Of a stretch of DNA of 53,955 nt, positions 1 to 53,955 are shown one piece after another; position 1 is the stretch's first letter; the number at the start of each line of letters is the position of its first letter. Source of the DNA: Terriglobia bacterium. Its GTDB lineage: Bacteria > Acidobacteriota > Terriglobia > Acidiferrales > UBA7541. The notes beneath the pieces are model-generated. The model saw only the letters and a list, made by a program, of their open reading frames with translations, did not search any database and was not told where the DNA came from. The stretch spans positions 1 to 53,955 of the forward strand of contig JAIQEV010000022.1 of assembly GCA_020073585.1 (NCBI GenBank). The letters are read 5' to 3'. Position numbers and translations under genes: made by a program.

Positions 1-23
1 GTTTTCAAGGGGCAGACAGAATC

Positions 24-2060
24 ATGCAAGCCTATCTGCGGGCACGCGGGACGCACCATGGCAGCGCTGTTTTCTTCCGGCAAATGAAACGGCAGTGGCA
101 GCGCAGCCTGGCCCTGTTTGCCGCGCTGCTCGCCGCGCCCCTTCTGGCTTGGCCCGCGCCGCCGCCCAACGATCCGCCGAACGTCCTCCTCATCACTCTG
201 GATACGGTGCGCGCCGACCACCTCGGCTGCTACGGCTACAAACTCATCGAGACTCCCAACCTGGACGCCCTGGCCGCGGGCGGGGTGCGCTTCGCCAACG
301 CCTATACCCAGGTGCCCGTCACACTGCCGTCGCACAGCGTGATCCTGACCGGGACCTACCCCATGCGCACGGGGATGCACGACTTCGCCGGCAACCGCCT
401 CAACTCCTCGCAGCCCACCCTCGCCACTCTGCTGCGCGCCAGGGGCTACGCCACGGGAGCCGTGCTGGGCTCGGCCGTGTTGGACTCGCGCTTCGGACTC
501 AACCGCGGCTTTGACTTTTACTACGACCATTTCGATTTCAGCCGCCTCGACGAGAGAAATATGGATGCCATGATGCGTCCCGGCAACGAGGTGGTGGACC
601 ACGCCCTCGGCTGGCTCGCCGGGCGCTCCCGCAAGCCCTTCCTGCTGTGGGTGCATCTCTACGACGCCCATGAGCCCTACAACCCGCCGCCGCCGTACCG
701 CCAGAGGTATCGCACCCGCCCCTATGACGGCGGAATCGCCTTTGTGGATGCGCAGGTGGGGCGCATCGTGGCCTACCTGAAAGCCAAGGGCCTCTATGAT
801 CGCACGCTGATCGTCCTGGCGGCCGACCACGGCGAGGGCCTGGGCGACCACGGCGAGAAGACCCACGGCTTCTTCATCTACAACAGCACCCTGCATGTGC
901 CGCTGATCTTCAAGCTCCCCGCCGCAACGGGGCCACGGAAACCTGTGGTGGACGAGCCCGCCAATCTGGCGGACCTCCTGCCGACCATCCTGGAACTGGC
1001 CGGGGCCAGCCGCCCGAAAGAGCTGCAGGGCCGCAGCCTGGTCCCGGACATGGCCGGAAAAGCGGACGGCGGTCCGGCGGAAAACTACGCGGAAACTTAT
1101 TTGCCGCGCATCCACTTCAATTGGAGCGAACTGCGCGGCGTGCGCTACCGCCAATACCACTTCATTGACGCTCCGCGCCCGGAATTGTACGACCTCTCCA
1201 GCGATCCCCGGGAGCTGAACAATCTGTACGCGGCGCGCCGCGCCGTGGCCAACGAGATGCGCAAGCGCCTCGAGCAGCTCATCGCCCGGTATACCCCCGC
1301 CACGGGGGAGAAAACCGCGGAAGCCACGGGGCTCGACCCGGTGCTGATGGAACGCCTGAAATCGCTGGGCTACGTGGCCGTCGCCGGGGGCGGCGATGAG
1401 GTGCTGAGCGACCGGCGATTGCCCGACCCCAAGGACCGCATCCAGGTCTACGAACTCATCTCGGACGCGCTGTCGGATAGCCAGCACGGGCGCTACGCGG
1501 AGTCCCTTGCCAAGTTGCATCAGGCGGAGAAGGCCGAGAAAAATTCCCTGGCGGTGCATTACCTGCTGGCCCTGAACTATTACCACCAGAAGGACTTTCC
1601 AGCGGCCATCGAGGAGTTCCAGGTCGTGCTCAAGATGAGCCCGAACTATACCCTGGCCACCTACTATCTCGGGCTGGCCTACGCGCAGAACGGAGCCTGG
1701 GAGGAAGCCATCGCGACGCTGCGCCGCACCCTCGAGCTGGACGGCACGAACTACTCGGCGGCCTACAATCTCGGCGCGGCCTACGTGCGCCAGGGAAAAG
1801 TGGACGAGGCCGAAGCAGCCCTGCGCCAGGCCCTGAAGATCAACCCGGACTACGCGGAGGCGCAGGGGGCGCTGGGGGAGCTGCTGCTCTACCAGGGGAA
1901 ACTGGACGAGGCCATCACCGCTTTGCGCGCGGCCTTGCAGATCGAGCCGCGATTCACGAAGGCGCGGCAGGCTCTGGTGAAGGCTCTGCAGGCCAAGGGC
2001 CTGAACGACGAAGCCGAAGAAGAGCGGCGCAAGGGTGCTGACGGAGGCTCGCGGCCCTAG
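24..2060 (+). CDS. Exported sulfatase/phosphatase-superfamily protein with C-terminal TPR repeats
   Basis: This is a 678-residue alkaline-phosphatase-superfamily hydrolase. A hydrophobic signal segment spans residues ~28-43. The metal-site motif LITLDTVRADH follows (Asp60), then the nucleophile region TLPSH at 100-104, and a second metal motif AADHGEGLGDHGE near residue 267. The position that is Cys or Ser in formylglycine sulfatases (C-x-P-x-R) is Thr100, and the Arg is His104. A phosphatase or phosphodiesterase-like Thr nucleophile is therefore likelier than sulfatase activity (inference). Residues ~480-660 form several TPR units. The ATG at 24 has AAGGGG about 11 nt upstream. An in-frame ATG at 84 would give a classical signal peptide but has no clear ribosome site, so either start is possible. 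The gene abuts a paralogue directly downstream. Confidence 0.88.
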   Translation: MQAYLRARGTHHGSAVFFRQMKRQWQRSLALFAALLAAPLLAWPAPPPNDPPNVLLITLDTVRADHLGCYGYKLIETPNLDALAAGGVRFANAYTQVPVTLPSHSVILTGTYPMRTGMHDFAGNRLNSSQPTLATLLRARGYATGAVLGSAVLDSRFGLNRGFDFYYDHFDFSRLDERNMDAMMRPGNEVVDHALGWLAGRSRKPFLLWVHLYDAHEPYNPPPPYRQRYRTRPYDGGIAFVDAQVGRIVAYLKAKGLYDRTLIVLAADHGEGLGDHGEKTHGFFIYNSTLHVPLIFKLPAATGPRKPVVDEPANLADLLPTILELAGASRPKELQGRSLVPDMAGKADGGPAENYAETYLPRIHFNWSELRGVRYRQYHFIDAPRPELYDLSSDPRELNNLYAARRAVANEMRKRLEQLIARYTPATGEKTAEATGLDPVLMERLKSLGYVAVAGGGDEVLSDRRLPDPKDRIQVYELISDALSDSQHGRYAESLAKLHQAEKAEKNSLAVHYLLALNYYHQKDFPAAIEEFQVVLKMSPNYTLATYYLGLAYAQNGAWEEAIATLRRTLELDGTNYSAAYNLGAAYVRQGKVDEAEAALRQALKINPDYAEAQGALGELLLYQGKLDEAITALRAALQIEPRFTKARQALVKALQAKGLNDEAEEERRKGADGGSRP

Positions 2061-4166
2061 ATGCGTCCTTCACTTCCACACTCCCGCGCCGCGGCTCTTC
2101 TCTTTCTCGGGCTGGCCCTGCTCGCTGGCGGCTGCCGACAAAGCCCACCGCCGCCCCCGAACATCCTGATCATCACCGTGGACACCCTGCGCGCCGACCG
2201 CGTGGGGGCCTACGGCAACACCGGCGGGCTCACCCCCAACGTGGACGCCCTGGCCAAGGAGGGCGTTGTCTTCGAGCGCGGCGTTTCCCAGGTGCCGCTC
2301 ACCTGGCCCTCGCATGCCGCGATCTTTACCGGCACCTATCCCTTCCACAACGGCGTGCAGGATTTCACCGGGCAGCCCCTCAGCGAGCGCTTTCGCACCC
2401 TCGCCGAATCTTTCCAGGCGCACGGCTACGCCACCGCCGCCGTGGTCAGTTCGTTCGTCCTGGACCGCAGCTGGGGCCTGGCCCGCGGATTCGACAGCTA
2501 CGACGACTCCTTTGCCGGGCAGGAATTTCTCGAGAAGAATCTCGGGCTGGTCGAGCGTCCCGCCGAGGAGAGCGTGAACCACGCCATCACCTGGCTGCAG
2601 GCGCGTCCCCAGAAGCCTTTTTTCCTGTGGCTGCATCTCTACGATCCGCACAGCCCGTATAACCCCCCGGAACCTTTCCGCACGCAATACGCCAAGCAGC
2701 CCTACGACGGGGAGATCGCCTACGCCGACAGCCAATTGGGGCGGCTCTTTGCTTGGCTCAAGCAGGCTCCCGGCAACGTCTACGACAACACCCTGATCGT
2801 CTTCCTCAGCGACCACGGGGAATCCCTGGGAGAACACGGCGAGAAGGAGCACGGCTTCTTCGTCTACGACTCGACGGTGCGCGTGCCCCTGGTGGTCAAG
2901 CCTCCGCGCGGCGCAGCGCTGGCCGCCCAGCGCGTGCCGGACGCCGTGGAGACCATTCAGGTGGGGCCGACGGTGCTGGAGCTGGCCGGCGTGCAAGACC
3001 CCATCCAGAAGCAGTTCCAGGCCGCCAGCCTCGTGCCCTTGCTCAGCGGCCAGCCGCACGGGCCCGAGCGCGCCGCCTACAGCGAAACCTTCTATCCCGC
3101 CAACTCTTTCGGCTGGAGCCCTCTGCGCAGCCTGCGGACTTCCCGCTATCACTACATCGAAGCGCCCAAGCAGGAGCTCTACGAACACCCCGGCGATCCC
3201 GCGGAAAAAATCAATGTGGCGCAGCAGAACGCCGGCGTGGCCGCGCGCCTGCGCGAGCAGCTCGGCCAGCTCCTGGCCCGCTACCCCGCGCCGGCCCCGG
3301 CCGCGGGCGGAACTCCCTCCGGCGCCAGCCCGGAAGCCCTGGAAAAACTGCGCTCCCTCGGCTACCTGGCCTACAAGGCCCCCGCGGCCGCCGACACCAA
3401 GCTTGCCGACCCCAAGGACAAACTGCCCGTCTTTCAGGACGTGCTGCGGGCCACCGACCTCATCCAGTTGGGCAACTACGCGGCCGCGCGCGCTCTCCTG
3501 GCCGGCGTCCAACAGCGCGAGCCGCGCCTCTATCTCATCCCCTTTTTGCTCGGCGAGGCCGCTTCCCACGACGCGCAATGGAAAGAGGCCGAAAAGCAGT
3601 TCGGCCGCGCCGCCGCGCTCAATCCCGGCTTCGACCAGGCCCGCATGGGGCTGGCCCGCGCGCTCGGGCTGCAAGGTAAAACGGGCCCGGCGCGCGAATT
3701 GATCGGCACGCTGCTCGCGGAAAATCCCAAGAACTTCCGGGCGTGGTTCCTGCAGGCGCAAATTGCCGCCCCGGGCGACCCGCGTGCCAGCCGCGAAGCG
3801 CTCGAGAAGGTGATCGCCATTCAGCCCAACTTCGCTCCGGCCTATCGCGACCGCGGCATGCTCTCCATGCGCGAGAATACCTACGTGAGCGCCTCCGAGG
3901 ACCTCTCCCGCGCCGTGGCCATGGGCATGCACGACGCGCTCACCTACAACAGCCTGGGCATCTGCTACAGCCGCATGAACCGCCTGGAAGACGCCGCCGC
4001 GAATTATCGCCGCGCGCTCGAGGCCGATCCTTCCTACGCCCAAGCCCACCTCAACCTCGGCTTCGTCTACGAGCGCATGCAGCAGCCGGACCTCGCCAAA
4101 AAAGAATACGCCGAAGCCTGCCGCCTCGACCGCCGCATCTGCGCCCTCATCGCCAACCGCAAGTAG
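2061..4166 (+). CDS. Lipoprotein sulfatase/phosphatase-like protein with TPR repeats
   Basis: This 701-residue protein is a tandem paralogue of the preceding gene. Its ATG follows the upstream TAG with no gap, which implies co-transcription. The N-terminus has a hydrophobic stretch ending LLAGGC, so Cys25 is a probable lipidation site and the protein is probably membrane-anchored in the periplasm. Metal motif ITVDTLRADR contains Asp41. The nucleophile segment is TWPSH at 81-85, again with Thr in place of the sulfatase Cys/Ser. LSDHGESLGEHGEKEHG supplies the second metal site. Residues ~460-700 are TPR repeats. TPRs suggest partner-protein binding; the substrate is unknown. A 717-residue antisense frame covers the same bases and is regarded as a shadow. 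Confidence 0.9.
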   Translation: MRPSLPHSRAAALLFLGLALLAGGCRQSPPPPPNILIITVDTLRADRVGAYGNTGGLTPNVDALAKEGVVFERGVSQVPLTWPSHAAIFTGTYPFHNGVQDFTGQPLSERFRTLAESFQAHGYATAAVVSSFVLDRSWGLARGFDSYDDSFAGQEFLEKNLGLVERPAEESVNHAITWLQARPQKPFFLWLHLYDPHSPYNPPEPFRTQYAKQPYDGEIAYADSQLGRLFAWLKQAPGNVYDNTLIVFLSDHGESLGEHGEKEHGFFVYDSTVRVPLVVKPPRGAALAAQRVPDAVETIQVGPTVLELAGVQDPIQKQFQAASLVPLLSGQPHGPERAAYSETFYPANSFGWSPLRSLRTSRYHYIEAPKQELYEHPGDPAEKINVAQQNAGVAARLREQLGQLLARYPAPAPAAGGTPSGASPEALEKLRSLGYLAYKAPAAADTKLADPKDKLPVFQDVLRATDLIQLGNYAAARALLAGVQQREPRLYLIPFLLGEAASHDAQWKEAEKQFGRAAALNPGFDQARMGLARALGLQGKTGPARELIGTLLAENPKNFRAWFLQAQIAAPGDPRASREALEKVIAIQPNFAPAYRDRGMLSMRENTYVSASEDLSRAVAMGMHDALTYNSLGICYSRMNRLEDAAANYRRALEADPSYAQAHLNLGFVYERMQQPDLAKKEYAEACRLDRRICALIANRK

Positions 4167-4258
4167 CCGCGGCTCTAGGCCGCAATTAAAAACAAGATGC
4201 CGGTCCGAAGCCCGGCGCTGCACAAGATTCTTCGTTCGCCCCTGTCTGCGGCGATGTT

Positions 4259-4282
4259 GTAGCCGCCCTCTTCAGAGGGCGG
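4259..4282 (+). repeat. REP-like palindrome with GTAG foot (copy 1)
   Basis: A GTAG tetranucleotide (4259-4262) sits directly before the stem CCGCCCTC, loop TTCA and stem GAGGGCGG. A near-identical copy lies in inverse orientation at 16636-16659. A GTAG foot next to a hairpin is the hallmark of REP elements recognised by RAYT transposases. A T-rich run follows (4283-4294), so this copy could also end transcription of the two upstream genes. Confidence 0.7.
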
Positions 4283-4348
4283 TCTTTGTTCTTTCCTCCC
4301 CAAGCGCCCAAACACACCAGCCCACATACACGCATCCCCCCACCGCCC

Positions 4349-4381
4349 GTCATTTCGAGGCGCCGCGCCGAGAAATCTCTC
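4349..4381. repeat. Dispersed CATTTCG...AGAAATCTC repeat (copy 1)
   Basis: The ends GTCATTTCGA and GAGAAATCTCTC flank a GC-rich centre. The same ends occur in reverse orientation at 18163-18202, with a different centre. This is a short intergenic dispersed repeat of unknown function, lying between convergent genes. Confidence 0.5.
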
Positions 4382-4421
4382 TTCCTCTTCTCTTTTCCTC
4401 GTATCTTTTCCCGCCAACGCA

Positions 4422-5444
4422 CTACCGCGTGGACGAATGCGCCAGCTTGTCCAGCGCCGCGCGCACCTTCGGTGCCAGCGGGTCTTTGGGGAACTGCTTC
4501 AGGAAGGACTCAAACACCGCCGCGGCCTCGCTCTGCCGCCCGGTCTGCAAATAGAGCGTGGCCAGCGCCAGCAATACCTGCGGCATCTTCGGGTCCAGCT
4601 CGCGCGCGGTCTTCAACTCCTGCTCCGCGGAATGGAAATCGCCCAGCCGGGCCAGCACCGAGCCGTAGAGATAGCGTCCCAGCGCGGAAGACGGCGCGAA
4701 CCGCAGCCCCGCTTCCAGCGTGCGCCGGGCCTCCTCGTTGCGCCCCGTGAGGTACAGCACGTTGCCCAGATTGAAGTACGCCTGCGCGCTGTTGCCGTTC
4801 AGTTCCAGCACCCGCCGAAACTCTTCTTCCGCCGCCTTGGCGTCCCCCTTCTGCAGGTAGCGGATCCCCAGATTGTTGTGCGCCGGATAAAAATCCGGCG
4901 CCAGGCGCAGCGCCGCCTGGTAGTGCTCGACCGCCGCCGCCGCGTCCCCGCGCTCCTCGGCCTTCTTCCCCGCCTCAAACTCCTTCAGCACCCCCGCCGG
5001 ATATTTCTTCGCGAGATCGGCGACATCCACGAGATCGCCGTCTGCACCGGCTGCCCCAGCGGGCGCCCCGCGCGCCTTCTCCGCCGGCTTTGGACGCAGG
5101 ACCACGCGCACAAAGCTAGTTGGGGTGATGATGGGATTCAAAATTACCTGCTGGCGAACCGGCTGATAGCCTTCCGCTTCGATGACCACATAGTAGGCAT
5201 TCGGAAGCAGGTTGTAGAAACCGAAATGCCCCTCGGCATCGGCATAGCTGGTGTCTACGACCGCACCGCGGCCCTCCAGGGTGACTTGAATGCGCTGGTC
5301 CGGCCACTGGCCATTCTCCAGGCGAATCTGGCCGGCGATATTCCCCTCTTCCTGGGCGTGCAGAACTCCAGCAGCAAGGAAAAACAAGATTGCCAGCCGG
5401 AGACCGGAGGGGACTCTGCTCGAACGTGCTCCGTCGCCCGCCAT
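4422..5444 (-). CDS. Exported regulatory-like beta-sandwich plus TPR protein
   Basis: The protein has about 340 residues. A signal peptide (hydrophobic LRLAILFFLAAGVLHAQ) is followed by a carboxypeptidase-regulatory-like beta-sandwich at residues ~35-110, with typical GHFGFYNLLPNAYYVVIEAEG pattern elements. TPR repeats occupy ~155-335. It is probably a periplasmic protein of the envelope; ligand unknown. I chose the ATG at 5444 because AGGTG lies ~8 nt upstream; a GTG at 5453 is the alternative. It lies 57 nt downstream of a strong terminator, so it is probably transcribed separately from the receptor gene upstream. It converges on the sulfatase-like pair. Confidence 0.8.
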   Translation of the reverse strand: MAGDGARSSRVPSGLRLAILFFLAAGVLHAQEEGNIAGQIRLENGQWPDQRIQVTLEGRGAVVDTSYADAEGHFGFYNLLPNAYYVVIEAEGYQPVRQQVILNPIITPTSFVRVVLRPKPAEKARGAPAGAAGADGDLVDVADLAKKYPAGVLKEFEAGKKAEERGDAAAAVEHYQAALRLAPDFYPAHNNLGIRYLQKGDAKAAEEEFRRVLELNGNSAQAYFNLGNVLYLTGRNEEARRTLEAGLRFAPSSALGRYLYGSVLARLGDFHSAEQELKTARELDPKMPQVLLALATLYLQTGRQSEAAAVFESFLKQFPKDPLAPKVRAALDKLAHSSTR

Positions 5445-5500
5445 GGCTGGCACCTATCGCGCCGAGGCTATCACACACTCCACACACTGCGCGCAAACTT

Positions 5501-5536
5501 AAAAAAAGAAAAGGGCCCGGCGTTGCCGCCGGGCCC
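5501..5536 (-). terminator. Strong intrinsic terminator after the TonB-type receptor
   Basis: A perfect 10-bp stem, GGGCCCGGCG (5513-5522) and CGCCGGGCCC (5527-5536), has a TTGC loop. On the minus strand it is followed by a T-rich tract (complement of 5501-5512), which suits termination of the receptor gene ending at 5558. The plus side also has TCTTTTTT, so it may act in both directions. Confidence 0.85.
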
Positions 5537-5557
5537 TGAGTCTTTTTTCTTAACGAA

Positions 5558-8500
5558 TTACCAGAGCAACTTCAAAGCGAACTGCATCAGCCGCGGACTC
5601 ATCTCCCCGGCCGACTGCCCGAAGTTTCCGCTGGTGATGCGGTTTGCGAAGTTCGCGCCCGTCGAACTGCTGGGCAATTTGAAGTTGACGTGGTTCAGGG
5701 CGTTGAACACCTCGAAGCGGAACTGCATGTTGAAACGCTCCGTGATCCGGATGTTCTTGAACAAGGACTGGTCGGTATTGAACAGCCCAGGTCCCACGAA
5801 CGTGTTGCGGCCCAGGTTTCCGTCGCAAGCCCTGCACGGCGTCTGGAAGAAGGAGGTACTGGCGCTGCACGAGCCCGGACCGCCGCCGCACCAGGCAGTC
5901 ATGCTTGTTCCAGCAAACCATCCGTTTGCCCACTGGTCATGCGTCGGGGAGTAGCTACTCCCGACCAGTACATCCGGACGGTCGTTGCGCTCGCCGTCAT
6001 AGTTGAAGTCACAGCGGCTACCGGTAGCGCAGTACGGAGTAAAGTGCGCACCTGACTGCATTGCCCAGATGGCCTGATACTGCCAGCCGCCCAGGACGTG
6101 TCCGATGAGGCCCTTCTGATCCTTATAGAAGGGAACCTCATAGACGTAGTTGAAGCTCAACCGGTGCCGGATGTCGAACGTGGAGTTGCCCTTATCCAGC
6201 ATGGGCATAGTCGGATCCAAGGAGTAGCCGTCGCCGGCCGCGGAACCATTGGCCGACGTCGCGCCACTGTGCCAGTCGGAGCCGGTGTCAATCGAATGGC
6301 TCCACGCGTAGTTCAGGTTAAACGCGAACCCGCGGGTTACCTGATGGCGCACAGCCACCTGCAATCCGCTGTACCAGGATTTGCTCACGTTATCCCACAC
6401 GCGCAGGCGCCCGTAGTTGGGATTCAGGTAGCGATGGCCGAGTCCGGTCAGCGTGCGCCCGAACTGGTCCACTACCTGCACCCCCAGCCCGAGGCGGTCG
6501 CCCGGCAGACGGTTGGCCTGCTCGGCGCGGAACAGGTGATGTCCCTGCGTGCCCACGTAATTGATCTCGATCGTCGTCTTGGGCAGGATTTCCCGCTGGA
6601 AGCCGAAGTAGTAGTTGAGGATCATCGGATCGCGTAAGCCGGCGGGGAAGACGATGCCCGTCAGGTTCGCGAAGTTGGAGTTCCAGGAATTGTACCCCTG
6701 GATGTTCCCCGTGGCCTGGGTGCCGGTTCCAATGCCCGGATTGGCTGGGGGACCGGTAAACGTCGGGGCCACACCGCTGGGAGTGCATGCTGTCGTGACG
6801 ACGCTGCAGTCGGCGACGCCGCCTACAGTTGCTGTCGGGCCGTAGACGATGGCGTTCACGTCACCCACAAGGGCGTTGTTCACACCATTGAAGGAATAGA
6901 ACGGCGGGTTCCAGCGCGAATTCGAGAGCGGGTTATATAACGTGCCCTCGTAAGATAGACCGAAACCGCCGCGGATCGCCGTCTTGCCGTTGCCCCACGG
7001 ATCGTAAGAGAAGCCGGCGCGAGGACCGAAGTTTTTGTGGTTCCCGGCGCCCAAGCTGTCGGCCACCGCGAAGCCGCCTGGCCCGCAGACTCCGGCCAGG
7101 ACGTTCTTGGCCAGCTGTGTCGCGGTATCGCAACCCGGATCTCCTGCCGGGATGTTGGCGTTAAAGATCCAATCTGCGCAGTAACCATTGGCTGGCACCG
7201 TGCAACCCGGCCCCGGCAGGAACGTCGTCACCTTGCCCATCTTTTCCGTGTGACGGGTGAAGAGGTCATAGCGGAGTCCGATGTTAACCGTCAGCTTGCG
7301 GCTCACCTTCCAGTCATCCTGGATATAGGCCCCCACCTCCAGGTTGCGCCAGTGCCGATAATTGTCCGCTAGTTGCGCAGGCTGATTGGAGACGAAGCCC
7401 GGATCCACCCCGGCGGACATGCCGTAAGGTGCATCGGCCGCGAAGAAGAGTTGGTCGAAGAAGTAGTAGGACGGCCGGGCGATGTTGAACTCGCTGTTCT
7501 CGATGTTGCGCCGGAAGTCCACGCCTACCTTGATGCTGTGCTTGCCCTTCTGGAAGGACATCATATCCCCATAGCTATAGATGTTCTCGTGGAAGAACTG
7601 GGGATAGCCGCTGTAGGAGCCGAAGCCGGCTGAGCCGTCGTCAAAGCCGATCGCCGGCACACCGGGGGTGCCGACATTCGTATCGGTGCGGTTGAGGGAA
7701 TAGCCCGCACGCGCCTCATTTACCCAATTGGGGCTGAAAGTGTGCACCCAGCTAACCTGCATATTCGGGAAATGGTTTGCCGTCGGGTTCCTGAAGCCGT
7801 GAATGTTGCTGCCGGCGTTCGGTGGACCGTAAGAATCAGATGTATGCACCCACTGGTACTCGCCGAAAACACGGTCGTTCTTCCGCAGCCAGTCAATGCG
7901 CGAAGACCACTCGTTGCCGTTAAAGAGATTCCCTATGGCCTGCGACCCAAAGAGCACCAGGTTATCGTTAAGGAAGGGAATCGTGCGCGCTGTCGAGCCA
8001 GCCCGTAGAGCCGGTGTGACCGAGCAACCCGCAAAACTGTCCGATGCCAGCACGCCAAAGATGGCCTGAAACTGCGTGGCAATTCCTCCGAAACCCGTCG
8101 GATAATTGTCCGGGCACATCATAGCCGCGAAGGAGCTACCGCCCCAACCCGATGCGTTCGTTGCATTACCGCAGTTTATATAATTGTCGAGAGTGGCCGC
8201 CACTGGCAGGCTTGTAGCCGCACAATTAATTGACGAGACCGACCCCGCGCTGGCCGTGGGAAAATTGCCGTAGATCAGAGCCGCTGCCGAGTTCGGAAGC
8301 CCGCTGATCACAGCCTGCCGCCACTCCGGCGATTCCGTGGTGATTGGTACCGGTGCAGCCGCGGTGATGAATCGATCGCCCTGATAGGACGCGGTGAAGA
8401 AAAGGTGGTCCTTCCAGATGGGGCCGGTGGCGGTAACACCGAACTGGTTGTAACGGAGCTTCTCCGGCTGGCCGTTCACGGCCGGATCCGTCGAGGCGTT

Positions 8501-9310
8501 CCGGAAAAAGTCGTTGGCGTCGAACTTGTCATTGCGGAGGAACTCGTACGCGCTGCCGTGCAGCTCGTTGGTGCCCGACTTGGTGACCACGTTGACGATG
8601 GCCGCGGCGCTGTTGCCGTACTGCGCGGACATGTTCAGCGTGAGTTCCTGGAACTCCTGGACCATGTCGGCGTTCGGGGTGGTCACCGCGCCGCCGCTCA
8701 AGCCCTTGTCCGACGAGCCGTTGATCATGAATCCATTGAAGTTCGGGCGCAGCCCGTTGACCACCGTGCTGTGGCCGTTCTCGAAGGAAACGCCGGTCGC
8801 GTCCACCGCGCCGGGCGCCAGAGTAATCAGGTCGAAGACGTTGCGGCCGTTCAGCGGGAGATTGGCGACTTGCTTCGAACCGATCGTCTCATACAGACGC
8901 GTGTCCTCGGTCTGCACCATCACCGCTCCAGCCTCGACAGTCACCGTTTCCGCCTGCGCGCCGATCTCCAATTTGAAGTCCACGCGCTCGATGACGCCCG
9001 CGCCGAGATACAGCCCGGACTTCATCTGCTTCTTGAAGCCCGTAGCCGACACGAGAATCTTGTAGGAGCCGACCGGCAACTCCGGAACGCGGAACACACC
9101 ATCCACGTTCGTCTTGGCCGTAACCGTGTAGTTGGTGCCCAGGTTGGTGATGGTTACATCGGCCGACGCCACTGCCGCGCCCTGCGGGTCCATGACCGTG
9201 CCGGTGAAGATGCCGTTCTGTACCTGCGCCGAAACCGGCGCGACGGCGATTGCGAATAGCGCGAAGAGCAAGCAGACACTGGCCAGCACATTGCGGTGCA
9301 AAGACTTCAT
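5558..9310 (-). CDS. TonB-dependent receptor, acidobacterial type with carboxypeptidase-regulatory-like domain
   Basis: This 1250-residue outer-membrane receptor has a signal peptide (MKSLHRN plus hydrophobic core ending VSAQ), a carboxypeptidase-regulatory-like domain at ~35-115 (NGIFTGTVMDPQG), a plug-like region at ~125-240 (QVANLPLNGRNVFDLITL) and a long beta-barrel ending in FALKLLW. Family knowledge: such Oar-like receptors import or bind polymers and are abundant in Acidobacteriota; the substrate cannot be read here. The ATG at 9310 is chosen because GGGGGTG lies just upstream and the signal peptide starts there. A TTGACA promoter sits ~100 nt upstream and a strong terminator follows. 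The gene appears monocistronic. Confidence 0.92.
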   Translation of the reverse strand: MKSLHRNVLASVCLLFALFAIAVAPVSAQVQNGIFTGTVMDPQGAAVASADVTITNLGTNYTVTAKTNVDGVFRVPELPVGSYKILVSATGFKKQMKSGLYLGAGVIERVDFKLEIGAQAETVTVEAGAVMVQTEDTRLYETIGSKQVANLPLNGRNVFDLITLAPGAVDATGVSFENGHSTVVNGLRPNFNGFMINGSSDKGLSGGAVTTPNADMVQEFQELTLNMSAQYGNSAAAIVNVVTKSGTNELHGSAYEFLRNDKFDANDFFRNASTDPAVNGQPEKLRYNQFGVTATGPIWKDHLFFTASYQGDRFITAAAPVPITTESPEWRQAVISGLPNSAAALIYGNFPTASAGSVSSINCAATSLPVAATLDNYINCGNATNASGWGGSSFAAMMCPDNYPTGFGGIATQFQAIFGVLASDSFAGCSVTPALRAGSTARTIPFLNDNLVLFGSQAIGNLFNGNEWSSRIDWLRKNDRVFGEYQWVHTSDSYGPPNAGSNIHGFRNPTANHFPNMQVSWVHTFSPNWVNEARAGYSLNRTDTNVGTPGVPAIGFDDGSAGFGSYSGYPQFFHENIYSYGDMMSFQKGKHSIKVGVDFRRNIENSEFNIARPSYYFFDQLFFAADAPYGMSAGVDPGFVSNQPAQLADNYRHWRNLEVGAYIQDDWKVSRKLTVNIGLRYDLFTRHTEKMGKVTTFLPGPGCTVPANGYCADWIFNANIPAGDPGCDTATQLAKNVLAGVCGPGGFAVADSLGAGNHKNFGPRAGFSYDPWGNGKTAIRGGFGLSYEGTLYNPLSNSRWNPPFYSFNGVNNALVGDVNAIVYGPTATVGGVADCSVVTTACTPSGVAPTFTGPPANPGIGTGTQATGNIQGYNSWNSNFANLTGIVFPAGLRDPMILNYYFGFQREILPKTTIEINYVGTQGHHLFRAEQANRLPGDRLGLGVQVVDQFGRTLTGLGHRYLNPNYGRLRVWDNVSKSWYSGLQVAVRHQVTRGFAFNLNYAWSHSIDTGSDWHSGATSANGSAAGDGYSLDPTMPMLDKGNSTFDIRHRLSFNYVYEVPFYKDQKGLIGHVLGGWQYQAIWAMQSGAHFTPYCATGSRCDFNYDGERNDRPDVLVGSSYSPTHDQWANGWFAGTSMTAWCGGGPGSCSASTSFFQTPCRACDGNLGRNTFVGPGLFNTDQSLFKNIRITERFNMQFRFEVFNALNHVNFKLPSSSTGANFANRITSGNFGQSAGEMSPRLMQFALKLLW

Positions 9311-9408
9311 TCGAACACCCCCGTAAAATTCGTGGTGGAATCTGTAACGCACCAAACAATCTTTACAAATCCACAGAAACGAGAACACACCCTCTTCCGC
9401 TGTGGCGC

Positions 9409-9438
9409 TATATTCTTCGCCAACCGCTTTCTTGTCAA
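9409..9438 (-). promoter_or_regulatory. Candidate sigma-70 promoter for the receptor gene
   Basis: On the minus strand a perfect TTGACA (-35, plus-strand 9433-9438) is followed after 18 bases by AATATA (-10, 9409-9414), about 100 nt before the receptor start. The remainder of 9311-9512 shows nothing else recognisable. Confidence 0.5.
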
Positions 9439-9512
9439 CTACATTTTCAGTTCTTGAATATCTAACGATAGCGGAGAGGTTCTAGTACCTGACGCCGCGC
9501 CGCTCTGCCGCG

Positions 9513-11228
9513 CTATTCCCGCTTTTGCCCGCTGGCCCCCGCTCCCTCCCGGATCACCACTTCCCGGTCCACCGGCAGCGCCGTCATCTTCTCCACCAGC
9601 CCGGAGGGCCAGCGGATCACCACCTGCTCGACGCTCGTAGCCCCGCCCAGCCCGAAATGCAGCCGCGCGTCGCTCGCCGAAAGGAAACTGCTGTTGGCGC
9701 GCACCTCATCCACTTGCTTCAGCCCTCCGGCCAGCAGTTCCACCCGCGCGCCGTACGCATCCCGGTTGGACTTCGTCCCGATCAGCTTCAGCCGCAGCCA
9801 GTGCCCGCGCGCCTTCACGGCGTTGCGCAGCAGCGCCGGCCCGGCGTCCAGGTTGGAGAGCAGCACCCCCAGCGCGCCATCATTATTGAAATCGCCGGCC
9901 GCCAGCCCCCGGCTGACCCGCCGCTCCCGCAGCGCCGGCCCCGCCCGCAGCCCGATCTCCTCGAAGCGCCCCTTGCGCAAATTGTGAAACAGCAACGGGC
10001 GCTGCGCGTAGGTGATCCCCAAAGCGTGCTCGTCCACCTGCGGATTCACGTGCCCGTTGGCGACGAAGATGTCTTTCCACCCGTCGTTGTCGTAATCCAG
10101 GAAGCGCACGCCGAAACCCAGAAACGGAATGCTCACCGCGCCGAAGCCGGCGGGACCGGCGTTATCGTCGAAGGTGCCGTCGCCGTTGTTGTGATAGAGG
10201 TTGTTGGCGTCGTCGGAGAAGTTGATCTTCACCAGGTCCGGCCAGCCGTCGTTGTCGTAGTCGCCGAAGTCCACGCCCATCCCGGCCTGCTCGCGCCCGT
10301 CGCTGCTCAGCGCCACCCCCGCCGTCAGGCCCACCTCCGTGAACGATTTCCCTTCGTTGTTGTGATACAGCAGGCTCGGCGTGGAATCGTTGGCCACGTA
10401 AATATCGGGCCAGCCGTCGCCGTCGTAGTCCGCCCAGATCACGCCCAAGCCGTAGTACGACTCCTTGTCGATGCCCATCTTTTCGGTCACGTCGCTGAAT
10501 GTGCCGTCGCCGTTGTTGTGGTACAGCCGGTCGCGCGAACCCGCCAGCCCGCGCGGCCCGCAGGAAACCGGAATCCCGCGGTACTGGCAGAAGGGCGTGC
10601 TCCCGAATTTCGGCAGATGGTTCAGGTCCAGGTCCACGTAGTTCGTCACATAGAGATCGAGAAAGCCGTCGCGGTCGTAATCGCCGAAGGCCGCGCTGGT
10701 GCCCCAGCGTCCCGCGTTGCCCACCCCGGCCTGCGCGGTGACGTCGCGAAACGTTCCGTCACCATTATTTTTGTAGAGGAAAGAGCCGGTGAGGCAGGTG
10801 ATGTACAGATCGTCCCAGCCGTCGTTGTCGTAATCCCCCACCGCCGCGCCGAAGCACCAGCCGCGGTGCGCCAGCCCGGCCTTCTCGGTCACATCCGTGA
10901 ACGTGCCGTCATGATTGTTGCGGTAGAGCTTGCTCGCCGGGCTTTTCCCGGTTTGCAAATCCTCCAGCGTGGACCCGTTGACCAGAAAAATATCCGGCCA
11001 CCCGTCGTTGTCGTAGTCAAAGACGGCAATGCCCCCGCACATCGAATCCATGATGTACAGTTTTTCCCGGCTGCCGCAGGTCAGGTGGAAATCGAGGCCC
11101 GCGGCGCGCGTCACATCCACAAAGACGGGCGCGGAAGGCGCCGCCTGCGGAATTCCCGCCGCGGGGAACAGCGAAGCAGCGGCCAGCAGCAGACACAGGG
11201 CCAGCGCGCGGAAGCGAGAAAGAGTCAT
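9513..11228 (-). CDS. CRTAC1-family exported protein with VCBS/FG-GAP repeats and ASPIC/UnbV domain
   Basis: This 571-residue exported protein has a signal peptide at residues 1-25 (MTLSRFRALALCLLLAAAS). Seven Ca-binding propeller motifs of the kind DYDNDGWPDI run from ~55 to ~450. A C-terminal ASPIC/UnbV domain follows (GHWLRLKLIGTKSNRDAYGA, then HFGLGG and VIRWPSG). The family is common in Acidobacteriota and Planctomycetota; its biochemical role is unknown, and a surface adhesion or structural role is plausible. The ATG at 11228 is chosen because it starts the signal peptide and lies 4 nt after the stop of the upstream TPR gene, indicating one operon. Confidence 0.9.
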   Translation of the reverse strand: MTLSRFRALALCLLLAAASLFPAAGIPQAAPSAPVFVDVTRAAGLDFHLTCGSREKLYIMDSMCGGIAVFDYDNDGWPDIFLVNGSTLEDLQTGKSPASKLYRNNHDGTFTDVTEKAGLAHRGWCFGAAVGDYDNDGWDDLYITCLTGSFLYKNNGDGTFRDVTAQAGVGNAGRWGTSAAFGDYDRDGFLDLYVTNYVDLDLNHLPKFGSTPFCQYRGIPVSCGPRGLAGSRDRLYHNNGDGTFSDVTEKMGIDKESYYGLGVIWADYDGDGWPDIYVANDSTPSLLYHNNEGKSFTEVGLTAGVALSSDGREQAGMGVDFGDYDNDGWPDLVKINFSDDANNLYHNNGDGTFDDNAGPAGFGAVSIPFLGFGVRFLDYDNDGWKDIFVANGHVNPQVDEHALGITYAQRPLLFHNLRKGRFEEIGLRAGPALRERRVSRGLAAGDFNNDGALGVLLSNLDAGPALLRNAVKARGHWLRLKLIGTKSNRDAYGARVELLAGGLKQVDEVRANSSFLSASDARLHFGLGGATSVEQVVIRWPSGLVEKMTALPVDREVVIREGAGASGQKRE

Positions 11229-11232
11229 TGGC

Positions 11233-12309
11233 TTAGTTGGGCCGGTAGGCCATGCCGCCCGTTGCTCCCTGTCGTTTCTTGAGTTCCGCAAACTGCTGCA
11301 AGGCTTTCGCGGCTTCTTCCCGCTTTTGCAACTTGCCGTAAGCCCGCGCCAGCAGGAAATACGGCCGCGGGTCCTCCGGATTCAAGGCCGCCGCCCGGCG
11401 CAGCGCCTCGATCGATTCCGGCGTCTGTCCCAGATCCAGCAGGGCATTGCCCAGCGCAATTTGCGCATCGGCATTGTTGGGCTCCGCCCGCAGCGCGTGG
11501 CGCAGCTCCGCCAGCGCCTCCTTCGCCTGCCCGGAATCCAGCAGCGCGCGCCCCAGCCGGTAATACACCTCGCTGTTGCCCTCGTGCTGCGCCAGCTCCT
11601 TGCGAAACTCCGCGATCGCTTCCGCGTTGCGTCCCAGGCTCTCGTAGGCATAGCCCAGATGGTAGTGGCCCAGCGGAATCTTGGCATCGAGCGCCAGCGC
11701 CTTCTGGAATTCGCGCACCGCCAGCAGCGTGCGATTGCTGTTCTGGTAGGCGCGTCCCAGCAGGATGTGCGGCAGCGGCAGCTCCGGCTTCAACCGGATC
11801 ACCGCCTCCAGCGCATCCGCCGCCGGCCCGTACTGCTTCATGCTCAGGTAGACCAGCGCGAGATCCATTCGCGGCTCGTGGCGGTTCGGCAGCAGCTTCG
11901 CGGCGCGCGAAAGTTCCTGAATCGCCGGCTCCGCCTGGCCGCTTTGGAAATAGACGAAGCCCAGCAGGTGCCGCGTCTCCCCGTCTTCCGGCCAGCGCGC
12001 CGCCGCCGCCCGCGCCACGTCCAGCGCCCTCGGCCTGTCTCCCAGACGCAGGTAGCACAGCACCAGGCTGCGCCACGCCTCTTTCGCCTCCGGGTTGGCG
12101 CGCCGCACTTCTTCGAAGCCCCGCGCCGCCGCGGCGAAATCGCCCCGCTCCATCGCCTGCTGCGCCTCGCGCAACGCCAGCTCCGCCGCAGCGGAGGGAA
12201 CCTGCGCCCATGCCGGGAAGAAAGATGCCGCGAGCACGACGAGCATCGGCGCGAACAACAGCCGCGCTATCACGCGAATCCATCTCGTGGCTGGGAATCT
12301 TGTTCGCAT
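11233..12309 (-). CDS. Exported TPR-repeat protein
   Basis: This is a secreted or periplasmic protein of ~358 residues. A signal sequence (IARLLFAPMLVVLAASFFPA, cleavage near AWA|Q) is followed by about nine TPR units filling the rest. No enzymatic domain is seen. It is the first gene of a two-gene operon with the CRTAC1-like protein, 4 nt apart. TPR plus CRTAC1 pairs recur in Acidobacteriota (known co-occurrence; function not established). The ATG at 12309 is chosen to start the signal peptide; an ATG at 12327 is an alternative. It is divergent from the phosphodiesterase-like gene at 12481. Confidence 0.82.
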   Translation of the reverse strand: MRTRFPATRWIRVIARLLFAPMLVVLAASFFPAWAQVPSAAAELALREAQQAMERGDFAAAARGFEEVRRANPEAKEAWRSLVLCYLRLGDRPRALDVARAAAARWPEDGETRHLLGFVYFQSGQAEPAIQELSRAAKLLPNRHEPRMDLALVYLSMKQYGPAADALEAVIRLKPELPLPHILLGRAYQNSNRTLLAVREFQKALALDAKIPLGHYHLGYAYESLGRNAEAIAEFRKELAQHEGNSEVYYRLGRALLDSGQAKEALAELRHALRAEPNNADAQIALGNALLDLGQTPESIEALRRAAALNPEDPRPYFLLARAYGKLQKREEAAKALQQFAELKKRQGATGGMAYRPN

Positions 12310-12480
12310 CGCCCCGGCGGAAATCATACAACACCCGGCCCGGCGGCGGGCCACCCGCTTCGCGGGAAAGCCACGCGGCTTCCCCCGCCCCATTTGCTAT
12401 ACTCTCTGCGTTTCCGGCCGGGACAGTGCGGCAACGTGGTGCGCGCGGGAACTGCATCCGCACCTTCAGCGCCGAAAAAA

Positions 12481-14529
12481 ATGAAACGATTCCCCATATG
12501 GATGCTTGCTCTCGCCGCGGCCGCTCTTCTCGCCGCCGCTCTCGGCGCATCGCGCTTTTTCCCGCGCCGCGCCGAGCCCCCCGCCCCGCGCCACAAGCTC
12601 ATCATTCTCGGCATTGACGGCATGGACCCCCTGCTTCTCCAGCAGTTCATCGCCGCGGGAAAAATGCCGCACTTCGCCGCCCTCGCCGCGCGCGGCAGCT
12701 TCCTCCCTCTCCAAACCAGCATCCCCCCGCAAAGCCCCGTGGCCTGGGCCAATCTGATTACCGGCATGAATCCCGGCAGCCACGGCATCTTCGATTTCAT
12801 CCATCGCAACCCCGCCACGCTCACGCCCTACTTCTCCACCTCGCAGGTTCAGGCTCCCGATCACTACCTGCGCGTCGGCAACTGGGTCATCCCCGTCTCC
12901 GAAGGGAAAGTGGAGTTGCTGCGCCACGGCAAAGCTTTCTGGCAATACCTCGACGAGCGCAAGATTCCCCTCACCGTCTTCCGCATCCCCTCCAATTTCC
13001 CCCCCGTGCCCACCCAGGGCAAAACCTTCGCCGGCATGGGCACCCCCGATCTCCTCGGCGGCTACGGCACCTTCTCCTTCTACACCGACGACCCCATCTT
13101 CACTCCCGGTCCCGTCAGCGGCGGCGTGATCTATCCCGTGCAGGTCGCCGGCGACCGCATCGCGGCGCAGCTCCACGGCCCGGTGAATTCCCTCCACAAG
13201 GACAATCCCGAGCTGACCATTCCCTTCACCGTGGACCGCGACGCCGCCGCGCCCGTCGCGCGTTTCAGCATCCAGGGCCGGCAGTTCATCCTGCGCGCCG
13301 GCGAATGGAGCCCCTGGATCCGCGTCACCTTCACCTTCATCCCCGGCCTGGAAAGCATCACCGGCATCTGCCGTTTCTATCTCAAGCAGGCGCGCCCGCA
13401 ATTCGAGCTCTACGTTTCCCCCATCAACATCGACCCGGCCGATCCCGCGCTGCCCATCTCCACTCCGAAAAGCTACGCCCGCGACCTGGCCCGCGAGGTG
13501 GGCCCCTTCTACACCCAGGGCATCTCCGAGGACACCAAGGCCCTCACCAGTGGTTTACTGAACGATGACGAGTACCTCCAACAGGCACACATCGTCTTCG
13601 ACGAGCAGCGCCTCCTCTTCCTGCACGAACTGGCGCGCTTCCGCAGCGGCCTCTTCTTCTACTATTTCTCCAGCCTGGATCAGAACAGCCACATGTTCTG
13701 GCGCGCCGACGACCCGAAATTTCCCGCCTACGATGCGCAGCTCGCCGCCCGGCACGGCCACGTCCTCGAAGACTATTACCGCGAGATGGACGCCATGCTG
13801 GGCGCAGCGCTGCAGGCCGCGGACGCCGAGACCACCGTGCTCGTCGTTTCCGATCACGGCTTCGCTCCTTTCCATCGCTCCTTCAACCTCAACACCTGGC
13901 TCGCGGAGAACGGCTACCTGGTTTTGCGCTCCGGCGCGCAGCCGGGGCCCGGCCGCGACATCTTCAAGGACGCCGACTGGGCGAAGACCCGCGCGTACGG
14001 GCTGGGGCTTAACGGCCTGTACGTGAATTTGAGCGGGCGCGAAAAAAACGGCGTCGTGAATCCCGGCGCGGAATCCGCTGCGCTGCAACAGGAGATCGCC
14101 ATCAAACTCGAAGCCGTGCGCGATCCCAACGACCAGCAGCAGGTCATCACCCGCGTGGACCGCGCTTCCGAGGCCTACTCCGGCGCAGCGACCGCGCAGG
14201 CGCCGGACATGATCGTCGGCTACAATCGCGGCTATCGCGTCGGCTGGGACAGCGTGCTCGGCGGCATCCCCGCGAAAATTCTGGAAGACAACACCGAGCC
14301 GTGGAGCGGCGATCACTGCATGGACTACACCAAAGTTCCCGGCGTGGTCCTCAGCAATCGCAAAATTCTGGCCACCCAGCCGGCGCTGACGGATATCGCT
14401 CCGACCATCCTCGCCGAGTTCGGCATCGCGCGGCCCGCCACGATGCAGGGGCGAAGCATCTTCGAGCCCTCCGCGCGGAAAGCGCAGGGCAGCGGAGACA
14501 CGCCGGCTGCGCAAGGAAATCCCCGGTGA
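12481..14529 (+). CDS. Membrane-anchored alkaline-phosphatase-superfamily phosphodiesterase-like protein
   Basis: This is a 682-residue type I phosphodiesterase/nucleotide-pyrophosphatase-like protein. An N-terminal membrane segment or signal (residues 6-25) precedes the fold. LGIDGMDP carries metal ligand Asp46. PPQSPVAWANLITG places Ser85 where the Thr/Ser nucleophile lies. VVSDHGFAPFH is the second metal motif, and GDHCMDY and AQAPDMIVGYN lie near the C-terminus. It probably acts in the periplasm on a phospho- or sulfo-ester; substrate unknown. The open frame extends far upstream, but the ATG at 12481 begins the signal sequence and the upstream part is antisense to the TPR gene. Its TGA stop overlaps the next gene's GTG, giving translational coupling to an exporter. 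Confidence 0.88.
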   Translation: MKRFPIWMLALAAAALLAAALGASRFFPRRAEPPAPRHKLIILGIDGMDPLLLQQFIAAGKMPHFAALAARGSFLPLQTSIPPQSPVAWANLITGMNPGSHGIFDFIHRNPATLTPYFSTSQVQAPDHYLRVGNWVIPVSEGKVELLRHGKAFWQYLDERKIPLTVFRIPSNFPPVPTQGKTFAGMGTPDLLGGYGTFSFYTDDPIFTPGPVSGGVIYPVQVAGDRIAAQLHGPVNSLHKDNPELTIPFTVDRDAAAPVARFSIQGRQFILRAGEWSPWIRVTFTFIPGLESITGICRFYLKQARPQFELYVSPINIDPADPALPISTPKSYARDLAREVGPFYTQGISEDTKALTSGLLNDDEYLQQAHIVFDEQRLLFLHELARFRSGLFFYYFSSLDQNSHMFWRADDPKFPAYDAQLAARHGHVLEDYYREMDAMLGAALQAADAETTVLVVSDHGFAPFHRSFNLNTWLAENGYLVLRSGAQPGPGRDIFKDADWAKTRAYGLGLNGLYVNLSGREKNGVVNPGAESAALQQEIAIKLEAVRDPNDQQQVITRVDRASEAYSGAATAQAPDMIVGYNRGYRVGWDSVLGGIPAKILEDNTEPWSGDHCMDYTKVPGVVLSNRKILATQPALTDIAPTILAEFGIARPATMQGRSIFEPSARKAQGSGDTPAAQGNPR

Positions 14530-15308
14530 GCCTCCTGCTCATTGCCATCGGGCTGGGCGTGGGGCTGCTGCTGGGCTTGACCGGCGTGGGCAGCGGCTCG
14601 GTGCTGACGCCCGTGCTGATTCTCGGGGTGGGCTTTGCGCCGGCGAAAGCGGTGGGCACCAGCCTGGCCTTCGCGTTCGCCACGAAAATCGTGGCGAGCG
14701 CGAGCTTTTACCGCCGCGGGCTGGTGGATTTCCCCATCCTGCGCAAGCTGTTGCCGGGAGCGGGCGCGGGCCTGCTGACCGGCTTTTTCCTGCTCGAAGG
14801 CCTGGGCTTGCGCTCTCCGCAGACGGTGAACGTCTTTTTGCAGCGGGCCATCGGAGTGGCCCTGCTGTGCGTGTTTGCGCTGATGGCCGTGCAATTCTTC
14901 CCCGGCAGCGCGGGACAAGCCTTCACCAAGCGCCGCTTGCGGTTCACGCAGAAGCATGAGGTGGCGCTCACGCTGGCAGTGGGCTTTGTTGTCAGCCTGG
15001 GCGTTACCCTTACTTCCATCGGCGCGGGAGCGGCGCTGGTGCCGATGCTGTATCTGCTCTACCGGCTGGATCCCGGGCGCCTGGTGGGCACGAGCATCTT
15101 GTTCGGGACGCTGCTGAGCGCGGCCGCGGGGCTGCTGCATGCGAGCGGCGGCAATGTGGACGCGCTGGCGGTGGCCATGCTGGTGCTGGGGTCGCTTCCG
15201 GCGATCTGGCTGGCCAGCCACCTGCACGGGCGTCTGCCGCGCCTGGCTTCCGAGGGGATCATCGCCGCGGCCATGCTGATCCTCGGGGTGCGGCTGGCTT
15301 TCCTGTAG
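14526..15308 (+). CDS. TauE/SafE-family membrane permease (putative sulfite/organosulfur exporter)
   Basis: This 260-residue polytopic membrane protein has about eight hydrophobic segments. The family signature GLTGVGSGSVLTPVLIL lies near the N-terminus and a second half-repeat, SIGAGAALVPML, at ~165. TauE/SafE proteins export sulfite, sulfoacetate and similar anions (family knowledge). The GTG start at 14526 overlaps the preceding TGA by four bases, so it is translated with the phosphodiesterase-like protein. An exporter for the anion released by that hydrolase is a reasonable inference. sat-cysC lies ~4.5 kb downstream. Confidence 0.88.
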   Translation: MSLLLIAIGLGVGLLLGLTGVGSGSVLTPVLILGVGFAPAKAVGTSLAFAFATKIVASASFYRRGLVDFPILRKLLPGAGAGLLTGFFLLEGLGLRSPQTVNVFLQRAIGVALLCVFALMAVQFFPGSAGQAFTKRRLRFTQKHEVALTLAVGFVVSLGVTLTSIGAGAALVPMLYLLYRLDPGRLVGTSILFGTLLSAAAGLLHASGGNVDALAVAMLVLGSLPAIWLASHLHGRLPRLASEGIIAAAMLILGVRLAFL

Positions 15309-15915
15309 TTGTTCCTGCCAAGACAGAGTAGAAAATTCCCTGTGGAAGAGGGGGGAGGGGGCACCCCCACCCCCGGTGTTTTTTGTAAGAGCGGAATCTA
15401 AAGGGGTTACAGGGGAGGGGTGGACAAGAGTATCAAACGAAGGGAATTGAAATTGTTTGTTTGCATATTCTTGCGCGGGGGTTGGTAAGAGCTGATTCTG
15501 CAGGAGTTGCAGAAGGGGTTCCGCGGACTGGAAGTTCGCAAAGTGGCTACAGGGACGGGAGGGTTGCGGGCGGGAGGGTTGCGCGGACAAGGAGCATCCT
15601 CAATTTCCCCTCCGCGCCAAAGAACGAAGTGATTGTAGCGGATAAGTACTTCACGGTCAATTTCTTTTTGTGGCATTCGAATGGTGCTGCGAAGCTCATT
15701 CGGGGGCGTGGAGGACAGCGAAGAGAAAGACCCCACCCTCGCTCTTATCGAGGGGCACCCCGATTTTGCCGAGTCACTCCGTCTGCGCCGCGCGGCTGTC
15801 CACGTTCGCAACTTTCGAACCTTGAGGGCATATTCCCCCGGTGCTATGTTTAGCTCCGTCCAGGAAGCCGATTTGGTTTGCGGCCCTCAAGATGGGCTAG
15901 CCGAGGAGATCCGCC
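15309..15915. other. Intergenic region of 607 bp with repeats, no convincing gene
   Basis: Several open frames of 80-135 residues exist on both strands, but none has a ribosome site, recognisable fold or stable composition. The region starts with G/C-run sequence (15347-15376) and then two imperfect 36-bp direct repeats (15385-15420 and 15485-15520). Its AT content is higher than in its neighbours. Confidence 0.6.
15385..15520 (+). repeat. Two imperfect 36-bp direct repeats, 100 bp apart
   Basis: Copies begin GTAAGAGC and end in a G-rich segment (AGGGGAGGGG versus AGAAGGGGTT), at 15385-15420 and 15485-15520. The period is exactly 100 bases. They resemble intergenic repeats I associate with acidobacterial genomes, but this rests on memory. 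Confidence 0.45.
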
Positions 15916-16470
15916 GTGAGAGTTGCGTATCTTGACATCGAAACAAATTACGTCGGGAATTACACGAGCGCTGATGAGCGGTTCTTCCGCGACTCCAAGA
16001 ATCATCTGATCACGGTTCTCGGGGTAAGGCTAATGGACAAAGATAACGATGAGTTTGTGCAGCTCTTCGATAAAGAGGTCACAACAGCAAGGCTGGTTCA
16101 GGTTCTCGAGGGGACCAAGAAGATCGTCACCTATAACGGGCGCTCAATCCCGGATGCGATTAAGAGAAGGGTTGGTTTTGACTTTCCCGTGATTGCCGCG
16201 CAGTTGGGCATGGTCCTCGACAAAGAATTCGAGCATCTCGACCTGTGCCCCGAATGCTGGAAACGGAATTTGTACGGGGGCCAAAAGAAGGTCGAGAAAA
16301 TATTGGGACTGCGGCGGCAGTTCCCCGAGAGAGAAGGGGCTTGGGCGATGGAGGCCTATCGCTCGTATGTAAAAACGGGTGATGAAAGACTTCGGAGCGA
16401 ACTTCTGGCCTACAACCGTGAGGACATCTTCATGCTTCGCGAGCTGGAGGTCAAACTGGCGAAGCTTTAG
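15916..16470 (+). CDS. RNase H-fold (YprB-like) 3'-5' exonuclease domain protein
   Basis: This 184-residue protein is a stand-alone DEDD-type exonuclease domain. YLDIET (Asp7, Glu9) is motif I. TYNGRSIPDA followed by FDFPVI matches motif II. LLAYNREDI near residue 168 matches motif III (Tyr...Asp). The CPECW pair at ~109 may bind a metal. The family is called RNase_H_2 or YprB and is usually cytoplasmic. The start is GTG at 15916, supported by GAGGAG seven bases upstream. The gene stands alone in an AT-richer stretch flanked by repeat-bearing intergenic DNA, which hints at transfer. Nucleic-acid substrate unknown. Confidence 0.85.
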   Translation: MRVAYLDIETNYVGNYTSADERFFRDSKNHLITVLGVRLMDKDNDEFVQLFDKEVTTARLVQVLEGTKKIVTYNGRSIPDAIKRRVGFDFPVIAAQLGMVLDKEFEHLDLCPECWKRNLYGGQKKVEKILGLRRQFPEREGAWAMEAYRSYVKTGDERLRSELLAYNREDIFMLRELEVKLAKL

Positions 16471-16851
16471 GCGGAAATCGGCTGCGGGTGAGATGGCGGC
16501 CATCCGCCGGGAGAAGAAAGAAAAAGATAACGCTGAGACACGGAGGGTGCGGAGAAGGACGCAGAGAAAATGGAGGAGGCGGCGAGTTGAGCTGCCGAGG
16601 CCCCGCCTACTTGCGGATGCTCCTCATGGAAAGGACCGCCCTCTGAAGAGGGCGACTACAGATGCCACACCAAAGAAGAAGTCAAAACCCGCACCCTTTC
16701 CAAAAAGCGGAAAGGGATGCGGCACCCGGCGCCCTCCCGGTTTTTGCTCTGCGTTAAATTGCAGTCGTGGCATCCGCACAGCGACGGTCACCGTTAGAAG
16801 AAAAAAAGCAAGACTGATCCGGGCCATCCCCAGACGAGCCACGAGCCTGGG
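16471..16851. other. Intergenic region of 381 bp with repeat sequence
   Basis: No gene is supported. It holds a purine-rich stretch of the 'acacggagg...gcggagaa' type (16535-16575), seen widely as low-complexity intergenic repeat, and a REP-like palindrome. The open frame reading through the region is out of register with any recognisable protein. Confidence 0.6.
16636..16659 (-). repeat. REP-like palindrome with GTAG foot (copy 2)
   Basis: Read on the minus strand it is GTAG followed by TCGCCCTC, loop TTCA and GAGGGCGG. It differs by one stem base from the copy at 4259-4282. It lies between the exonuclease gene and the GH10-like gene. Confidence 0.7.
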
Positions 16852-17939
16852 TTACATGCGCGATAGCTCTTCCCGCATCGCGTCAAACGCGGGTTTCGGT
16901 TTCAGATCTTTATCGAACGGCAAGGGACGTTCCGGCAGGCCATCCTGACGGCGGCGTTCCGAATTCAGCCAGGTGTCGCGGTCGCTGAGCCCGCAAGTCA
17001 GCACTGCTTTGATCGAAGTGTGCCGGAGTATGTTGCGCAAGAAATCGCGGTAGAGGCCGGCGACAAACGAGTCGCGTGACCGCACGATCCCCGCCAAATG
17101 GAAATCGTCAACGTCCAACGCGGTGACAAAGACCTGCAGGTTGAGCTTCTGCACTTCATCCAGGAATTTGTGGAATCCTTTCCAAGAAGGGGTTTCCGTC
17201 ATATTCAGCGCTATAAGATGCGCTTGCAGGCTGAGCGCATGCAGCGGCACGCGGCGAGAACGCAGAGAACGCAAGAGGTTCAGGACAGCCTCCCGTTTCC
17301 TGGCATTGAACGGCGAATCCAGCTCCAGACCGTAGTCGTTGTACGTAAGAAGCGCGTTGGGATCGGCTTCGCTGGCGGTGCGAAACGCAAGTTCCAGGTA
17401 ATCCGGCCCAAGCAAGTGCAGCCAGGGTGTGATGCGCAGACCATCCGGCCGGCGATCTTTCACTTCGATGGCTTCGCAAACGACATCCCAAGAGTGCACG
17501 CGCCGGGCATAGCGGCCTGCAACGCGGCGGATATGTTCCGTGAGCAGTTGGGCCGCTGTATCCGGAGTCGCGACATCCTGGAACCATTTCGGCAGGCTTT
17601 TATGCCAGCACAAACTTTGGCCGCGTAGCCGCTGCTGGCACGCTTCCGCTGCCGTGACCAGCGCATCCGCCGGGGTAAAGTCAAAACTCTCCGGCGCGGG
17701 GCGCAGCGCCTGCCATTGCATCTCGTTTTGGGGGGGGCAATGATCGAACATTGCTCGGCAATCAGCCGCGCGAAGGCCGGTATCTGAAGCTGCTCACAGG
17801 AAATTGAGGAGCCAACCAGAATCCCCCTGCGCTCCGCTGCTTCGCGCAGAGTCGCCGGCAGGGTTTCGCGCCGCAAGCCAGGTACGGACGCCGCTACGAG
17901 GGTTCCGAACGATGTTTGAAGAAAACGCCGTCGATGCAT
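16852..17939 (-). pseudogene. GH10 endoxylanase-like gene, frameshifted and lacking the catalytic nucleophile
   Basis: The N-terminal part (17939 to ~17738) encodes a Tat-type signal (RRRFLQTSFGTLVAASVPG) and a GH10 start (GILVGSSISCEQL...IIAP). The reading then continues only in another frame: QNEMQWQALRPAPESFDF, WHKSLPKWF, SWDVVCEAIE, YNDYG, ALSLQAHL, KPKPAFDAM. The break falls in a run of eight G/C bases at 17730-17737. The acid/base region reads VVCEA, where GH10 has VVNEA, keeping Glu but losing Asn. The nucleophile motif, normally TELD, reads VTALDVDD, so the nucleophile Glu is Ala. A pseudogene, or a non-catalytic binding protein with a sequencing error, would each fit. Confidence 0.8.
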
Positions 17940-18162
17940 GGCGGTAGGTGGCCATCTTCAATTCTTTCCCTCTTGCCGCCGGCCACCGGGGAGAATATAC
18001 CACTGCGGCAGTTCACCGCGAAGTGAAGAAATGAAGCGCAGGCGCCCCCGCAAAGGAGGTGCGCCGGGCACCGCCGGCCGAACGAAGAAAAGAAAGAGCC
18101 GGGCTCCCGACCAGGCCGGGATAAATTCCGCCCGGCGCCTACAAAGACACGAAGCAAGCGAA

Positions 18163-18202
18163 GAGAGATTTCTCACTGCGCTTCGCTCCGTTCGAAATGA
18201 CG
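18163..18202. repeat. Dispersed CATTTCG...AGAAATCTC repeat (copy 2, inverted)
   Basis: It begins GAGAGATTTCTCAC and ends TTCGAAATGACG. It matches the ends of the copy at 4349-4381 in reverse complement. It lies just downstream of the phosphodiesterase-like gene ending at 18219. Confidence 0.5.
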
Positions 18203-18218
18203 GGGGAGGAGAGGCAGG

Positions 18219-19616
18219 TCAGGGGCGTCCGCGGAGGGAGCGGCCCTGCATGGCGGGGGGGATGTCGTAGCCGGCGAGGTCGAGGAGGGTGGGGGAGATG
18301 TCGAGGAGGTGGGCGCCGTGGAATTCGCCGCGGGGCGCGAGGCCGGGAGCGTAGAGGATGAAGGTTCCGAACTGAGCGTGATTGCAGGCGTCGGGGCCGG
18401 TGTCGTTCTCCTCGACGTGGATGCGGCCGTGGCCGACGCTGCCGATAGAGCGCCAGTAGAGGCCGCCGAAGTGCACGATGAGGTCGGGAGCGACGTTGCG
18501 CACCTGGCGGTAGATCTGCTCGGGCTTGAAGACCAGCGAGCCGAGGGGTTTGCCGGCGGGGTCGGGGAGGGCTTCGAGCTTTTGCTTCATTTCGTCGCGG
18601 AAGGCTTCGTAGTGCGCGGCGGGAATGACGCCGCGGGGCTCGCGGCCGGCGACGTTGAAGAAGACGCGCGCGTAGTAGCCGCCCTCGCTCCAGACCTTGG
18701 TCTTGGCCCAGTTGACCTTGAGCTTGGCGAAGGGCGTGACCTCCTTGGGGATTTCGTCCACGACCAGCAAGCCTTCGCGAATCAGCCACTCGTTGACGGC
18801 GAAGCCGCCGTCGAGGCGCTGCGCGCCGTGGTCGGAAACGACGAGCACGACGGCCTGGCCCTGGAGCAGCTCGAGCACCGCGCCGATCTGCTCGTCGAGC
18901 CACAGGTAATAGTCGGGGATGACGCTTTCGTAGGGGTTGCCGGGCTTGTAGTGGATGTGCTGGGGGTCGAAGGAGTCCCAGAAGCCGTGGTGCACGCGGT
19001 CCAGGCCGATATCCACGTAATGGAAGTAGTCCCACTCCTTTTCGGCGAGCAGCCAGCGCACCACTTTCCAGTGCTTGCGGCTCATGGCGAAGATCTGCTC
19101 GCGCAGCCAGGCCTTGTCGTCGGTGCGGAAACCGGGAACGTCCACGGCGTAGTCGCCGACCAGGGCGCGGATCTCCTGGCCGATCTCCGGCGGGTAGGTG
19201 AATTCGTTCTGCATGGGGTCGGGATTGAGGAAGCAGCCGATGCGGATGCCCTGGAGCGGCTTCGGGGGATAGCCCGGGGGCAGGCCCATGACGATGGAGC
19301 GCTTGCCGTGGGTCGCGAGGTGATCCCAGATGGCCGGCGCGGTGATGGAGCGGGAGTCCACGAAGCCGAGGCCGCCGTAGGTGCGGTTGGCGCGGTTGCG
19401 GAAGCCGTAGACGCCGAGGGAGCCGGGGTCCTGGCTGGTGGCCATGCACATCCAGGCCGGAACGGTGATCGGGGGGATGACGCTTTCGAGGCGGCCCCAG
19501 GTGCCCAAGCCCATGAGTTTGCGCAGATTCTTCAGGCGCGGGTCGCCGAAGACGATCTCCGGCGCGGCGCAGTCGAGCCCCAGAACGCAGATTTTCGGAT
19601 GCGCGGTGCTGGCCAT
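18219..19616 (-). CDS. Cytoplasmic alkaline-phosphatase-superfamily phosphodiesterase/nucleotide pyrophosphatase-like protein
   Basis: This 465-residue protein has no signal peptide. VLGLDCAAPE carries metal ligand Asp15. PPITVPAWMCMAT supplies Thr51 in the T-x-P-x-W nucleophile motif of type I phosphodiesterases. VVSDHGAQ and GHGRIHV provide the second metal site, and DISPTLLDLAGYDIP is the usual C-terminal segment. It resembles the 12481 protein in fold but lacks its membrane anchor. The substrate may be a nucleotide-sugar, phospholipid or sulfate ester; this is undetermined. It is divergent from sat, with a 236-bp spacer holding an inverted repeat. A 532-residue overlapping frame on the same strand is a shadow. 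Confidence 0.88.
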   Translation of the reverse strand: MASTAHPKICVLGLDCAAPEIVFGDPRLKNLRKLMGLGTWGRLESVIPPITVPAWMCMATSQDPGSLGVYGFRNRANRTYGGLGFVDSRSITAPAIWDHLATHGKRSIVMGLPPGYPPKPLQGIRIGCFLNPDPMQNEFTYPPEIGQEIRALVGDYAVDVPGFRTDDKAWLREQIFAMSRKHWKVVRWLLAEKEWDYFHYVDIGLDRVHHGFWDSFDPQHIHYKPGNPYESVIPDYYLWLDEQIGAVLELLQGQAVVLVVSDHGAQRLDGGFAVNEWLIREGLLVVDEIPKEVTPFAKLKVNWAKTKVWSEGGYYARVFFNVAGREPRGVIPAAHYEAFRDEMKQKLEALPDPAGKPLGSLVFKPEQIYRQVRNVAPDLIVHFGGLYWRSIGSVGHGRIHVEENDTGPDACNHAQFGTFILYAPGLAPRGEFHGAHLLDISPTLLDLAGYDIPPAMQGRSLRGRP

Positions 19617-19629
19617 GTGCTTTGTCCCC

Positions 19630-19704
19630 GTGGCACAGCCATTCCTGGCGGTGCGCCTTTCCCAACTTCTCCAGACAGAGCACAGGCAAGAATGCCTGTG
19701 CCAC
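19630..19704. repeat. Inverted pair of CACAGGCA-type palindromic repeats
   Basis: A perfect palindrome, CACAGGCA-AGAA-TGCCTGTG, occupies 19681-19700 and is followed by CCAC. A diverged inverse copy starts GTGGCACAGCCATTCC at 19630. The two face each other in the spacer between divergent genes, where the sat promoter should also lie. Confidence 0.55.
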
Positions 19705-19852
19705 CAAAACGGACCCAGTCCTTGCGGACTGCCACACCGCGAGGTTCGTTGACCGCCTCGCGCCGCTGTATTATAAACGTAGGGTTGATATTTGCGACGA
19801 AGTTTGCGTGCGTGAGCGCACGCCGGCAGGAACGGAGCACGACCCCGACTTC

Positions 19853-21010
19853 ATGATCCCCAATCGCCCGCACGGCGGCAGACTGATCAACCGCATAGCC
19901 GAAGGAAAAGCCCGCGAGGAGTGGCTGCGGCGCGCCGCCACGCTGCCGCGGGTGCGCCTGAATTCGCGGCAACTCTCCGACGCGGAGCTGATCGCGGTGG
20001 GGGCGTTTTCTCCGCTGGAAGGGTTCCTGGGGCGGGCGGATTACGAACGGGTCCTCGGCGAAGAGCGGCTGGCCGACGGCACGGTGTGGACCATTCCCGT
20101 GACGCTGGCGGTCAGCGAAGAGACGCAGCGGGCCGCCGACGGCGCGGAAGCCGTGGCGCTCACCGACGGCGAGGAGCGCGTCGTCGCAGTGATGGAGCTG
20201 CAGGAGATTTTCAAGTACGACCGCGAGCGCGAGGCCCAGAGCGTGCTGCGGACCACGGACAACGCGCATCCCGGCGTGCGCTACCTGCAAAGCGCCGGGG
20301 AATACTGCCTGGCGGGGCCCATCCATCTGCTGGAGCGGCGGCAGGACAAGCTAACCGAGAATTACCGGCTGGACCCCAAGGAGACGCGCTACCTCTTTGC
20401 GCAGCGCGGGTGGAAGACGATCGTCGCGTTTCAGACGCGGAATCCGGTGCACCGGGCGCACGAGTACATTTTGAAGTGCGCGCTGGAAACGGTGGACGGC
20501 CTGCTGCTGCACCCGCTGGTGGGGGACACGCGGGACGAGGACATTCCCGCCGACGTGCGCATCGAGTGCTACCTGGCGCTGCTGGGCAATACCCTGCCCG
20601 CGACGCGCACGGTGTTCAGCGTGTATCCCGCGGCGATGCGCTACGCCGGGCCGCGCGAGGCCATCTTCCACGCCATCGCCCGGAAAAATTACGGCTGCAC
20701 GCACTTCATCGTGGGGCGCGATCACGCCGGAGTGGGCAACTTCTACGGGCCCTTCGACGCGCAGAAGAAATTCTTCGATTTCGCGCCGGAGGAGCTGGGC
20801 ATCACGCCGTTCTGCTTCGACGCCACCTTCTACTGCAAGAAGTGCGGGCAGGTGGCTTCGGAAAAGACGTGCTCGCACGGGCCGGAGCACCGGCTGGTGC
20901 TGAGCGGGACGAAGGTGCGGGAGATGCTGCGCAACGGCGAGGGATTGCCGGTGGAGTTCACGCGGCCGGAAGTGGCCGCGATCCTGGAAAAGGCGTACCG
21001 CGAGAAATGA
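19853..21010 (+). CDS. sat: Sulfate adenylyltransferase (ATP sulfurylase)
   Basis: It forms adenosine 5'-phosphosulfate from ATP and sulfate. The 385-residue length suits the single-subunit Sat family. Visible motifs are [11 protein letters not shown] (nucleotide-binding), [17 protein letters not shown] and the zinc-binding [13 protein letters not shown] near the C-terminus, then SGTKVREML. The ATG at 19853 gives the family N-terminus ([12 protein letters not shown]); an in-frame GTG at 19807 is the alternative and the ribosome site is weak. The stop overlaps cysC by four bases, so the two are one operon. No APS reductase or CysDN lies in the window, so assimilation beyond PAPS cannot be judged here. 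Confidence 0.95.
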
Positions 21011-21624
21011 GCAGAGCAAGGAAGGGTTTCACGGTGTGGTTCACGGGGCTGCCCTCGGCGGGCAAATCCACGCTGGCGGAGCTGCTGGCGCCCGAGCTGC
21101 GGCGGCGCGGGCACGGCGTGGAAGTGCTGGACGGCGACGTGGTGCGCACGCACCTGTGCAAGGGCCTGGGCTTCAGCAAAGAGGATCGCGACGAAAACAT
21201 CCGGCGCATCGGGTTCGTCTGCGCGATGGTCACGCGGCACGGCGGGGCGGCCATCGCGGCGGCGATTTCGCCGTACCGGGCCATCCGCGAGGAAGTGCGC
21301 GGCAAGGTCGGGAATTTCGTGGAAGTGTATGTGCAGACCGCGGTGGAAACCTGCATCCAGCGCGACGTCAAGGGCCTGTACAAGAAGGCGCTGGCCGGAG
21401 AGCTCAAGGGTTTTACCGGCGTGGACGACCCCTACGAGCCGCCCGGGAATCCCGAACTGATTATTGCGACCGAGACGGAGAGCCCGCAGGAGTCCACCGC
21501 GCGGATTCTGCGCAAACTCGAGGAGCTGGGCTACGTCGAGCCGCTGCCCGGCGCGGAGCACGCCCCCGAGGAAGAAGCGCGCATCCGCGAGCGCCTGGTG
21601 CGCCTCGGCTACCTCGCTTCCTGA
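21007..21624 (+). CDS. cysC: Adenylylsulfate (APS) kinase
   Basis: It phosphorylates APS to PAPS, directly using the product of sat. The 205-residue protein has Walker [10 protein letters not shown] at 15-23, [10 protein letters not shown], the APS-binding segment [17 protein letters not shown], and the [12 protein letters not shown] motif near residue 140. ATG overlaps the sat stop (ATGA). A C-terminal tail of ~30 residues rich in Glu and Arg extends the usual core. PAPS could feed sulfation or reduction; the sulfatase-like enzymes nearby make a sulfo-ester theme tempting, but that is inference. Confidence 0.95.
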
Positions 21625-21659
21625 CGACCCTTCCTTACCTCCAGCCATTCGTCGTGAAC

Positions 21660-21687
21660 AGAATGCCGGGACGCAGGCATTCTTCTC
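21660..21687 (+). terminator. Hairpin downstream of sat-cysC, possible terminator
   Basis: AGAATGCC (21660-21667) pairs with GGCATTCT (21676-21683) around an 8-base loop, followed by a T/C-rich tract. It lies between the cysC stop and the convergent zinc-ribbon gene. The loop is long and the T-run imperfect, so activity is uncertain. Confidence 0.4.
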
Positions 21688-21698
21688 ACTTCTTCTTG

Positions 21699-21926
21699 TC
21701 AGCGGCGCATGGGTTCCTTGAGTTGCGCCATGCAGTAGCCGCAGCGCGGGTCTTGCTGGCCGGGCCTGTGGAAGAGGGGGCTGTAACACTCGCGACAATA
21801 GAGAATCACCTTCGATTTGCATTTCGGACAGAGCAGCGAAGGAATTTTGAAATGGCTTTCCTTGTCTACTTGCATATCGAAGGTGTAGATACACGACTGG
21901 TTCGAGCAAATCGCAAAGGGCGGCAT
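21699..21926 (-). CDS. Small zinc-ribbon protein
   Basis: This 75-residue protein has four cysteine pairs: Cys7/12, CPKC at 33-36, CREC at 44-47 and CGYC at 62-65. The last three are classical zinc-ribbon knuckles, so it probably binds one or two zinc ions. No catalytic domain is present. It could be a nucleic-acid or protein adaptor. The ATG at 21926 has GGGGAG about eight bases upstream. The gene lies just downstream of the tandem 27-bp repeats and converges on cysC. Confidence 0.7.
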   Translation of the reverse strand: MPPFAICSNQSCIYTFDMQVDKESHFKIPSLLCPKCKSKVILYCRECYSPLFHRPGQQDPRCGYCMAQLKEPMRR

Positions 21927-21974
21927 TGCGAGGCTCCCCTCCTGGATGGTTTACATGTGTGGACAGCAAAAAGT

Positions 21975-22075
21975 GTGACGGCGAAGCGGTCAACTTCATG
22001 CGTGACCGCGAAGCGGTCAACGATCTCTGTGACCGCGAAGCGGTCAACGATCTGGGTGACCGCAAAGCGGTCAAC
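21975..22075. repeat. Four tandem 27-bp repeats, each a hairpin
   Basis: Four 20-bp units GTGACCGCGAAGCGGTCAAC (first and last with one change) start at 21975, 22002, 22029 and 22056, separated by 7 bases. Each contains the palindrome GACCGC-GAA-GCGGTC. The exact 27-base period keeps any reading frame open (DREAVND on the plus strand), but no gene with ribosome site spans it. It lies between the regulator gene ending at 22082 and the zinc-ribbon gene, and could act as terminator, protein-binding array or structured RNA. Confidence 0.8.
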
Positions 22076-22081
22076 GCCCGC

Positions 22082-22480
22082 TCAGGAATGCGCCAGTTCC
22101 CGGGAATCGCCCGCGGACTTGATCATCTCCACCAGTTGATCGAGGACCTTGGTGAATTCGCGGGGTTGCAGCGCGGGGGCCCCCGGGCATTCCTGGCCGT
22201 GCAAGACCGCCGGCAGCCATAAGCAGCCGTTCTCGACGCGGTGCGAGCGGAACAGGCTTGCGGACGAGCCGAGGGTGGAAGCGACCAGGGGGCCGATGCC
22301 ATCGCGGCTGTCGCAGCAGAGGATCAGATCGAAGGGCAGCTCACGAAAGAGCCGGGCGCCGTCCGAATTGGAGGTAGCGACCCGGCACTCGCACCCGCGT
22401 TTTTCCAGGCGCTGCGATAGAAACGAATACCCCGTGGGGTGCTCTCCCACCAAGAGAACCTTTACCGGCGCGGAATTCAT
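22082..22480 (-). CDS. Degenerate response-regulator receiver-like protein
   Basis: This 132-residue protein has an N-terminal receiver-like pattern (VKVLLVGEHPTGYSFLSQRL, then FDLILCC). The acidic cluster and phosphoacceptor of true receivers are not in place: the first strand has no Asp pair, and the position after the third strand reads CCDS. The C-terminal half (CLWLPAVLHGQECPG, LQPREFTKVLDQLVEM) matches a family I recall only as uncharacterised in Acidobacteriota. The ATG at 22480 is chosen because AGGAG lies four bases upstream. It follows a Crp/Fnr gene by 54 bases and is probably co-transcribed. Confidence 0.7.
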   Translation of the reverse strand: MNSAPVKVLLVGEHPTGYSFLSQRLEKRGCECRVATSNSDGARLFRELPFDLILCCDSRDGIGPLVASTLGSSASLFRSHRVENGCLWLPAVLHGQECPGAPALQPREFTKVLDQLVEMIKSAGDSRELAHS

Positions 22481-22534
22481 GTGCTCCTCTTTCTGCGGAC
22501 ACTTGTCCACACAACCGCCTGAAGCCGGTGTTCC

Positions 22535-23251
22535 TTACGGGCTGACGAAACTCCGGAGCGCCGCGCGGCTGGGAATATTCAGGGTCGAGCCCTGCAAGGC
22601 GACCAGGTGGCGCGTCCGGAAATCGCTGAGGGTGCGCGTGACCGTCTCGCGAGTCGTGCCGATGAAGGCCGCGATCTCCTCGTGGGTCAGCGGCAGCTTG
22701 ATGCGGGTGCCTTCGCGCGTTTCCTTGGCGCCCGCGGACCAATTCAGGAGCAGCTTGGCCAGCTTCTCCGGCGCGGACACGGAAAGTCCGAGAGTGCGCA
22801 ATTGTTCGCAGGCCGCCTGATAGTAGGAGCCCAGTTCGCGCACCACGTTGTGATTGGCCTCGGGATGTTTTTCAATGAATCGCAGGAAGTCATCCCGAGG
22901 GACAAAGGCCACCTGGCAGGGATGCAAGGTTTCGGCGGTCACCTCGTGGGGGATGTTCGACAAAGCCGGCAGAAGACCGAGGATCTCGCCCGAGCGGGCG
23001 ATTCTCAGAATGAGCGTTTTTCCCTCGCTGGAGCTGATGGAAAGCTTGGCCTGGCCACCGCAAAGAACGTAAATCCCGCGCGCTTCCTGCTTTTCGAGGA
23101 AGAGAACGGCGTCCTCGGGATACGCGGAGATGGATTTGAGGGCGTCAAAATCATCGAGAGCCGCGGCAGACAACTGGCAAAAAAACCCATGCCGCCGGAG
23201 CTTGCAGATTCGGCAGTGTTCATTCAGCTCCAAACCGTAAGGACAACGCAT
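22535..23251 (-). CDS. Crp/Fnr-family transcriptional regulator with N-terminal cysteine cluster
   Basis: This 238-residue regulator has a cyclic-nucleotide-binding-like beta-roll at ~30-150 (VLFLEKQEARGIYVLCGGQAK; GEILGLLPAL) and a winged helix-turn-helix at ~165-230 (LTHEEIAAFIGTTRETVTRT). Cys3, 13, 16 and 25 precede the beta-roll, as in Fnr-type redox sensors. The spacing differs from E. coli Fnr, so cluster binding is only inferred. The Fnr arginine-rich cNMP pocket is not evident. Its start lies one base after the stop of the STAS gene, indicating an operon. Confidence 0.88.
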   Translation of the reverse strand: MRCPYGLELNEHCRICKLRRHGFFCQLSAAALDDFDALKSISAYPEDAVLFLEKQEARGIYVLCGGQAKLSISSSEGKTLILRIARSGEILGLLPALSNIPHEVTAETLHPCQVAFVPRDDFLRFIEKHPEANHNVVRELGSYYQAACEQLRTLGLSVSAPEKLAKLLLNWSAGAKETREGTRIKLPLTHEEIAAFIGTTRETVTRTLSDFRTRHLVALQGSTLNIPSRAALRSFVSP

Positions 23252-23252
23252 C

Positions 23253-23606
23253 TCAGTCCCCTTTCTGCCCGGCTTTGCAGGGCACCTGCATCGCTTCTTG
23301 GGCGAAATACTTGGTCAGCGGTGAATCCGCCAGAAACTCCGCATCCGTTTTCTCGTGAATCTCCCTGAGGAGTTGCATTCCGTCCGCATTCACATAGGTC
23401 ACGCCGCTCAAGTCCAACGACAACTTCCGTACGCCCAGGGAAGGCGCCAAGGAGTGCCACGCCTGACTGACCTCGGACACCCAGGGACCGGCGATCCGAC
23501 CCTCAAGCTTCATGGTCAGGGCCCTGGGATTTTCTTCAATCGAGATTCGCAACGTAAGGGTTGTCCTTTCTCCGTCGCCGAATGTAGTGAGCACGAACGC
23601 GGCCAT
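23253..23606 (-). CDS. STAS-domain protein (anti-sigma-factor-antagonist-like)
   Basis: This protein has 117 residues if started at the ATG 23606. A TTG at 23552 with GAAAGGA upstream would give a 99-residue protein starting at the STAS fold. The domain reads LTMKLEGRIAGPWV, KLSLDLSGVTYVNADGMQLL; the usual phosphorylatable Ser position is Asn-Ala-Asp-Gly, so regulation by an anti-sigma kinase is doubtful. It sits first in a set with the Crp/Fnr and receiver-like genes, 130 bases downstream of the sigma-54 activator gene. Confidence 0.72.
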   Translation of the reverse strand: MAAFVLTTFGDGERTTLTLRISIEENPRALTMKLEGRIAGPWVSEVSQAWHSLAPSLGVRKLSLDLSGVTYVNADGMQLLREIHEKTDAEFLADSPLTKYFAQEAMQVPCKAGQKGD

Positions 23607-23735
23607 TGCGGCGCGGGTGGAGGAAGACACGGGAAAGCCTGGGAAGGAAAGGGAATAACAAGAAAGGAGGAGGCAATGGGGAGGATTTTAGGGAGGCGGA
23701 GACGAAGGCCGGTGACGAGGTGTCGTCAGGGGAGA

Positions 23736-26414
23736 CTAGATATAGTCTGCGCGCTGGATTCCCAGCTTTTTCAACTTCGAGTTCAGGGTTGTCCGCTTCA
23801 TGTTCAGGCGGACCGCAGCGCCCTTGGGCCCGCCGATGAGGCCCTTGGTTTCCCGGAGAACGCGCAGGATATGCTCTCTTTCCGCGGCTTCGAGGGATAG
23901 ATTCGCCGCAGGTTCCGGGCACGCAGGCAAGTCGATTTCGGCGAGCGGGACGCGCAGCACGGACCCCGTTGTGAGGATCACCGCACGCTCTATGAAGTTT
24001 TCCAATTCGCGCACGTTCCCCGGCCAGTCCCAGCGGGCCAGTACCTGCAGGGCCTCGGGCGGGATGGTATCGATATGCTTATCCATGCGGCGGGAATACT
24101 TATCCACGAAGTAGCGGACCAGCAGGGGGATGTCTTCGCGGCGTTCGCGCAGCGGGGGGGCCACGATGGGGAAGACCCTCAGGCGGTAGTACAGGTCGCT
24201 GCGGAACTGCCCGGCAGCGACCATCCTGGCGAGGTCGCGATTGGTGGCGGCCACCAGGCGGAAGTTGACGGGAATCGTGCGCGTGCTGCCGATCCTTTCG
24301 AACTCCCGCTCCTGCAAGGCGCGGAGGATTTTCGGCTGGAGCTCGAGGGGGAGGTCGCCAATTTCGTCCAGAAAGAGGGTTCCTTTATGAGCGAGTTCCA
24401 GGCGGCCGATCTTCTGGGCGATGGCGCCGGTGAAGGCGCCTTTCTCGTGGCCGAACAATTCACTTTCCAGAAGCCCGGCGGGGATGGCCGCGCAACTGAG
24501 CCTGACGAAGGCTTGCGCACTGCGGGAACTGAGCCGGTGGATGGCCCGGGCAATGAGCTCTTTGCCGGTCCCGGTTTCACCGAGGATAAGGACCGTGGCA
24601 TCGGTCGGGGCCACGGTTTCAATCTGTTTGAGCACCCGTTTCAAGCCGGCACTCTCGCCGATGACGTCCTCAAAGCTGTTCTCGAGATCGAACTCGTCCT
24701 CGAGATACTGTTTGTGGTGGCTCAATTTGTCGGTTAACTCGGCGATCTGGCGGAAGGCGAGGACATTGTCCACGGCCAAGGCCACTTGGCCGGCAACCTG
24801 TTCGAGCATGTCGCAATCTTTCTGCGCAAATGCATTCTCGCGGCGGCTGCCGACCATCAGCGTGCCCAGCATGCGGTCGCGGCCGATGAGCGGGAGCCAG
24901 CATCCGGACTTGATGCCGGCGACGGCCAGATGCCGAAAAGTCCTGGCGTCAAAGCGCTCGGTATCCAAGCGGCTCAGGCAAAGGGGCTCGCGGGTGGTAA
25001 GCGCATGCCCGGAGGCCGAGCCTTCCAGGGGCAGAGTGGTTTCGGCCGGATGGGACTCCTCGCGGTTCCGGGCGTTGAGGAATTGCACGCGCAAGAGGTT
25101 GGTTTCCGGGTCCAAGAGGGCCAGGGTCGCGTAATCATGGGGCACGACTTGCTCGACGCTGGCGGAAATCGCAGCCAGCAACTGGTGAATATTCCGATTG
25201 GCGAGGAGGGCATTGCTGAGTTCCAGCAGGAGCGCTTCTTCCGCCTTTTTGTGTTCGGTGATGTCGCGGGAAACTCGGGCAAAGCCGAGGAGCTGGCCGC
25301 TCTCATCCCGGATCGCGGAAGTAATCGAATTGGCCCAGAAGCGCGAGCCGTCCTTCCGTATTCTCCACCCCTGGTCCTCGAATTGTCCCTGCGCGGCGGC
25401 CGCGCGCAAAACCTGCTCCGGTTTTCCCCGGGTCACGTCTTCGGGAATGTAAAAGCACGAAAGGTGCTTTCCAATGATCTCCGGCGCCGTGAATCCGGTG
25501 TGGCGCTCGGCCCCCGCGTTCCAACTGCCGACGAAACCTCCGGGATCCAGCATGTAAATGGCATAGTCCCTGGCGCTGTCCACGAGCAGACGAAAACGCT
25601 CCTCGCTGAGACGATAGGCTTCTTTCGCTTGCTTGCTTTCCGTGATGTCCTCGGCGATTCCGACGGCGCGCTGAACCTCTCCCGAAGGGCCTTTCACCGG
25701 GAAGGCGCGGTCGAAGATCCAGCGGAAGGTGCCATCCGGGCGGAGCACGCGGTACTCCACCTTGAGTTCCCCATCGAGCAGATACTTTTCCACCGCGGGC
25801 GCAAGCCGCTTGCGGTCGTCGGGGTGGATGGCTTCAAACCACGACATGGGCGACTCGTACAGGCTCTGGCACGAGCGTCCCCAGACGGTTTCGTAGGCCG
25901 GGCTGACGTAGAGCACCTTCCCGGACGGCATGTCCATGACAAAGAAGACCTCGTCGATATAGTCCGTGAGCTGCCGCAAGAGCGATTCGCTTTGCCGCAA
26001 GGCCACATCGATCTGCTTGCTCTCCGAGAGATCGCGGATGGCGGCCACGAGGAAGCGGCCCGCCGGGAAGTCCAGGGGGGCCAGTTGCACCTCGACCGGG
26101 AAGGAGCTTCCGTCTTTGCGGCGGCCGAGCACGTTGCCTTGCGCGCCCGTGGGAGGCATCGTGGGCGCGGCACTGGCGTCTTCGCGAAGCGCGGGGTGAA
26201 TGGCAGGCGAGTCCTCGACAATCAGGAATTGCAGAGGCTGACCCAGTAATTCGCTCCGGGCATAGCCGAAAAGCCTCTCGGCCTGGGCATTGGCCTGACA
26301 GATGCGTCCCTCGGGGCCGGTGACCACAACGGCTCCGGGCAAGGCTGCAAAGAGGGCCTCAAAGGAAGGTTGAGAAGCGGGGGCTCCTGAGCTGGCAGCG
26401 GATGTACTGCTCAT
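23736..26414 (-). CDS. Sigma-54-dependent transcriptional activator with PAS and GAF sensor domains
   Basis: This is an 892-residue cytoplasmic regulator. Three PAS domains (residues ~15-135, 140-260, 270-390), a GAF domain (~405-540), an AAA+ domain (~575-800) and a Fis-type helix-turn-helix (~845-890) follow in order. Walker A is GETGTGKE; the sigma-54 contact loop GAFTGA is intact; [10 protein letters not shown] is Walker B. It should remodel RNA polymerase-sigma-54 in response to small-molecule or redox signals sensed by PAS/GAF. The ATG at 26414 is chosen over a TTG at 26459. It lies 86 bases downstream of the VWFA-related gene and may belong to that operon. Targets unknown. Confidence 0.93.
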
Positions 26415-26500
26415 GGTCTTGCAATCCCCATACAAATGATATCCCAAGACAGCCTGCAAGCGCCAAATCCCTTTCCAAGGCCGGGGATAGGGAGTTGGCT

Positions 26501-28663
26501 TTACGGAGAAGGCGGTTTTGCCTCCTGGCGAGGGCCACCGGCGACCGATTCGCGAATGAGAAGCAAGGAACGCGGAAAGGAGAAATTTCCCGCCGCGTCA
26601 TCAATGACGTTTACCTGACAGGTGTAGAGCCCCGGCTTGAACGACTGGAGCGGCAAATCGATCTGGAAAATGACTGCCTTGCGATCCGGGGCAGACAGCT
26701 CGCTGGCGACAACCGGTTTGGACTCGTATGCTTTCGTTGCCCCCTGCAAGAACTCAATACTGGTCAGAACACGCAGTTCGCCGCGGTTTGCTTTTGCCGG
26801 CGGACTGCTCGCATGCGCTGCCGCTTCGGCGTTCCTGGCCCGCGCGGGTTCGTAGACCTCATATTGCAGGTAGAGGTGCTGATCCTGACGGAAAACATGG
26901 GTCACATTGGGCAGCAGTTCGTACTGGTCTTGAACGAGCGGATTCGGAGCGCCTTTCTTCCCGGCGAAGGGAACCCTTTGACTGCCGAGGACGACGGAAC
27001 TCATCTTCAACAGAGTCTTGCGGAGATCGGGAATCTGGACATCCGTCTCGAACGAGCCCATACGCCCCGTGCGATTCTCGCGAACAATGAACTTCAAGTG
27101 AAAGGAACCCGGCGGCAGAAGGAAGCCCGTGTTGTACTGCACGTTTTTGGAGCGCACCTGCCGCTCCTGGCCGACGGCCAGCTTTACCGTATCGCGAAGG
27201 TGTCCGACGGGGGTCTTTCCGGGCTCGCGCACTTCGCCAATGACGTCGATTGTGGCGCTGTCCTTATCCTTTTCGGAGACAAAGGGAATTTGCGAGCCGG
27301 GAATCACCAGGGAAACAGCGAGATAGTAATGCGCGCCATCTCGGCGGAAATAAGAGGCTCCGGCATAGACGACAACGCCGGTCTGGGGAAGATCCGACGC
27401 CAGTTCGGTCTCCAACTGCTCTTCACGGCTGGCGCGGTTCAGATGCTCGAAATCGCGGTCGGCGTAGTAGCCGAAGCGGTAGTCCAGCTTCACGCCGGGC
27501 CGGCTCACGTTCACGCGCAGACGGCGGAACCGACCATCGCGAGCCTTGTTGCCGCTGGTAAAACCGAGCACGTAATATGCGGAGCTGTCTTTCTGCGCCT
27601 GGGAAAAGACGGCGCTGAAATCGTTGGAATCGAAGAAGGCCTTGCCCCCGGTGTCGGCCGCGAGGGTAGAGAGGGTCTCCTGGGTCGCGGCGTTGGAGTC
27701 AAACTGATCGATCACCGACCTGCCCGAATAGGCCGACACGCCATGCAGGCTGGCCGACTGCGCTTCTCCACCCGGCGGCAGCGCTTCCAAGCCGCGGATG
27801 TCGAGCGGATAGATGGAGACGTTGGCCTTCACCGCAGCGGCCGTCGCGGCACGCAAGGCCGATTGGTTGTCAATATCCGAGCGGCTGATCCCGTTGCTGA
27901 AATAGATGATGGACTTCTTTTGCGGGATCCCGGTGAGAGCGGACATCAGCGATTGCAGGGCCAGCAGCTTGCGGTCCGTGTTGAACTGATTGAAATCCGT
28001 ATCGTCCGCCGCAAAGGAACCGCCGGTTTCCGCGGAGCCTTCCGCGGAGCCGGTAGCGCCATACTCGAAGCCCTGACCCTGCCCGGAGGCGTACGCCGCG
28101 AGCACTCTCAGGATCCGGGTCTTGTCGCCGGTGAAGTCCAGATCCACACGGAGGGATGTGGCCAAGGAGACCAGCGCGACAAGATCCGCGGGGTGCAGAC
28201 TGGTTTCCACAAACTGTTTCGCCGCGCGCACGGAGCGGTCCACCTGTTCGGGGTCCATCCCCGTGAAATCGAAGAACAACAGCAGGAGCCTGCGGTTGCG
28301 CGCGTCAAAGGCAGCGGGCTGCCCCGGCGCCGCGCGCAGCAATGCTTCCGGCGCAGCAGCGCCCGAAACCGCCGCTTGCGATTGCGCGGCCAGCGCAAGC
28401 TCCTCGACATTTTCGATATCGAAGCTTTGAATCCGCTGCGGCTGGCCGTCTTCGGAGAGCGTGAAATCTTCCTTTTTGAGCCCGCGCACCAGGTTGCCCT
28501 GCTTGTCGCGCACGATCACGTTTACCAGCACCAGATCGGAGGTGACACGAATACGATAGCCGGCGTCCGATGGATTCGAGACCTGTTGCGCACGATTGGG
28601 GCGGGGAAACAGAAGCAACACCGCCGCCGCAAGAACCCAAACTGTCTTTCGCATGCTTCCCAT
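26501..28663 (-). CDS. Exported VWFA-related domain protein, acidobacterial type
   Basis: This 720-residue protein has a signal peptide ([20 protein letters not shown]). A region ~35-85 resembles the family's N-terminal strand set ([19 protein letters not shown]). The VWFA-related domain follows at ~115-385, with [15 protein letters not shown] at the metal site (a weakened DxSxS), then [10 protein letters not shown] and [11 protein letters not shown]. The C-terminal ~330 residues form beta-rich segments without catalytic motifs. The family is a common secreted one in Acidobacteriota, function unknown. The ATG at 28663 has AGGAAGAGG nearby. It is the last gene of a receptor/two-component operon (8 bases after the receptor stop). 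Confidence 0.88.
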
Positions 28664-28671
28664 GCCTCTTC

Positions 28672-31600
28672 CTAGAAACGGAACCGCGCGATCAACGACA
28701 GGCGCCGCATATTTCCCGCGGCGGTCACCTGGCCGAAGGCCGGCGAGTTCACGACCGTATTGATGGCCGTAAATTGCACCACATTGAAGACATTGTTGGC
28801 CTGGAGGCGAAGCTCCAACGCGCGGAAATCTTTGATCGGGAATGTTTTGCCGAGGGCCATGTTCACTGTCACCTGCCCCGGCCCTTCCAGGATGTCGCGT
28901 CCGGCATTGCCAAACTGGCCCGCGGGCGGGGCGGCGAAAGCGGCGGTGTTGAACCATTCGAGGGTCGTGGGATTCGGCAGGTGTACCGGCGCGCCGGTGT
29001 AGTCCGCGCGGAGAGTTCCGTTCACGCCGGCGCTGACGTCCGTAAAGCTGCCGAGCACGCGGGGCGTAAAGGGGAGTCCCGAGGCAATGGTGAAGTCCCC
29101 GCTCCATTGCCAGCCGCTCAGAACGCGGGCCCAGCGGCCGTTTTGCACGAAGCGCTTGTTGGCGCCGAACGGCAGCTCGTAGATCCAATTGCCGGTGAAT
29201 CTGTGGCGCTGATCAAAACTCGACAGCCCGCGTTCCGCCGCCAGATCCTGGTCATTCTGCGCGACGACGACCGCGCCGCCCCCGATGGATGAGGCATTGT
29301 CGATGGACTTCGCGAAGACGTATGTGCCGCCGATCGCCAGGCCGCCCTGCAGGCGCTTGCGGGCGCTGAGGGTAGCCGCATGAAGAACGGAATTCGCCGC
29401 GGAAGATTCGAAGAGGAAGGGCTGTACGCCGGGAATGCGGAGCGTGCCATCGGGATTGCGATTGGGGGCGCGCTGCAGATCGAGATGCGTTCCCTTGGCG
29501 CCGTTGTAGCCGATATTGAAGATGATGCCGCGGGGGAGTTCGCGCTGGATATTCAGATTCCACAATTGCACGTATCCCAAGCGGTAGTTCTTATCGACGG
29601 CGAAGTTGTTGGTGACCGAGCCCGGCGGCAGCGGAGGAAATCCATTGGCAAGGGTGAGCGGGTTGAAGAGATTGCTGCTATTCGTGGAAGAGACGGCAAA
29701 GGGGGGCTGAAAAGCGAAATTCTGGATGATGTTGGCGTACTGCGCGAGGTTGTAGTTGATCCCGTAGCCCGCGCGGACAACGGTCTGCTTCGCCGGCTTC
29801 CAGGCAATCCCGATGCGCGGCGCGAAGTTATTGCGATCCGGCTCGAGCAAAGCAGCCGGGAAGGCCCCCGTGAACGGGCCGTTCTGCCCCGGCAAAACCG
29901 GGGCGACGGCGGTAAAGTCCGGAGCGACATCGAGATTCGCAATTCGGCCGTGGGCCTCGGCGAACGGGCCGTTGTACTCATAGCGCAGGCCCAGATTCAG
30001 GGTCAGGCCGGGGAGGACGCGGAAATCGTCCTGCGCGTAGAGGTCCCAGGCGTTGGCGCGAAAATCGTAGGAGTTTGCGCCGGTCTGAAGAGCGGTGAGC
30101 TGCGGCAGGCCCAGCAGAAAATCGGCAAAATCGTAGCCCGTGCCGCGCACCGCGGCGCCGTTGACGTACTGGGCGGTGGCAAAACCGGTAAACGTGAAGC
30201 TGCCGTTGGCGTTGCGCGCCGCGTGGAAACTCTGCAAAATCCGCCGGAGGTCGCCGCCGAACCGGAAATTGTGCTTTCCGCGGTTCCAGGAAATAAAATC
30301 GGCGAGCGTGTAGGTCTGATCGAGACGGCGTTGCGGAGCGGGATCGTTCAGGCCCGCAAGGTGCGAAAAGCTGAGCGCCGGAATTCCCCAAGCAAAGGGA
30401 TCCGCGGACACCCCGCCGACGCCCGCATCGCCAGCCACATTCCGGACGAAGGAATAAAGATTCGACGACGAAGTGTGCAGATGGTTGTAATTGAAGCGCA
30501 GGCTGTTGGTGATTTTTCCCTTGCCGTAGGTATAGTTCGCGTTGGCGTTCAGCCCCTGGGTGTTGGAGCTTCCCGCCAGGGAGGGAAAGAGGCCCGCGCT
30601 GTTGCTGGAGTTCCGCGAGTAGTTCCCGCCGAAGCTGAGATTATTCTGCGCGCGGCGTGCGTTCCCGCCAGCTCCTCCCCCGCCGCCAAAGCGGCCAAAC
30701 CCCGGTCCTCCTCCGGAGCCGAAATTGTGCACCAGGCGGAGAATAAAGGTATCCGCATTGCTGTCCACAGAAGTCACATAGCGAAAGTTTTGCGCATTTC
30801 CCGGCAGGTTCGGCAAGGGAACGAATTGGAGAAGCGACTGCGCCGGCAGACTGATGCTTCCAGCCGGAATCCGATTGCCGGCAAACGGCAAGCCCGTAGC
30901 CGGATCGAAAATCTGCACGGGCGCGCCATTGTTCAATTGCGTCGCCGAGAAATCGCCGGAGCGTTCGGCCGGGGTGGGAACGGTCGAGAGAGCATCATAG
31001 GGGTTGCGGCCGCGGCTGCCGGTCCAACCCAGAAAAAAGAAATTCTTTTTGCTGCCGTCGTAAATCTTCGGAATCTTCAAGGGGCCGCCGACAAAGGCGC
31101 CGAAGCGCATGGTGTCGTAGGCGGCCTTGGGCGTTTGGAGCCCCGTCAGCGAATACGGTCTGGCGTCGAAAAGCGAATTTCCGCCGCTGAAAAAGAGCGT
31201 GCCGTGTGGCTGGTTGCTGTCGAATCCCCGCGGCATGCGGGAGAGCACAAATGGGCCGCGCCCGCCGGGTCCGCCGGGCCCGCCGCCAAATCCGTCCCCG
31301 CCGGGCATCCCTCCTTCGCGCTGGGCGTGCTCGCGAAATTCGCGCACGCGGTCCTGGATCTCTTCTTCGCTTCCGGAACCAAAATCCTGCGTGCGGCCCA
31401 TCGCGCCGGTAATGCTGACCGATTCCGCCGGGACTTCCGCCCCTCCGGCATTGAACGGCAACGCGGAGAGATCGCCCGGATTTTCCCCCGGCGCGTTCTG
31501 GCCGGCGCCGAGTCCTGGCGCGGCCCCCATGCCTCCGAGCGCAGCGAGCGTATTCTCGATGGGGACACTCTGAAATCCCCGGCTGGAACGGGGGGCCAGG

Positions 31601-31989
31601 GAGTTGCTCGCCGGCGATTGCTGTTCTTGCGGGATGCGCGAGGCGAGGAGCAATTCAACATCCAGCTTTGCCGCCGCGCTCTGCGGATTGACGAGGACTT
31701 CCTGGGTTTGCACGGCAAAGCCGACGAATTCCACTTTCACCACATAGCGTCCGCGGCCAAGGCCCGTGAAGGTGAAATCCCCGTTCAGTGCAGTAACCGT
31801 GATGAATTTCTTTCCGCTCAGTGTGTTTGAGGCGGTTACGGTGACACCGGGAAGAGGCGTCTTTCCCGCGCGGACTGTGCCGGAGATTTCATAGCCGGCC
31901 GGCGGAGGAGCGGGCTGCGCCTCCTGCGCGAGCGTGGAGGAGCCCCGCACGCCGGCGCACAGCAAAAGCGCGAGGAGAATCCGCCTCAC
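28672..31989 (-). CDS. TonB-dependent receptor-like outer-membrane protein with Gly-rich insert
   Basis: This 1105-residue protein has a signal peptide (RRILLALLLCAGVRGSSTLAQ), a carboxypeptidase-regulatory-like domain at ~33-115, and then an unusual low-complexity linker with Gly/Pro-rich stretches around 225-245. A second Gly-rich insert lies near 430. A beta-barrel ends at RLSLIARFRF. A canonical plug is hard to see. The start is GTG, overlapping the upstream TGA by four bases, so it is translated with the DUF5666-like gene. Import or binding of an unknown ligand is likely; the neighbouring kinase may sense its occupancy (inference). Confidence 0.9.
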   Translation of the reverse strand: MRRILLALLLCAGVRGSSTLAQEAQPAPPPAGYEISGTVRAGKTPLPGVTVTASNTLSGKKFITVTALNGDFTFTGLGRGRYVVKVEFVGFAVQTQEVLVNPQSAAAKLDVELLLASRIPQEQQSPASNSLAPRSSRGFQSVPIENTLAALGGMGAAPGLGAGQNAPGENPGDLSALPFNAGGAEVPAESVSITGAMGRTQDFGSGSEEEIQDRVREFREHAQREGGMPGGDGFGGGPGGPGGRGPFVLSRMPRGFDSNQPHGTLFFSGGNSLFDARPYSLTGLQTPKAAYDTMRFGAFVGGPLKIPKIYDGSKKNFFFLGWTGSRGRNPYDALSTVPTPAERSGDFSATQLNNGAPVQIFDPATGLPFAGNRIPAGSISLPAQSLLQFVPLPNLPGNAQNFRYVTSVDSNADTFILRLVHNFGSGGGPGFGRFGGGGGAGGNARRAQNNLSFGGNYSRNSSNSAGLFPSLAGSSNTQGLNANANYTYGKGKITNSLRFNYNHLHTSSSNLYSFVRNVAGDAGVGGVSADPFAWGIPALSFSHLAGLNDPAPQRRLDQTYTLADFISWNRGKHNFRFGGDLRRILQSFHAARNANGSFTFTGFATAQYVNGAAVRGTGYDFADFLLGLPQLTALQTGANSYDFRANAWDLYAQDDFRVLPGLTLNLGLRYEYNGPFAEAHGRIANLDVAPDFTAVAPVLPGQNGPFTGAFPAALLEPDRNNFAPRIGIAWKPAKQTVVRAGYGINYNLAQYANIIQNFAFQPPFAVSSTNSSNLFNPLTLANGFPPLPPGSVTNNFAVDKNYRLGYVQLWNLNIQRELPRGIIFNIGYNGAKGTHLDLQRAPNRNPDGTLRIPGVQPFLFESSAANSVLHAATLSARKRLQGGLAIGGTYVFAKSIDNASSIGGGAVVVAQNDQDLAAERGLSSFDQRHRFTGNWIYELPFGANKRFVQNGRWARVLSGWQWSGDFTIASGLPFTPRVLGSFTDVSAGVNGTLRADYTGAPVHLPNPTTLEWFNTAAFAAPPAGQFGNAGRDILEGPGQVTVNMALGKTFPIKDFRALELRLQANNVFNVVQFTAINTVVNSPAFGQVTAAGNMRRLSLIARFRF

Positions 31990-32723
31990 CGGGGAAGCTC
32001 CTGGGGTTTTGGCGGAATCGCGGAGGCTGGCGGCGCCTGGCCGCGTCCCGGTCCGAATCCACCCATTTCCTGCATTCTCTTCCAGCGCTCCGGGCTCACC
32101 AGCATGAGCATTTTGGGGACAAAAACGTCCCCTTGCAGGGCCCCGCGCGCAACGAGGTGATCGCCGGCATGGAGGTCGGCAAACGTAATGCTCTCCTGCC
32201 CCTGGCGAAAAGAGGTTTCTTCATTGGGCTGGATCGGCTGCGAAACACCGTCGATGCGCAGAACATTGATTTTCGGCGCTTCCAGGCTCGTCACCTCGCC
32301 GGCCACAAAATCCCTGCCCAGGGTTCCCATCGGCGCGCCGGGAGCGCCCGGTCCGCCTGCTGCGCGGGCCCCGACCATCTGCGCGGTCCACGTGTGATCG
32401 GGATTTTCTTCACCGCGGACAAAGACGACATCGCCGGTTTTAAAATCGGCGGGCTTCGCGGTCTCGCGGTCCTTGCGGAATTGCGTCTGCGCGGTCAGCT
32501 TGACCGTCACGGTGCCGCCGTCCGGCCGGGTCAGCTCCAGGGAATCCGCATGGATCGCGGCGATCTTGCCAAACAGGGGTCTTCCCCTTTCCTCGGCAGC
32601 GTCTCGACGCGGCGGCGGGGCCGCTTCCCGTTCCGGCGCGGCTTGCTGCGCGTCCTGGGCAGATACCCCCACGGTCAGTATCAGCAAACTCCACAACGCC
32701 CAACCGATCGGTCGCTTCCACAT
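31986..32723 (-). CDS. Exported DUF5666-like protein
   Basis: This 245-residue protein has a signal peptide (WALWSLLILTVGVSAQ). Two tandem small beta-barrel units run at ~55-125 (GKIAAIHADSLELTR, GDVVFVRGE) and ~140-215 (GEVTSLEAPKINVLRIDG, HAGDHLVARGAL), as in DUF5666 proteins. The C-terminus is Pro/Gly-rich. The role is unknown; such domains resemble small-ligand or nucleic-acid binding folds. The ATG at 32723 is chosen because AAGGAG precedes it by six bases. It lies 10 bases after the histidine kinase stop and overlaps the receptor gene. Confidence 0.78.
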   Translation of the reverse strand: MWKRPIGWALWSLLILTVGVSAQDAQQAAPEREAAPPPRRDAAEERGRPLFGKIAAIHADSLELTRPDGGTVTVKLTAQTQFRKDRETAKPADFKTGDVVFVRGEENPDHTWTAQMVGARAAGGPGAPGAPMGTLGRDFVAGEVTSLEAPKINVLRIDGVSQPIQPNEETSFRQGQESITFADLHAGDHLVARGALQGDVFVPKMLMLVSPERWKRMQEMGGFGPGRGQAPPASAIPPKPQELPR

Positions 32724-32733
32724 CGCGCACTCC

Positions 32734-34158
32734 TTACACAACTTCCGTTCCGGTCCGGTTGACCGGCAATTCGAGGGTTATGACCAGACCCCCGTCCGGT
32801 GCATTGGCAGCCGTGACATTCCCTCCGTGCAGACGAAAAGTGCGCTGGGTGATGGCCAGGCCCAGACCGGCGCTGTCGGATCTTTGCTGGGCCGCATCGG
32901 GGACGCGGTGAAAGGGTTGAAACAGCTCGGCGAGAGCATCTTCCGGCACTCCCGCACCGTGATCGCGCACTTGGATGAGAGCCCGCGGACCGCTCTGCGA
33001 GCGCCGGGACACGAGGGTAATCTCGACGTTGGTGCCTTCCGCGGTGTAGCGCACGGCATTGCGGACAACGTTTTCGATCGCGCCGCGGAGCATTTCTCGC
33101 GCCCCCTCCACCTGGCACTCAAGAGCGGAATGAAACGTGACCGTGCAATTGCGGTCGCGCGCTTCGTAGTCGCCGTCCGCAGCAACTTCCTGCAGGAGAG
33201 TCCCCAAATCAAAAACCTCTTTTCGCTGCAGGTCGACGCCGCTATCCACACGCGCCAAGGCCAGCAATTGACCGATCAAGGTGTTGAGCCGGTCGGTCTC
33301 GCGCTCGATGCGGTTCAAGTGTTCCACCGCCTCCGGAGCGGCGCGGCGGCGCGCCAGCCCCAGGGCGAGGTTCAAGCGAGAGAGCGGCGAGCGCAGCTCG
33401 TGCGAGACGTCGGCCAGGAGATTGCGCTGCGCGGTGATCAGGGCTTCGATGCGCTCGGCCATGCGATTGAAATCCCGAGCGAGTTCGGCGAGTTCGTCCC
33501 GCCGATTGAGCACGTGGCCATCCACGCGCACACCCAGGTGTTCATTGGCGATCTCGCGCGTGGCTAGGCGAAGTTTGCCGATGGGACTGGCGATGTGCCT
33601 TGCCAGCCAGAAGCAGAAGATTCCAGCCACGAGCAGAACGGCAACCAGGCGCATGATTCCTTCCCGATCCAGGTCCGCAAACAGAAATCGGGAAAGGGAA
33701 CGGGGCACCATCGCCCGCGGGGGAAAAGCCGTTACAAACAGATAGGGCCGCCCGCTGGGGCCCGCCGTCAATTCCGCAGCGACTCTCTCCTGCGTAAAGA
33801 AACGGGGCTGGCCGCCGGGAGATTGGCGCGCCTCGGCAAGAACGCGCAGAACCCGGTCGGGAGCCTGCCGGCCAAGAACTTCCCGGCCAGCTTCGTCGAA
33901 GAGATAGTCGCGGACGGAGTCTCTGCGCTCACGTTCGGGGGAGCTCAGATACTTCTCGAGAGCGGATGCTCCATCGCGGTCATAAAGCTCGGCGGTCCGC
34001 TGGGCGCGCAATTCCAGAATGGGCGCGTAGCGTTGCCGCCATCGTTCGTCTTCGGCTGAGCGCGAGTGCGTCAAGGCCGTGGAAGCAATCAACGTCGCGC
34101 TCACCAGAACCATTCCCAGCCAGAACCAGAGAAAGATTTTGTAAAAGAGACGGCGCAT
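32734..34158 (-). CDS. Sensor histidine kinase, CpxA/EnvZ-like
   Basis: This 474-residue inner-membrane kinase has two transmembrane segments (~8-28, 169-187) around a ~140-residue periplasmic sensor. A HAMP domain lies at ~188-240, the H-box LLADVSHELRSPLSRLNLA has phospho-acceptor His253, and the ATPase domain spans ~350-470 (N-box IENVVRNAVRYT; G-box VRDHGAGVP and AGLGLAI). It should autophosphorylate and pass phosphate to the response regulator encoded directly upstream; the two genes abut with no gap. It is the second gene of a five-gene operon ending in the VWFA protein, which suggests it monitors the envelope or that receptor system. Confidence 0.94.
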   Translation of the reverse strand: MRRLFYKIFLWFWLGMVLVSATLIASTALTHSRSAEDERWRQRYAPILELRAQRTAELYDRDGASALEKYLSSPERERRDSVRDYLFDEAGREVLGRQAPDRVLRVLAEARQSPGGQPRFFTQERVAAELTAGPSGRPYLFVTAFPPRAMVPRSLSRFLFADLDREGIMRLVAVLLVAGIFCFWLARHIASPIGKLRLATREIANEHLGVRVDGHVLNRRDELAELARDFNRMAERIEALITAQRNLLADVSHELRSPLSRLNLALGLARRRAAPEAVEHLNRIERETDRLNTLIGQLLALARVDSGVDLQRKEVFDLGTLLQEVAADGDYEARDRNCTVTFHSALECQVEGAREMLRGAIENVVRNAVRYTAEGTNVEITLVSRRSQSGPRALIQVRDHGAGVPEDALAELFQPFHRVPDAAQQRSDSAGLGLAITQRTFRLHGGNVTAANAPDGGLVITLELPVNRTGTEVV

Positions 34159-34902
34159 CTAGCTTCCATCCCCGCGCGAGTTGCAGGACATGGCATACAG
34201 ATATCCGATGCCCCGAATGCCCTTGATGCGCTCGGAGCCATCCGGCCTCGCGCCCAGCTTCCGGCGAAGGTTGCTGACGTGCACATCGAGGCTGCGGTCA
34301 AACGGGGAAAATTCGCGGCCCAACACGGTCCGGACGATCTCCTCGCGCGGGAGAATGCGCCCTGCCGATTTCAGAAAAGCCTCGAGGAGATCGAACTCGA
34401 CGGTGGTAAGCTCCACTTCCTGTTCGCCGCGCCGAACGATCCTGGCTCCTTTATCCAACTCGAGGTCTTCGACGATCAGGAGTTCGGCAGGACCCGGGCG
34501 CATTCCCGCCGGAGCGGGCCTGGAACGGCGGAGGATCGCTTCGATCCGCGCGGAGAGTTCTCTGGGATTGAAGGGCTTGGGCAAGTAGTCGTCCGCACCC
34601 ATCTCCAAACCCAGGATGCGGTCCTGCTCATCGCCCCGGGCGGTCAGCATCAAAACCGGAACGGGAGACTGGGCGCGCACAAGGCGGAGAACTTCAAAGC
34701 CCTTCATGTCCGGGAGCATCACATCCAGCACCACGATGGCGTGTTCACCGGAGAGCGCGCGCTCCACCCCTTTCGCGCCGCTATGCACGGCATCAACCGC
34801 GAATCCATCCTGGGCTAGGTATTGAGAGATGAGGTGGCACAACTCCACGTCGTCGTCCACCAAGAGAACGCGAGGACCCGGCAGGCCGGCAGAATGTCTC
34901 AT
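34159..34902 (-). CDS. OmpR-family response regulator (CpxR-like)
   Basis: This 247-residue DNA-binding regulator has a receiver domain (residues 11-125) with acidic cluster Asp16-18, phosphoacceptor Asp60 (VVLDVMLP), Thr87 and Lys109. A winged-helix DNA-binding domain follows at ~150-238 (LTTVEFDLLEAFLK; DRSLDVHVSNLRRKLG; IKGIRGIGYLYA). The ATG at 34902 is preferred over an in-frame TTG at 34947. The stop abuts the kinase start. As first gene of the kinase-receptor-VWFA operon it probably autoregulates; no operator could be confirmed in the upstream DNA. Confidence 0.94.
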   Translation of the reverse strand: MRHSAGLPGPRVLLVDDDVELCHLISQYLAQDGFAVDAVHSGAKGVERALSGEHAIVVLDVMLPDMKGFEVLRLVRAQSPVPVLMLTARGDEQDRILGLEMGADDYLPKPFNPRELSARIEAILRRSRPAPAGMRPGPAELLIVEDLELDKGARIVRRGEQEVELTTVEFDLLEAFLKSAGRILPREEIVRTVLGREFSPFDRSLDVHVSNLRRKLGARPDGSERIKGIRGIGYLYAMSCNSRGDGS

Positions 34903-35607
34903 CTGGGCGCCCGATTCAATTTTCGTCTGACTGTTGACCGTATTCAAGTGACGCAGCGCAATTCTAGCCCGCGTTGCGTTCCCGCGACCGTCAAGAATTG
35001 TTAAGCTCCGCGGGCTTTGGCTGACGAATCTTTACCAAGCACTTACCAATTCCAGGCATCTGTTTTTTGCGTTTGTGTTCTAACTAGGGGGCGTGGAAGA
35101 TGCGGCTGGCAGAAAGCGAGAAGGACCATCTACACATTCCTGACATTGCTGGTTGCGGAAAGCGGAGACCCGGGCGAGCTTCGGCTGGTAACCGACGTCT
35201 TCCTGATGGTGGTGCTCTGCGCCTGGATCTTGATTCTTACTGCGCCGTTCTGGGGCCTGGGTATCATCTATTGGGGCTTGCACAGAGGGTCGAAGCGGAG
35301 CCGGGAAAACCGTGAACAACCGGCGATTTGTTTTGAAAATGAATCCCAGAGCCGGAGGGTTTCCGATTCCTGCGCTGTTGACGGGCAGTTCTTGCCGGGG
35401 GAGTCCAGGCGGATGGGGCCGTTACCGCCCACCGGCACGCAAGCCGGGAAGCAGGAGAAGCAAACGCACAGCGAAATGACGCTGGAACCAGTCCTTCAGC
35501 GGCCGCGAGCCCGCGGGCAGAGTTGCGGCAAGTAACGCGTTCATGGCTTGCGGAAGAAAAGTTTTGACGGGATTACAATAATTTTTCCGGGCGCCGATCA
35601 TCTCGTT
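34903..35607. other. 705-bp region between divergent/convergent genes, no well-supported gene
   Basis: A plus-strand frame from a TTG at 35017 to 35535 (172 codons) includes one credible membrane segment (FLMVVLCAWILILTAPFWGL), but it has no ribosome site, starts at TTG and has an ordinary-looking tail. It could be a small membrane protein or chance. The right end also has no evident terminator. The left part must hold the promoter of the response-regulator operon; I saw no convincing -35/-10 pair. Confidence 0.5.
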
Positions 35608-36432
35608 TCAAGCCTGGGGTTCCGGCTGGTGAGCGCCGCGATATCGAGGAGAACGATCGGGCCTCAGATGGTCCGCGCGAGCCTGCACCACGACGATGAG
35701 GCGCGAGGGGCAGTTGCGCGCGGGCCGCAGCGTGGCCGCGTCGTACACCCCGCGGATGACGAATCCCGCATCGAGGAGCCAGCGTCCGATTTCGCGGGGC
35801 GCATAGGCGCGCTCGCGATGAACTTCGACCGCCGGCGGGGAATGCGCGGCCCACCGCTCCACGATCAGGATGGAGAGCAGGCGCCTGGGCGGATCCCAGT
35901 GGATGCGCTGTTGAAGTTCCCGCCCGCAATGGCGATACCGGCGCACCCAGGTTCGGCGTCCCGCGAGCGGCTGGCAAGGCGTGACGAAGTCAAAAATGAA
36001 CCAGCCGCCCGGCCGGAGATTTTCCGCGACGCGGCAGAAGAGCCGGCGCACTTCGTCTCTGTGCACCAGGTGGTTCAACGTGTCGAAGTTAGCGGTGATG
36101 AGATCCACCGGCTGCGGCAAACGCAGACAACGGATGTCCTGTTCGAGGAACTGGACCGCGCTGCCGCAACAGTTTCCCCGGGCCACGCGCAGCATTTCGC
36201 GCGACCGGTCCACCGCAAAAACCGGCACGCGCCAGCAAGCGGCCAGGTAGCGGGCAAACAGGCCGGTGCCGCAACCCAGATCGGCGGCGGACCGAAAACG
36301 GATCGCGTACCGGCGGACGAGAAATCGAAAGGCGTGACGCGTGCGGAGAAAATTCGGAACGCCAAGCGCGGCGTCGTAGCTGCGCGCCAGACGACTGTAG
36401 GGCCGAAAAACCGGGAAAGTCTTCGACGTCAT
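35608..36432 (-). CDS. Class I SAM-dependent methyltransferase
   Basis: This 274-residue protein has a Rossmann-type fold. Motif I is AADLGCGTGLFARYLA at ~49-65, followed by VFAVDRSREML (motif II), QDIRCLRLPQPVDLITANFD (motif IV region), and LRPGGWFIFDFVT (motif V/VI). The substrate is unknown; the substrate half is short and Arg-rich. The ATG at 36432 is chosen because GAAGGA lies seven bases upstream. It lies 50 bases downstream of the phospholipase-like gene and may be the last gene of the 36.5-47.6 kb cluster or independent of it. Confidence 0.88.
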   Translation of the reverse strand: MTSKTFPVFRPYSRLARSYDAALGVPNFLRTRHAFRFLVRRYAIRFRSAADLGCGTGLFARYLAACWRVPVFAVDRSREMLRVARGNCCGSAVQFLEQDIRCLRLPQPVDLITANFDTLNHLVHRDEVRRLFCRVAENLRPGGWFIFDFVTPCQPLAGRRTWVRRYRHCGRELQQRIHWDPPRRLLSILIVERWAAHSPPAVEVHRERAYAPREIGRWLLDAGFVIRGVYDAATLRPARNCPSRLIVVVQARADHLRPDRSPRYRGAHQPEPQA

Positions 36433-36482
36433 CCGCGATTCCTTCAGGCCCTCCCCGGCAGGCGGGAAGCCCGGAAACATCA

Positions 36483-37646
36483 CTAGGGCGCAGAACCACA
36501 GCGGACCGCGCTTCTTCCGCAGAGCCGGAGAATATCGCCGAGGAATCGCTCGAAGTCCGCGGCGGATTCCGAGCCGGCAGCGGGGTCGGCGTTGGCGCGG
36601 CCGACGATGGCTTTGAGGACAATTTGGAGGTAGCGGCGCGAAGAGTCCTCGGCTTTTCTGGCTGCGCCTTTGCTTTTCGCATAGGCGATCTTGTCCCGCT
36701 CGTCGGAGGGGACGCGGTGTTCCTTGTCGGAGCCGACCAGGGGCAGGCCGCCGCGGCCGAAATTGCGAATGTACTCGATGCACCAGGCGGAATCGGAGCG
36801 GCGCTGGGTATGCGCGGGGGAGTAGGAGTCCTGGACGAGATGCAGCGCCTGGCCGATTTTCCGCATGCGTTCGAGCGGGTTGGCCTCGGCCAGGATGCCG
36901 CGATGCTGCGCGCGCAGCGAGCCGACGATATCGCAGAGGGCATCGGCAATGTTCTGCCCATAATTGCGGCGCAAGGAGTGCCGCCTCTGCTCTTCCTCCT
37001 TGAAAGCGAATGCGGTGCCGGTGCCGTACCAGCCGAGGTCCACACTGCGATTGCCGGCAATGATCGCGCCGATCTCCGGAGCGGAGAGTTTGACGGAGAC
37101 AGGGCGTCCGCCCACGGGAAAGGAGATCGTCTTAGCCGGACCGATGGCGTTCATGGTGATCTGTTCGTGGCCCGCCGGAGTAACTTCCGGGCCGCTGGGG
37201 TACCCCGGCATGCGCACGGTCCAGCCGATATCGCCGAGGCGGGCGCTCCCGCGCGGCAGCGAGGCCAAAGAACCGTCCGCCAAGCGCTTCAAGTAGGCCA
37301 TCTCTTGCTCCTTCCTTGCGCGAGGCCCGCGATTGCCGCCCGACATTCCGGGGACGAAAACCGCGCGGGCCCCCGGAGCGGCTGCGCCGAAACCGAATGA
37401 AGAATCGTTCGCCGGGAGATTGCCCCAGCCGCCGGCCGTCTGCCCCCTCTCAGGCTCCTCGCCTGTCCGCACGGGCGCCGGGGGCGGCTTGCGCTCGGGT
37501 GCAGGCTCGGGTTCGCCGTCTTCGTCGGGAACATAGCGCTCGCCGAAGCCGGCGAGGCGCTGGCGGCAGGGAGCACAAGAGCATCCGGGTCCGCAGCCGA
37601 ACCGGCCAAGTCCATTCGATGGGCCGCTGATGCGAAGGTACGCCAC
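36483..37646 (-). CDS. Zinc-dependent phospholipase C/nuclease-like protein with Cys-rich leader
   Basis: This 387-residue protein resembles zinc phospholipase C/P1 nuclease folds: GHEQITMNAI (His160, Glu161), RHSLRRNYGQNIADALCD (His223) and GQALHLVQDSYSPAHTQR (His269, Asp273, His279). Residues 1-115 form a separate leader: GRFGCGPGCSCAPCRQRLAG with four Cys, then a Pro/Glu-rich linker. An internal ATG at 37301 (residue 116) has its own ribosome site (GGAAGGAGCAAGAG before it) and begins MAYL like the N-terminus. Two products from one gene are possible. The GTG start at 37646 has AGAGGAG upstream. No signal peptide is seen, so export is unlikely unless by lysis or packaging. Membrane or nucleic-acid cleavage is inferred. 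Confidence 0.7.
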   Translation of the reverse strand: MAYLRISGPSNGLGRFGCGPGCSCAPCRQRLAGFGERYVPDEDGEPEPAPERKPPPAPVRTGEEPERGQTAGGWGNLPANDSSFGFGAAAPGARAVFVPGMSGGNRGPRARKEQEMAYLKRLADGSLASLPRGSARLGDIGWTVRMPGYPSGPEVTPAGHEQITMNAIGPAKTISFPVGGRPVSVKLSAPEIGAIIAGNRSVDLGWYGTGTAFAFKEEEQRRHSLRRNYGQNIADALCDIVGSLRAQHRGILAEANPLERMRKIGQALHLVQDSYSPAHTQRRSDSAWCIEYIRNFGRGGLPLVGSDKEHRVPSDERDKIAYAKSKGAARKAEDSSRRYLQIVLKAIVGRANADPAAGSESAADFERFLGDILRLCGRSAVRCGSAP

Positions 37647-37684
37647 GCGCTCCTCTTTTCCTTCCGAGCGGCACTAGCGCCGCC

Positions 37685-38173
37685 TCAGTAGTCCAGTTCG
37701 CCAGTGGACAGCCGCAGCACGATCACGGTCTTGAACTTCAGCGCCAGCGTGCGCCGAATGCTCTCGTAGATCCGCGCCTGGCCCGGGTCGGTCAGGCGGC
37801 AGCGGCCGAACCACCGCGCGGCGATGGCTCTGGCCGCAATCTTCATCGCGCTCTTGGCGATGTCCTTGAAGCTGCCGGGAATCTTCATGAAGAAGCGATT
37901 GTAGATGTCTTCGACGACGCCCATCGTGCAACTCGCATCAATGGCTTCCACCAGCAGGGCCTGCGCGAATTCGCGGTCCTTGTCGGTGAGGGCGCCCAGG
38001 CCGCTGAAATTAAGGTCCGGCCAGAAGAACCGATAGACCGCGAGCGTTTCTTCCGGTGAAAGCGTCAGCTCCGACGGCGCAAAATGCTTGAGACTTCCCG
38101 CCTCGCCCAGCGCGCCGGCGAGCGCAGGCGTGGCCGCCGGCCGTTGTGCGCCGTTCACTTCATACAGGTACAT
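37685..38173 (-). CDS. Unrecognised protein of the 36.5-47.6 kb cluster (162 aa)
   Basis: I do not recognise this protein. The 162 residues are probably largely alpha-helical (SLKHFAPSELTLSPEETLAV, then FAQALLVEAIDASCTMGVVE) with a basic stretch in the middle (AMKIAARAIAARWFGRCR). It has no signal peptide or membrane segment. The ATG start at 38173 follows GGGGGAAG. It lies between the coiled-coil gene (34 bases) and the phospholipase-like gene (38 bases), so it belongs to the same transcription unit. Confidence 0.7.
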   Translation of the reverse strand: MYLYEVNGAQRPAATPALAGALGEAGSLKHFAPSELTLSPEETLAVYRFFWPDLNFSGLGALTDKDREFAQALLVEAIDASCTMGVVEDIYNRFFMKIPGSFKDIAKSAMKIAARAIAARWFGRCRLTDPGQARIYESIRRTLALKFKTVIVLRLSTGELDY

Positions 38174-38207
38174 GGCTTCCCCCTGTGCGCGGTTGCGTCC
38201 TGCCGCT

Positions 38208-38675
38208 CTATTTTGCGGTTTTGCGGCCCGGCTTTTTCATCATGCCGACCAGCCGATTGCGCCACTTCTCCAGGCCTTCATATGCATGGCAGGCCACGCC
38301 GACCTGTTGCATTTGCACATCGAGCGCCTGGATGAGCTGGTTCCTCTTCGCTTGGTCCTTTTCGTAGGATTCGATCGTGTCTGCGAGCTGCTTGATCGCT
38401 GTGCTGAGACTGTTGTGTTGCTCATCGAAAGTCTGTTTCTTCTTGTCCAGGTCCTTGGCGCGGTTCACAAGGGACGGCAGGTTGAAGCTTTTGGCCACTT
38501 CCTTCGCCAGGTCAAAGGTCCATTGCTCCCTTGTTTTGTCGAACTCCGATTTGAGCTTCTTCCGCTCCTCCTCGAGCGTGCGCTGTGCGGCGATGACGTT
38601 TTGCAAGTCATCGAGCACGGGCGAGGGGGCTGATCCGGATATGGGGGTCACCTGCGGTGCCGGCTGGTTTGCCAT
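38208..38675 (-). CDS. Coiled-coil protein (155 aa)
   Basis: This 155-residue protein has long charged helices at ~20-125 (QRTLEEERKKLKSEFDKTRE; AKDLDKKKQTFDEQHNSL; QLADTIESYEKDQAKRNQLI), consistent with a coiled coil. The N-terminus is Pro/Ser-rich. No catalytic motif, signal peptide or membrane segment is seen. The start has a strong AAAGGAG site. A scaffold or tether role in the cluster's product is possible, but this is inference; the sequence alone shows only coiled coil. Confidence 0.75.
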   Translation of the reverse strand: MANQPAPQVTPISGSAPSPVLDDLQNVIAAQRTLEEERKKLKSEFDKTREQWTFDLAKEVAKSFNLPSLVNRAKDLDKKKQTFDEQHNSLSTAIKQLADTIESYEKDQAKRNQLIQALDVQMQQVGVACHAYEGLEKWRNRLVGMMKKPGRKTAK

Positions 38676-38738
38676 CGACTTTCTCCTTTCGAAATTCGCA
38701 TGAAATCGGTTTCAAGTGCCGCGGCGAAGCGCCGTTAC

Positions 38739-40142
38739 TCACACGCCTTTCCGCCGCCAGTAAATCTCCCATTCGAGCAGCATGGCCGCCGCATCGTAGC
38801 CAGCAGCATCCAGAGTGCGCCGCGCCCAGTCGCGCACGGCGGGACCGGAAAGACTTTCACGAGGCGGACGGACAGCCCAGAGCTGGTCGTCGGCGTCTTT
38901 GCCGCAGAGCAGCGCCTGCCATTTGTGGAACTCCTCCCGGCCATGGAGCCACCGGCGCATCCTGCGAACAAGCGAGGCGCGCAGACCGCGGGAAGCAGCC
39001 ATGTGAATGTCGTAGAGTGCTTCGTCGCGGCTGATTTGAAATTCCCAAGCCTTGAGGAAGCGGCTGGGGATCTCGCTCTTCGTAAAGCGGGCCGGGGGCG
39101 GCGCCAGCGGAGCGGCGGCAGCGGCCGGAGCCACCGGGGCAGGCTCCGCTTCCGCCTGCTCCTGCGCTTCCGCCTGGGCCTTGGGCGGGGTGGCAGAGGA
39201 TGCGGGGCGGGACTCGGCGGTGGGATCGGTTCCCAGGGTCAGGCGGAAAAACCGGTCGCCGGAAAGTACCAAGCCCGGCTCACGGTTCGCTTGCCGCAGC
39301 GGGCGCGGGCGGCGCAACAGAAAACCGGCAAGTCCCAGCATCGCGACGACCTCATCCTGGAGGGGCTGAATAGGCGCTGTGGACTTCGCTCCGGCCTGGA
39401 TCGCTTCGAAGAAAGAGTCAGCGCGCTGGTCGCGGGGGGACTCGAAGACCTGCACGTAGCACGGGAGGCGATGGACATCCCGGAGGCGCTCGCTGTGAGC
39501 GAGCTGCGGAGCCAGCATGGCCTTGAAGTCACCGAAGCGGACCAGGCGCGGAAGGCCAGGATCGGCAAAGATCCTGCGGCAAGCGGCGGCCGGCGGCAAG
39601 CCCTGCTCGGGCTTCACATCTGCGGCGCTCGCCGGATGCCCTTCTCTTTCATTCCGGTGCTGCTGCGGCTGATCCACGAACTCCGCATCGAAAACTTCTT
39701 CCGTGGAAGACGCGGGGGGCTGGGGCGCAGGGAGAAGCTCGAGGAACTCGCCGCGCGGGCCGCGGACGAGGCGCTCGAGCGGCCGCAGGCGCTGGCCCGC
39801 GGCTTCAAACAGGCGACCCGCGGCATCGCGGACGATCTCGCCGCGAACCGGCACGGCGATAAACTCGTCTCCACTCGGGGACATCACACGGGCATTGCCG
39901 GGCGGCAGGCTGTATGACGGCACTGCCCAACGATTCGGCGCGGGCGGGAGCGGTTCCGCATCGAGACCCGCGCCAGGCGGCATCGCCTCGTAGGCGTCCG
40001 CGGGCGCCGGAACGGGGGAGATGGCGCCGCGCATGGCGACGACAAAGACTCGCTTGCGGCCCAGCGAAGGAGTGATTTCGAAAGCGGCGATGCGGTCACA
40101 AAACGGATCGATGAACCCGGTACGCGTTACGCTGCGGTTCAT
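38739..40142 (-). CDS. Unrecognised multidomain protein of the cluster (467 aa)
   Basis: I do not recognise the family. The 467 residues divide into an N-terminal segment (~1-140, with RVMSPSGDEFIAVPVRGEIV and RGPRGEFLELLPAP), a middle of mixed composition (~180-300), an Ala/Pro/Glu linker (~325-355) and a C-terminal helical block (~360-467, WEFQISRDEALYDIHMAASR; ending LEWEIYWRRKGV). No signal peptide is present. The start carries AGGAGG six bases upstream and lies 24 bases after the peptidase gene. A structural or adaptor role is only a guess. Confidence 0.7.
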   Translation of the reverse strand: MNRSVTRTGFIDPFCDRIAAFEITPSLGRKRVFVVAMRGAISPVPAPADAYEAMPPGAGLDAEPLPPAPNRWAVPSYSLPPGNARVMSPSGDEFIAVPVRGEIVRDAAGRLFEAAGQRLRPLERLVRGPRGEFLELLPAPQPPASSTEEVFDAEFVDQPQQHRNEREGHPASAADVKPEQGLPPAAACRRIFADPGLPRLVRFGDFKAMLAPQLAHSERLRDVHRLPCYVQVFESPRDQRADSFFEAIQAGAKSTAPIQPLQDEVVAMLGLAGFLLRRPRPLRQANREPGLVLSGDRFFRLTLGTDPTAESRPASSATPPKAQAEAQEQAEAEPAPVAPAAAAAPLAPPPARFTKSEIPSRFLKAWEFQISRDEALYDIHMAASRGLRASLVRRMRRWLHGREEFHKWQALLCGKDADDQLWAVRPPRESLSGPAVRDWARRTLDAAGYDAAAMLLEWEIYWRRKGV

Positions 40143-40166
40143 GGAAGCCTCCTGACTGCCGAACGT

Positions 40167-40688
40167 TCACTTGGCCACATGAATGTGGTCGCGATGGGCG
40201 TCCAGCAAACCATCGCTGATGAATTTCCAGGGACCCTCGCGGCGAGTCCACGGGCCGAACAACTGAATCGGGTAACCGTAGGGTTGAGCCCAGCGGCCGT
40301 AGAGCTGCAGCGCTTTGTAGAGACGCCAGCCGAGATTGGCCATGCCTTCGTGCCGGGCACGGGAGCGGCAGGCGGCCGGATGCGGCGCCTTGCCGAGAGC
40401 AGCGTCCCAGCGGCGTTTCCATTCCTCGATGCCGATTCCACCCACAGCATAAATATCCGCCGCGCGACCCAACTGATGATGGCCCACCACGCCGGGCCGG
40501 AAGAAAATCCCGACGGGGTCTCCATCGCCGAATCCCGCTTCCCGCGCGAAGCGCTGCAGCACGCGGGCCAGTTCGCCGGCGAGTTCCCGCGTGACCAAAG
40601 AGTTCGCGTCCGGCGAGGCCACACGGTAGGCACGCCCCGACGGCACCGGCCGCAAACCGCGCCGAAGTTCAGGAGCGCCGCACCACAT
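40167..40688 (-). CDS. M15-type zinc peptidase (endolysin-like)
   Basis: This 173-residue protein has the M15 metal motif H-x6-D at His71-Asp78 (HHQLGRAADIY) and the C-terminal H-x-H at 168-170 (HRDHIHVAK). The fold matches L-alanyl-D-glutamate/D-Ala-D-Ala peptidases used as phage endolysins (family knowledge). No signal peptide is seen, so cell-wall contact would need a holin, lysis or particle delivery. Start choice: ATG at 40688, overlapping the upstream stop by 20 bases; a TTG at 40724 is less likely. It supports a lysis or wall-penetration role for the cluster. Confidence 0.78.
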   Translation of the reverse strand: MWCGAPELRRGLRPVPSGRAYRVASPDANSLVTRELAGELARVLQRFAREAGFGDGDPVGIFFRPGVVGHHQLGRAADIYAVGGIGIEEWKRRWDAALGKAPHPAACRSRARHEGMANLGWRLYKALQLYGRWAQPYGYPIQLFGPWTRREGPWKFISDGLLDAHRDHIHVAK

Positions 40689-41190
40689 CGCCGAAGGCCG
40701 CGTTGTACCAATACCTCCCCACAATTCGCCCGCCGACGCGAACCGGCGCGGGCGTCGCGTCGGCCGCTACTTCCGGGTCGTCCATGCGGGGCGTGACGCC
40801 GCGCACCACGAATTCAACCGTGGCACTGTCCTCCAATCGCGCGGAAACTGGAAAGCTGCCGAAGCCCCAGGGGTTCACGATCCGATTGAGCTGCATGTAC
40901 GGGTACAGCGGGCGCTTATTCGCCAGGATCGCCCACTCCAGCGAAGGGGTCCGGACACGCGTGTTGTCCCGGGCCCAGGCATCGGTGAATTGAGAAAAGT
41001 ATTCCAGCACGCCGCAATATTGCGGCGGGAGCTCGAACCGGGCCAGCACCAGGACATGGCCGGCCGCCGGAGGGGGCTGCACGGACGACTCGTCGAAATA
41101 CTTGGCGTCCAGCGGAATGCCGCACTGCGCGCACAGATTCGCGTTCAGCTCCGGCGCCGTGCCAGCCGCGATCGAGCCGCTGCGGTTCAT
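40669..41190 (-). CDS. Beta-rich protein of the cluster (173 aa)
   Basis: The 173 residues have no catalytic motif. An N-terminal Cys pair (LCAQCG at ~20) precedes alternating beta segments (VLVLARFELPPQY; PLYPYMQLNRIVNPW; FGSFPVSARLEDSATVEFVV; VGGRIVGRYWYN). The pattern resembles the C-terminal ends of the neighbouring beta-domain proteins, but similarity is weak. The ATG overlaps the upstream stop (ATGA). I infer a structural role; I do not recognise a family. Confidence 0.7.
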   Translation of the reverse strand: MNRSGSIAAGTAPELNANLCAQCGIPLDAKYFDESSVQPPPAAGHVLVLARFELPPQYCGVLEYFSQFTDAWARDNTRVRTPSLEWAILANKRPLYPYMQLNRIVNPWGFGSFPVSARLEDSATVEFVVRGVTPRMDDPEVAADATPAPVRVGGRIVGRYWYNAAFGDVVRRS

Positions 41191-42245
41191 CGAGTCCGGA
41201 ACCTCCCTACCCGCCGCGGCGGACGCAACCGGCGTCCGGTCGGCGTGCCTTCGCCGCCCAACATCTTGTAGCCGTGCAGCACCACGTACAGCTCGCCCTT
41301 GAACTCGGTCTTCGGAATGATGTTCAGCCGGACCGTGGTGCGGGGGGAAAACGTGATCGGCACCGCAAAATAACGGAAGGGGCGCTCGCCGCCGCTCGAA
41401 CCCAGCCCCGAAGTGTTCAGCAAAAAATCCGACTGGAACTCGCGGCCTGTACCTTCATCGCGCAGCGCATAAAGAAATTGCACGCGCTCCGGCGGGGGCT
41501 CGGTCGTTTCAAACAGCTTGCCGAGCCAGTCCGGCTCGAGGGGATCGCGCCCATCGGAAAGAAAAATGGCCGGCGCCAGCGCCGGGTTCAGGCGAATACC
41601 ATTCGCGAGGGCCTGCGCCGCCTTGGGTCCGAGTTGTCCGCGAAGGGCGAACTCGCCCTCGCCGAGCGCGCGGCTTAGGGAGCTGAACACGTCGCCCAGT
41701 TGCAATTGCCGGGGCGGCATGGGCGGCACAAGCTCGCGCCGCAGAATTGGAGGCGCCTCTTTGAGGAACCGGCGGAGGTCGTCCGGTGTCGCCCCTTCGA
41801 GGAAATCCGTTTTCGGCGTCGAACGGTCGGCGAGGAAATTGCGGTACGTTTGGAGAATTTCCTGAGACTTCGTGGTCATGCTACTTGGCACCACAGGAGT
41901 TGGCGTGAAGGCCACGGGTGGCAGCGTCCCAGGCCCTCCCGCGGGTGGAGGGCCGGCGAAATCCTCGACTTGGCTGGGGCCAAAAAAGATTCTGCGCTGG
42001 CGCGGCAGCAGGCCATAGCCGATGGATACGGCGGTGAACGACGCCTCGATGCTGACGGTAACCGTCGCGCTCAGTAACCGGTTCACAAGGCTCTTCTCTG
42101 CTTTTTTGTTCTTCTCTCTTTCTCCTGCTTTTTCTTCTTCTTCGTCGAAGAGCTTGAAATAGAAGGAGTAGTCAAAAGGGATGGTTCGCCGCGAAAAGGG
42201 AGAAGCCGCGGGTGTGCGTGCTTCTGCAAATGCCGCGAGGCTCAT
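41187..42245 (-). CDS. Cluster beta-domain protein, single copy of shared domain
   Basis: This 352-residue protein carries once the domain that is duplicated in the next gene: RTIPFDYSFYFKLF, then ASFTAVSIGYGLL, GIRLNPALAPAIF, FLYALRDEGTGREFQ, GERPFRYFAVPITFSPRTTV and GELYVVLHGYKML. An insertion rich in Pro, Gln and Arg (~100-230) separates the first and last parts. It ends in a basic tail (RRLRPPRRVGRFRTR). The ATG at 42245 overlaps the upstream TGA. No signal peptide is seen. A capsid-like structural protein is my inference from the strand pattern, not a demonstrated match. Confidence 0.75.
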   Translation of the reverse strand: MSLAAFAEARTPAASPFSRRTIPFDYSFYFKLFDEEEEKAGEREKNKKAEKSLVNRLLSATVTVSIEASFTAVSIGYGLLPRQRRIFFGPSQVEDFAGPPPAGGPGTLPPVAFTPTPVVPSSMTTKSQEILQTYRNFLADRSTPKTDFLEGATPDDLRRFLKEAPPILRRELVPPMPPRQLQLGDVFSSLSRALGEGEFALRGQLGPKAAQALANGIRLNPALAPAIFLSDGRDPLEPDWLGKLFETTEPPPERVQFLYALRDEGTGREFQSDFLLNTSGLGSSGGERPFRYFAVPITFSPRTTVRLNIIPKTEFKGELYVVLHGYKMLGGEGTPTGRRLRPPRRVGRFRTR

Positions 42246-43621
42246 GACGCCCCTCCGCACTCCGCCTGGAGCACTTTGTAACCCTGGAACGCCAGGTACA
42301 GCCAGCCGCGCCCGAAGTGTTCATTCACGGTCACGCGCAACGTCGAGCGCGGCCGGAAAACCATGGGGCGCGCCAGTCTCTTGAAGGGGCGCAGCCCGTT
42401 CGCTATGCCCAGACCGGCCACGTTGTTCAGCGGCATATTCTGCCAGCCCTGGCCGGTACCGCTGTCGTAGATGGTGTAGCGAAAGGAAACGTCTTCCGAT
42501 TGGTTCACGCGCTCGAAGATCGCGTCGGCCAACTCGGGTGATAAGTCCTGGGAAAGCTGGCCGCCAGCTTGCAGGGCAATGCGCATGTATTCTTTCCGTA
42601 TGCGAATGCCGTCCAGCAGCGCCAGCGGCGGAAAATTCCGCAGTGGAAGCTGAGCCAGGTTGACCACATTATTTCCTTGTGTTGGCGCCAGCTTCACCCC
42701 TTCCTCTTCCACCGCAAGCCCGTAGCCCAGAGCGGTGGCAACGAAGGCTCCCTCGGTGCTGATAGTGATTTCGTCCTCTTGAGACGTTCCTGGCCGGCCT
42801 TTCAGCTCGCATTTGGCTACGTAATCGAAGGGAATCACTGGCGCCCCTGGTTGCTGGGGCCAGCCGCGGCGAACCGCAGCCTCCTCCAGCGCTTGCGCCG
42901 CTGGTTCGGGACAGGCGGCGCCGGTCCAGATCTTGTAGCCGTAAAGCACGATGAACAGCTCTCCGGTAACGCCGGAGGTGCGTTCTTCCACTTGCACCCG
43001 GATCGTCGAACGCGGCAAAAACGAAAGCGGCTGCGCCAGCGGACGAAAAGGCCGCCTTCCCGAGGGCTCCCCGATGCCGGACCAGGACAGAACCGGTTCG
43101 TCCTGCATTTCCCGGCCGCTGCCGCTGTCCACCAGGCTGTAAAGGAACGAAATTTCGGCGGGCCGGCACACCCGCTGGAAAAGGTGATTGATGAGATCCC
43201 GCGAGATCTTCTGACTGTTGAAATTGCTTTCGCCGTGGCCGGAATCTTCGGAGAGTTGGAACATGAGGTTTTCGAAGCCCGGATCGACGCGGAATCCCTC
43301 GATGAGCGCCATGCGCGGCAGATCGCCAAGCGTCAAGTCACCCGGCGCTATAGGCGCGCCCGAGACTTGATCGCTCTTGAAGATTTCCAGCGGGAGAACA
43401 CGATGCTGCTCGAATCCGTAGCCGATCGCGACGGCAACGAAGACGCTGTCCGGGCTGATGGCGATCACATCCTGGACGATGTTGCCGGGCTGCCCCGTGA
43501 TCTTGAATTTCGCCGCATAGTCGTAGGGGATCAGGGTTCCGCCGGAGGCTGGGCTACGCGCAATGCCTCCGGCGGGACCCGTGGCCGCTCTGCGGCGCTC
43601 TCTGATGTGGCTCGCGAGCAT
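42242..43621 (-). CDS. Cluster beta-domain protein with internal duplication
   Basis: This 459-residue protein has two tandem copies of one domain. Copy one spans ~30-225 and copy two ~255-455. Shared landmarks are IPYDY/IPFDY, SVFVAVAIGYG/AFVATALGYG, GFRVDPG/GIRIRKE, FLYSLVDSGSG/FRYTIYDSGTG, RRPFRPLAQPLSFLPRSTIR against LRPFKRLARPMVFRPRSTLR, and ELFIVLYGYK against WLYLAFQGYK. Two linked copies suggest gene duplication and a beta-sandwich assembly unit. No catalytic residues or export signal are seen. The stop overlaps the next gene by four bases. Confidence 0.78.
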   Translation of the reverse strand: MLASHIRERRRAATGPAGGIARSPASGGTLIPYDYAAKFKITGQPGNIVQDVIAISPDSVFVAVAIGYGFEQHRVLPLEIFKSDQVSGAPIAPGDLTLGDLPRMALIEGFRVDPGFENLMFQLSEDSGHGESNFNSQKISRDLINHLFQRVCRPAEISFLYSLVDSGSGREMQDEPVLSWSGIGEPSGRRPFRPLAQPLSFLPRSTIRVQVEERTSGVTGELFIVLYGYKIWTGAACPEPAAQALEEAAVRRGWPQQPGAPVIPFDYVAKCELKGRPGTSQEDEITISTEGAFVATALGYGLAVEEEGVKLAPTQGNNVVNLAQLPLRNFPPLALLDGIRIRKEYMRIALQAGGQLSQDLSPELADAIFERVNQSEDVSFRYTIYDSGTGQGWQNMPLNNVAGLGIANGLRPFKRLARPMVFRPRSTLRVTVNEHFGRGWLYLAFQGYKVLQAECGGAS

Positions 43622-43665
43622 AGACCTTCAACCTTCCGGCGTGAGCCGGACGCGCGGCGCGGAGA

Positions 43666-44532
43666 CTACTGTACCCCGCGCGTCATATAACCATCGAGTA
43701 CCACCCAGACGAAGAGCGGGCCGTAGATCCTTTGCAGCTCGTCGAGCACATCGGAGTCGGGGATTTCGATCTCCACGCGGAAATTTTGCTGTTTGTCGAT
43801 GAAGATCGGCTCGGCAAAGCGGAACGTTGCCGTCGGATTGGGCTCCCCGTGCGTGGAGAACTTTCCGCTTTCAGCGTAGGGACCCGCGCCGGCGGGGAAG
43901 AACCATGTCGGCATCTCAATCATTACTTTTTCGCCCACATAGAAGGTCGTGACGGTGTTGTAGATGAATTTGCTCAGGATGGAGCCGGCACCATTGTTGG
44001 GCTCGATTTGCGCTTGCGGCGGGCCTTCCGGCATGTTGTCCAGCGCCGACTGCAGGTCATCGGTGGTCAGCTCCACCGTGCCGTCGTTGACCACACCGGT
44101 GGGCAGAGTCACGTCCTCGTCATTGGCGTCCACTTCGGTGGTGCCGTCATTCGAATCGAGCGCTTCGCGGAGCAGATCGACAGCCCGGCTGACCGTGATG
44201 GCCATGGCACCATCCTCGGAGAGCGTGACCGGAGGATCCGCGCTGCTCAACACCGTCAACCCATCGAGTTCCACGTCCTTATCCTTGTCCGGGAATTCGG
44301 GAGGGAGGTCGCTGATGACAACGCGCATGGCGCGCGCCTCGAAAGTATTATAGTGCGGCAACAGGGATGCACTTTGTAAATTGGTTAACAATTTGGTTTT
44401 GCCCTGGACGTCCACGAAGAACTTCAGGGTGCTGGATTTCTCCGTGTCTCGGAGCTGCTCAGTGGGCTCGATCTTGAGAGCGTCATAGATCGGGAGGTGT
44501 ACTTTTTCCTTGATACCTTGCACGACAGCCAT
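43666..44532 (-). CDS. Cluster beta-rich protein with capsid-like C-terminal end
   Basis: This 288-residue protein has an N-terminal segment (VQGIKEKVHLPIYDALK), LLPHYNTFEARAMRVVISD, an acidic middle (~90-165, rich in Asp, Glu and Thr) and a C-terminal half VGEKVMIEMPTWFFPAGAGP, FRFAEPIFIDKQQNFRVEIE, LFVWVVLDGYMTRGVQ. The last strands have the same pattern (R-A/L-x-P-x-x-x...Q/R-S/N-F-R-V...LDGY/GYK) as the duplicated neighbour. The ATG at 44532 has AGGAGG six bases upstream; a TTG at 44538 is less likely. A virion-like structural protein is inferred; I recognise no family. Confidence 0.72.
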   Translation of the reverse strand: MAVVQGIKEKVHLPIYDALKIEPTEQLRDTEKSSTLKFFVDVQGKTKLLTNLQSASLLPHYNTFEARAMRVVISDLPPEFPDKDKDVELDGLTVLSSADPPVTLSEDGAMAITVSRAVDLLREALDSNDGTTEVDANDEDVTLPTGVVNDGTVELTTDDLQSALDNMPEGPPQAQIEPNNGAGSILSKFIYNTVTTFYVGEKVMIEMPTWFFPAGAGPYAESGKFSTHGEPNPTATFRFAEPIFIDKQQNFRVEIEIPDSDVLDELQRIYGPLFVWVVLDGYMTRGVQ

Positions 44533-44599
44533 GTTCAATCCTCCTGCGTAGAAGAGTTCATTTCAGACTCGGAACTCACGGCCCCGCCAGGGGGCGAAT

Positions 44600-45355
44600 T
44601 CACCAGATGGGCCGGAACGTATCCGGCACCGCGGTCGTACCGTCCGGCGGCGGGGAGAATTGCTCGCACGTCGGGCTGACGTTCCGCGGCTTGACGTAAC
44701 CCTCGAACGGATATTCTCCGAAGCCGGCCACATTCGTGGGCATGGGACAACTGGGATTGAACGTGGGCGGCGTGTCGCGGACATAGCCGGCGAATTCGGG
44801 CTCGGCGTAATAGCCGTAGGGGTCCGCCTGGCCCCAGCCGACCAACTCCGGCGATTGCGCGTAACCGTAGCCGGCCACCGGATACTCCTCGGCGTAGTAG
44901 CCGACGGGTTCATACTCGGCGAATTCAGGTTCCGCGTAGGAGCCGTACGGATCAACCTCACCGCAGGCGCCCATGTCGGGCGGCTCGGCGTAATAGCCAT
45001 AGGGATCCGTTTCCGCGAACTGGCCGTAGGGATCGGCTTCGGAATATCCCGCGACCGGCTCGTACTTGGCGAACTCGGGTTTCGCGTAGGAGCCGTACGG
45101 GCCGGCCGCACCCCAACCGGCCATGCCGGGCGGCTGGGTGTAGTAGCCATACGGAGCAGGTGCGGCGTATCCGCCAACGGGCTCGAACTCGGCGAATTCC
45201 TGCTCGCCCCATTCGCCCACTGGCTCGTATTCAGCGAATTCGGGGGATTCCGCATAGTGGAATTGCATTGACGTTTCTCCTTGGGCATCGCCCATGGCGG
45301 CCGGGTCGCAAGGGTTGACGATCATGACCTCATCGAACCCGGAATTACGTTTCAT
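44600..45355 (-). CDS. Tyr/Glu/Pro-rich repeat protein of the cluster (251 aa)
   Basis: The 251 residues consist largely of repeated units such as EFAEYEPVG, DPYGYYAEP, DPYGSYAEP and AEEYPVAGYG. Composition is strongly acidic and aromatic, with few Lys or Arg. The C-terminal ~60 residues are non-repetitive (RDTPPTFNPSCPMPTNVAG). No signal peptide or membrane segment is present. The repeats may build a fibre, a spike or an assembly scaffold; this is inference. The ATG at 45355 has GGAAGGA upstream. Confidence 0.72.
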   Translation of the reverse strand: MKRNSGFDEVMIVNPCDPAAMGDAQGETSMQFHYAESPEFAEYEPVGEWGEQEFAEFEPVGGYAAPAPYGYYTQPPGMAGWGAAGPYGSYAKPEFAKYEPVAGYSEADPYGQFAETDPYGYYAEPPDMGACGEVDPYGSYAEPEFAEYEPVGYYAEEYPVAGYGYAQSPELVGWGQADPYGYYAEPEFAGYVRDTPPTFNPSCPMPTNVAGFGEYPFEGYVKPRNVSPTCEQFSPPPDGTTAVPDTFRPIW

Positions 45356-45403
45356 GGAGAGAATCCTTCCGCGCGCGCGAGGGCAGCAGGGCCGGGCGCA
45401 GGC

Positions 45404-45745
45404 CTAGCCGACGATGCCTTTCCGCGTCACCCGATAGTCGCCGCCGACCACAAAGAGCTGCTTGCCCAACGGATCGCAGGCCAGCATCGGAGGCGTCTCC
45501 ATGAAGTGTATGAACGTCCGCGGTCTGCCGCACTGCCCGCGGTCGGAGGAGTAAATCAACGCGCGCAGGTCGCCGAGCCGAACCAGCACGCGCGGAATGA
45601 CGCGTGAGCACGGACGCCGCAGGAACTCCTGCGCGGGAAAAGAATGGAAGCGGCGGAAGAGCGAGCGCGCGCTCGAGAGACAGCCGCAAGACCGGGCACA
45701 GCTTGAGCGGCCCTCGCAGCCTGGCGATCCGAGCAGATAACTCAC
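45404..45745 (-). CDS. Small Cys-containing protein of the cluster (113 aa)
   Basis: I do not recognise this protein. The N-terminus has Cys-rich segments (GSPGCEGRSSCARSCGC) and Arg-rich helices, and the C-terminus is beta-like (LRALIYSSDRGQCGRPRTFI, PLGKQLFVVGGDYRVTRKGI). I chose the GTG at 45745 because CGGGAG lies nine bases upstream; the frame is open up to a GTG at 45790. A 222-codon frame covering the same bases in another register is rejected. Confidence is moderate. Confidence 0.55.
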   Translation of the reverse strand: MSYLLGSPGCEGRSSCARSCGCLSSARSLFRRFHSFPAQEFLRRPCSRVIPRVLVRLGDLRALIYSSDRGQCGRPRTFIHFMETPPMLACDPLGKQLFVVGGDYRVTRKGIVG

Positions 45746-45796
45746 TGGCGCAACTCCCGAGCATGGCGCGAATCTCCTGCCTCTTCTCACGCGGAC

Positions 45797-46267
45797 TTAA
45801 CGACGACGCCGGAAGCGCATGTGGCGCCGGCGCATTCCCCCTCCGGGCATCCCCGGAGCGCCCGGGCCTCCCGGGGCGCCGGGCATGCCGGGAGCACCCG
45901 GCCATTGTCCGGGGGCCACAGGGACGAGCCCCGCCGGCCCGGGCCACACGGAGCAGCGCATGTAGAGACGCCGGGGATGCGGGCCGGTATACGGCAGTGC
46001 GGGCGTGGTCCAACCCACGGGCGGGGCACAGCGCCGAATGGGTACGAACTGGCGAAAGAGTTGCGGCGCAGCCGAAGCAATGGCCGCGCTGGGGCTGGGA
46101 AATCCCGGCGGAACCGGCGGCGCACCGCCCCGGCCCCCGAACAGTCCTTTTATAGCGTTGAAAATTCCCGGGAACAGCCCCACGGGATTGCCGAAGCCGT
46201 CGTACGCGACTTGGCCGTAGCTGTCCGGCACTTCGTGAACGTAGCCGAGATTATCTTGCACGAGCAT
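45797..46267 (-). CDS. MLVQD-type protein B with Gly/Pro-rich basic tail (156 aa)
   Basis: The N-terminus MLVQDNLGYVHEVPDSYGQV and YDGFGNPVGLFP is shared with the next gene. The middle is Gly/Pro-rich and the C-terminus is a basic tail (MRRRHMRFRRRR). Two Pro/Gly stretches (GAPGMPGAPGGPGAPGMPGG) suggest flexible or filamentous structure. A strong AAAGGAGG site precedes the ATG at 46267, which lies inside the 3' end of gene A (17-base overlap). No enzymatic motif is seen; a nucleic-acid- or anion-binding tail is possible (inference). Confidence 0.7.
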   Translation of the reverse strand: MLVQDNLGYVHEVPDSYGQVAYDGFGNPVGLFPGIFNAIKGLFGGRGGAPPVPPGFPSPSAAIASAAPQLFRQFVPIRRCAPPVGWTTPALPYTGPHPRRLYMRCSVWPGPAGLVPVAPGQWPGAPGMPGAPGGPGAPGMPGGGMRRRHMRFRRRR

Positions 46268-46847
46268 GACGTCGCCTCCTTTGGATCATCGGGAACTGCA
46301 TGCCTGGCCAACCGTAGGGAGGCGCTGGCATGCCCGGTCGAAATCCCGGCCAGGGAGCCGGGCCGAACTGCGGGGGGAAAAACGGAAAACCCGGTGGCAT
46401 CGGTGCATAGGGAGCGGGCGGGAACGGCGGAGCAGCGGGATAACTGGGCCCTGGCATCCACGCGGCTGCGGGTGGCGCAAACGCCGGAGGAGGAGGAGCC
46501 ACAACCGGCGCTGGTGCGGGGGCTGGCGCTCCACCGCCGGTGATAGCGGAAACAGCCGGTCCGAGAATCTGCCCTACCGCAGGAAGGGCCTTGCTGACCA
46601 AGCCGCCGATGACGGGAAGCGCACTGCTGATCGCCCCACCGATGGCCGGCAAAGCGCTGCTGATCGCCGGCAGCAACGCCGCGAGTGCGGGAAACAATCC
46701 GAGCGGATTGCCGAGCCCGTCGTATACCATTTCACCGACGGGATTGCCGAGACCATCATAGACAGTTTCGCCGTAACCCGAGCAGCCCGCGTAATCTGCG
46801 GCCGGCACTTCGTGTACGTAACCGCTCAACATGTCTTGGACGAGCAT
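46251..46847 (-). CDS. MLVQD-type protein A with hydrophobic and Pro-rich segments (198 aa)
   Basis: It is a paralogue of the next gene. It starts MLVQDMLSGYVHEVPAAD and carries two YDGLGNP copies (TVYDGLGNPVG and MVYDGLGNPLG). An amphipathic or membrane-active hydrophobic stretch follows (~50-105, rich in Ala, Leu, Pro and Ile), then a Pro-rich segment with PAPAPAPV-type repeats and a basic tail (IQRRRRHARAR). No signal peptide is visible. The hydrophobic part could insert into membranes, but that is inference. It overlaps the upstream gene by 22 bases and the downstream one by 17. Confidence 0.7.
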   Translation of the reverse strand: MLVQDMLSGYVHEVPAADYAGCSGYGETVYDGLGNPVGEMVYDGLGNPLGLFPALAALLPAISSALPAIGGAISSALPVIGGLVSKALPAVGQILGPAVSAITGGGAPAPAPAPVVAPPPPAFAPPAAAWMPGPSYPAAPPFPPAPYAPMPPGFPFFPPQFGPAPWPGFRPGMPAPPYGWPGMQFPMIQRRRRHARAR

Positions 46848-47389
46848 TGGATCCCTTCCTTTCCTATCTCACACACGCGCTTCCAGATGGCCGGCGGCGC
46901 CCAGCCCATGGGCTTGTCGGTGGTGGCGTCGAGCGCCACCCAGCGCTTGCCGATGAGCACTTCGGGATAGATGTGGCTGTAGGAATGCGGTTTGTGCGGA
47001 CGGAAGCCGGCGAGCACGAGGCGCACCGGATGGCCGGTGGAGACGAGCATGGCGCCGAGAAGAATCGTAAAATCATCGCAATCACCGGACTTCAATTCCA
47101 AGGTGCGGCGAGCCGAGTGCAGCAGCTCGACGCGAAAAATGTCCCTTGTATAGCGGGTCGTGCGGCGCACCCAATCGAAAATCGACCAGACTTCGCCGAA
47201 GCGGTCCTTGGGCCGAATGCGATAGGCGCGAAACACCTCGATGGCTTTCTGACGGACGTACAGATCCTTGGCTCCGTCGTTTATAAGCTGGGCCACGATG
47301 CGCGCGGTAACCAGCGTGCCGCGGGAACCCTTGGGCACTCGCAGGCTGATAATCCGAGGCTGCACAAAACGGCTGCATAGGCGAATCAT
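46826..47389 (-). CDS. Transglutaminase-like cysteine protein (187 aa)
   Basis: This 187-residue protein has a transglutaminase-like fold. Cys104 lies in LKSGDCDDFTILLGAML, His139 in HSYSHIYPEV, and Asp154 in RWVALDATTDKP, giving a Cys-His-Asp triad. Such domains act as proteases, amidases or cross-linkers and also occur in phage-like gene sets (family knowledge). Here maturation or cross-linking of a particle is a possibility (inference). The ATG at 47389 abuts the upstream TGA. It has no signal peptide. Confidence 0.82.
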   Translation of the reverse strand: MIRLCSRFVQPRIISLRVPKGSRGTLVTARIVAQLINDGAKDLYVRQKAIEVFRAYRIRPKDRFGEVWSIFDWVRRTTRYTRDIFRVELLHSARRTLELKSGDCDDFTILLGAMLVSTGHPVRLVLAGFRPHKPHSYSHIYPEVLIGKRWVALDATTDKPMGWAPPAIWKRVCEIGKEGIQCSSKTC

Positions 47390-47611
47390 TCACAGCGCAC
47401 CCAAAACCCGCTTGACCGGAACAATCACGGGTTGATCGATGCCCTCCACCTCGACGACCAGGAAAGCGCCCGGCTGCATACCGCTGTCGCTCGTCTCGAC
47501 GACCCGGCCCTGGAGCAGATCGCAGCCGTGCAGGGCGTCCAACAAGTTATGCGGCTCGGGAAGGTACACATCGCGAATCTGGAAATGGACCCAACGATTT
47601 TTCAAGTCCAC
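47390..47611 (-). CDS. Small unrecognised beta-rich protein at head of the cluster (73 aa)
   Basis: The 73 residues (LPEPHNLLDALHGCDLLQGR, FLVVEVEGIDQPVIVPVKRV) look like a small beta-barrel. The start is a GTG at 47611 without a clear ribosome site, so the true start is uncertain. It is the first gene of the minus-strand cluster after a 243-bp spacer from the activator. I do not recognise it. Confidence 0.55.
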   Translation of the reverse strand: MDLKNRWVHFQIRDVYLPEPHNLLDALHGCDLLQGRVVETSDSGMQPGAFLVVEVEGIDQPVIVPVKRVLGAL

Positions 47612-47854
47612 GGGCGTTTCGCTTCGTCGTCATGTATCTGGTCGTGCTCGATCGCGCGACGAAGAGGGGCACGCCGGCTTCCAATCCGGAAGGGGAATTC
47701 GCAATCGCGAAGCTCAAGCGCCGCAACAGTTTGCGGAAAGCACTCCTGCGGGACGCGCGAACCGGGGCCGGCGAAACAGAAGAGCATTTCCGGTTGCAGG
47801 CCGCGCGTTCCGGAAACAATTTTCTGAACTGCCGCGCGAAACAGGCGAAGCGAA

Positions 47855-49339
47855 TCAGCCGTGCAAGGACCGGCGCCGAAGCTTGTTGTACACGCTGCGC
47901 GGGGTGATGCCGAGCAGACGAGCGGTCTGAGACTGATTGCCGCGGGTGCGGTGCAAAGCGGCTTCGAGAAGCAGTTGCTCGCAGTGCGCGAGCGACCTCG
48001 GGAGATTCCAGTGGTGCTCTTCGAGCAGGCGGAGGAAATCGGCGGGCACCATGGATTCCAGGGGCGCCGGCGGGAACTCGCGAGCGATTGGCGGCTCGGG
48101 GCGCGGCGCCTCTCCCGCAGAGAGTTCCTTCCAGAGCTCGGCGGGCAGGTCGGCGAGACTCAGAGGCGCGTCGTCTTCCTTATGAGCAATGGCATGGCGG
48201 AGGAGATTTTCAAGCTGGCGAGCATTGCCGGGCAGGCCGGTGGCCTTGAGCGCTTCCACAAAATCGGCGCCGGGCACAATCGTACGCGCGGGATTGAGTG
48301 AGCGGTGCTTGGCGAGGAAATGGACGATGAGCGCGTCGACGTCTTCGAGGTGTTCGCGCAAGGGCGGCACATGAATGGCGACCACGTTCAGACGATGGAA
48401 GAGATCGGCGCGAAACAGCCCGCGCCCGACCCGGTCGCGAAGGTCCTGGTTGGAGGCGGCCAGCACGCGCGCGTTGATGGCCACCTCGCGGTCTTCGCCG
48501 ACGGCCAGTACGCGGCTTTCTTGCAGGGCGCGGAGCAGCTTGGCCTGGAGATCGAGGTCCAGCTCGGCAATCTCGTCGAGAAAGAGGACGCCGCCGTCGG
48601 CCGCGCGGAACAGGCCCTTGCGGTCGTGATCGGCGCCGGTGAAAGCGCCGCGGCGGTGGCCGAACAATTCTGTTTCCGCGAGCGTGGGAGTGAGTGCGGC
48701 GCAATTCAATGCAACGAATGGCCCGCTGGAGCGCTTGGGATCGAGCCGGTGAATGGCCCGCGCCAGGAGTTCCTTGCCGGTGCCGGTTTCTCCAGTGAAA
48801 AGAACCGTGACGTCGCTCAAGCTGCTGACGCGCAGAACGAGGCGGAAGACAGCAGCCATTACCGGGCTTGCGCCGATGACTCCCTGGCGTTCCAGTGACT
48901 CCCGGATGTGCTCTTTCTCGGCGCGACGCTGAACTCCGGACTGGAGAGCAGCCAGAACGCGGCGGCGCAGGTCCGTGGGAAACTCCGCGCTGGAACTATC
49001 CAATAGAAGTTGTGCACCGTCGAGCAGCGCGCGGCAACGCGCGCCCAGCGGCCATGTGCCGGCGCTATCTTCGTAGCCGAGGACAAAATGCTGGCGCCCG
49101 CGAAAGCAGCGGATTACTTCGCCGGATAGAACCTGTGCGGGGGCCGATTGGCCGAGGGCCACCAGGGCCACTCCGGGCGGTGCGCTCGCGGCGGCTTCCG
49201 CGGCTAGTTCGAGCGAATCGAGGTGCCGAATGACGGCGCCGGTTCCAGCCAGGACCCGGCGGATTTGCGCGATTCTCGCTGGGGCGCGATCCCAAAGAAA
49301 CAGCGGGGCGCCCAAGCCATCTGAGCTGGAGGAAAGCAT
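47855..49339 (-). CDS. Sigma-54-dependent activator with non-phosphorylatable receiver-like domain
   Basis: This 494-residue protein has an N-terminal ~130-residue receiver-like region that lacks an Asp at the phosphoacceptor position (VALVALGQSAP). An AAA+ domain follows (Walker [15 protein letters not shown] intact, LFLDEIAELD) and a Fis-type helix-turn-helix at the C-terminus (GNQSQTARLLGITPRSVYNK). It would activate sigma-54 promoters without phosphorylation, perhaps by an unknown ligand or partner. It lies directly upstream of, and in the same orientation as, the cluster, so control of that cluster is a reasonable inference. Its GTG/ATG start at 49339 is preceded by no strong ribosome site. 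Confidence 0.92.
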   Translation of the reverse strand: MLSSSSDGLGAPLFLWDRAPARIAQIRRVLAGTGAVIRHLDSLELAAEAAASAPPGVALVALGQSAPAQVLSGEVIRCFRGRQHFVLGYEDSAGTWPLGARCRALLDGAQLLLDSSSAEFPTDLRRRVLAALQSGVQRRAEKEHIRESLERQGVIGASPVMAAVFRLVLRVSSLSDVTVLFTGETGTGKELLARAIHRLDPKRSSGPFVALNCAALTPTLAETELFGHRRGAFTGADHDRKGLFRAADGGVLFLDEIAELDLDLQAKLLRALQESRVLAVGEDREVAINARVLAASNQDLRDRVGRGLFRADLFHRLNVVAIHVPPLREHLEDVDALIVHFLAKHRSLNPARTIVPGADFVEALKATGLPGNARQLENLLRHAIAHKEDDAPLSLADLPAELWKELSAGEAPRPEPPIAREFPPAPLESMVPADFLRLLEEHHWNLPRSLAHCEQLLLEAALHRTRGNQSQTARLLGITPRSVYNKLRRRSLHG

Positions 49340-49426
49340 GAGAACGAATCCCTTGCACGCTCGCGGAATCGAGGCGGTAAATTAGCGTCGCGCAACTTCC
49401 CCGGCAACCGTCCGAAGGACGGTGCG

Positions 49427-49447
49427 GTAGCTCGACTTTTAGTCGAG
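49427..49447 (+). repeat. REP-like palindrome, second family, with GTAG foot
   Basis: GTAG (49427-49430) precedes the perfect stem CTCGACT-TTT-AGTCGAG. A second palindrome, CCGTCC-GAA-GGACGG, lies at 49408-49422. Both sit in the divergent spacer between the activator and the LuxR-type gene. Confidence 0.6.
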
Positions 49448-49461
49448 GCTGTGGATTTCTA

Positions 49462-49489
49462 TTGACAACAGGTGGACCTGCACTAAACT
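49462..49489 (+). promoter_or_regulatory. Candidate sigma-70 promoter for the LuxR-type gene
   Basis: TTGACA (49462-49467) is followed after 16 bases by TAAACT (49484-49489), about 40 bases before the ATG at 49531. The -10 box is a four-of-six match. Confidence 0.4.
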
Positions 49490-49530
49490 AATAATCCCAT
49501 TCTGTTGCGACCCTGCCCAACGGTGTTTCT

Positions 49531-50196
49531 ATGGATCAGTTCAGTCGCAAGGACATTCTCCCTATCTGCGTGGTCGCCGAGAATCGCTTGGCCTGCGCTT
49601 ATCTCCTGGGCATCTTGCGAAAAGACGCGGGACTCCAGCCCATCGTTCTGGAAGACCTGATTGCCGCCGGCCGGACTCCGCCCAAGCTGGTGGCGGTGGT
49701 GGACCGGAGCGGGCTGCGCATTCCACTCTGTGAATGTCTGAGCAGATTCCGGCGGTCCTTTCCTAACGCGCGGATTCTGGTCCTGGATCAGGACCATGTG
49801 AATGAGAAGGAAGAGGTTGTGCGGATGCTGCTTTTGGGCGCCCACGGCTTTCTGGAGCACGAACGCTCCGCCGAGCTGTTGGCCAAAGCGTTGCGGTTCG
49901 TCGCTGCCGGGCACTATTGGGTGGCGCCCGGTGTGCTGGAATTGTATCTGCGCGAAGTTTCCGACGTGCTGCGCAATGCCCACAAGCGGCCGGAAACGTT
50001 TACGCCGCGGGAGAACCAGGTGCTGGAGCTCGTGCGGAGCCGGCTGACGAACAGAGAAATCGCCGGGCTTCTAAAGATCCGCATCAGCACGGTGAAGTTC
50101 CACCTTTCGAACGTCCTTTCCAAATTGAATTTGACCAGCCGCCAGGATTTGGTCGTCCCGATGCGCTGGGACATTTGGAGCAAGCTGCTTCCGTAG
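49531..50196 (+). CDS. NarL/LuxR-type response regulator
   Basis: This 221-residue protein has an N-terminal receiver-like domain with Asp58 in VAVVDRSG where the phosphoacceptor should be; the acidic pair at strand one is missing (CVVAENR). The C-terminal LuxR helix-turn-helix (~155-215) reads FTPRENQVLELVRSRLTNREIAGLLK. It is divergent from the activator and could regulate the cluster jointly with it (inference). No cognate kinase lies adjacent. Confidence 0.86.
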   Translation: MDQFSRKDILPICVVAENRLACAYLLGILRKDAGLQPIVLEDLIAAGRTPPKLVAVVDRSGLRIPLCECLSRFRRSFPNARILVLDQDHVNEKEEVVRMLLLGAHGFLEHERSAELLAKALRFVAAGHYWVAPGVLELYLREVSDVLRNAHKRPETFTPRENQVLELVRSRLTNREIAGLLKIRISTVKFHLSNVLSKLNLTSRQDLVVPMRWDIWSKLLP

Positions 50197-50296
50197 CTCC
50201 ACTCTCCGATGTGCCTATCGATGGCAGGCGGAACAATCCGCCGCAAGGTGATTCACCGCGAGAGTTTCGGAGTTTCGCCCTGCACCTCTCCGGGAA

Positions 50297-51760
50297 TCAA
50301 GCGGTGCTTCCAGGCATTGCGGAGCAGCAGTGTCTCTCGACACCGCCTTCGCTCTTATCGAGGTCCACCCTGGTGCGCAAGCCGGATTCGACGATGGCGT
50401 CCGCGAGCAGGTCTTCGTTCTTGTGGCCCATCAGGTGCACGCCGGCCACGCCCTCGATTCCGCGTAAGGCCGCGATGGTCTCGAGCAGTATCTTTTTCCC
50501 CTCGAGCGCCTGGTCCCGGGCATGGGCGACGCGCTGAATGACCTTTTCCGGAACGTGAACGCCGGGAACATGCTGCGCCATCCAGCGGAGACCCTTGGCG
50601 CTGCGCAGCGCGCCGACGCCCACCAGAATCCGGCAGCGTTCGTGCAATCCGCGCGCGCGTACGGCACGCATGAAATTCTCGAGCAGCTCGAGGTCGAAAC
50701 AGAACTGCGTCTGGATGAATTGCGCGCCGGCATTGATCTTTTGCTCGAGGTTGGTCACGCGCTCCGCGTAGGGAGGCACAAACGGGTTGGCCGCCGCGCC
50801 CAGGAACAGATTCGGCGCGGCCTCCAGCTTGCGGCCGGAGGCGAACCGCCCCGCATCCCGCAAGCCGCGCGCGATGCCCAGGAGGGAAACGGCGTCGAGA
50901 TCGAAGACGGCCTTGGCCCCGGGGTGATCGCCGTTGCGGATGTCATCCCCGGTCAGGCACAGAAAGTTGCGCACCCCGAGCGCCGCGGCGCCCAGCAGGT
51001 CTCCCTGCAGCGCCAGCCGGTTGCGGTCCCGGCAGGCCATCTGGCACACCGCCGTGTGGCCGTTGGCTGTCAGCACCGCCGCGGCCGCTACGCTGGAAAG
51101 GTGGCAATGCGCTCCCGCGCCATCGGTGATGTTCAGCGCATCCACGAGGCCCCGGAACCGGGAGGCCCGCTGGAGAAGTTCGGTGCAATCGGAGGAATCC
51201 GGAGGGGCGATTTCGGCGGTGACCAGGAAGCGCCCGGACTCGCAAGCGCGCTCGAAGTCGTGCTTGGGGCGCTCCAGCGCGCGGAGCGCGGGGCGCTGCT
51301 CCAGGACTGGCAGAACATCTTCCCGGGCGGCGATCTGGAGCCAGGTGGAGCGCCCGCGATGCCGCTGATCCACCGGAGGGAGCAGGAGAGCCTCGGCGGG
51401 GGCCTGGCCCGCAATCCTCTTGCGGCCTTCGCCCGCTTCCAGCCATACGCAACGCATCTTGGGCTTCACTTCGCATCCCCCGTCCGGACGCACGCCGCCG
51501 CACGGACCGTTGCGCATCTCCTTGCCGCAATTCTCCGGGCAGGCCATCCCGGTGGAAGAGAGCACGCACTGCCCGCACATCCGGCAATCGAAAAGGAGCC
51601 CCTTGGCAGCGCGTTCCAGGGGCGCAAACAGTTTTTCCGAACGTTCCCGGCCCACCAGGCGCACCACCACGGCCAAAGATGGCGCGTACTTCCGGAAAAC
51701 GTCATACACCCGCCGCAGTCCGCCGGCATGCCGAACCGACCAATGGCGTAGCGCTTTCAC
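50297..51760 (-). CDS. metF: MetV-MetF fusion: methylenetetrahydrofolate reductase with Cys-rich N-terminal domain
   Basis: This 487-residue protein joins an N-terminal Cys-rich zinc/iron domain (Cys59, 62, 65, 74, 78, 87, 96 and 104; CRMCGQC, GMACPENCGK) to a C-terminal flavin-dependent methylene-THF reductase barrel (~170-470: FLVTAEIAPPDSSD, VDALNITDGAGAH, NFLCLTGDDIRNGDHPGAKA, FIQTQFCFD). In acetogens these parts are separate MetV and MetF. It converts methylene-THF to methyl-THF, feeding methionine synthesis. The GTG start at 51760 follows AGGCAGG. A strong promoter lies ~75 bases upstream. Confidence 0.92.
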   Translation of the reverse strand: MKALRHWSVRHAGGLRRVYDVFRKYAPSLAVVVRLVGRERSEKLFAPLERAAKGLLFDCRMCGQCVLSSTGMACPENCGKEMRNGPCGGVRPDGGCEVKPKMRCVWLEAGEGRKRIAGQAPAEALLLPPVDQRHRGRSTWLQIAAREDVLPVLEQRPALRALERPKHDFERACESGRFLVTAEIAPPDSSDCTELLQRASRFRGLVDALNITDGAGAHCHLSSVAAAAVLTANGHTAVCQMACRDRNRLALQGDLLGAAALGVRNFLCLTGDDIRNGDHPGAKAVFDLDAVSLLGIARGLRDAGRFASGRKLEAAPNLFLGAAANPFVPPYAERVTNLEQKINAGAQFIQTQFCFDLELLENFMRAVRARGLHERCRILVGVGALRSAKGLRWMAQHVPGVHVPEKVIQRVAHARDQALEGKKILLETIAALRGIEGVAGVHLMGHKNEDLLADAIVESGLRTRVDLDKSEGGVERHCCSAMPGSTA

Positions 51761-51840
51761 CGGGTACCTGCCTCTCTTCAGTGGCCGCCAAGCCGGGGCA
51801 CTGAACGTGAGAATGCGAGCCTGATCTCGTCTAGTACCCT

Positions 51841-51868
51841 ACTATACTCAAAGTCGTTGTCTTGTCAA
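51841..51868 (-). promoter_or_regulatory. Sigma-70 promoter for metF
   Basis: On the minus strand a perfect TTGACA (plus 51863-51868) is followed after 16 bases by TATAGT (51841-51846). The -10 box overlaps the inverted half-sites AGTA...TACT (51833-51848), a possible operator for the nearby MarR protein (inference). Confidence 0.65.
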
Positions 51869-52021
51869 CTAACAGCTATTGGGCGATCTCCCCTCCGGAA
51901 TAGATAGAGTCCCCGCTTGCGCATAGAACGTACGCTTTTCCCGGGTGGCGGAAGCGGGGTGAACGGATTTCCGGGCCGGGGGAGCCATCCCCAATGAATT
52001 GTCCGGTCTCCCCCAACTTGG

Positions 52022-52050
52022 TTGCCCGTGCCTGCGCGCACGGTTACAAT
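52022..52050 (+). promoter_or_regulatory. Sigma-70 promoter for the MarR gene
   Basis: TTGCCC (52022-52027) is followed after 17 bases by TACAAT (52045-52050), 44 bases before the ATG at 52095. The spacer contains the imperfect palindrome GTGCCTGCGCGCAC, which could be an operator. The rest of 51869-52021 shows nothing I recognise. Confidence 0.6.
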
Positions 52051-52094
52051 CAAAAACCATTGTTTTGCGAAGAGATTCGCCGGCCGAGGACCAC

Positions 52095-52628
52095 ATGAAG
52101 CGCAGTACGAAGCGGCGTGCCACTCATCCACCGCGGGACCACCATGCCCGCATCTCCGGCCTGGCGATCGATTTCACCAAGTATGTTCCGGCGCATGTCA
52201 CCTATCTCGCCAACAAGATATCGAGCGGGGCCACAGCCATCTATCTCCCGCGTTTCGGAGTGGGCATCACCGAATGGCGAATCATGGCTCTGCTGGGCCG
52301 GGAAGCATGGGTGACGCCCAAACGGGTCTCGGATGCCACAGGCCTCGACAAAGGCGCGGTCAGCCGCAGCATTCATTCCATGCGTGCGGCGGGAATCGTC
52401 GAAGTGCGGCCGGACCAATACGACCGGCGAAGCCAGATTCTGGCACTGACCGCCAAGGGCCTCCGTCTGCACGATCGCATGGTTAAGCTCGCGCACAAGA
52501 GGGAACAGATTCTGCTCGGCGGTTTCTCGAAGAAGGAACGTTCGCTGCTGGTGCAGTTTCTCGCCCGGATAGAATCACAGGTCCCCGCCGCCAATTCCGT
52601 GGCAGAGGACGAGGAAACCGACGACTGA
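52095..52628 (+). CDS. MarR-family transcriptional regulator
   Basis: This 177-residue winged-helix regulator has the DNA-binding core GITEWRIMALLG, WVTPKRVSDATGLDKGAVSR, and the wing VRPDQYDRRSQILALTAKG. The N-terminus is Lys/Arg/His-rich. Dimer helices flank the core. The ATG at 52095 is chosen because GAGGA lies five bases upstream. It is divergent from metF, and MarR proteins often control their divergent neighbour, so metF control is a plausible inference. Confidence 0.9.
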   Translation: MKRSTKRRATHPPRDHHARISGLAIDFTKYVPAHVTYLANKISSGATAIYLPRFGVGITEWRIMALLGREAWVTPKRVSDATGLDKGAVSRSIHSMRAAGIVEVRPDQYDRRSQILALTAKGLRLHDRMVKLAHKREQILLGGFSKKERSLLVQFLARIESQVPAANSVAEDEETDD

Positions 52629-52766
52629 GATCCCTTCACCCCGCTGCTGCTGCCCGGGCTTCGGGATTCTTCCGTCGGAGCCGCTCGCGCCACGCTCCGC
52701 ACGCTGAAATCAACCCTCGATCCTATTTGATTCTCACTTGGGGAACTCTTCGGCGGGCTCCGGGGA

Positions 52767-53856
52767 TCAGAAGGGGAGCGCCTGAGCGGAGCCCGTGGCG
52801 ACCGCAAGAACGATGTAATCGCCGCGGGCATTTCCGGCGGGATCGAAAGCCACCGGAAACACCCCCTCGGGAAAAATAGCTCCGGAGGCGAGTTGGTCGC
52901 GGAGCCGCGCCCGGTTCGGTCCCGAGCCGCGCAATGCAGCGGCAATGGCGCGGACCGCATCGTAGATCTCTTCCGCCGCTGCGGCCGGGCGGATGCCGAA
53001 TTTCGCGCTGTACCGCCGGTCAAAATCCTCCCGCGCGCTCATCCGCTCGCCGGAGCGAGAGTAAATGGACCAGATTCCGGGAGCGTTCCGGCTGTCTGGT
53101 GCAGAGGAAACGGAGGAGGAGGGCGCTGCGCCGAGGGCTGCCTTGCGGCACAAATAGATCGGGACGGAGGCATTCGCGCTCCGCATCTTCGGGAGCAGCC
53201 CCGCGACGGTTTGCGCGTCCGTCCATAGAACTACGGCCTCCGGCTGGTGCGAGCGGATTTGCGCCGTCACGCCTTCCCAATCCGCCTCCCCGGAAGCGAC
53301 GGCGAGGCGGGCAGGTTGCGGCGCGGCCATGCGCCTCGCGGCCTTCTCGAACTCGTCGCCGCCGGCACGTCCGTCGTGATCTGCTTGGACAACCAGCAAC
53401 ACCCTTTGGAAGCGCCGCTCCTGGTAGATCCCCTCGGCGAAGGCGCGCGCTTGGTCCGCGTCGCTGGGGCCCATGCGGAAGATCCACGGGATGTTGGTTT
53501 CCGTCGTCGCCGAGTCGCTCGCCAGCGTCAGGATAGGCACGCCGACCTTGTTGGAGATCTGTTCGGCCTGGTGGGCGATGCTGCCGTTCGCGGAGGTCAC
53601 CAGGGCAACCGCTTGCTCCTCGAAGACCAGGCGGACGATTTCGCTGCTGGCCTGGCCCCACGGCCCGCCTTCGTCGCCTGCGGCGAGCCGCAGGCGTAGC
53701 CCGCCGGGACGAGAGCCGGCGGCTTCGTCCTCGAGCGCCAGCCGCGCGGCCTGAAGCAGGCCCTGGCCTTCTGCTGCGTGGGTGCCGCGGAGCGGCAGCT
53801 GGGGTTGACTTGGGCTGCCACCATGCGAGCTGAGAGATCTTCAATGGTCGCATCAT
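52767..53856 (-). pseudogene. Periplasmic substrate-binding-protein-like gene with disrupted N-terminus
   Basis: The part from 53840 down to 52767 is an open frame reading RGTHAAEGQGLLQAARLALE, EIVRLVFEEQAVALVTSANG, PILTLASDSATTETNIPWIF, matching the type-1 (Leu/Ile/Val-binding-like) fold. No ATG, GTG or TTG occurs in frame before a GTG at 53600, which would cut the fold. A ribosome-site-preceded ATG at 53854/53857 reads in another frame. A frameshift or truncation near 53815-53830, or a sequence error, is likely. Domain identity is fairly sure; coding status is not. Confidence 0.6.
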
Positions 53857-53875
53857 ACCTCGCGGTGCAGGCTCT

Positions 53876-53955
53876 TCAGCCGGTTTTCTTGCGCACGAGA
53901 GCGTCTACGCTGAGAGGCCCCGCACCGGCAACGGACAAGTAAAGGTAGACAAAGC
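53876..53955 (-). CDS. C-terminal end of a possible DoxX-family protein (partial)
   Basis: The last 25 residues read FVYLYLSVAGAGPLSVDALV then RKKTG before a TGA at 53876-53878. The gene continues beyond the window. The pattern (hydrophobic strand, PLS-DALL, basic end) resembles the C-terminus of DoxX/MauE-type membrane proteins. Only a short piece is visible, so the call is tentative. Confidence 0.4.
   Translation of the reverse strand, partial: FVYLYLSVAGAGPLSVDALVRKKTG

What the first reader, a model, noticed from the sequence alone, without database searches (positions are those of the whole stretch)
41187..43621. Duplicated and dispersed beta-domain family
Seen: one ~200-residue domain occurs once in the 41187-42245 protein and twice in the 42242-43621 protein, with landmarks IP[FY]DY, GYG, D.G[ST]G, RPF and GYK in each copy. 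The 43666-44532 protein shares only the last strands. Three copies across two adjacent genes suggests assembly subunits evolved by duplication.
Basis: seen in the sequence. Interest (0 to 1): 0.6.

Follow-up and report, generated by a model that had tools for sequence, protein, structure and literature searches.

The report
Bacterial cassette with capsid-like jelly-roll proteins
The repeated domain is real and belongs to a rare, conserved set of about fifteen neighbouring bacterial genes whose central proteins look, in a rough model, like the building blocks of certain virus shells, although no virus genes were recognised beside them and no particle has been seen.

Summary
In detail: a ~200-residue domain occurs twice in the 42242-43621 protein (P2a, P2b) and once, with inserts, in the 41187-42245 protein (P1), far above shuffles. 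Similarity of the 43666-44532 protein (P3) is only suggestive.

The domains belong to a minus-strand chromosomal cassette (about 35.6-49.3 kb). P3 was found in six genomes: the window's, four named as Acidobacteria (two), Calditrichaceae and Gammaproteobacteria, and one unnamed. Where contigs allow, gene order is kept: sigma-54 activator, transglutaminase-like protein, MLVQD proteins, Tyr-rich protein, P3, P2, P1, 40669, M15-like protein, variable enzymes. The duplications predate the spread; selection is purifying.

The P2 model is weak (pLDDT 55.7), but all 15 PDB chains at E<=0.001 come from double-jelly-roll capsid viruses or the poxvirus scaffold D13. No packaging ATPase or phage family was recognised.

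Best reading: a cellular, capsid-like jelly-roll assembly, perhaps carrying the downstream enzymes, several of which start with M[AP]Y or MY[IL]Y. Duplication is shown; assembly and cargo are inferred.

The parts
41187..42245 (-). P1: one copy of the jelly-roll-like domain with long inserts (352 aa); ATGA overlap with P2 and with 40669
42242..43621 (-). P2: two tandem copies of the domain (P2a about 43534-42923, P2b 42838-42266); double-jelly-roll-like in a weak model
43666..44532 (-). P3: strongly conserved protein (61-64% identity to five other loci), possibly a third, divergent jelly roll (unproven)
40669..41190 (-). conserved 173-aa protein with a CxxC pair, 54-58% identical in three other loci
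40167..40724 (-). peptidase-like protein with invariant HHQxGRAADIY and HRDHIH (M15-like pattern, recalled; no Pfam match)
38739..40142 (-). conserved 467-aa protein of unknown family, found in three other loci
38208..38675 (-). coiled-coil-like protein; the protein at the same place in L037 can be aligned but gives no BLAST match at E 0.01
37685..38173 (-). putative cargo, starts MYLY
36483..37646 (-). putative cargo enzyme, GTG start reading (M)AYL with GCGPGC.C.PC; an internal ATG reads MAYL behind a ribosome-site-like sequence; sub-threshold Zn_dep_PLPC similarity (E 0.34, 0.17)
35608..36432 (-). SAM methyltransferase, 57% and 41% identical to the one at the same place in L039 and L037
44600..45355 (-). 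Tyr/Gly/Pro-rich repeat protein with conserved ends
45404..45790 (-). conserved protein of about 113-128 residues, matched in five other loci
45797..46267 (-). MLVQD-type protein with YDGFGNPVG
46251..46847 (-). MLVQD-type protein with two YDGLGNP motifs and a hydrophobic Ala/Pro-rich stretch
46826..47389 (-). transglutaminase-like protein (Transglut_core E 4.3e-13); GDCDD, HIY and D motifs kept in six of six aligned sequences, 65-72% identical to the window's
47390..47611 (-). small protein, matched in L015/L038 and L027
47855..49339 (-). sigma-54-dependent transcription activator; 48% identical in L037 and L027, 38% over the AAA and DNA-binding part only in L039

Best explanation
A probably horizontally moving, chromosomal bacterial cassette whose central genes encode a family of jelly-roll-like structural proteins: a two-domain subunit (P2), its one-domain paralogue (P1) and, perhaps related, a very conserved third protein (P3). 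These probably assemble into a capsid-like lattice or shell in the cytoplasm, in the way that double- and single-jelly-roll capsid proteins do. The transglutaminase-like protein is proposed to process or cross-link this assembly (the neighbouring MLVQD and Tyr-rich proteins being likely substrates), the M15-like protein to cut peptidoglycan, and the sigma-54 activator to switch the operon on. Shown: the duplication, its age, conservation of gene order, purifying selection. Supported by a weak model: the jelly-roll fold of P2. Inferred: assembly, enzyme roles, regulation and function.
For: Three homologous copies. Same gene order in six genomes as far as their contigs reach, four of them named and spread over three phyla. 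Paralogue groups predate the spread. dN/dS about 0.12 (P3), 0.20 (P2) and 0.18 (P1) between L037 and L048, with synonymous sites near saturation. P2-P1 and P1-40669 overlap by ATGA. Foldseek with the P2 model: 15 of 15 PDB chains at E<=0.001, from 11 entries and six kinds of virus, are of double-jelly-roll capsid viruses or the poxvirus scaffold D13 (that the chains are the capsid proteins is recalled where the title does not say so); best BFVD hit is the tectivirus GC1 major capsid protein, E 1.9e-6; VIA-align Z 8.5 for D13 (114 residues, 3.3 A) and 8.3 for SPV1 (116, 3.8 A). No Walker A of the form [AG]x4GK[ST] in 16 of 16 cassette proteins scanned; no PHROG family below E 0.001 in ten of them.
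Against: The P2 model is poor (mean pLDDT 55.7, pTM 0.44; the other four models 39-47; 145 of 459 residues under 50), TM-scores to the 15 hits are 0.10-0.25 with rmsd 16-24 A over the whole chain. Cellular jelly-roll enzymes (PHM Z 7.9, an exo-arabinofuranosidase 7.4) and the HA3 chain (7.5) score almost as high as capsid proteins, and the tool warns that a best Z of 7-8 is typical without a clear match, so fold gives no function. BFVD hits at E<=0.001 include non-capsid proteins such as a tail fibre. The P3 model is unusable (pLDDT 47.6; no hit at E<=0.001) and its kinship to the domain is unproven. The L040 copy is interrupted: a DDE transposase stands inside it and P2 breaks off. No sigma-54 site was found before the cassette in the window; only L027 has a good one. 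No experiment or multimer model exists.
Confidence: 0.42

Rival explanations
1. The jelly-roll domains are carbohydrate-binding or enzymatic modules of a cell-envelope complex (as in DUF2961, PNGase F or PHM, which share the double-jelly-roll fold), and the cassette builds a surface or secreted polysaccharide- or peptidoglycan-active complex, not a shell.
For: PHM (Z 7.9), HA3 (7.5) and an exo-arabinofuranosidase (7.4) are near the capsid hits; the cassette carries an M15-like protein and, in L038, VanY and a PG-binding domain. PMC8812541 (passages seen) reports cellular double-jelly-roll enzymes.
Against: No DUF2961 among the Pfam matches and no Pfam match above a curated cut-off or any NCBIfam match for P1-P3; the most hydrophobic stretches of P1, P2 and P3 are not at their starts (a crude test for export signals); ranks 1-26 of Foldseek on P2 are viral chains.
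Confidence: 0.28
2. A decayed or defective provirus of an undescribed jelly-roll virus that lacks a packaging ATPase.
For: Capsid-like fold hits; double-jelly-roll viruses without a packaging ATPase, and some with an M15 family peptidase, are described in PMC5894146 and PMC8812541 (passages seen); the L040 copy is interrupted.
Against: P3, P2 and P1 are open in the window, L037, L038, L039 and (P1 to the contig end) L048, and are under purifying selection between L037 and L048; no credible relative in 50,697 phage records (one antisense hit, E 0.02), none in 72,556 plasmid records, none in four pattern scans of IMG/VR; no replication gene or integrase recognised among the window proteins scanned (several flank genes were not scanned).
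Confidence: 0.1
3. The cassette is a toxin or enzyme delivery system in which the downstream proteins are cargo loaded into or onto the jelly-roll assembly by an N-terminal M[AP]Y/MY[IL]Y signal and released by lysis.
For: Of 12 M[AP]Y/MY[IL]Y sites among 893 ATGs, 8 lie in downstream putative cargo genes: six at the start of the frame, one (37301) an internal start, one (L038:1974) out of frame with the VanY frame; cargo includes three M35-like metallopeptidases, VanY and a PG-binding protein; the eCIS toxin Pdp1 has two aromatic residues in its first eight (PMC11297309, passages seen).
Against: The motif is short and was noticed before it was counted; two downstream frames (PLD-like in L039, VanY in L038) lack it in frame; PMC11297309 says no conserved signal sequence was found for eCIS, so the analogy is loose; no secretion or tail genes recognised; a cargo-shell interaction is untested.
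Confidence: 0.25

Closest known systems
Double-jelly-roll major capsid proteins (tectiviruses PRD1/PR772/GC1, STIV, and the poxvirus scaffold D13)
   Same: Tandem pair of beta-sandwich domains in one chain; best structural hits of the P2 model
   Different: No detectable sequence similarity, no packaging ATPase or viral genes recognised in the cassette, no credible relative in phage records or IMG/VR pattern scans; TM-scores low, the model being weak
Two-protein single-jelly-roll capsids (P23-77 VP16/VP17, SH1, HCIV-1, HHIV-2)
   Same: Paralogous jelly-roll subunits (their being two per virus is from PMC8812541 passages); VP17 Z 7.4, HCIV-1 and SH1 Z 7.2 with the P2 model; SH1 is rank 1, not significant (E 0.13), for P3
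   Different: Here two domains are fused in P2; no virus genome
Cellular double-jelly-roll proteins (DUF2961, PNGase F, PHM; PMC8812541, passages seen)
   Same: Cellular genes with the same kind of fold
   Different: DUF2961 not among the Pfam matches; here paralogues sit together in a cassette of structural-looking genes
Encapsulins and extracellular contractile injection systems (recalled; search listings; passages of PMC11297309)
   Same: As analogies only: virus-derived protein assemblies with adjacent cargo genes and cargo signals
   Different: No encapsulin- or tail-type protein recognised among the cassette genes scanned

Membership tests
Double-jelly-roll capsid viruses/proviruses (Varidnaviria, Bamfordvirae) | major capsid protein with two fused jelly rolls | tested here: inconclusive
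   P2 has two homologous domains and its weak model hits such capsids first; confidence too low to settle
Double-jelly-roll capsid viruses/proviruses (Varidnaviria, Bamfordvirae) | FtsK/HerA-type packaging ATPase (absent in a few groups, PMC5894146 and PMC8812541 passages) | tested here: not met
   no Walker A of the form [AG]x4GK[ST] in 16 of 16 cassette proteins; no ATPase family in those scanned other than the sigma-54 activator (one search's AAA_13 match to 38208 is a coiled-coil-type match under the cut-off)
Double-jelly-roll capsid viruses/proviruses (Varidnaviria, Bamfordvirae) | replication or integration genes with the capsid genes | tested here: not met
   none recognised among the window proteins scanned; the transposase inside the L040 copy was seen in that locus only
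Double-jelly-roll capsid viruses/proviruses (Varidnaviria, Bamfordvirae) | pseudo-hexagonal trimers building an icosahedral shell | not testable with these tools
   no multimer prediction or experiment
DUF2961 family | match to the Pfam DUF2961 profile | tested here: not met
   not listed at E<=1 for P1, P2 or P3; the only listing is DUF6037 for P2 at E 0.17 (HMMER filters drop most matches above 0.1)
Encapsulin | HK97-fold shell protein | tested here: inconclusive
   no encapsulin family in Pfam or NCBIfam at the limits used; fold hits of P2 are jelly rolls, which does not formally exclude others
Extracellular contractile injection system | tail tube, sheath and baseplate genes | tested here: not met
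   no such Pfam or PHROG family among the ten island proteins scanned; the tape-measure match of 38208 (E 0.0028) fits a coiled coil
Peptidase family M15 (40167) | SxHxxGxAxD and HxH-type zinc ligands (recalled) | tested here: inconclusive
   HHQxGRAAD and HRDHIH invariant in three of three aligned sequences, but no Pfam, NCBIfam or PDB-sequence match
Transglutaminase-like superfamily (46826) | Cys-His-Asp catalytic triad in a Transglut_core domain | tested here: met
   E 4.3e-13; GDCDD, HIY and D motifs conserved in six of six aligned sequences (residue roles recalled)

The most novel reading that the evidence does not exclude
A bacterial, non-viral particle built from jelly-roll capsid-type proteins that carries a variable set of lytic or toxic enzymes, marked by a short N-terminal M[AP]Y/MY[IL]Y signal: a jelly-roll counterpart to encapsulins or phage-tail-derived injection systems.
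Probability: 0.22. Interest if true: 0.92.

Novelty: categorically new. Interest (0 to 1): 0.68.

Why it matters
Virus-derived protein machines of bacteria known to me come from the HK97 capsid or from phage tails (recalled). A conserved cellular cassette that uses the other large capsid fold would be a new source of such machines and would bear on how double-jelly-roll capsids relate to cellular proteins, a question raised in PMC8812541 (passages seen). Even if no particle forms, a cassette of about fifteen genes whose core proteins P1-P3 match no family in Pfam (above cut-off), PHROGs, NCBIfam or, for the profiles of P2 and P3, PDB sequences, and which recurs across phyla at low frequency, is an open functional problem that four genes expressed in E. 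coli could start to test.

Tried and rejected
P3 as a clear fourth copy: rejected as unproven. 40669 as a relative of the domain: no signal (hhalign E 0.48-0.93 against P2a, P2b, P1 and the joint profile). A weak phage hit of P2 (Pseudomonas phage CRPAP1904, E 0.02) lies on the strand opposite to the annotated gene, hence taken as chance. An IMG/VR contig with the YDGLGNP motif (L010) looks by eye like an ordinary tailed phage. Of 19 genome stretches with that motif, 5 are judged relatives and 14 not. Searches of kin with P2 or its profile found only the window (1 of 61; 1 of 396). The transglutaminase gave 3 of 36 in the genus: the window and two weak matches (E 7.8e-6, 5.6e-4) inside frames over 1100 residues long, not followed up. 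P3 searches: 4 of 5 locus genomes, 1 of 40, 2 of 257, 1 of 2, 1 of 398, 0 of 6, 0 of 377; in 43, 75 and 78 the hit is the centre genome itself, in 74 one of the two is. Searches held no positive control. PADLOC gave only the activator among ten proteins. A shared GCGPG tag on cargo was found once each in the window and G453 and not in the other four of six genomes, so it is not a general signal. Sigma-54 sites: inconclusive. A second look at the P3 model reached only Z 6.7. Literature searches listed no paper that by title or opening abstract describes this cassette; several listings were capped (15 of 29, 10 of 25, 8 of 64, 10 of 51 and 10 of 21) and only the open papers held are covered. PMC3482391 on polymorphic toxins (passages) has no M35 mention in its held text.
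Full report
OBSERVATION. The two genes 42242-43621 (P2) and 41187-42245 (P1) lie on the minus strand and overlap by ATGA. Aligning the copies gives Smith-Waterman scores of 296, 217 and 167 with shuffled maxima of 47-50 in 200 shuffles per pair; profile comparison gives E 3e-50 to 2.4e-38 with the reversed controls of these pairs at 0.028-0.28. The copies are 32-35% identical within the window. The likeness of the upstream protein 43666-44532 (P3) to the last strands is visible by eye and gives a weak profile match (E 0.0045 to the joint profile, 0.0031 to P1, but 0.1 to P2a and 0.3 to P2b). Its own reversed controls are 0.053 or worse, yet one reversed control elsewhere in the same run reaches 0.0067, and pairwise tests do not support it.

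NEIGHBOURHOOD. No family matches P1, P2 or P3 at useful thresholds in Pfam, PHROGs or NCBIfam. P2 was found in 1 of 61 kin genomes and its domain profile in 1 of 396 of the phylum, both times the window itself. A motif of two neighbouring proteins, YDG[LF]GNP[LV]G, searched over the GTDB genome contigs gave 19 stretches, of which 5 (L011, L015, L017, L023, L027) carry an MLVQD-type protein and 14 do not. Four of these five genomes also hold P3. Reading more of their contigs showed the same gene order. A further genome, G597, came from 257 of the order of G451; its short contig shows the 113-residue protein, Tyr-rich protein, P3, P2 and P1 in order. L027 holds the activator, small protein, transglutaminase and MLVQD genes up to a contig end; no P3 was found in its genome. 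L038 starts within the small gene, and L040 is interrupted: a DDE transposase (E 2.9e-7) lies between its transglutaminase and 113-residue gene, and P2 breaks off into a cargo-like frame.

THE CASSETTE. In transcription order: sigma-54 activator 47855-49339, small protein 47390-47611 (a DUF3467 protein stands there in L039, E 5.3e-13), transglutaminase-like 46826-47389, two MLVQD proteins, a protein of about 113 residues, a Tyr-rich repeat protein, P3, P2, P1, 40669, the M15-like 40167, 38739, a coiled-coil-like protein, variable putative cargo, and a methyltransferase 57% and 41% identical to those in L039 and L037. With the patchy distribution this points to horizontal transfer, an inference. 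GC content does not differ between cassette and flanks in the window (0.640 against 0.632).

AGE AND CONSTRAINT. In a FastTree of 13 domains from five loci the P2b copies (0.995) and the P1 copies (0.999) form groups, separated from the P2a copies by a branch with 0.955; L048 was not in this tree, which is unrooted. The two duplications therefore came before the cassette spread. Between L037 and L048 dN/dS is about 0.12 for P3, 0.20 for P2 and 0.18 for P1 (synonymous sites 57-67% different, so rough), so the proteins are under constraint.

FOLD. Two structure jobs were available. P3 (three rows) gave pLDDT 47.6 and is not usable; its best Foldseek hit, an SH1 capsid chain, has E 0.13, and the second look gave Z 6.7 at most, shared by a virus scaffold and an unrelated protein. 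P2 (five rows, from the window, L017 and L023) gave pLDDT 55.7, pTM 0.44, with a similar strand pattern in both domains. Foldseek against PDB listed 15 chains at E<=0.001, from entries of PRD1, PR772, STIV, PBCV-1 and Sputnik and of the poxvirus scaffold D13; the first unrelated chain is rank 27. BFVD put the tectivirus GC1 major capsid protein first (E 1.9e-6, probability 0.99), with other capsid proteins, unnamed proteins and some non-capsid proteins below. VIA-align gave Z 8.5 (D13, 114 residues, 3.3 A), 8.4 (Orf virus scaffold, 121, 3.6 A) and 8.3 (SPV1, 116, 3.8 A), but also 7.9 for PHM, 7.5 for HA3 and 7.4 for P23-77 VP17 and an arabinofuranosidase; differences under 1 are ties, and the tool notes that a best Z of 7-8 is typical for models without a clear match. 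TM-scores over the whole chain are 0.10-0.25 for the 15 chains. I take a jelly-roll fold as likely and capsid kinship as possible.

NOT A VIRUS AS FOUND. No cassette protein has a Walker A motif of the form tested (0 of 16; the activator has the variant GETGTGKE), no phage replication gene or integrase was recognised among the window proteins scanned (several flank genes were not scanned), and P2 or P3 found no credible relative in phage records, plasmid records or IMG/VR scans (114 with the M15-like protein). The IMG/VR scans start from exact peptide patterns and can miss distant relatives. PMC5894146 and PMC8812541 (passages read) note jelly-roll viruses without a packaging ATPase, so its absence alone does not exclude a virus origin.

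CARGO. Downstream genes differ between loci: three M35-like metallopeptidases in L039 (E 6.4e-10, 1.7e-5 and 3.1e-5; only the first above the cut-off) and a PLD-like protein; VanY (5.7e-23) and a PG-binding protein (1.5e-15) in L038; in the window a protein with sub-threshold Zn_dep_PLPC similarity. Many start MAY, MPY, MYLY or MYIY; the PLD-like frame and the VanY frame do not. Of 893 ATGs in long frames of five stretches (window, L037, L038, L039 and L041, the last being more of L039's contig), 12 have M[AP]Y or MY[IL]Y; 8 of these lie in such downstream genes: six at the start of the frame, one (37301) an internal start, one (L038:1974) out of frame with the VanY frame; the other 4 lie elsewhere. 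The pattern was seen first and counted afterwards, and many of the 893 lie in frames that are no genes. PMC11297309 (passages read) reports that eCIS toxin signals are hydrophilic with aromatic residues in the first eight positions, but also that no conserved sequence was found; the likeness is an analogy.

MECHANISM. Shown: repeat, age, constraint, gene order, catalytic motifs of the transglutaminase-like protein. Inferred: that P2, P1 and P3 assemble; that the transglutaminase-like enzyme processes or links cassette proteins; that the MLVQD proteins, one with a hydrophobic stretch, act on membranes; that the M15-like protein cuts cell wall; that the activator drives a sigma-54 promoter (only L027 shows a good site, 13 of 14 positions, some 60-76 bases before the small gene). 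My best account is a cellular capsid-like assembly (0.42); the boldest reading not excluded is a jelly-roll particle loaded with enzymes (0.22).

NOVELTY. The kind is judged by composition: a conserved chromosomal cassette of jelly-roll-like paralogues with a transglutaminase-like protein, an M15-like protein and variable enzymes, for which the listings (some capped) showed no description. If homology to viral capsids is proven, it would be the jelly-roll member of the broader class of virus-related cellular assemblies.

Noticed in passing
L040:6796-8629: In the gammaproteobacterial contig the second domain of P2 breaks off after FSPRS and the frame runs into a MYLY-type protein 52% identical over 80 residues to the M35-like protein L039:6100-7026; either a real deletion or an assembly join.
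   Followed up: partly
L040:2037-3623 (minus): A DDE transposase gene (DDE_Tnp_1, E 2.9e-7) lies inside the cassette, between the transglutaminase and the 113-residue gene.
   Followed up: partly
window 36483-37646: One frame holds two (M)AYL starts, the second behind a ribosome-site-like sequence, as if two cargo genes were fused or share a frame.
   Followed up: partly
L039:17084-17365: The small gene between activator and transglutaminase is a DUF3467 protein here, whereas the window, L027 and L038 have a different small protein.
   Followed up: partly
window 47855-49339: The sigma-54 activator matches PADLOC RtcR/PspF2 models over residues 117-489, the AAA and DNA-binding part.
   Followed up: no
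L027:2419: A sigma-54-like site CCGGCACGGTCATTGCT stands before the small gene; no comparably good site before the cassette in the other loci looked at.
   Followed up: yes
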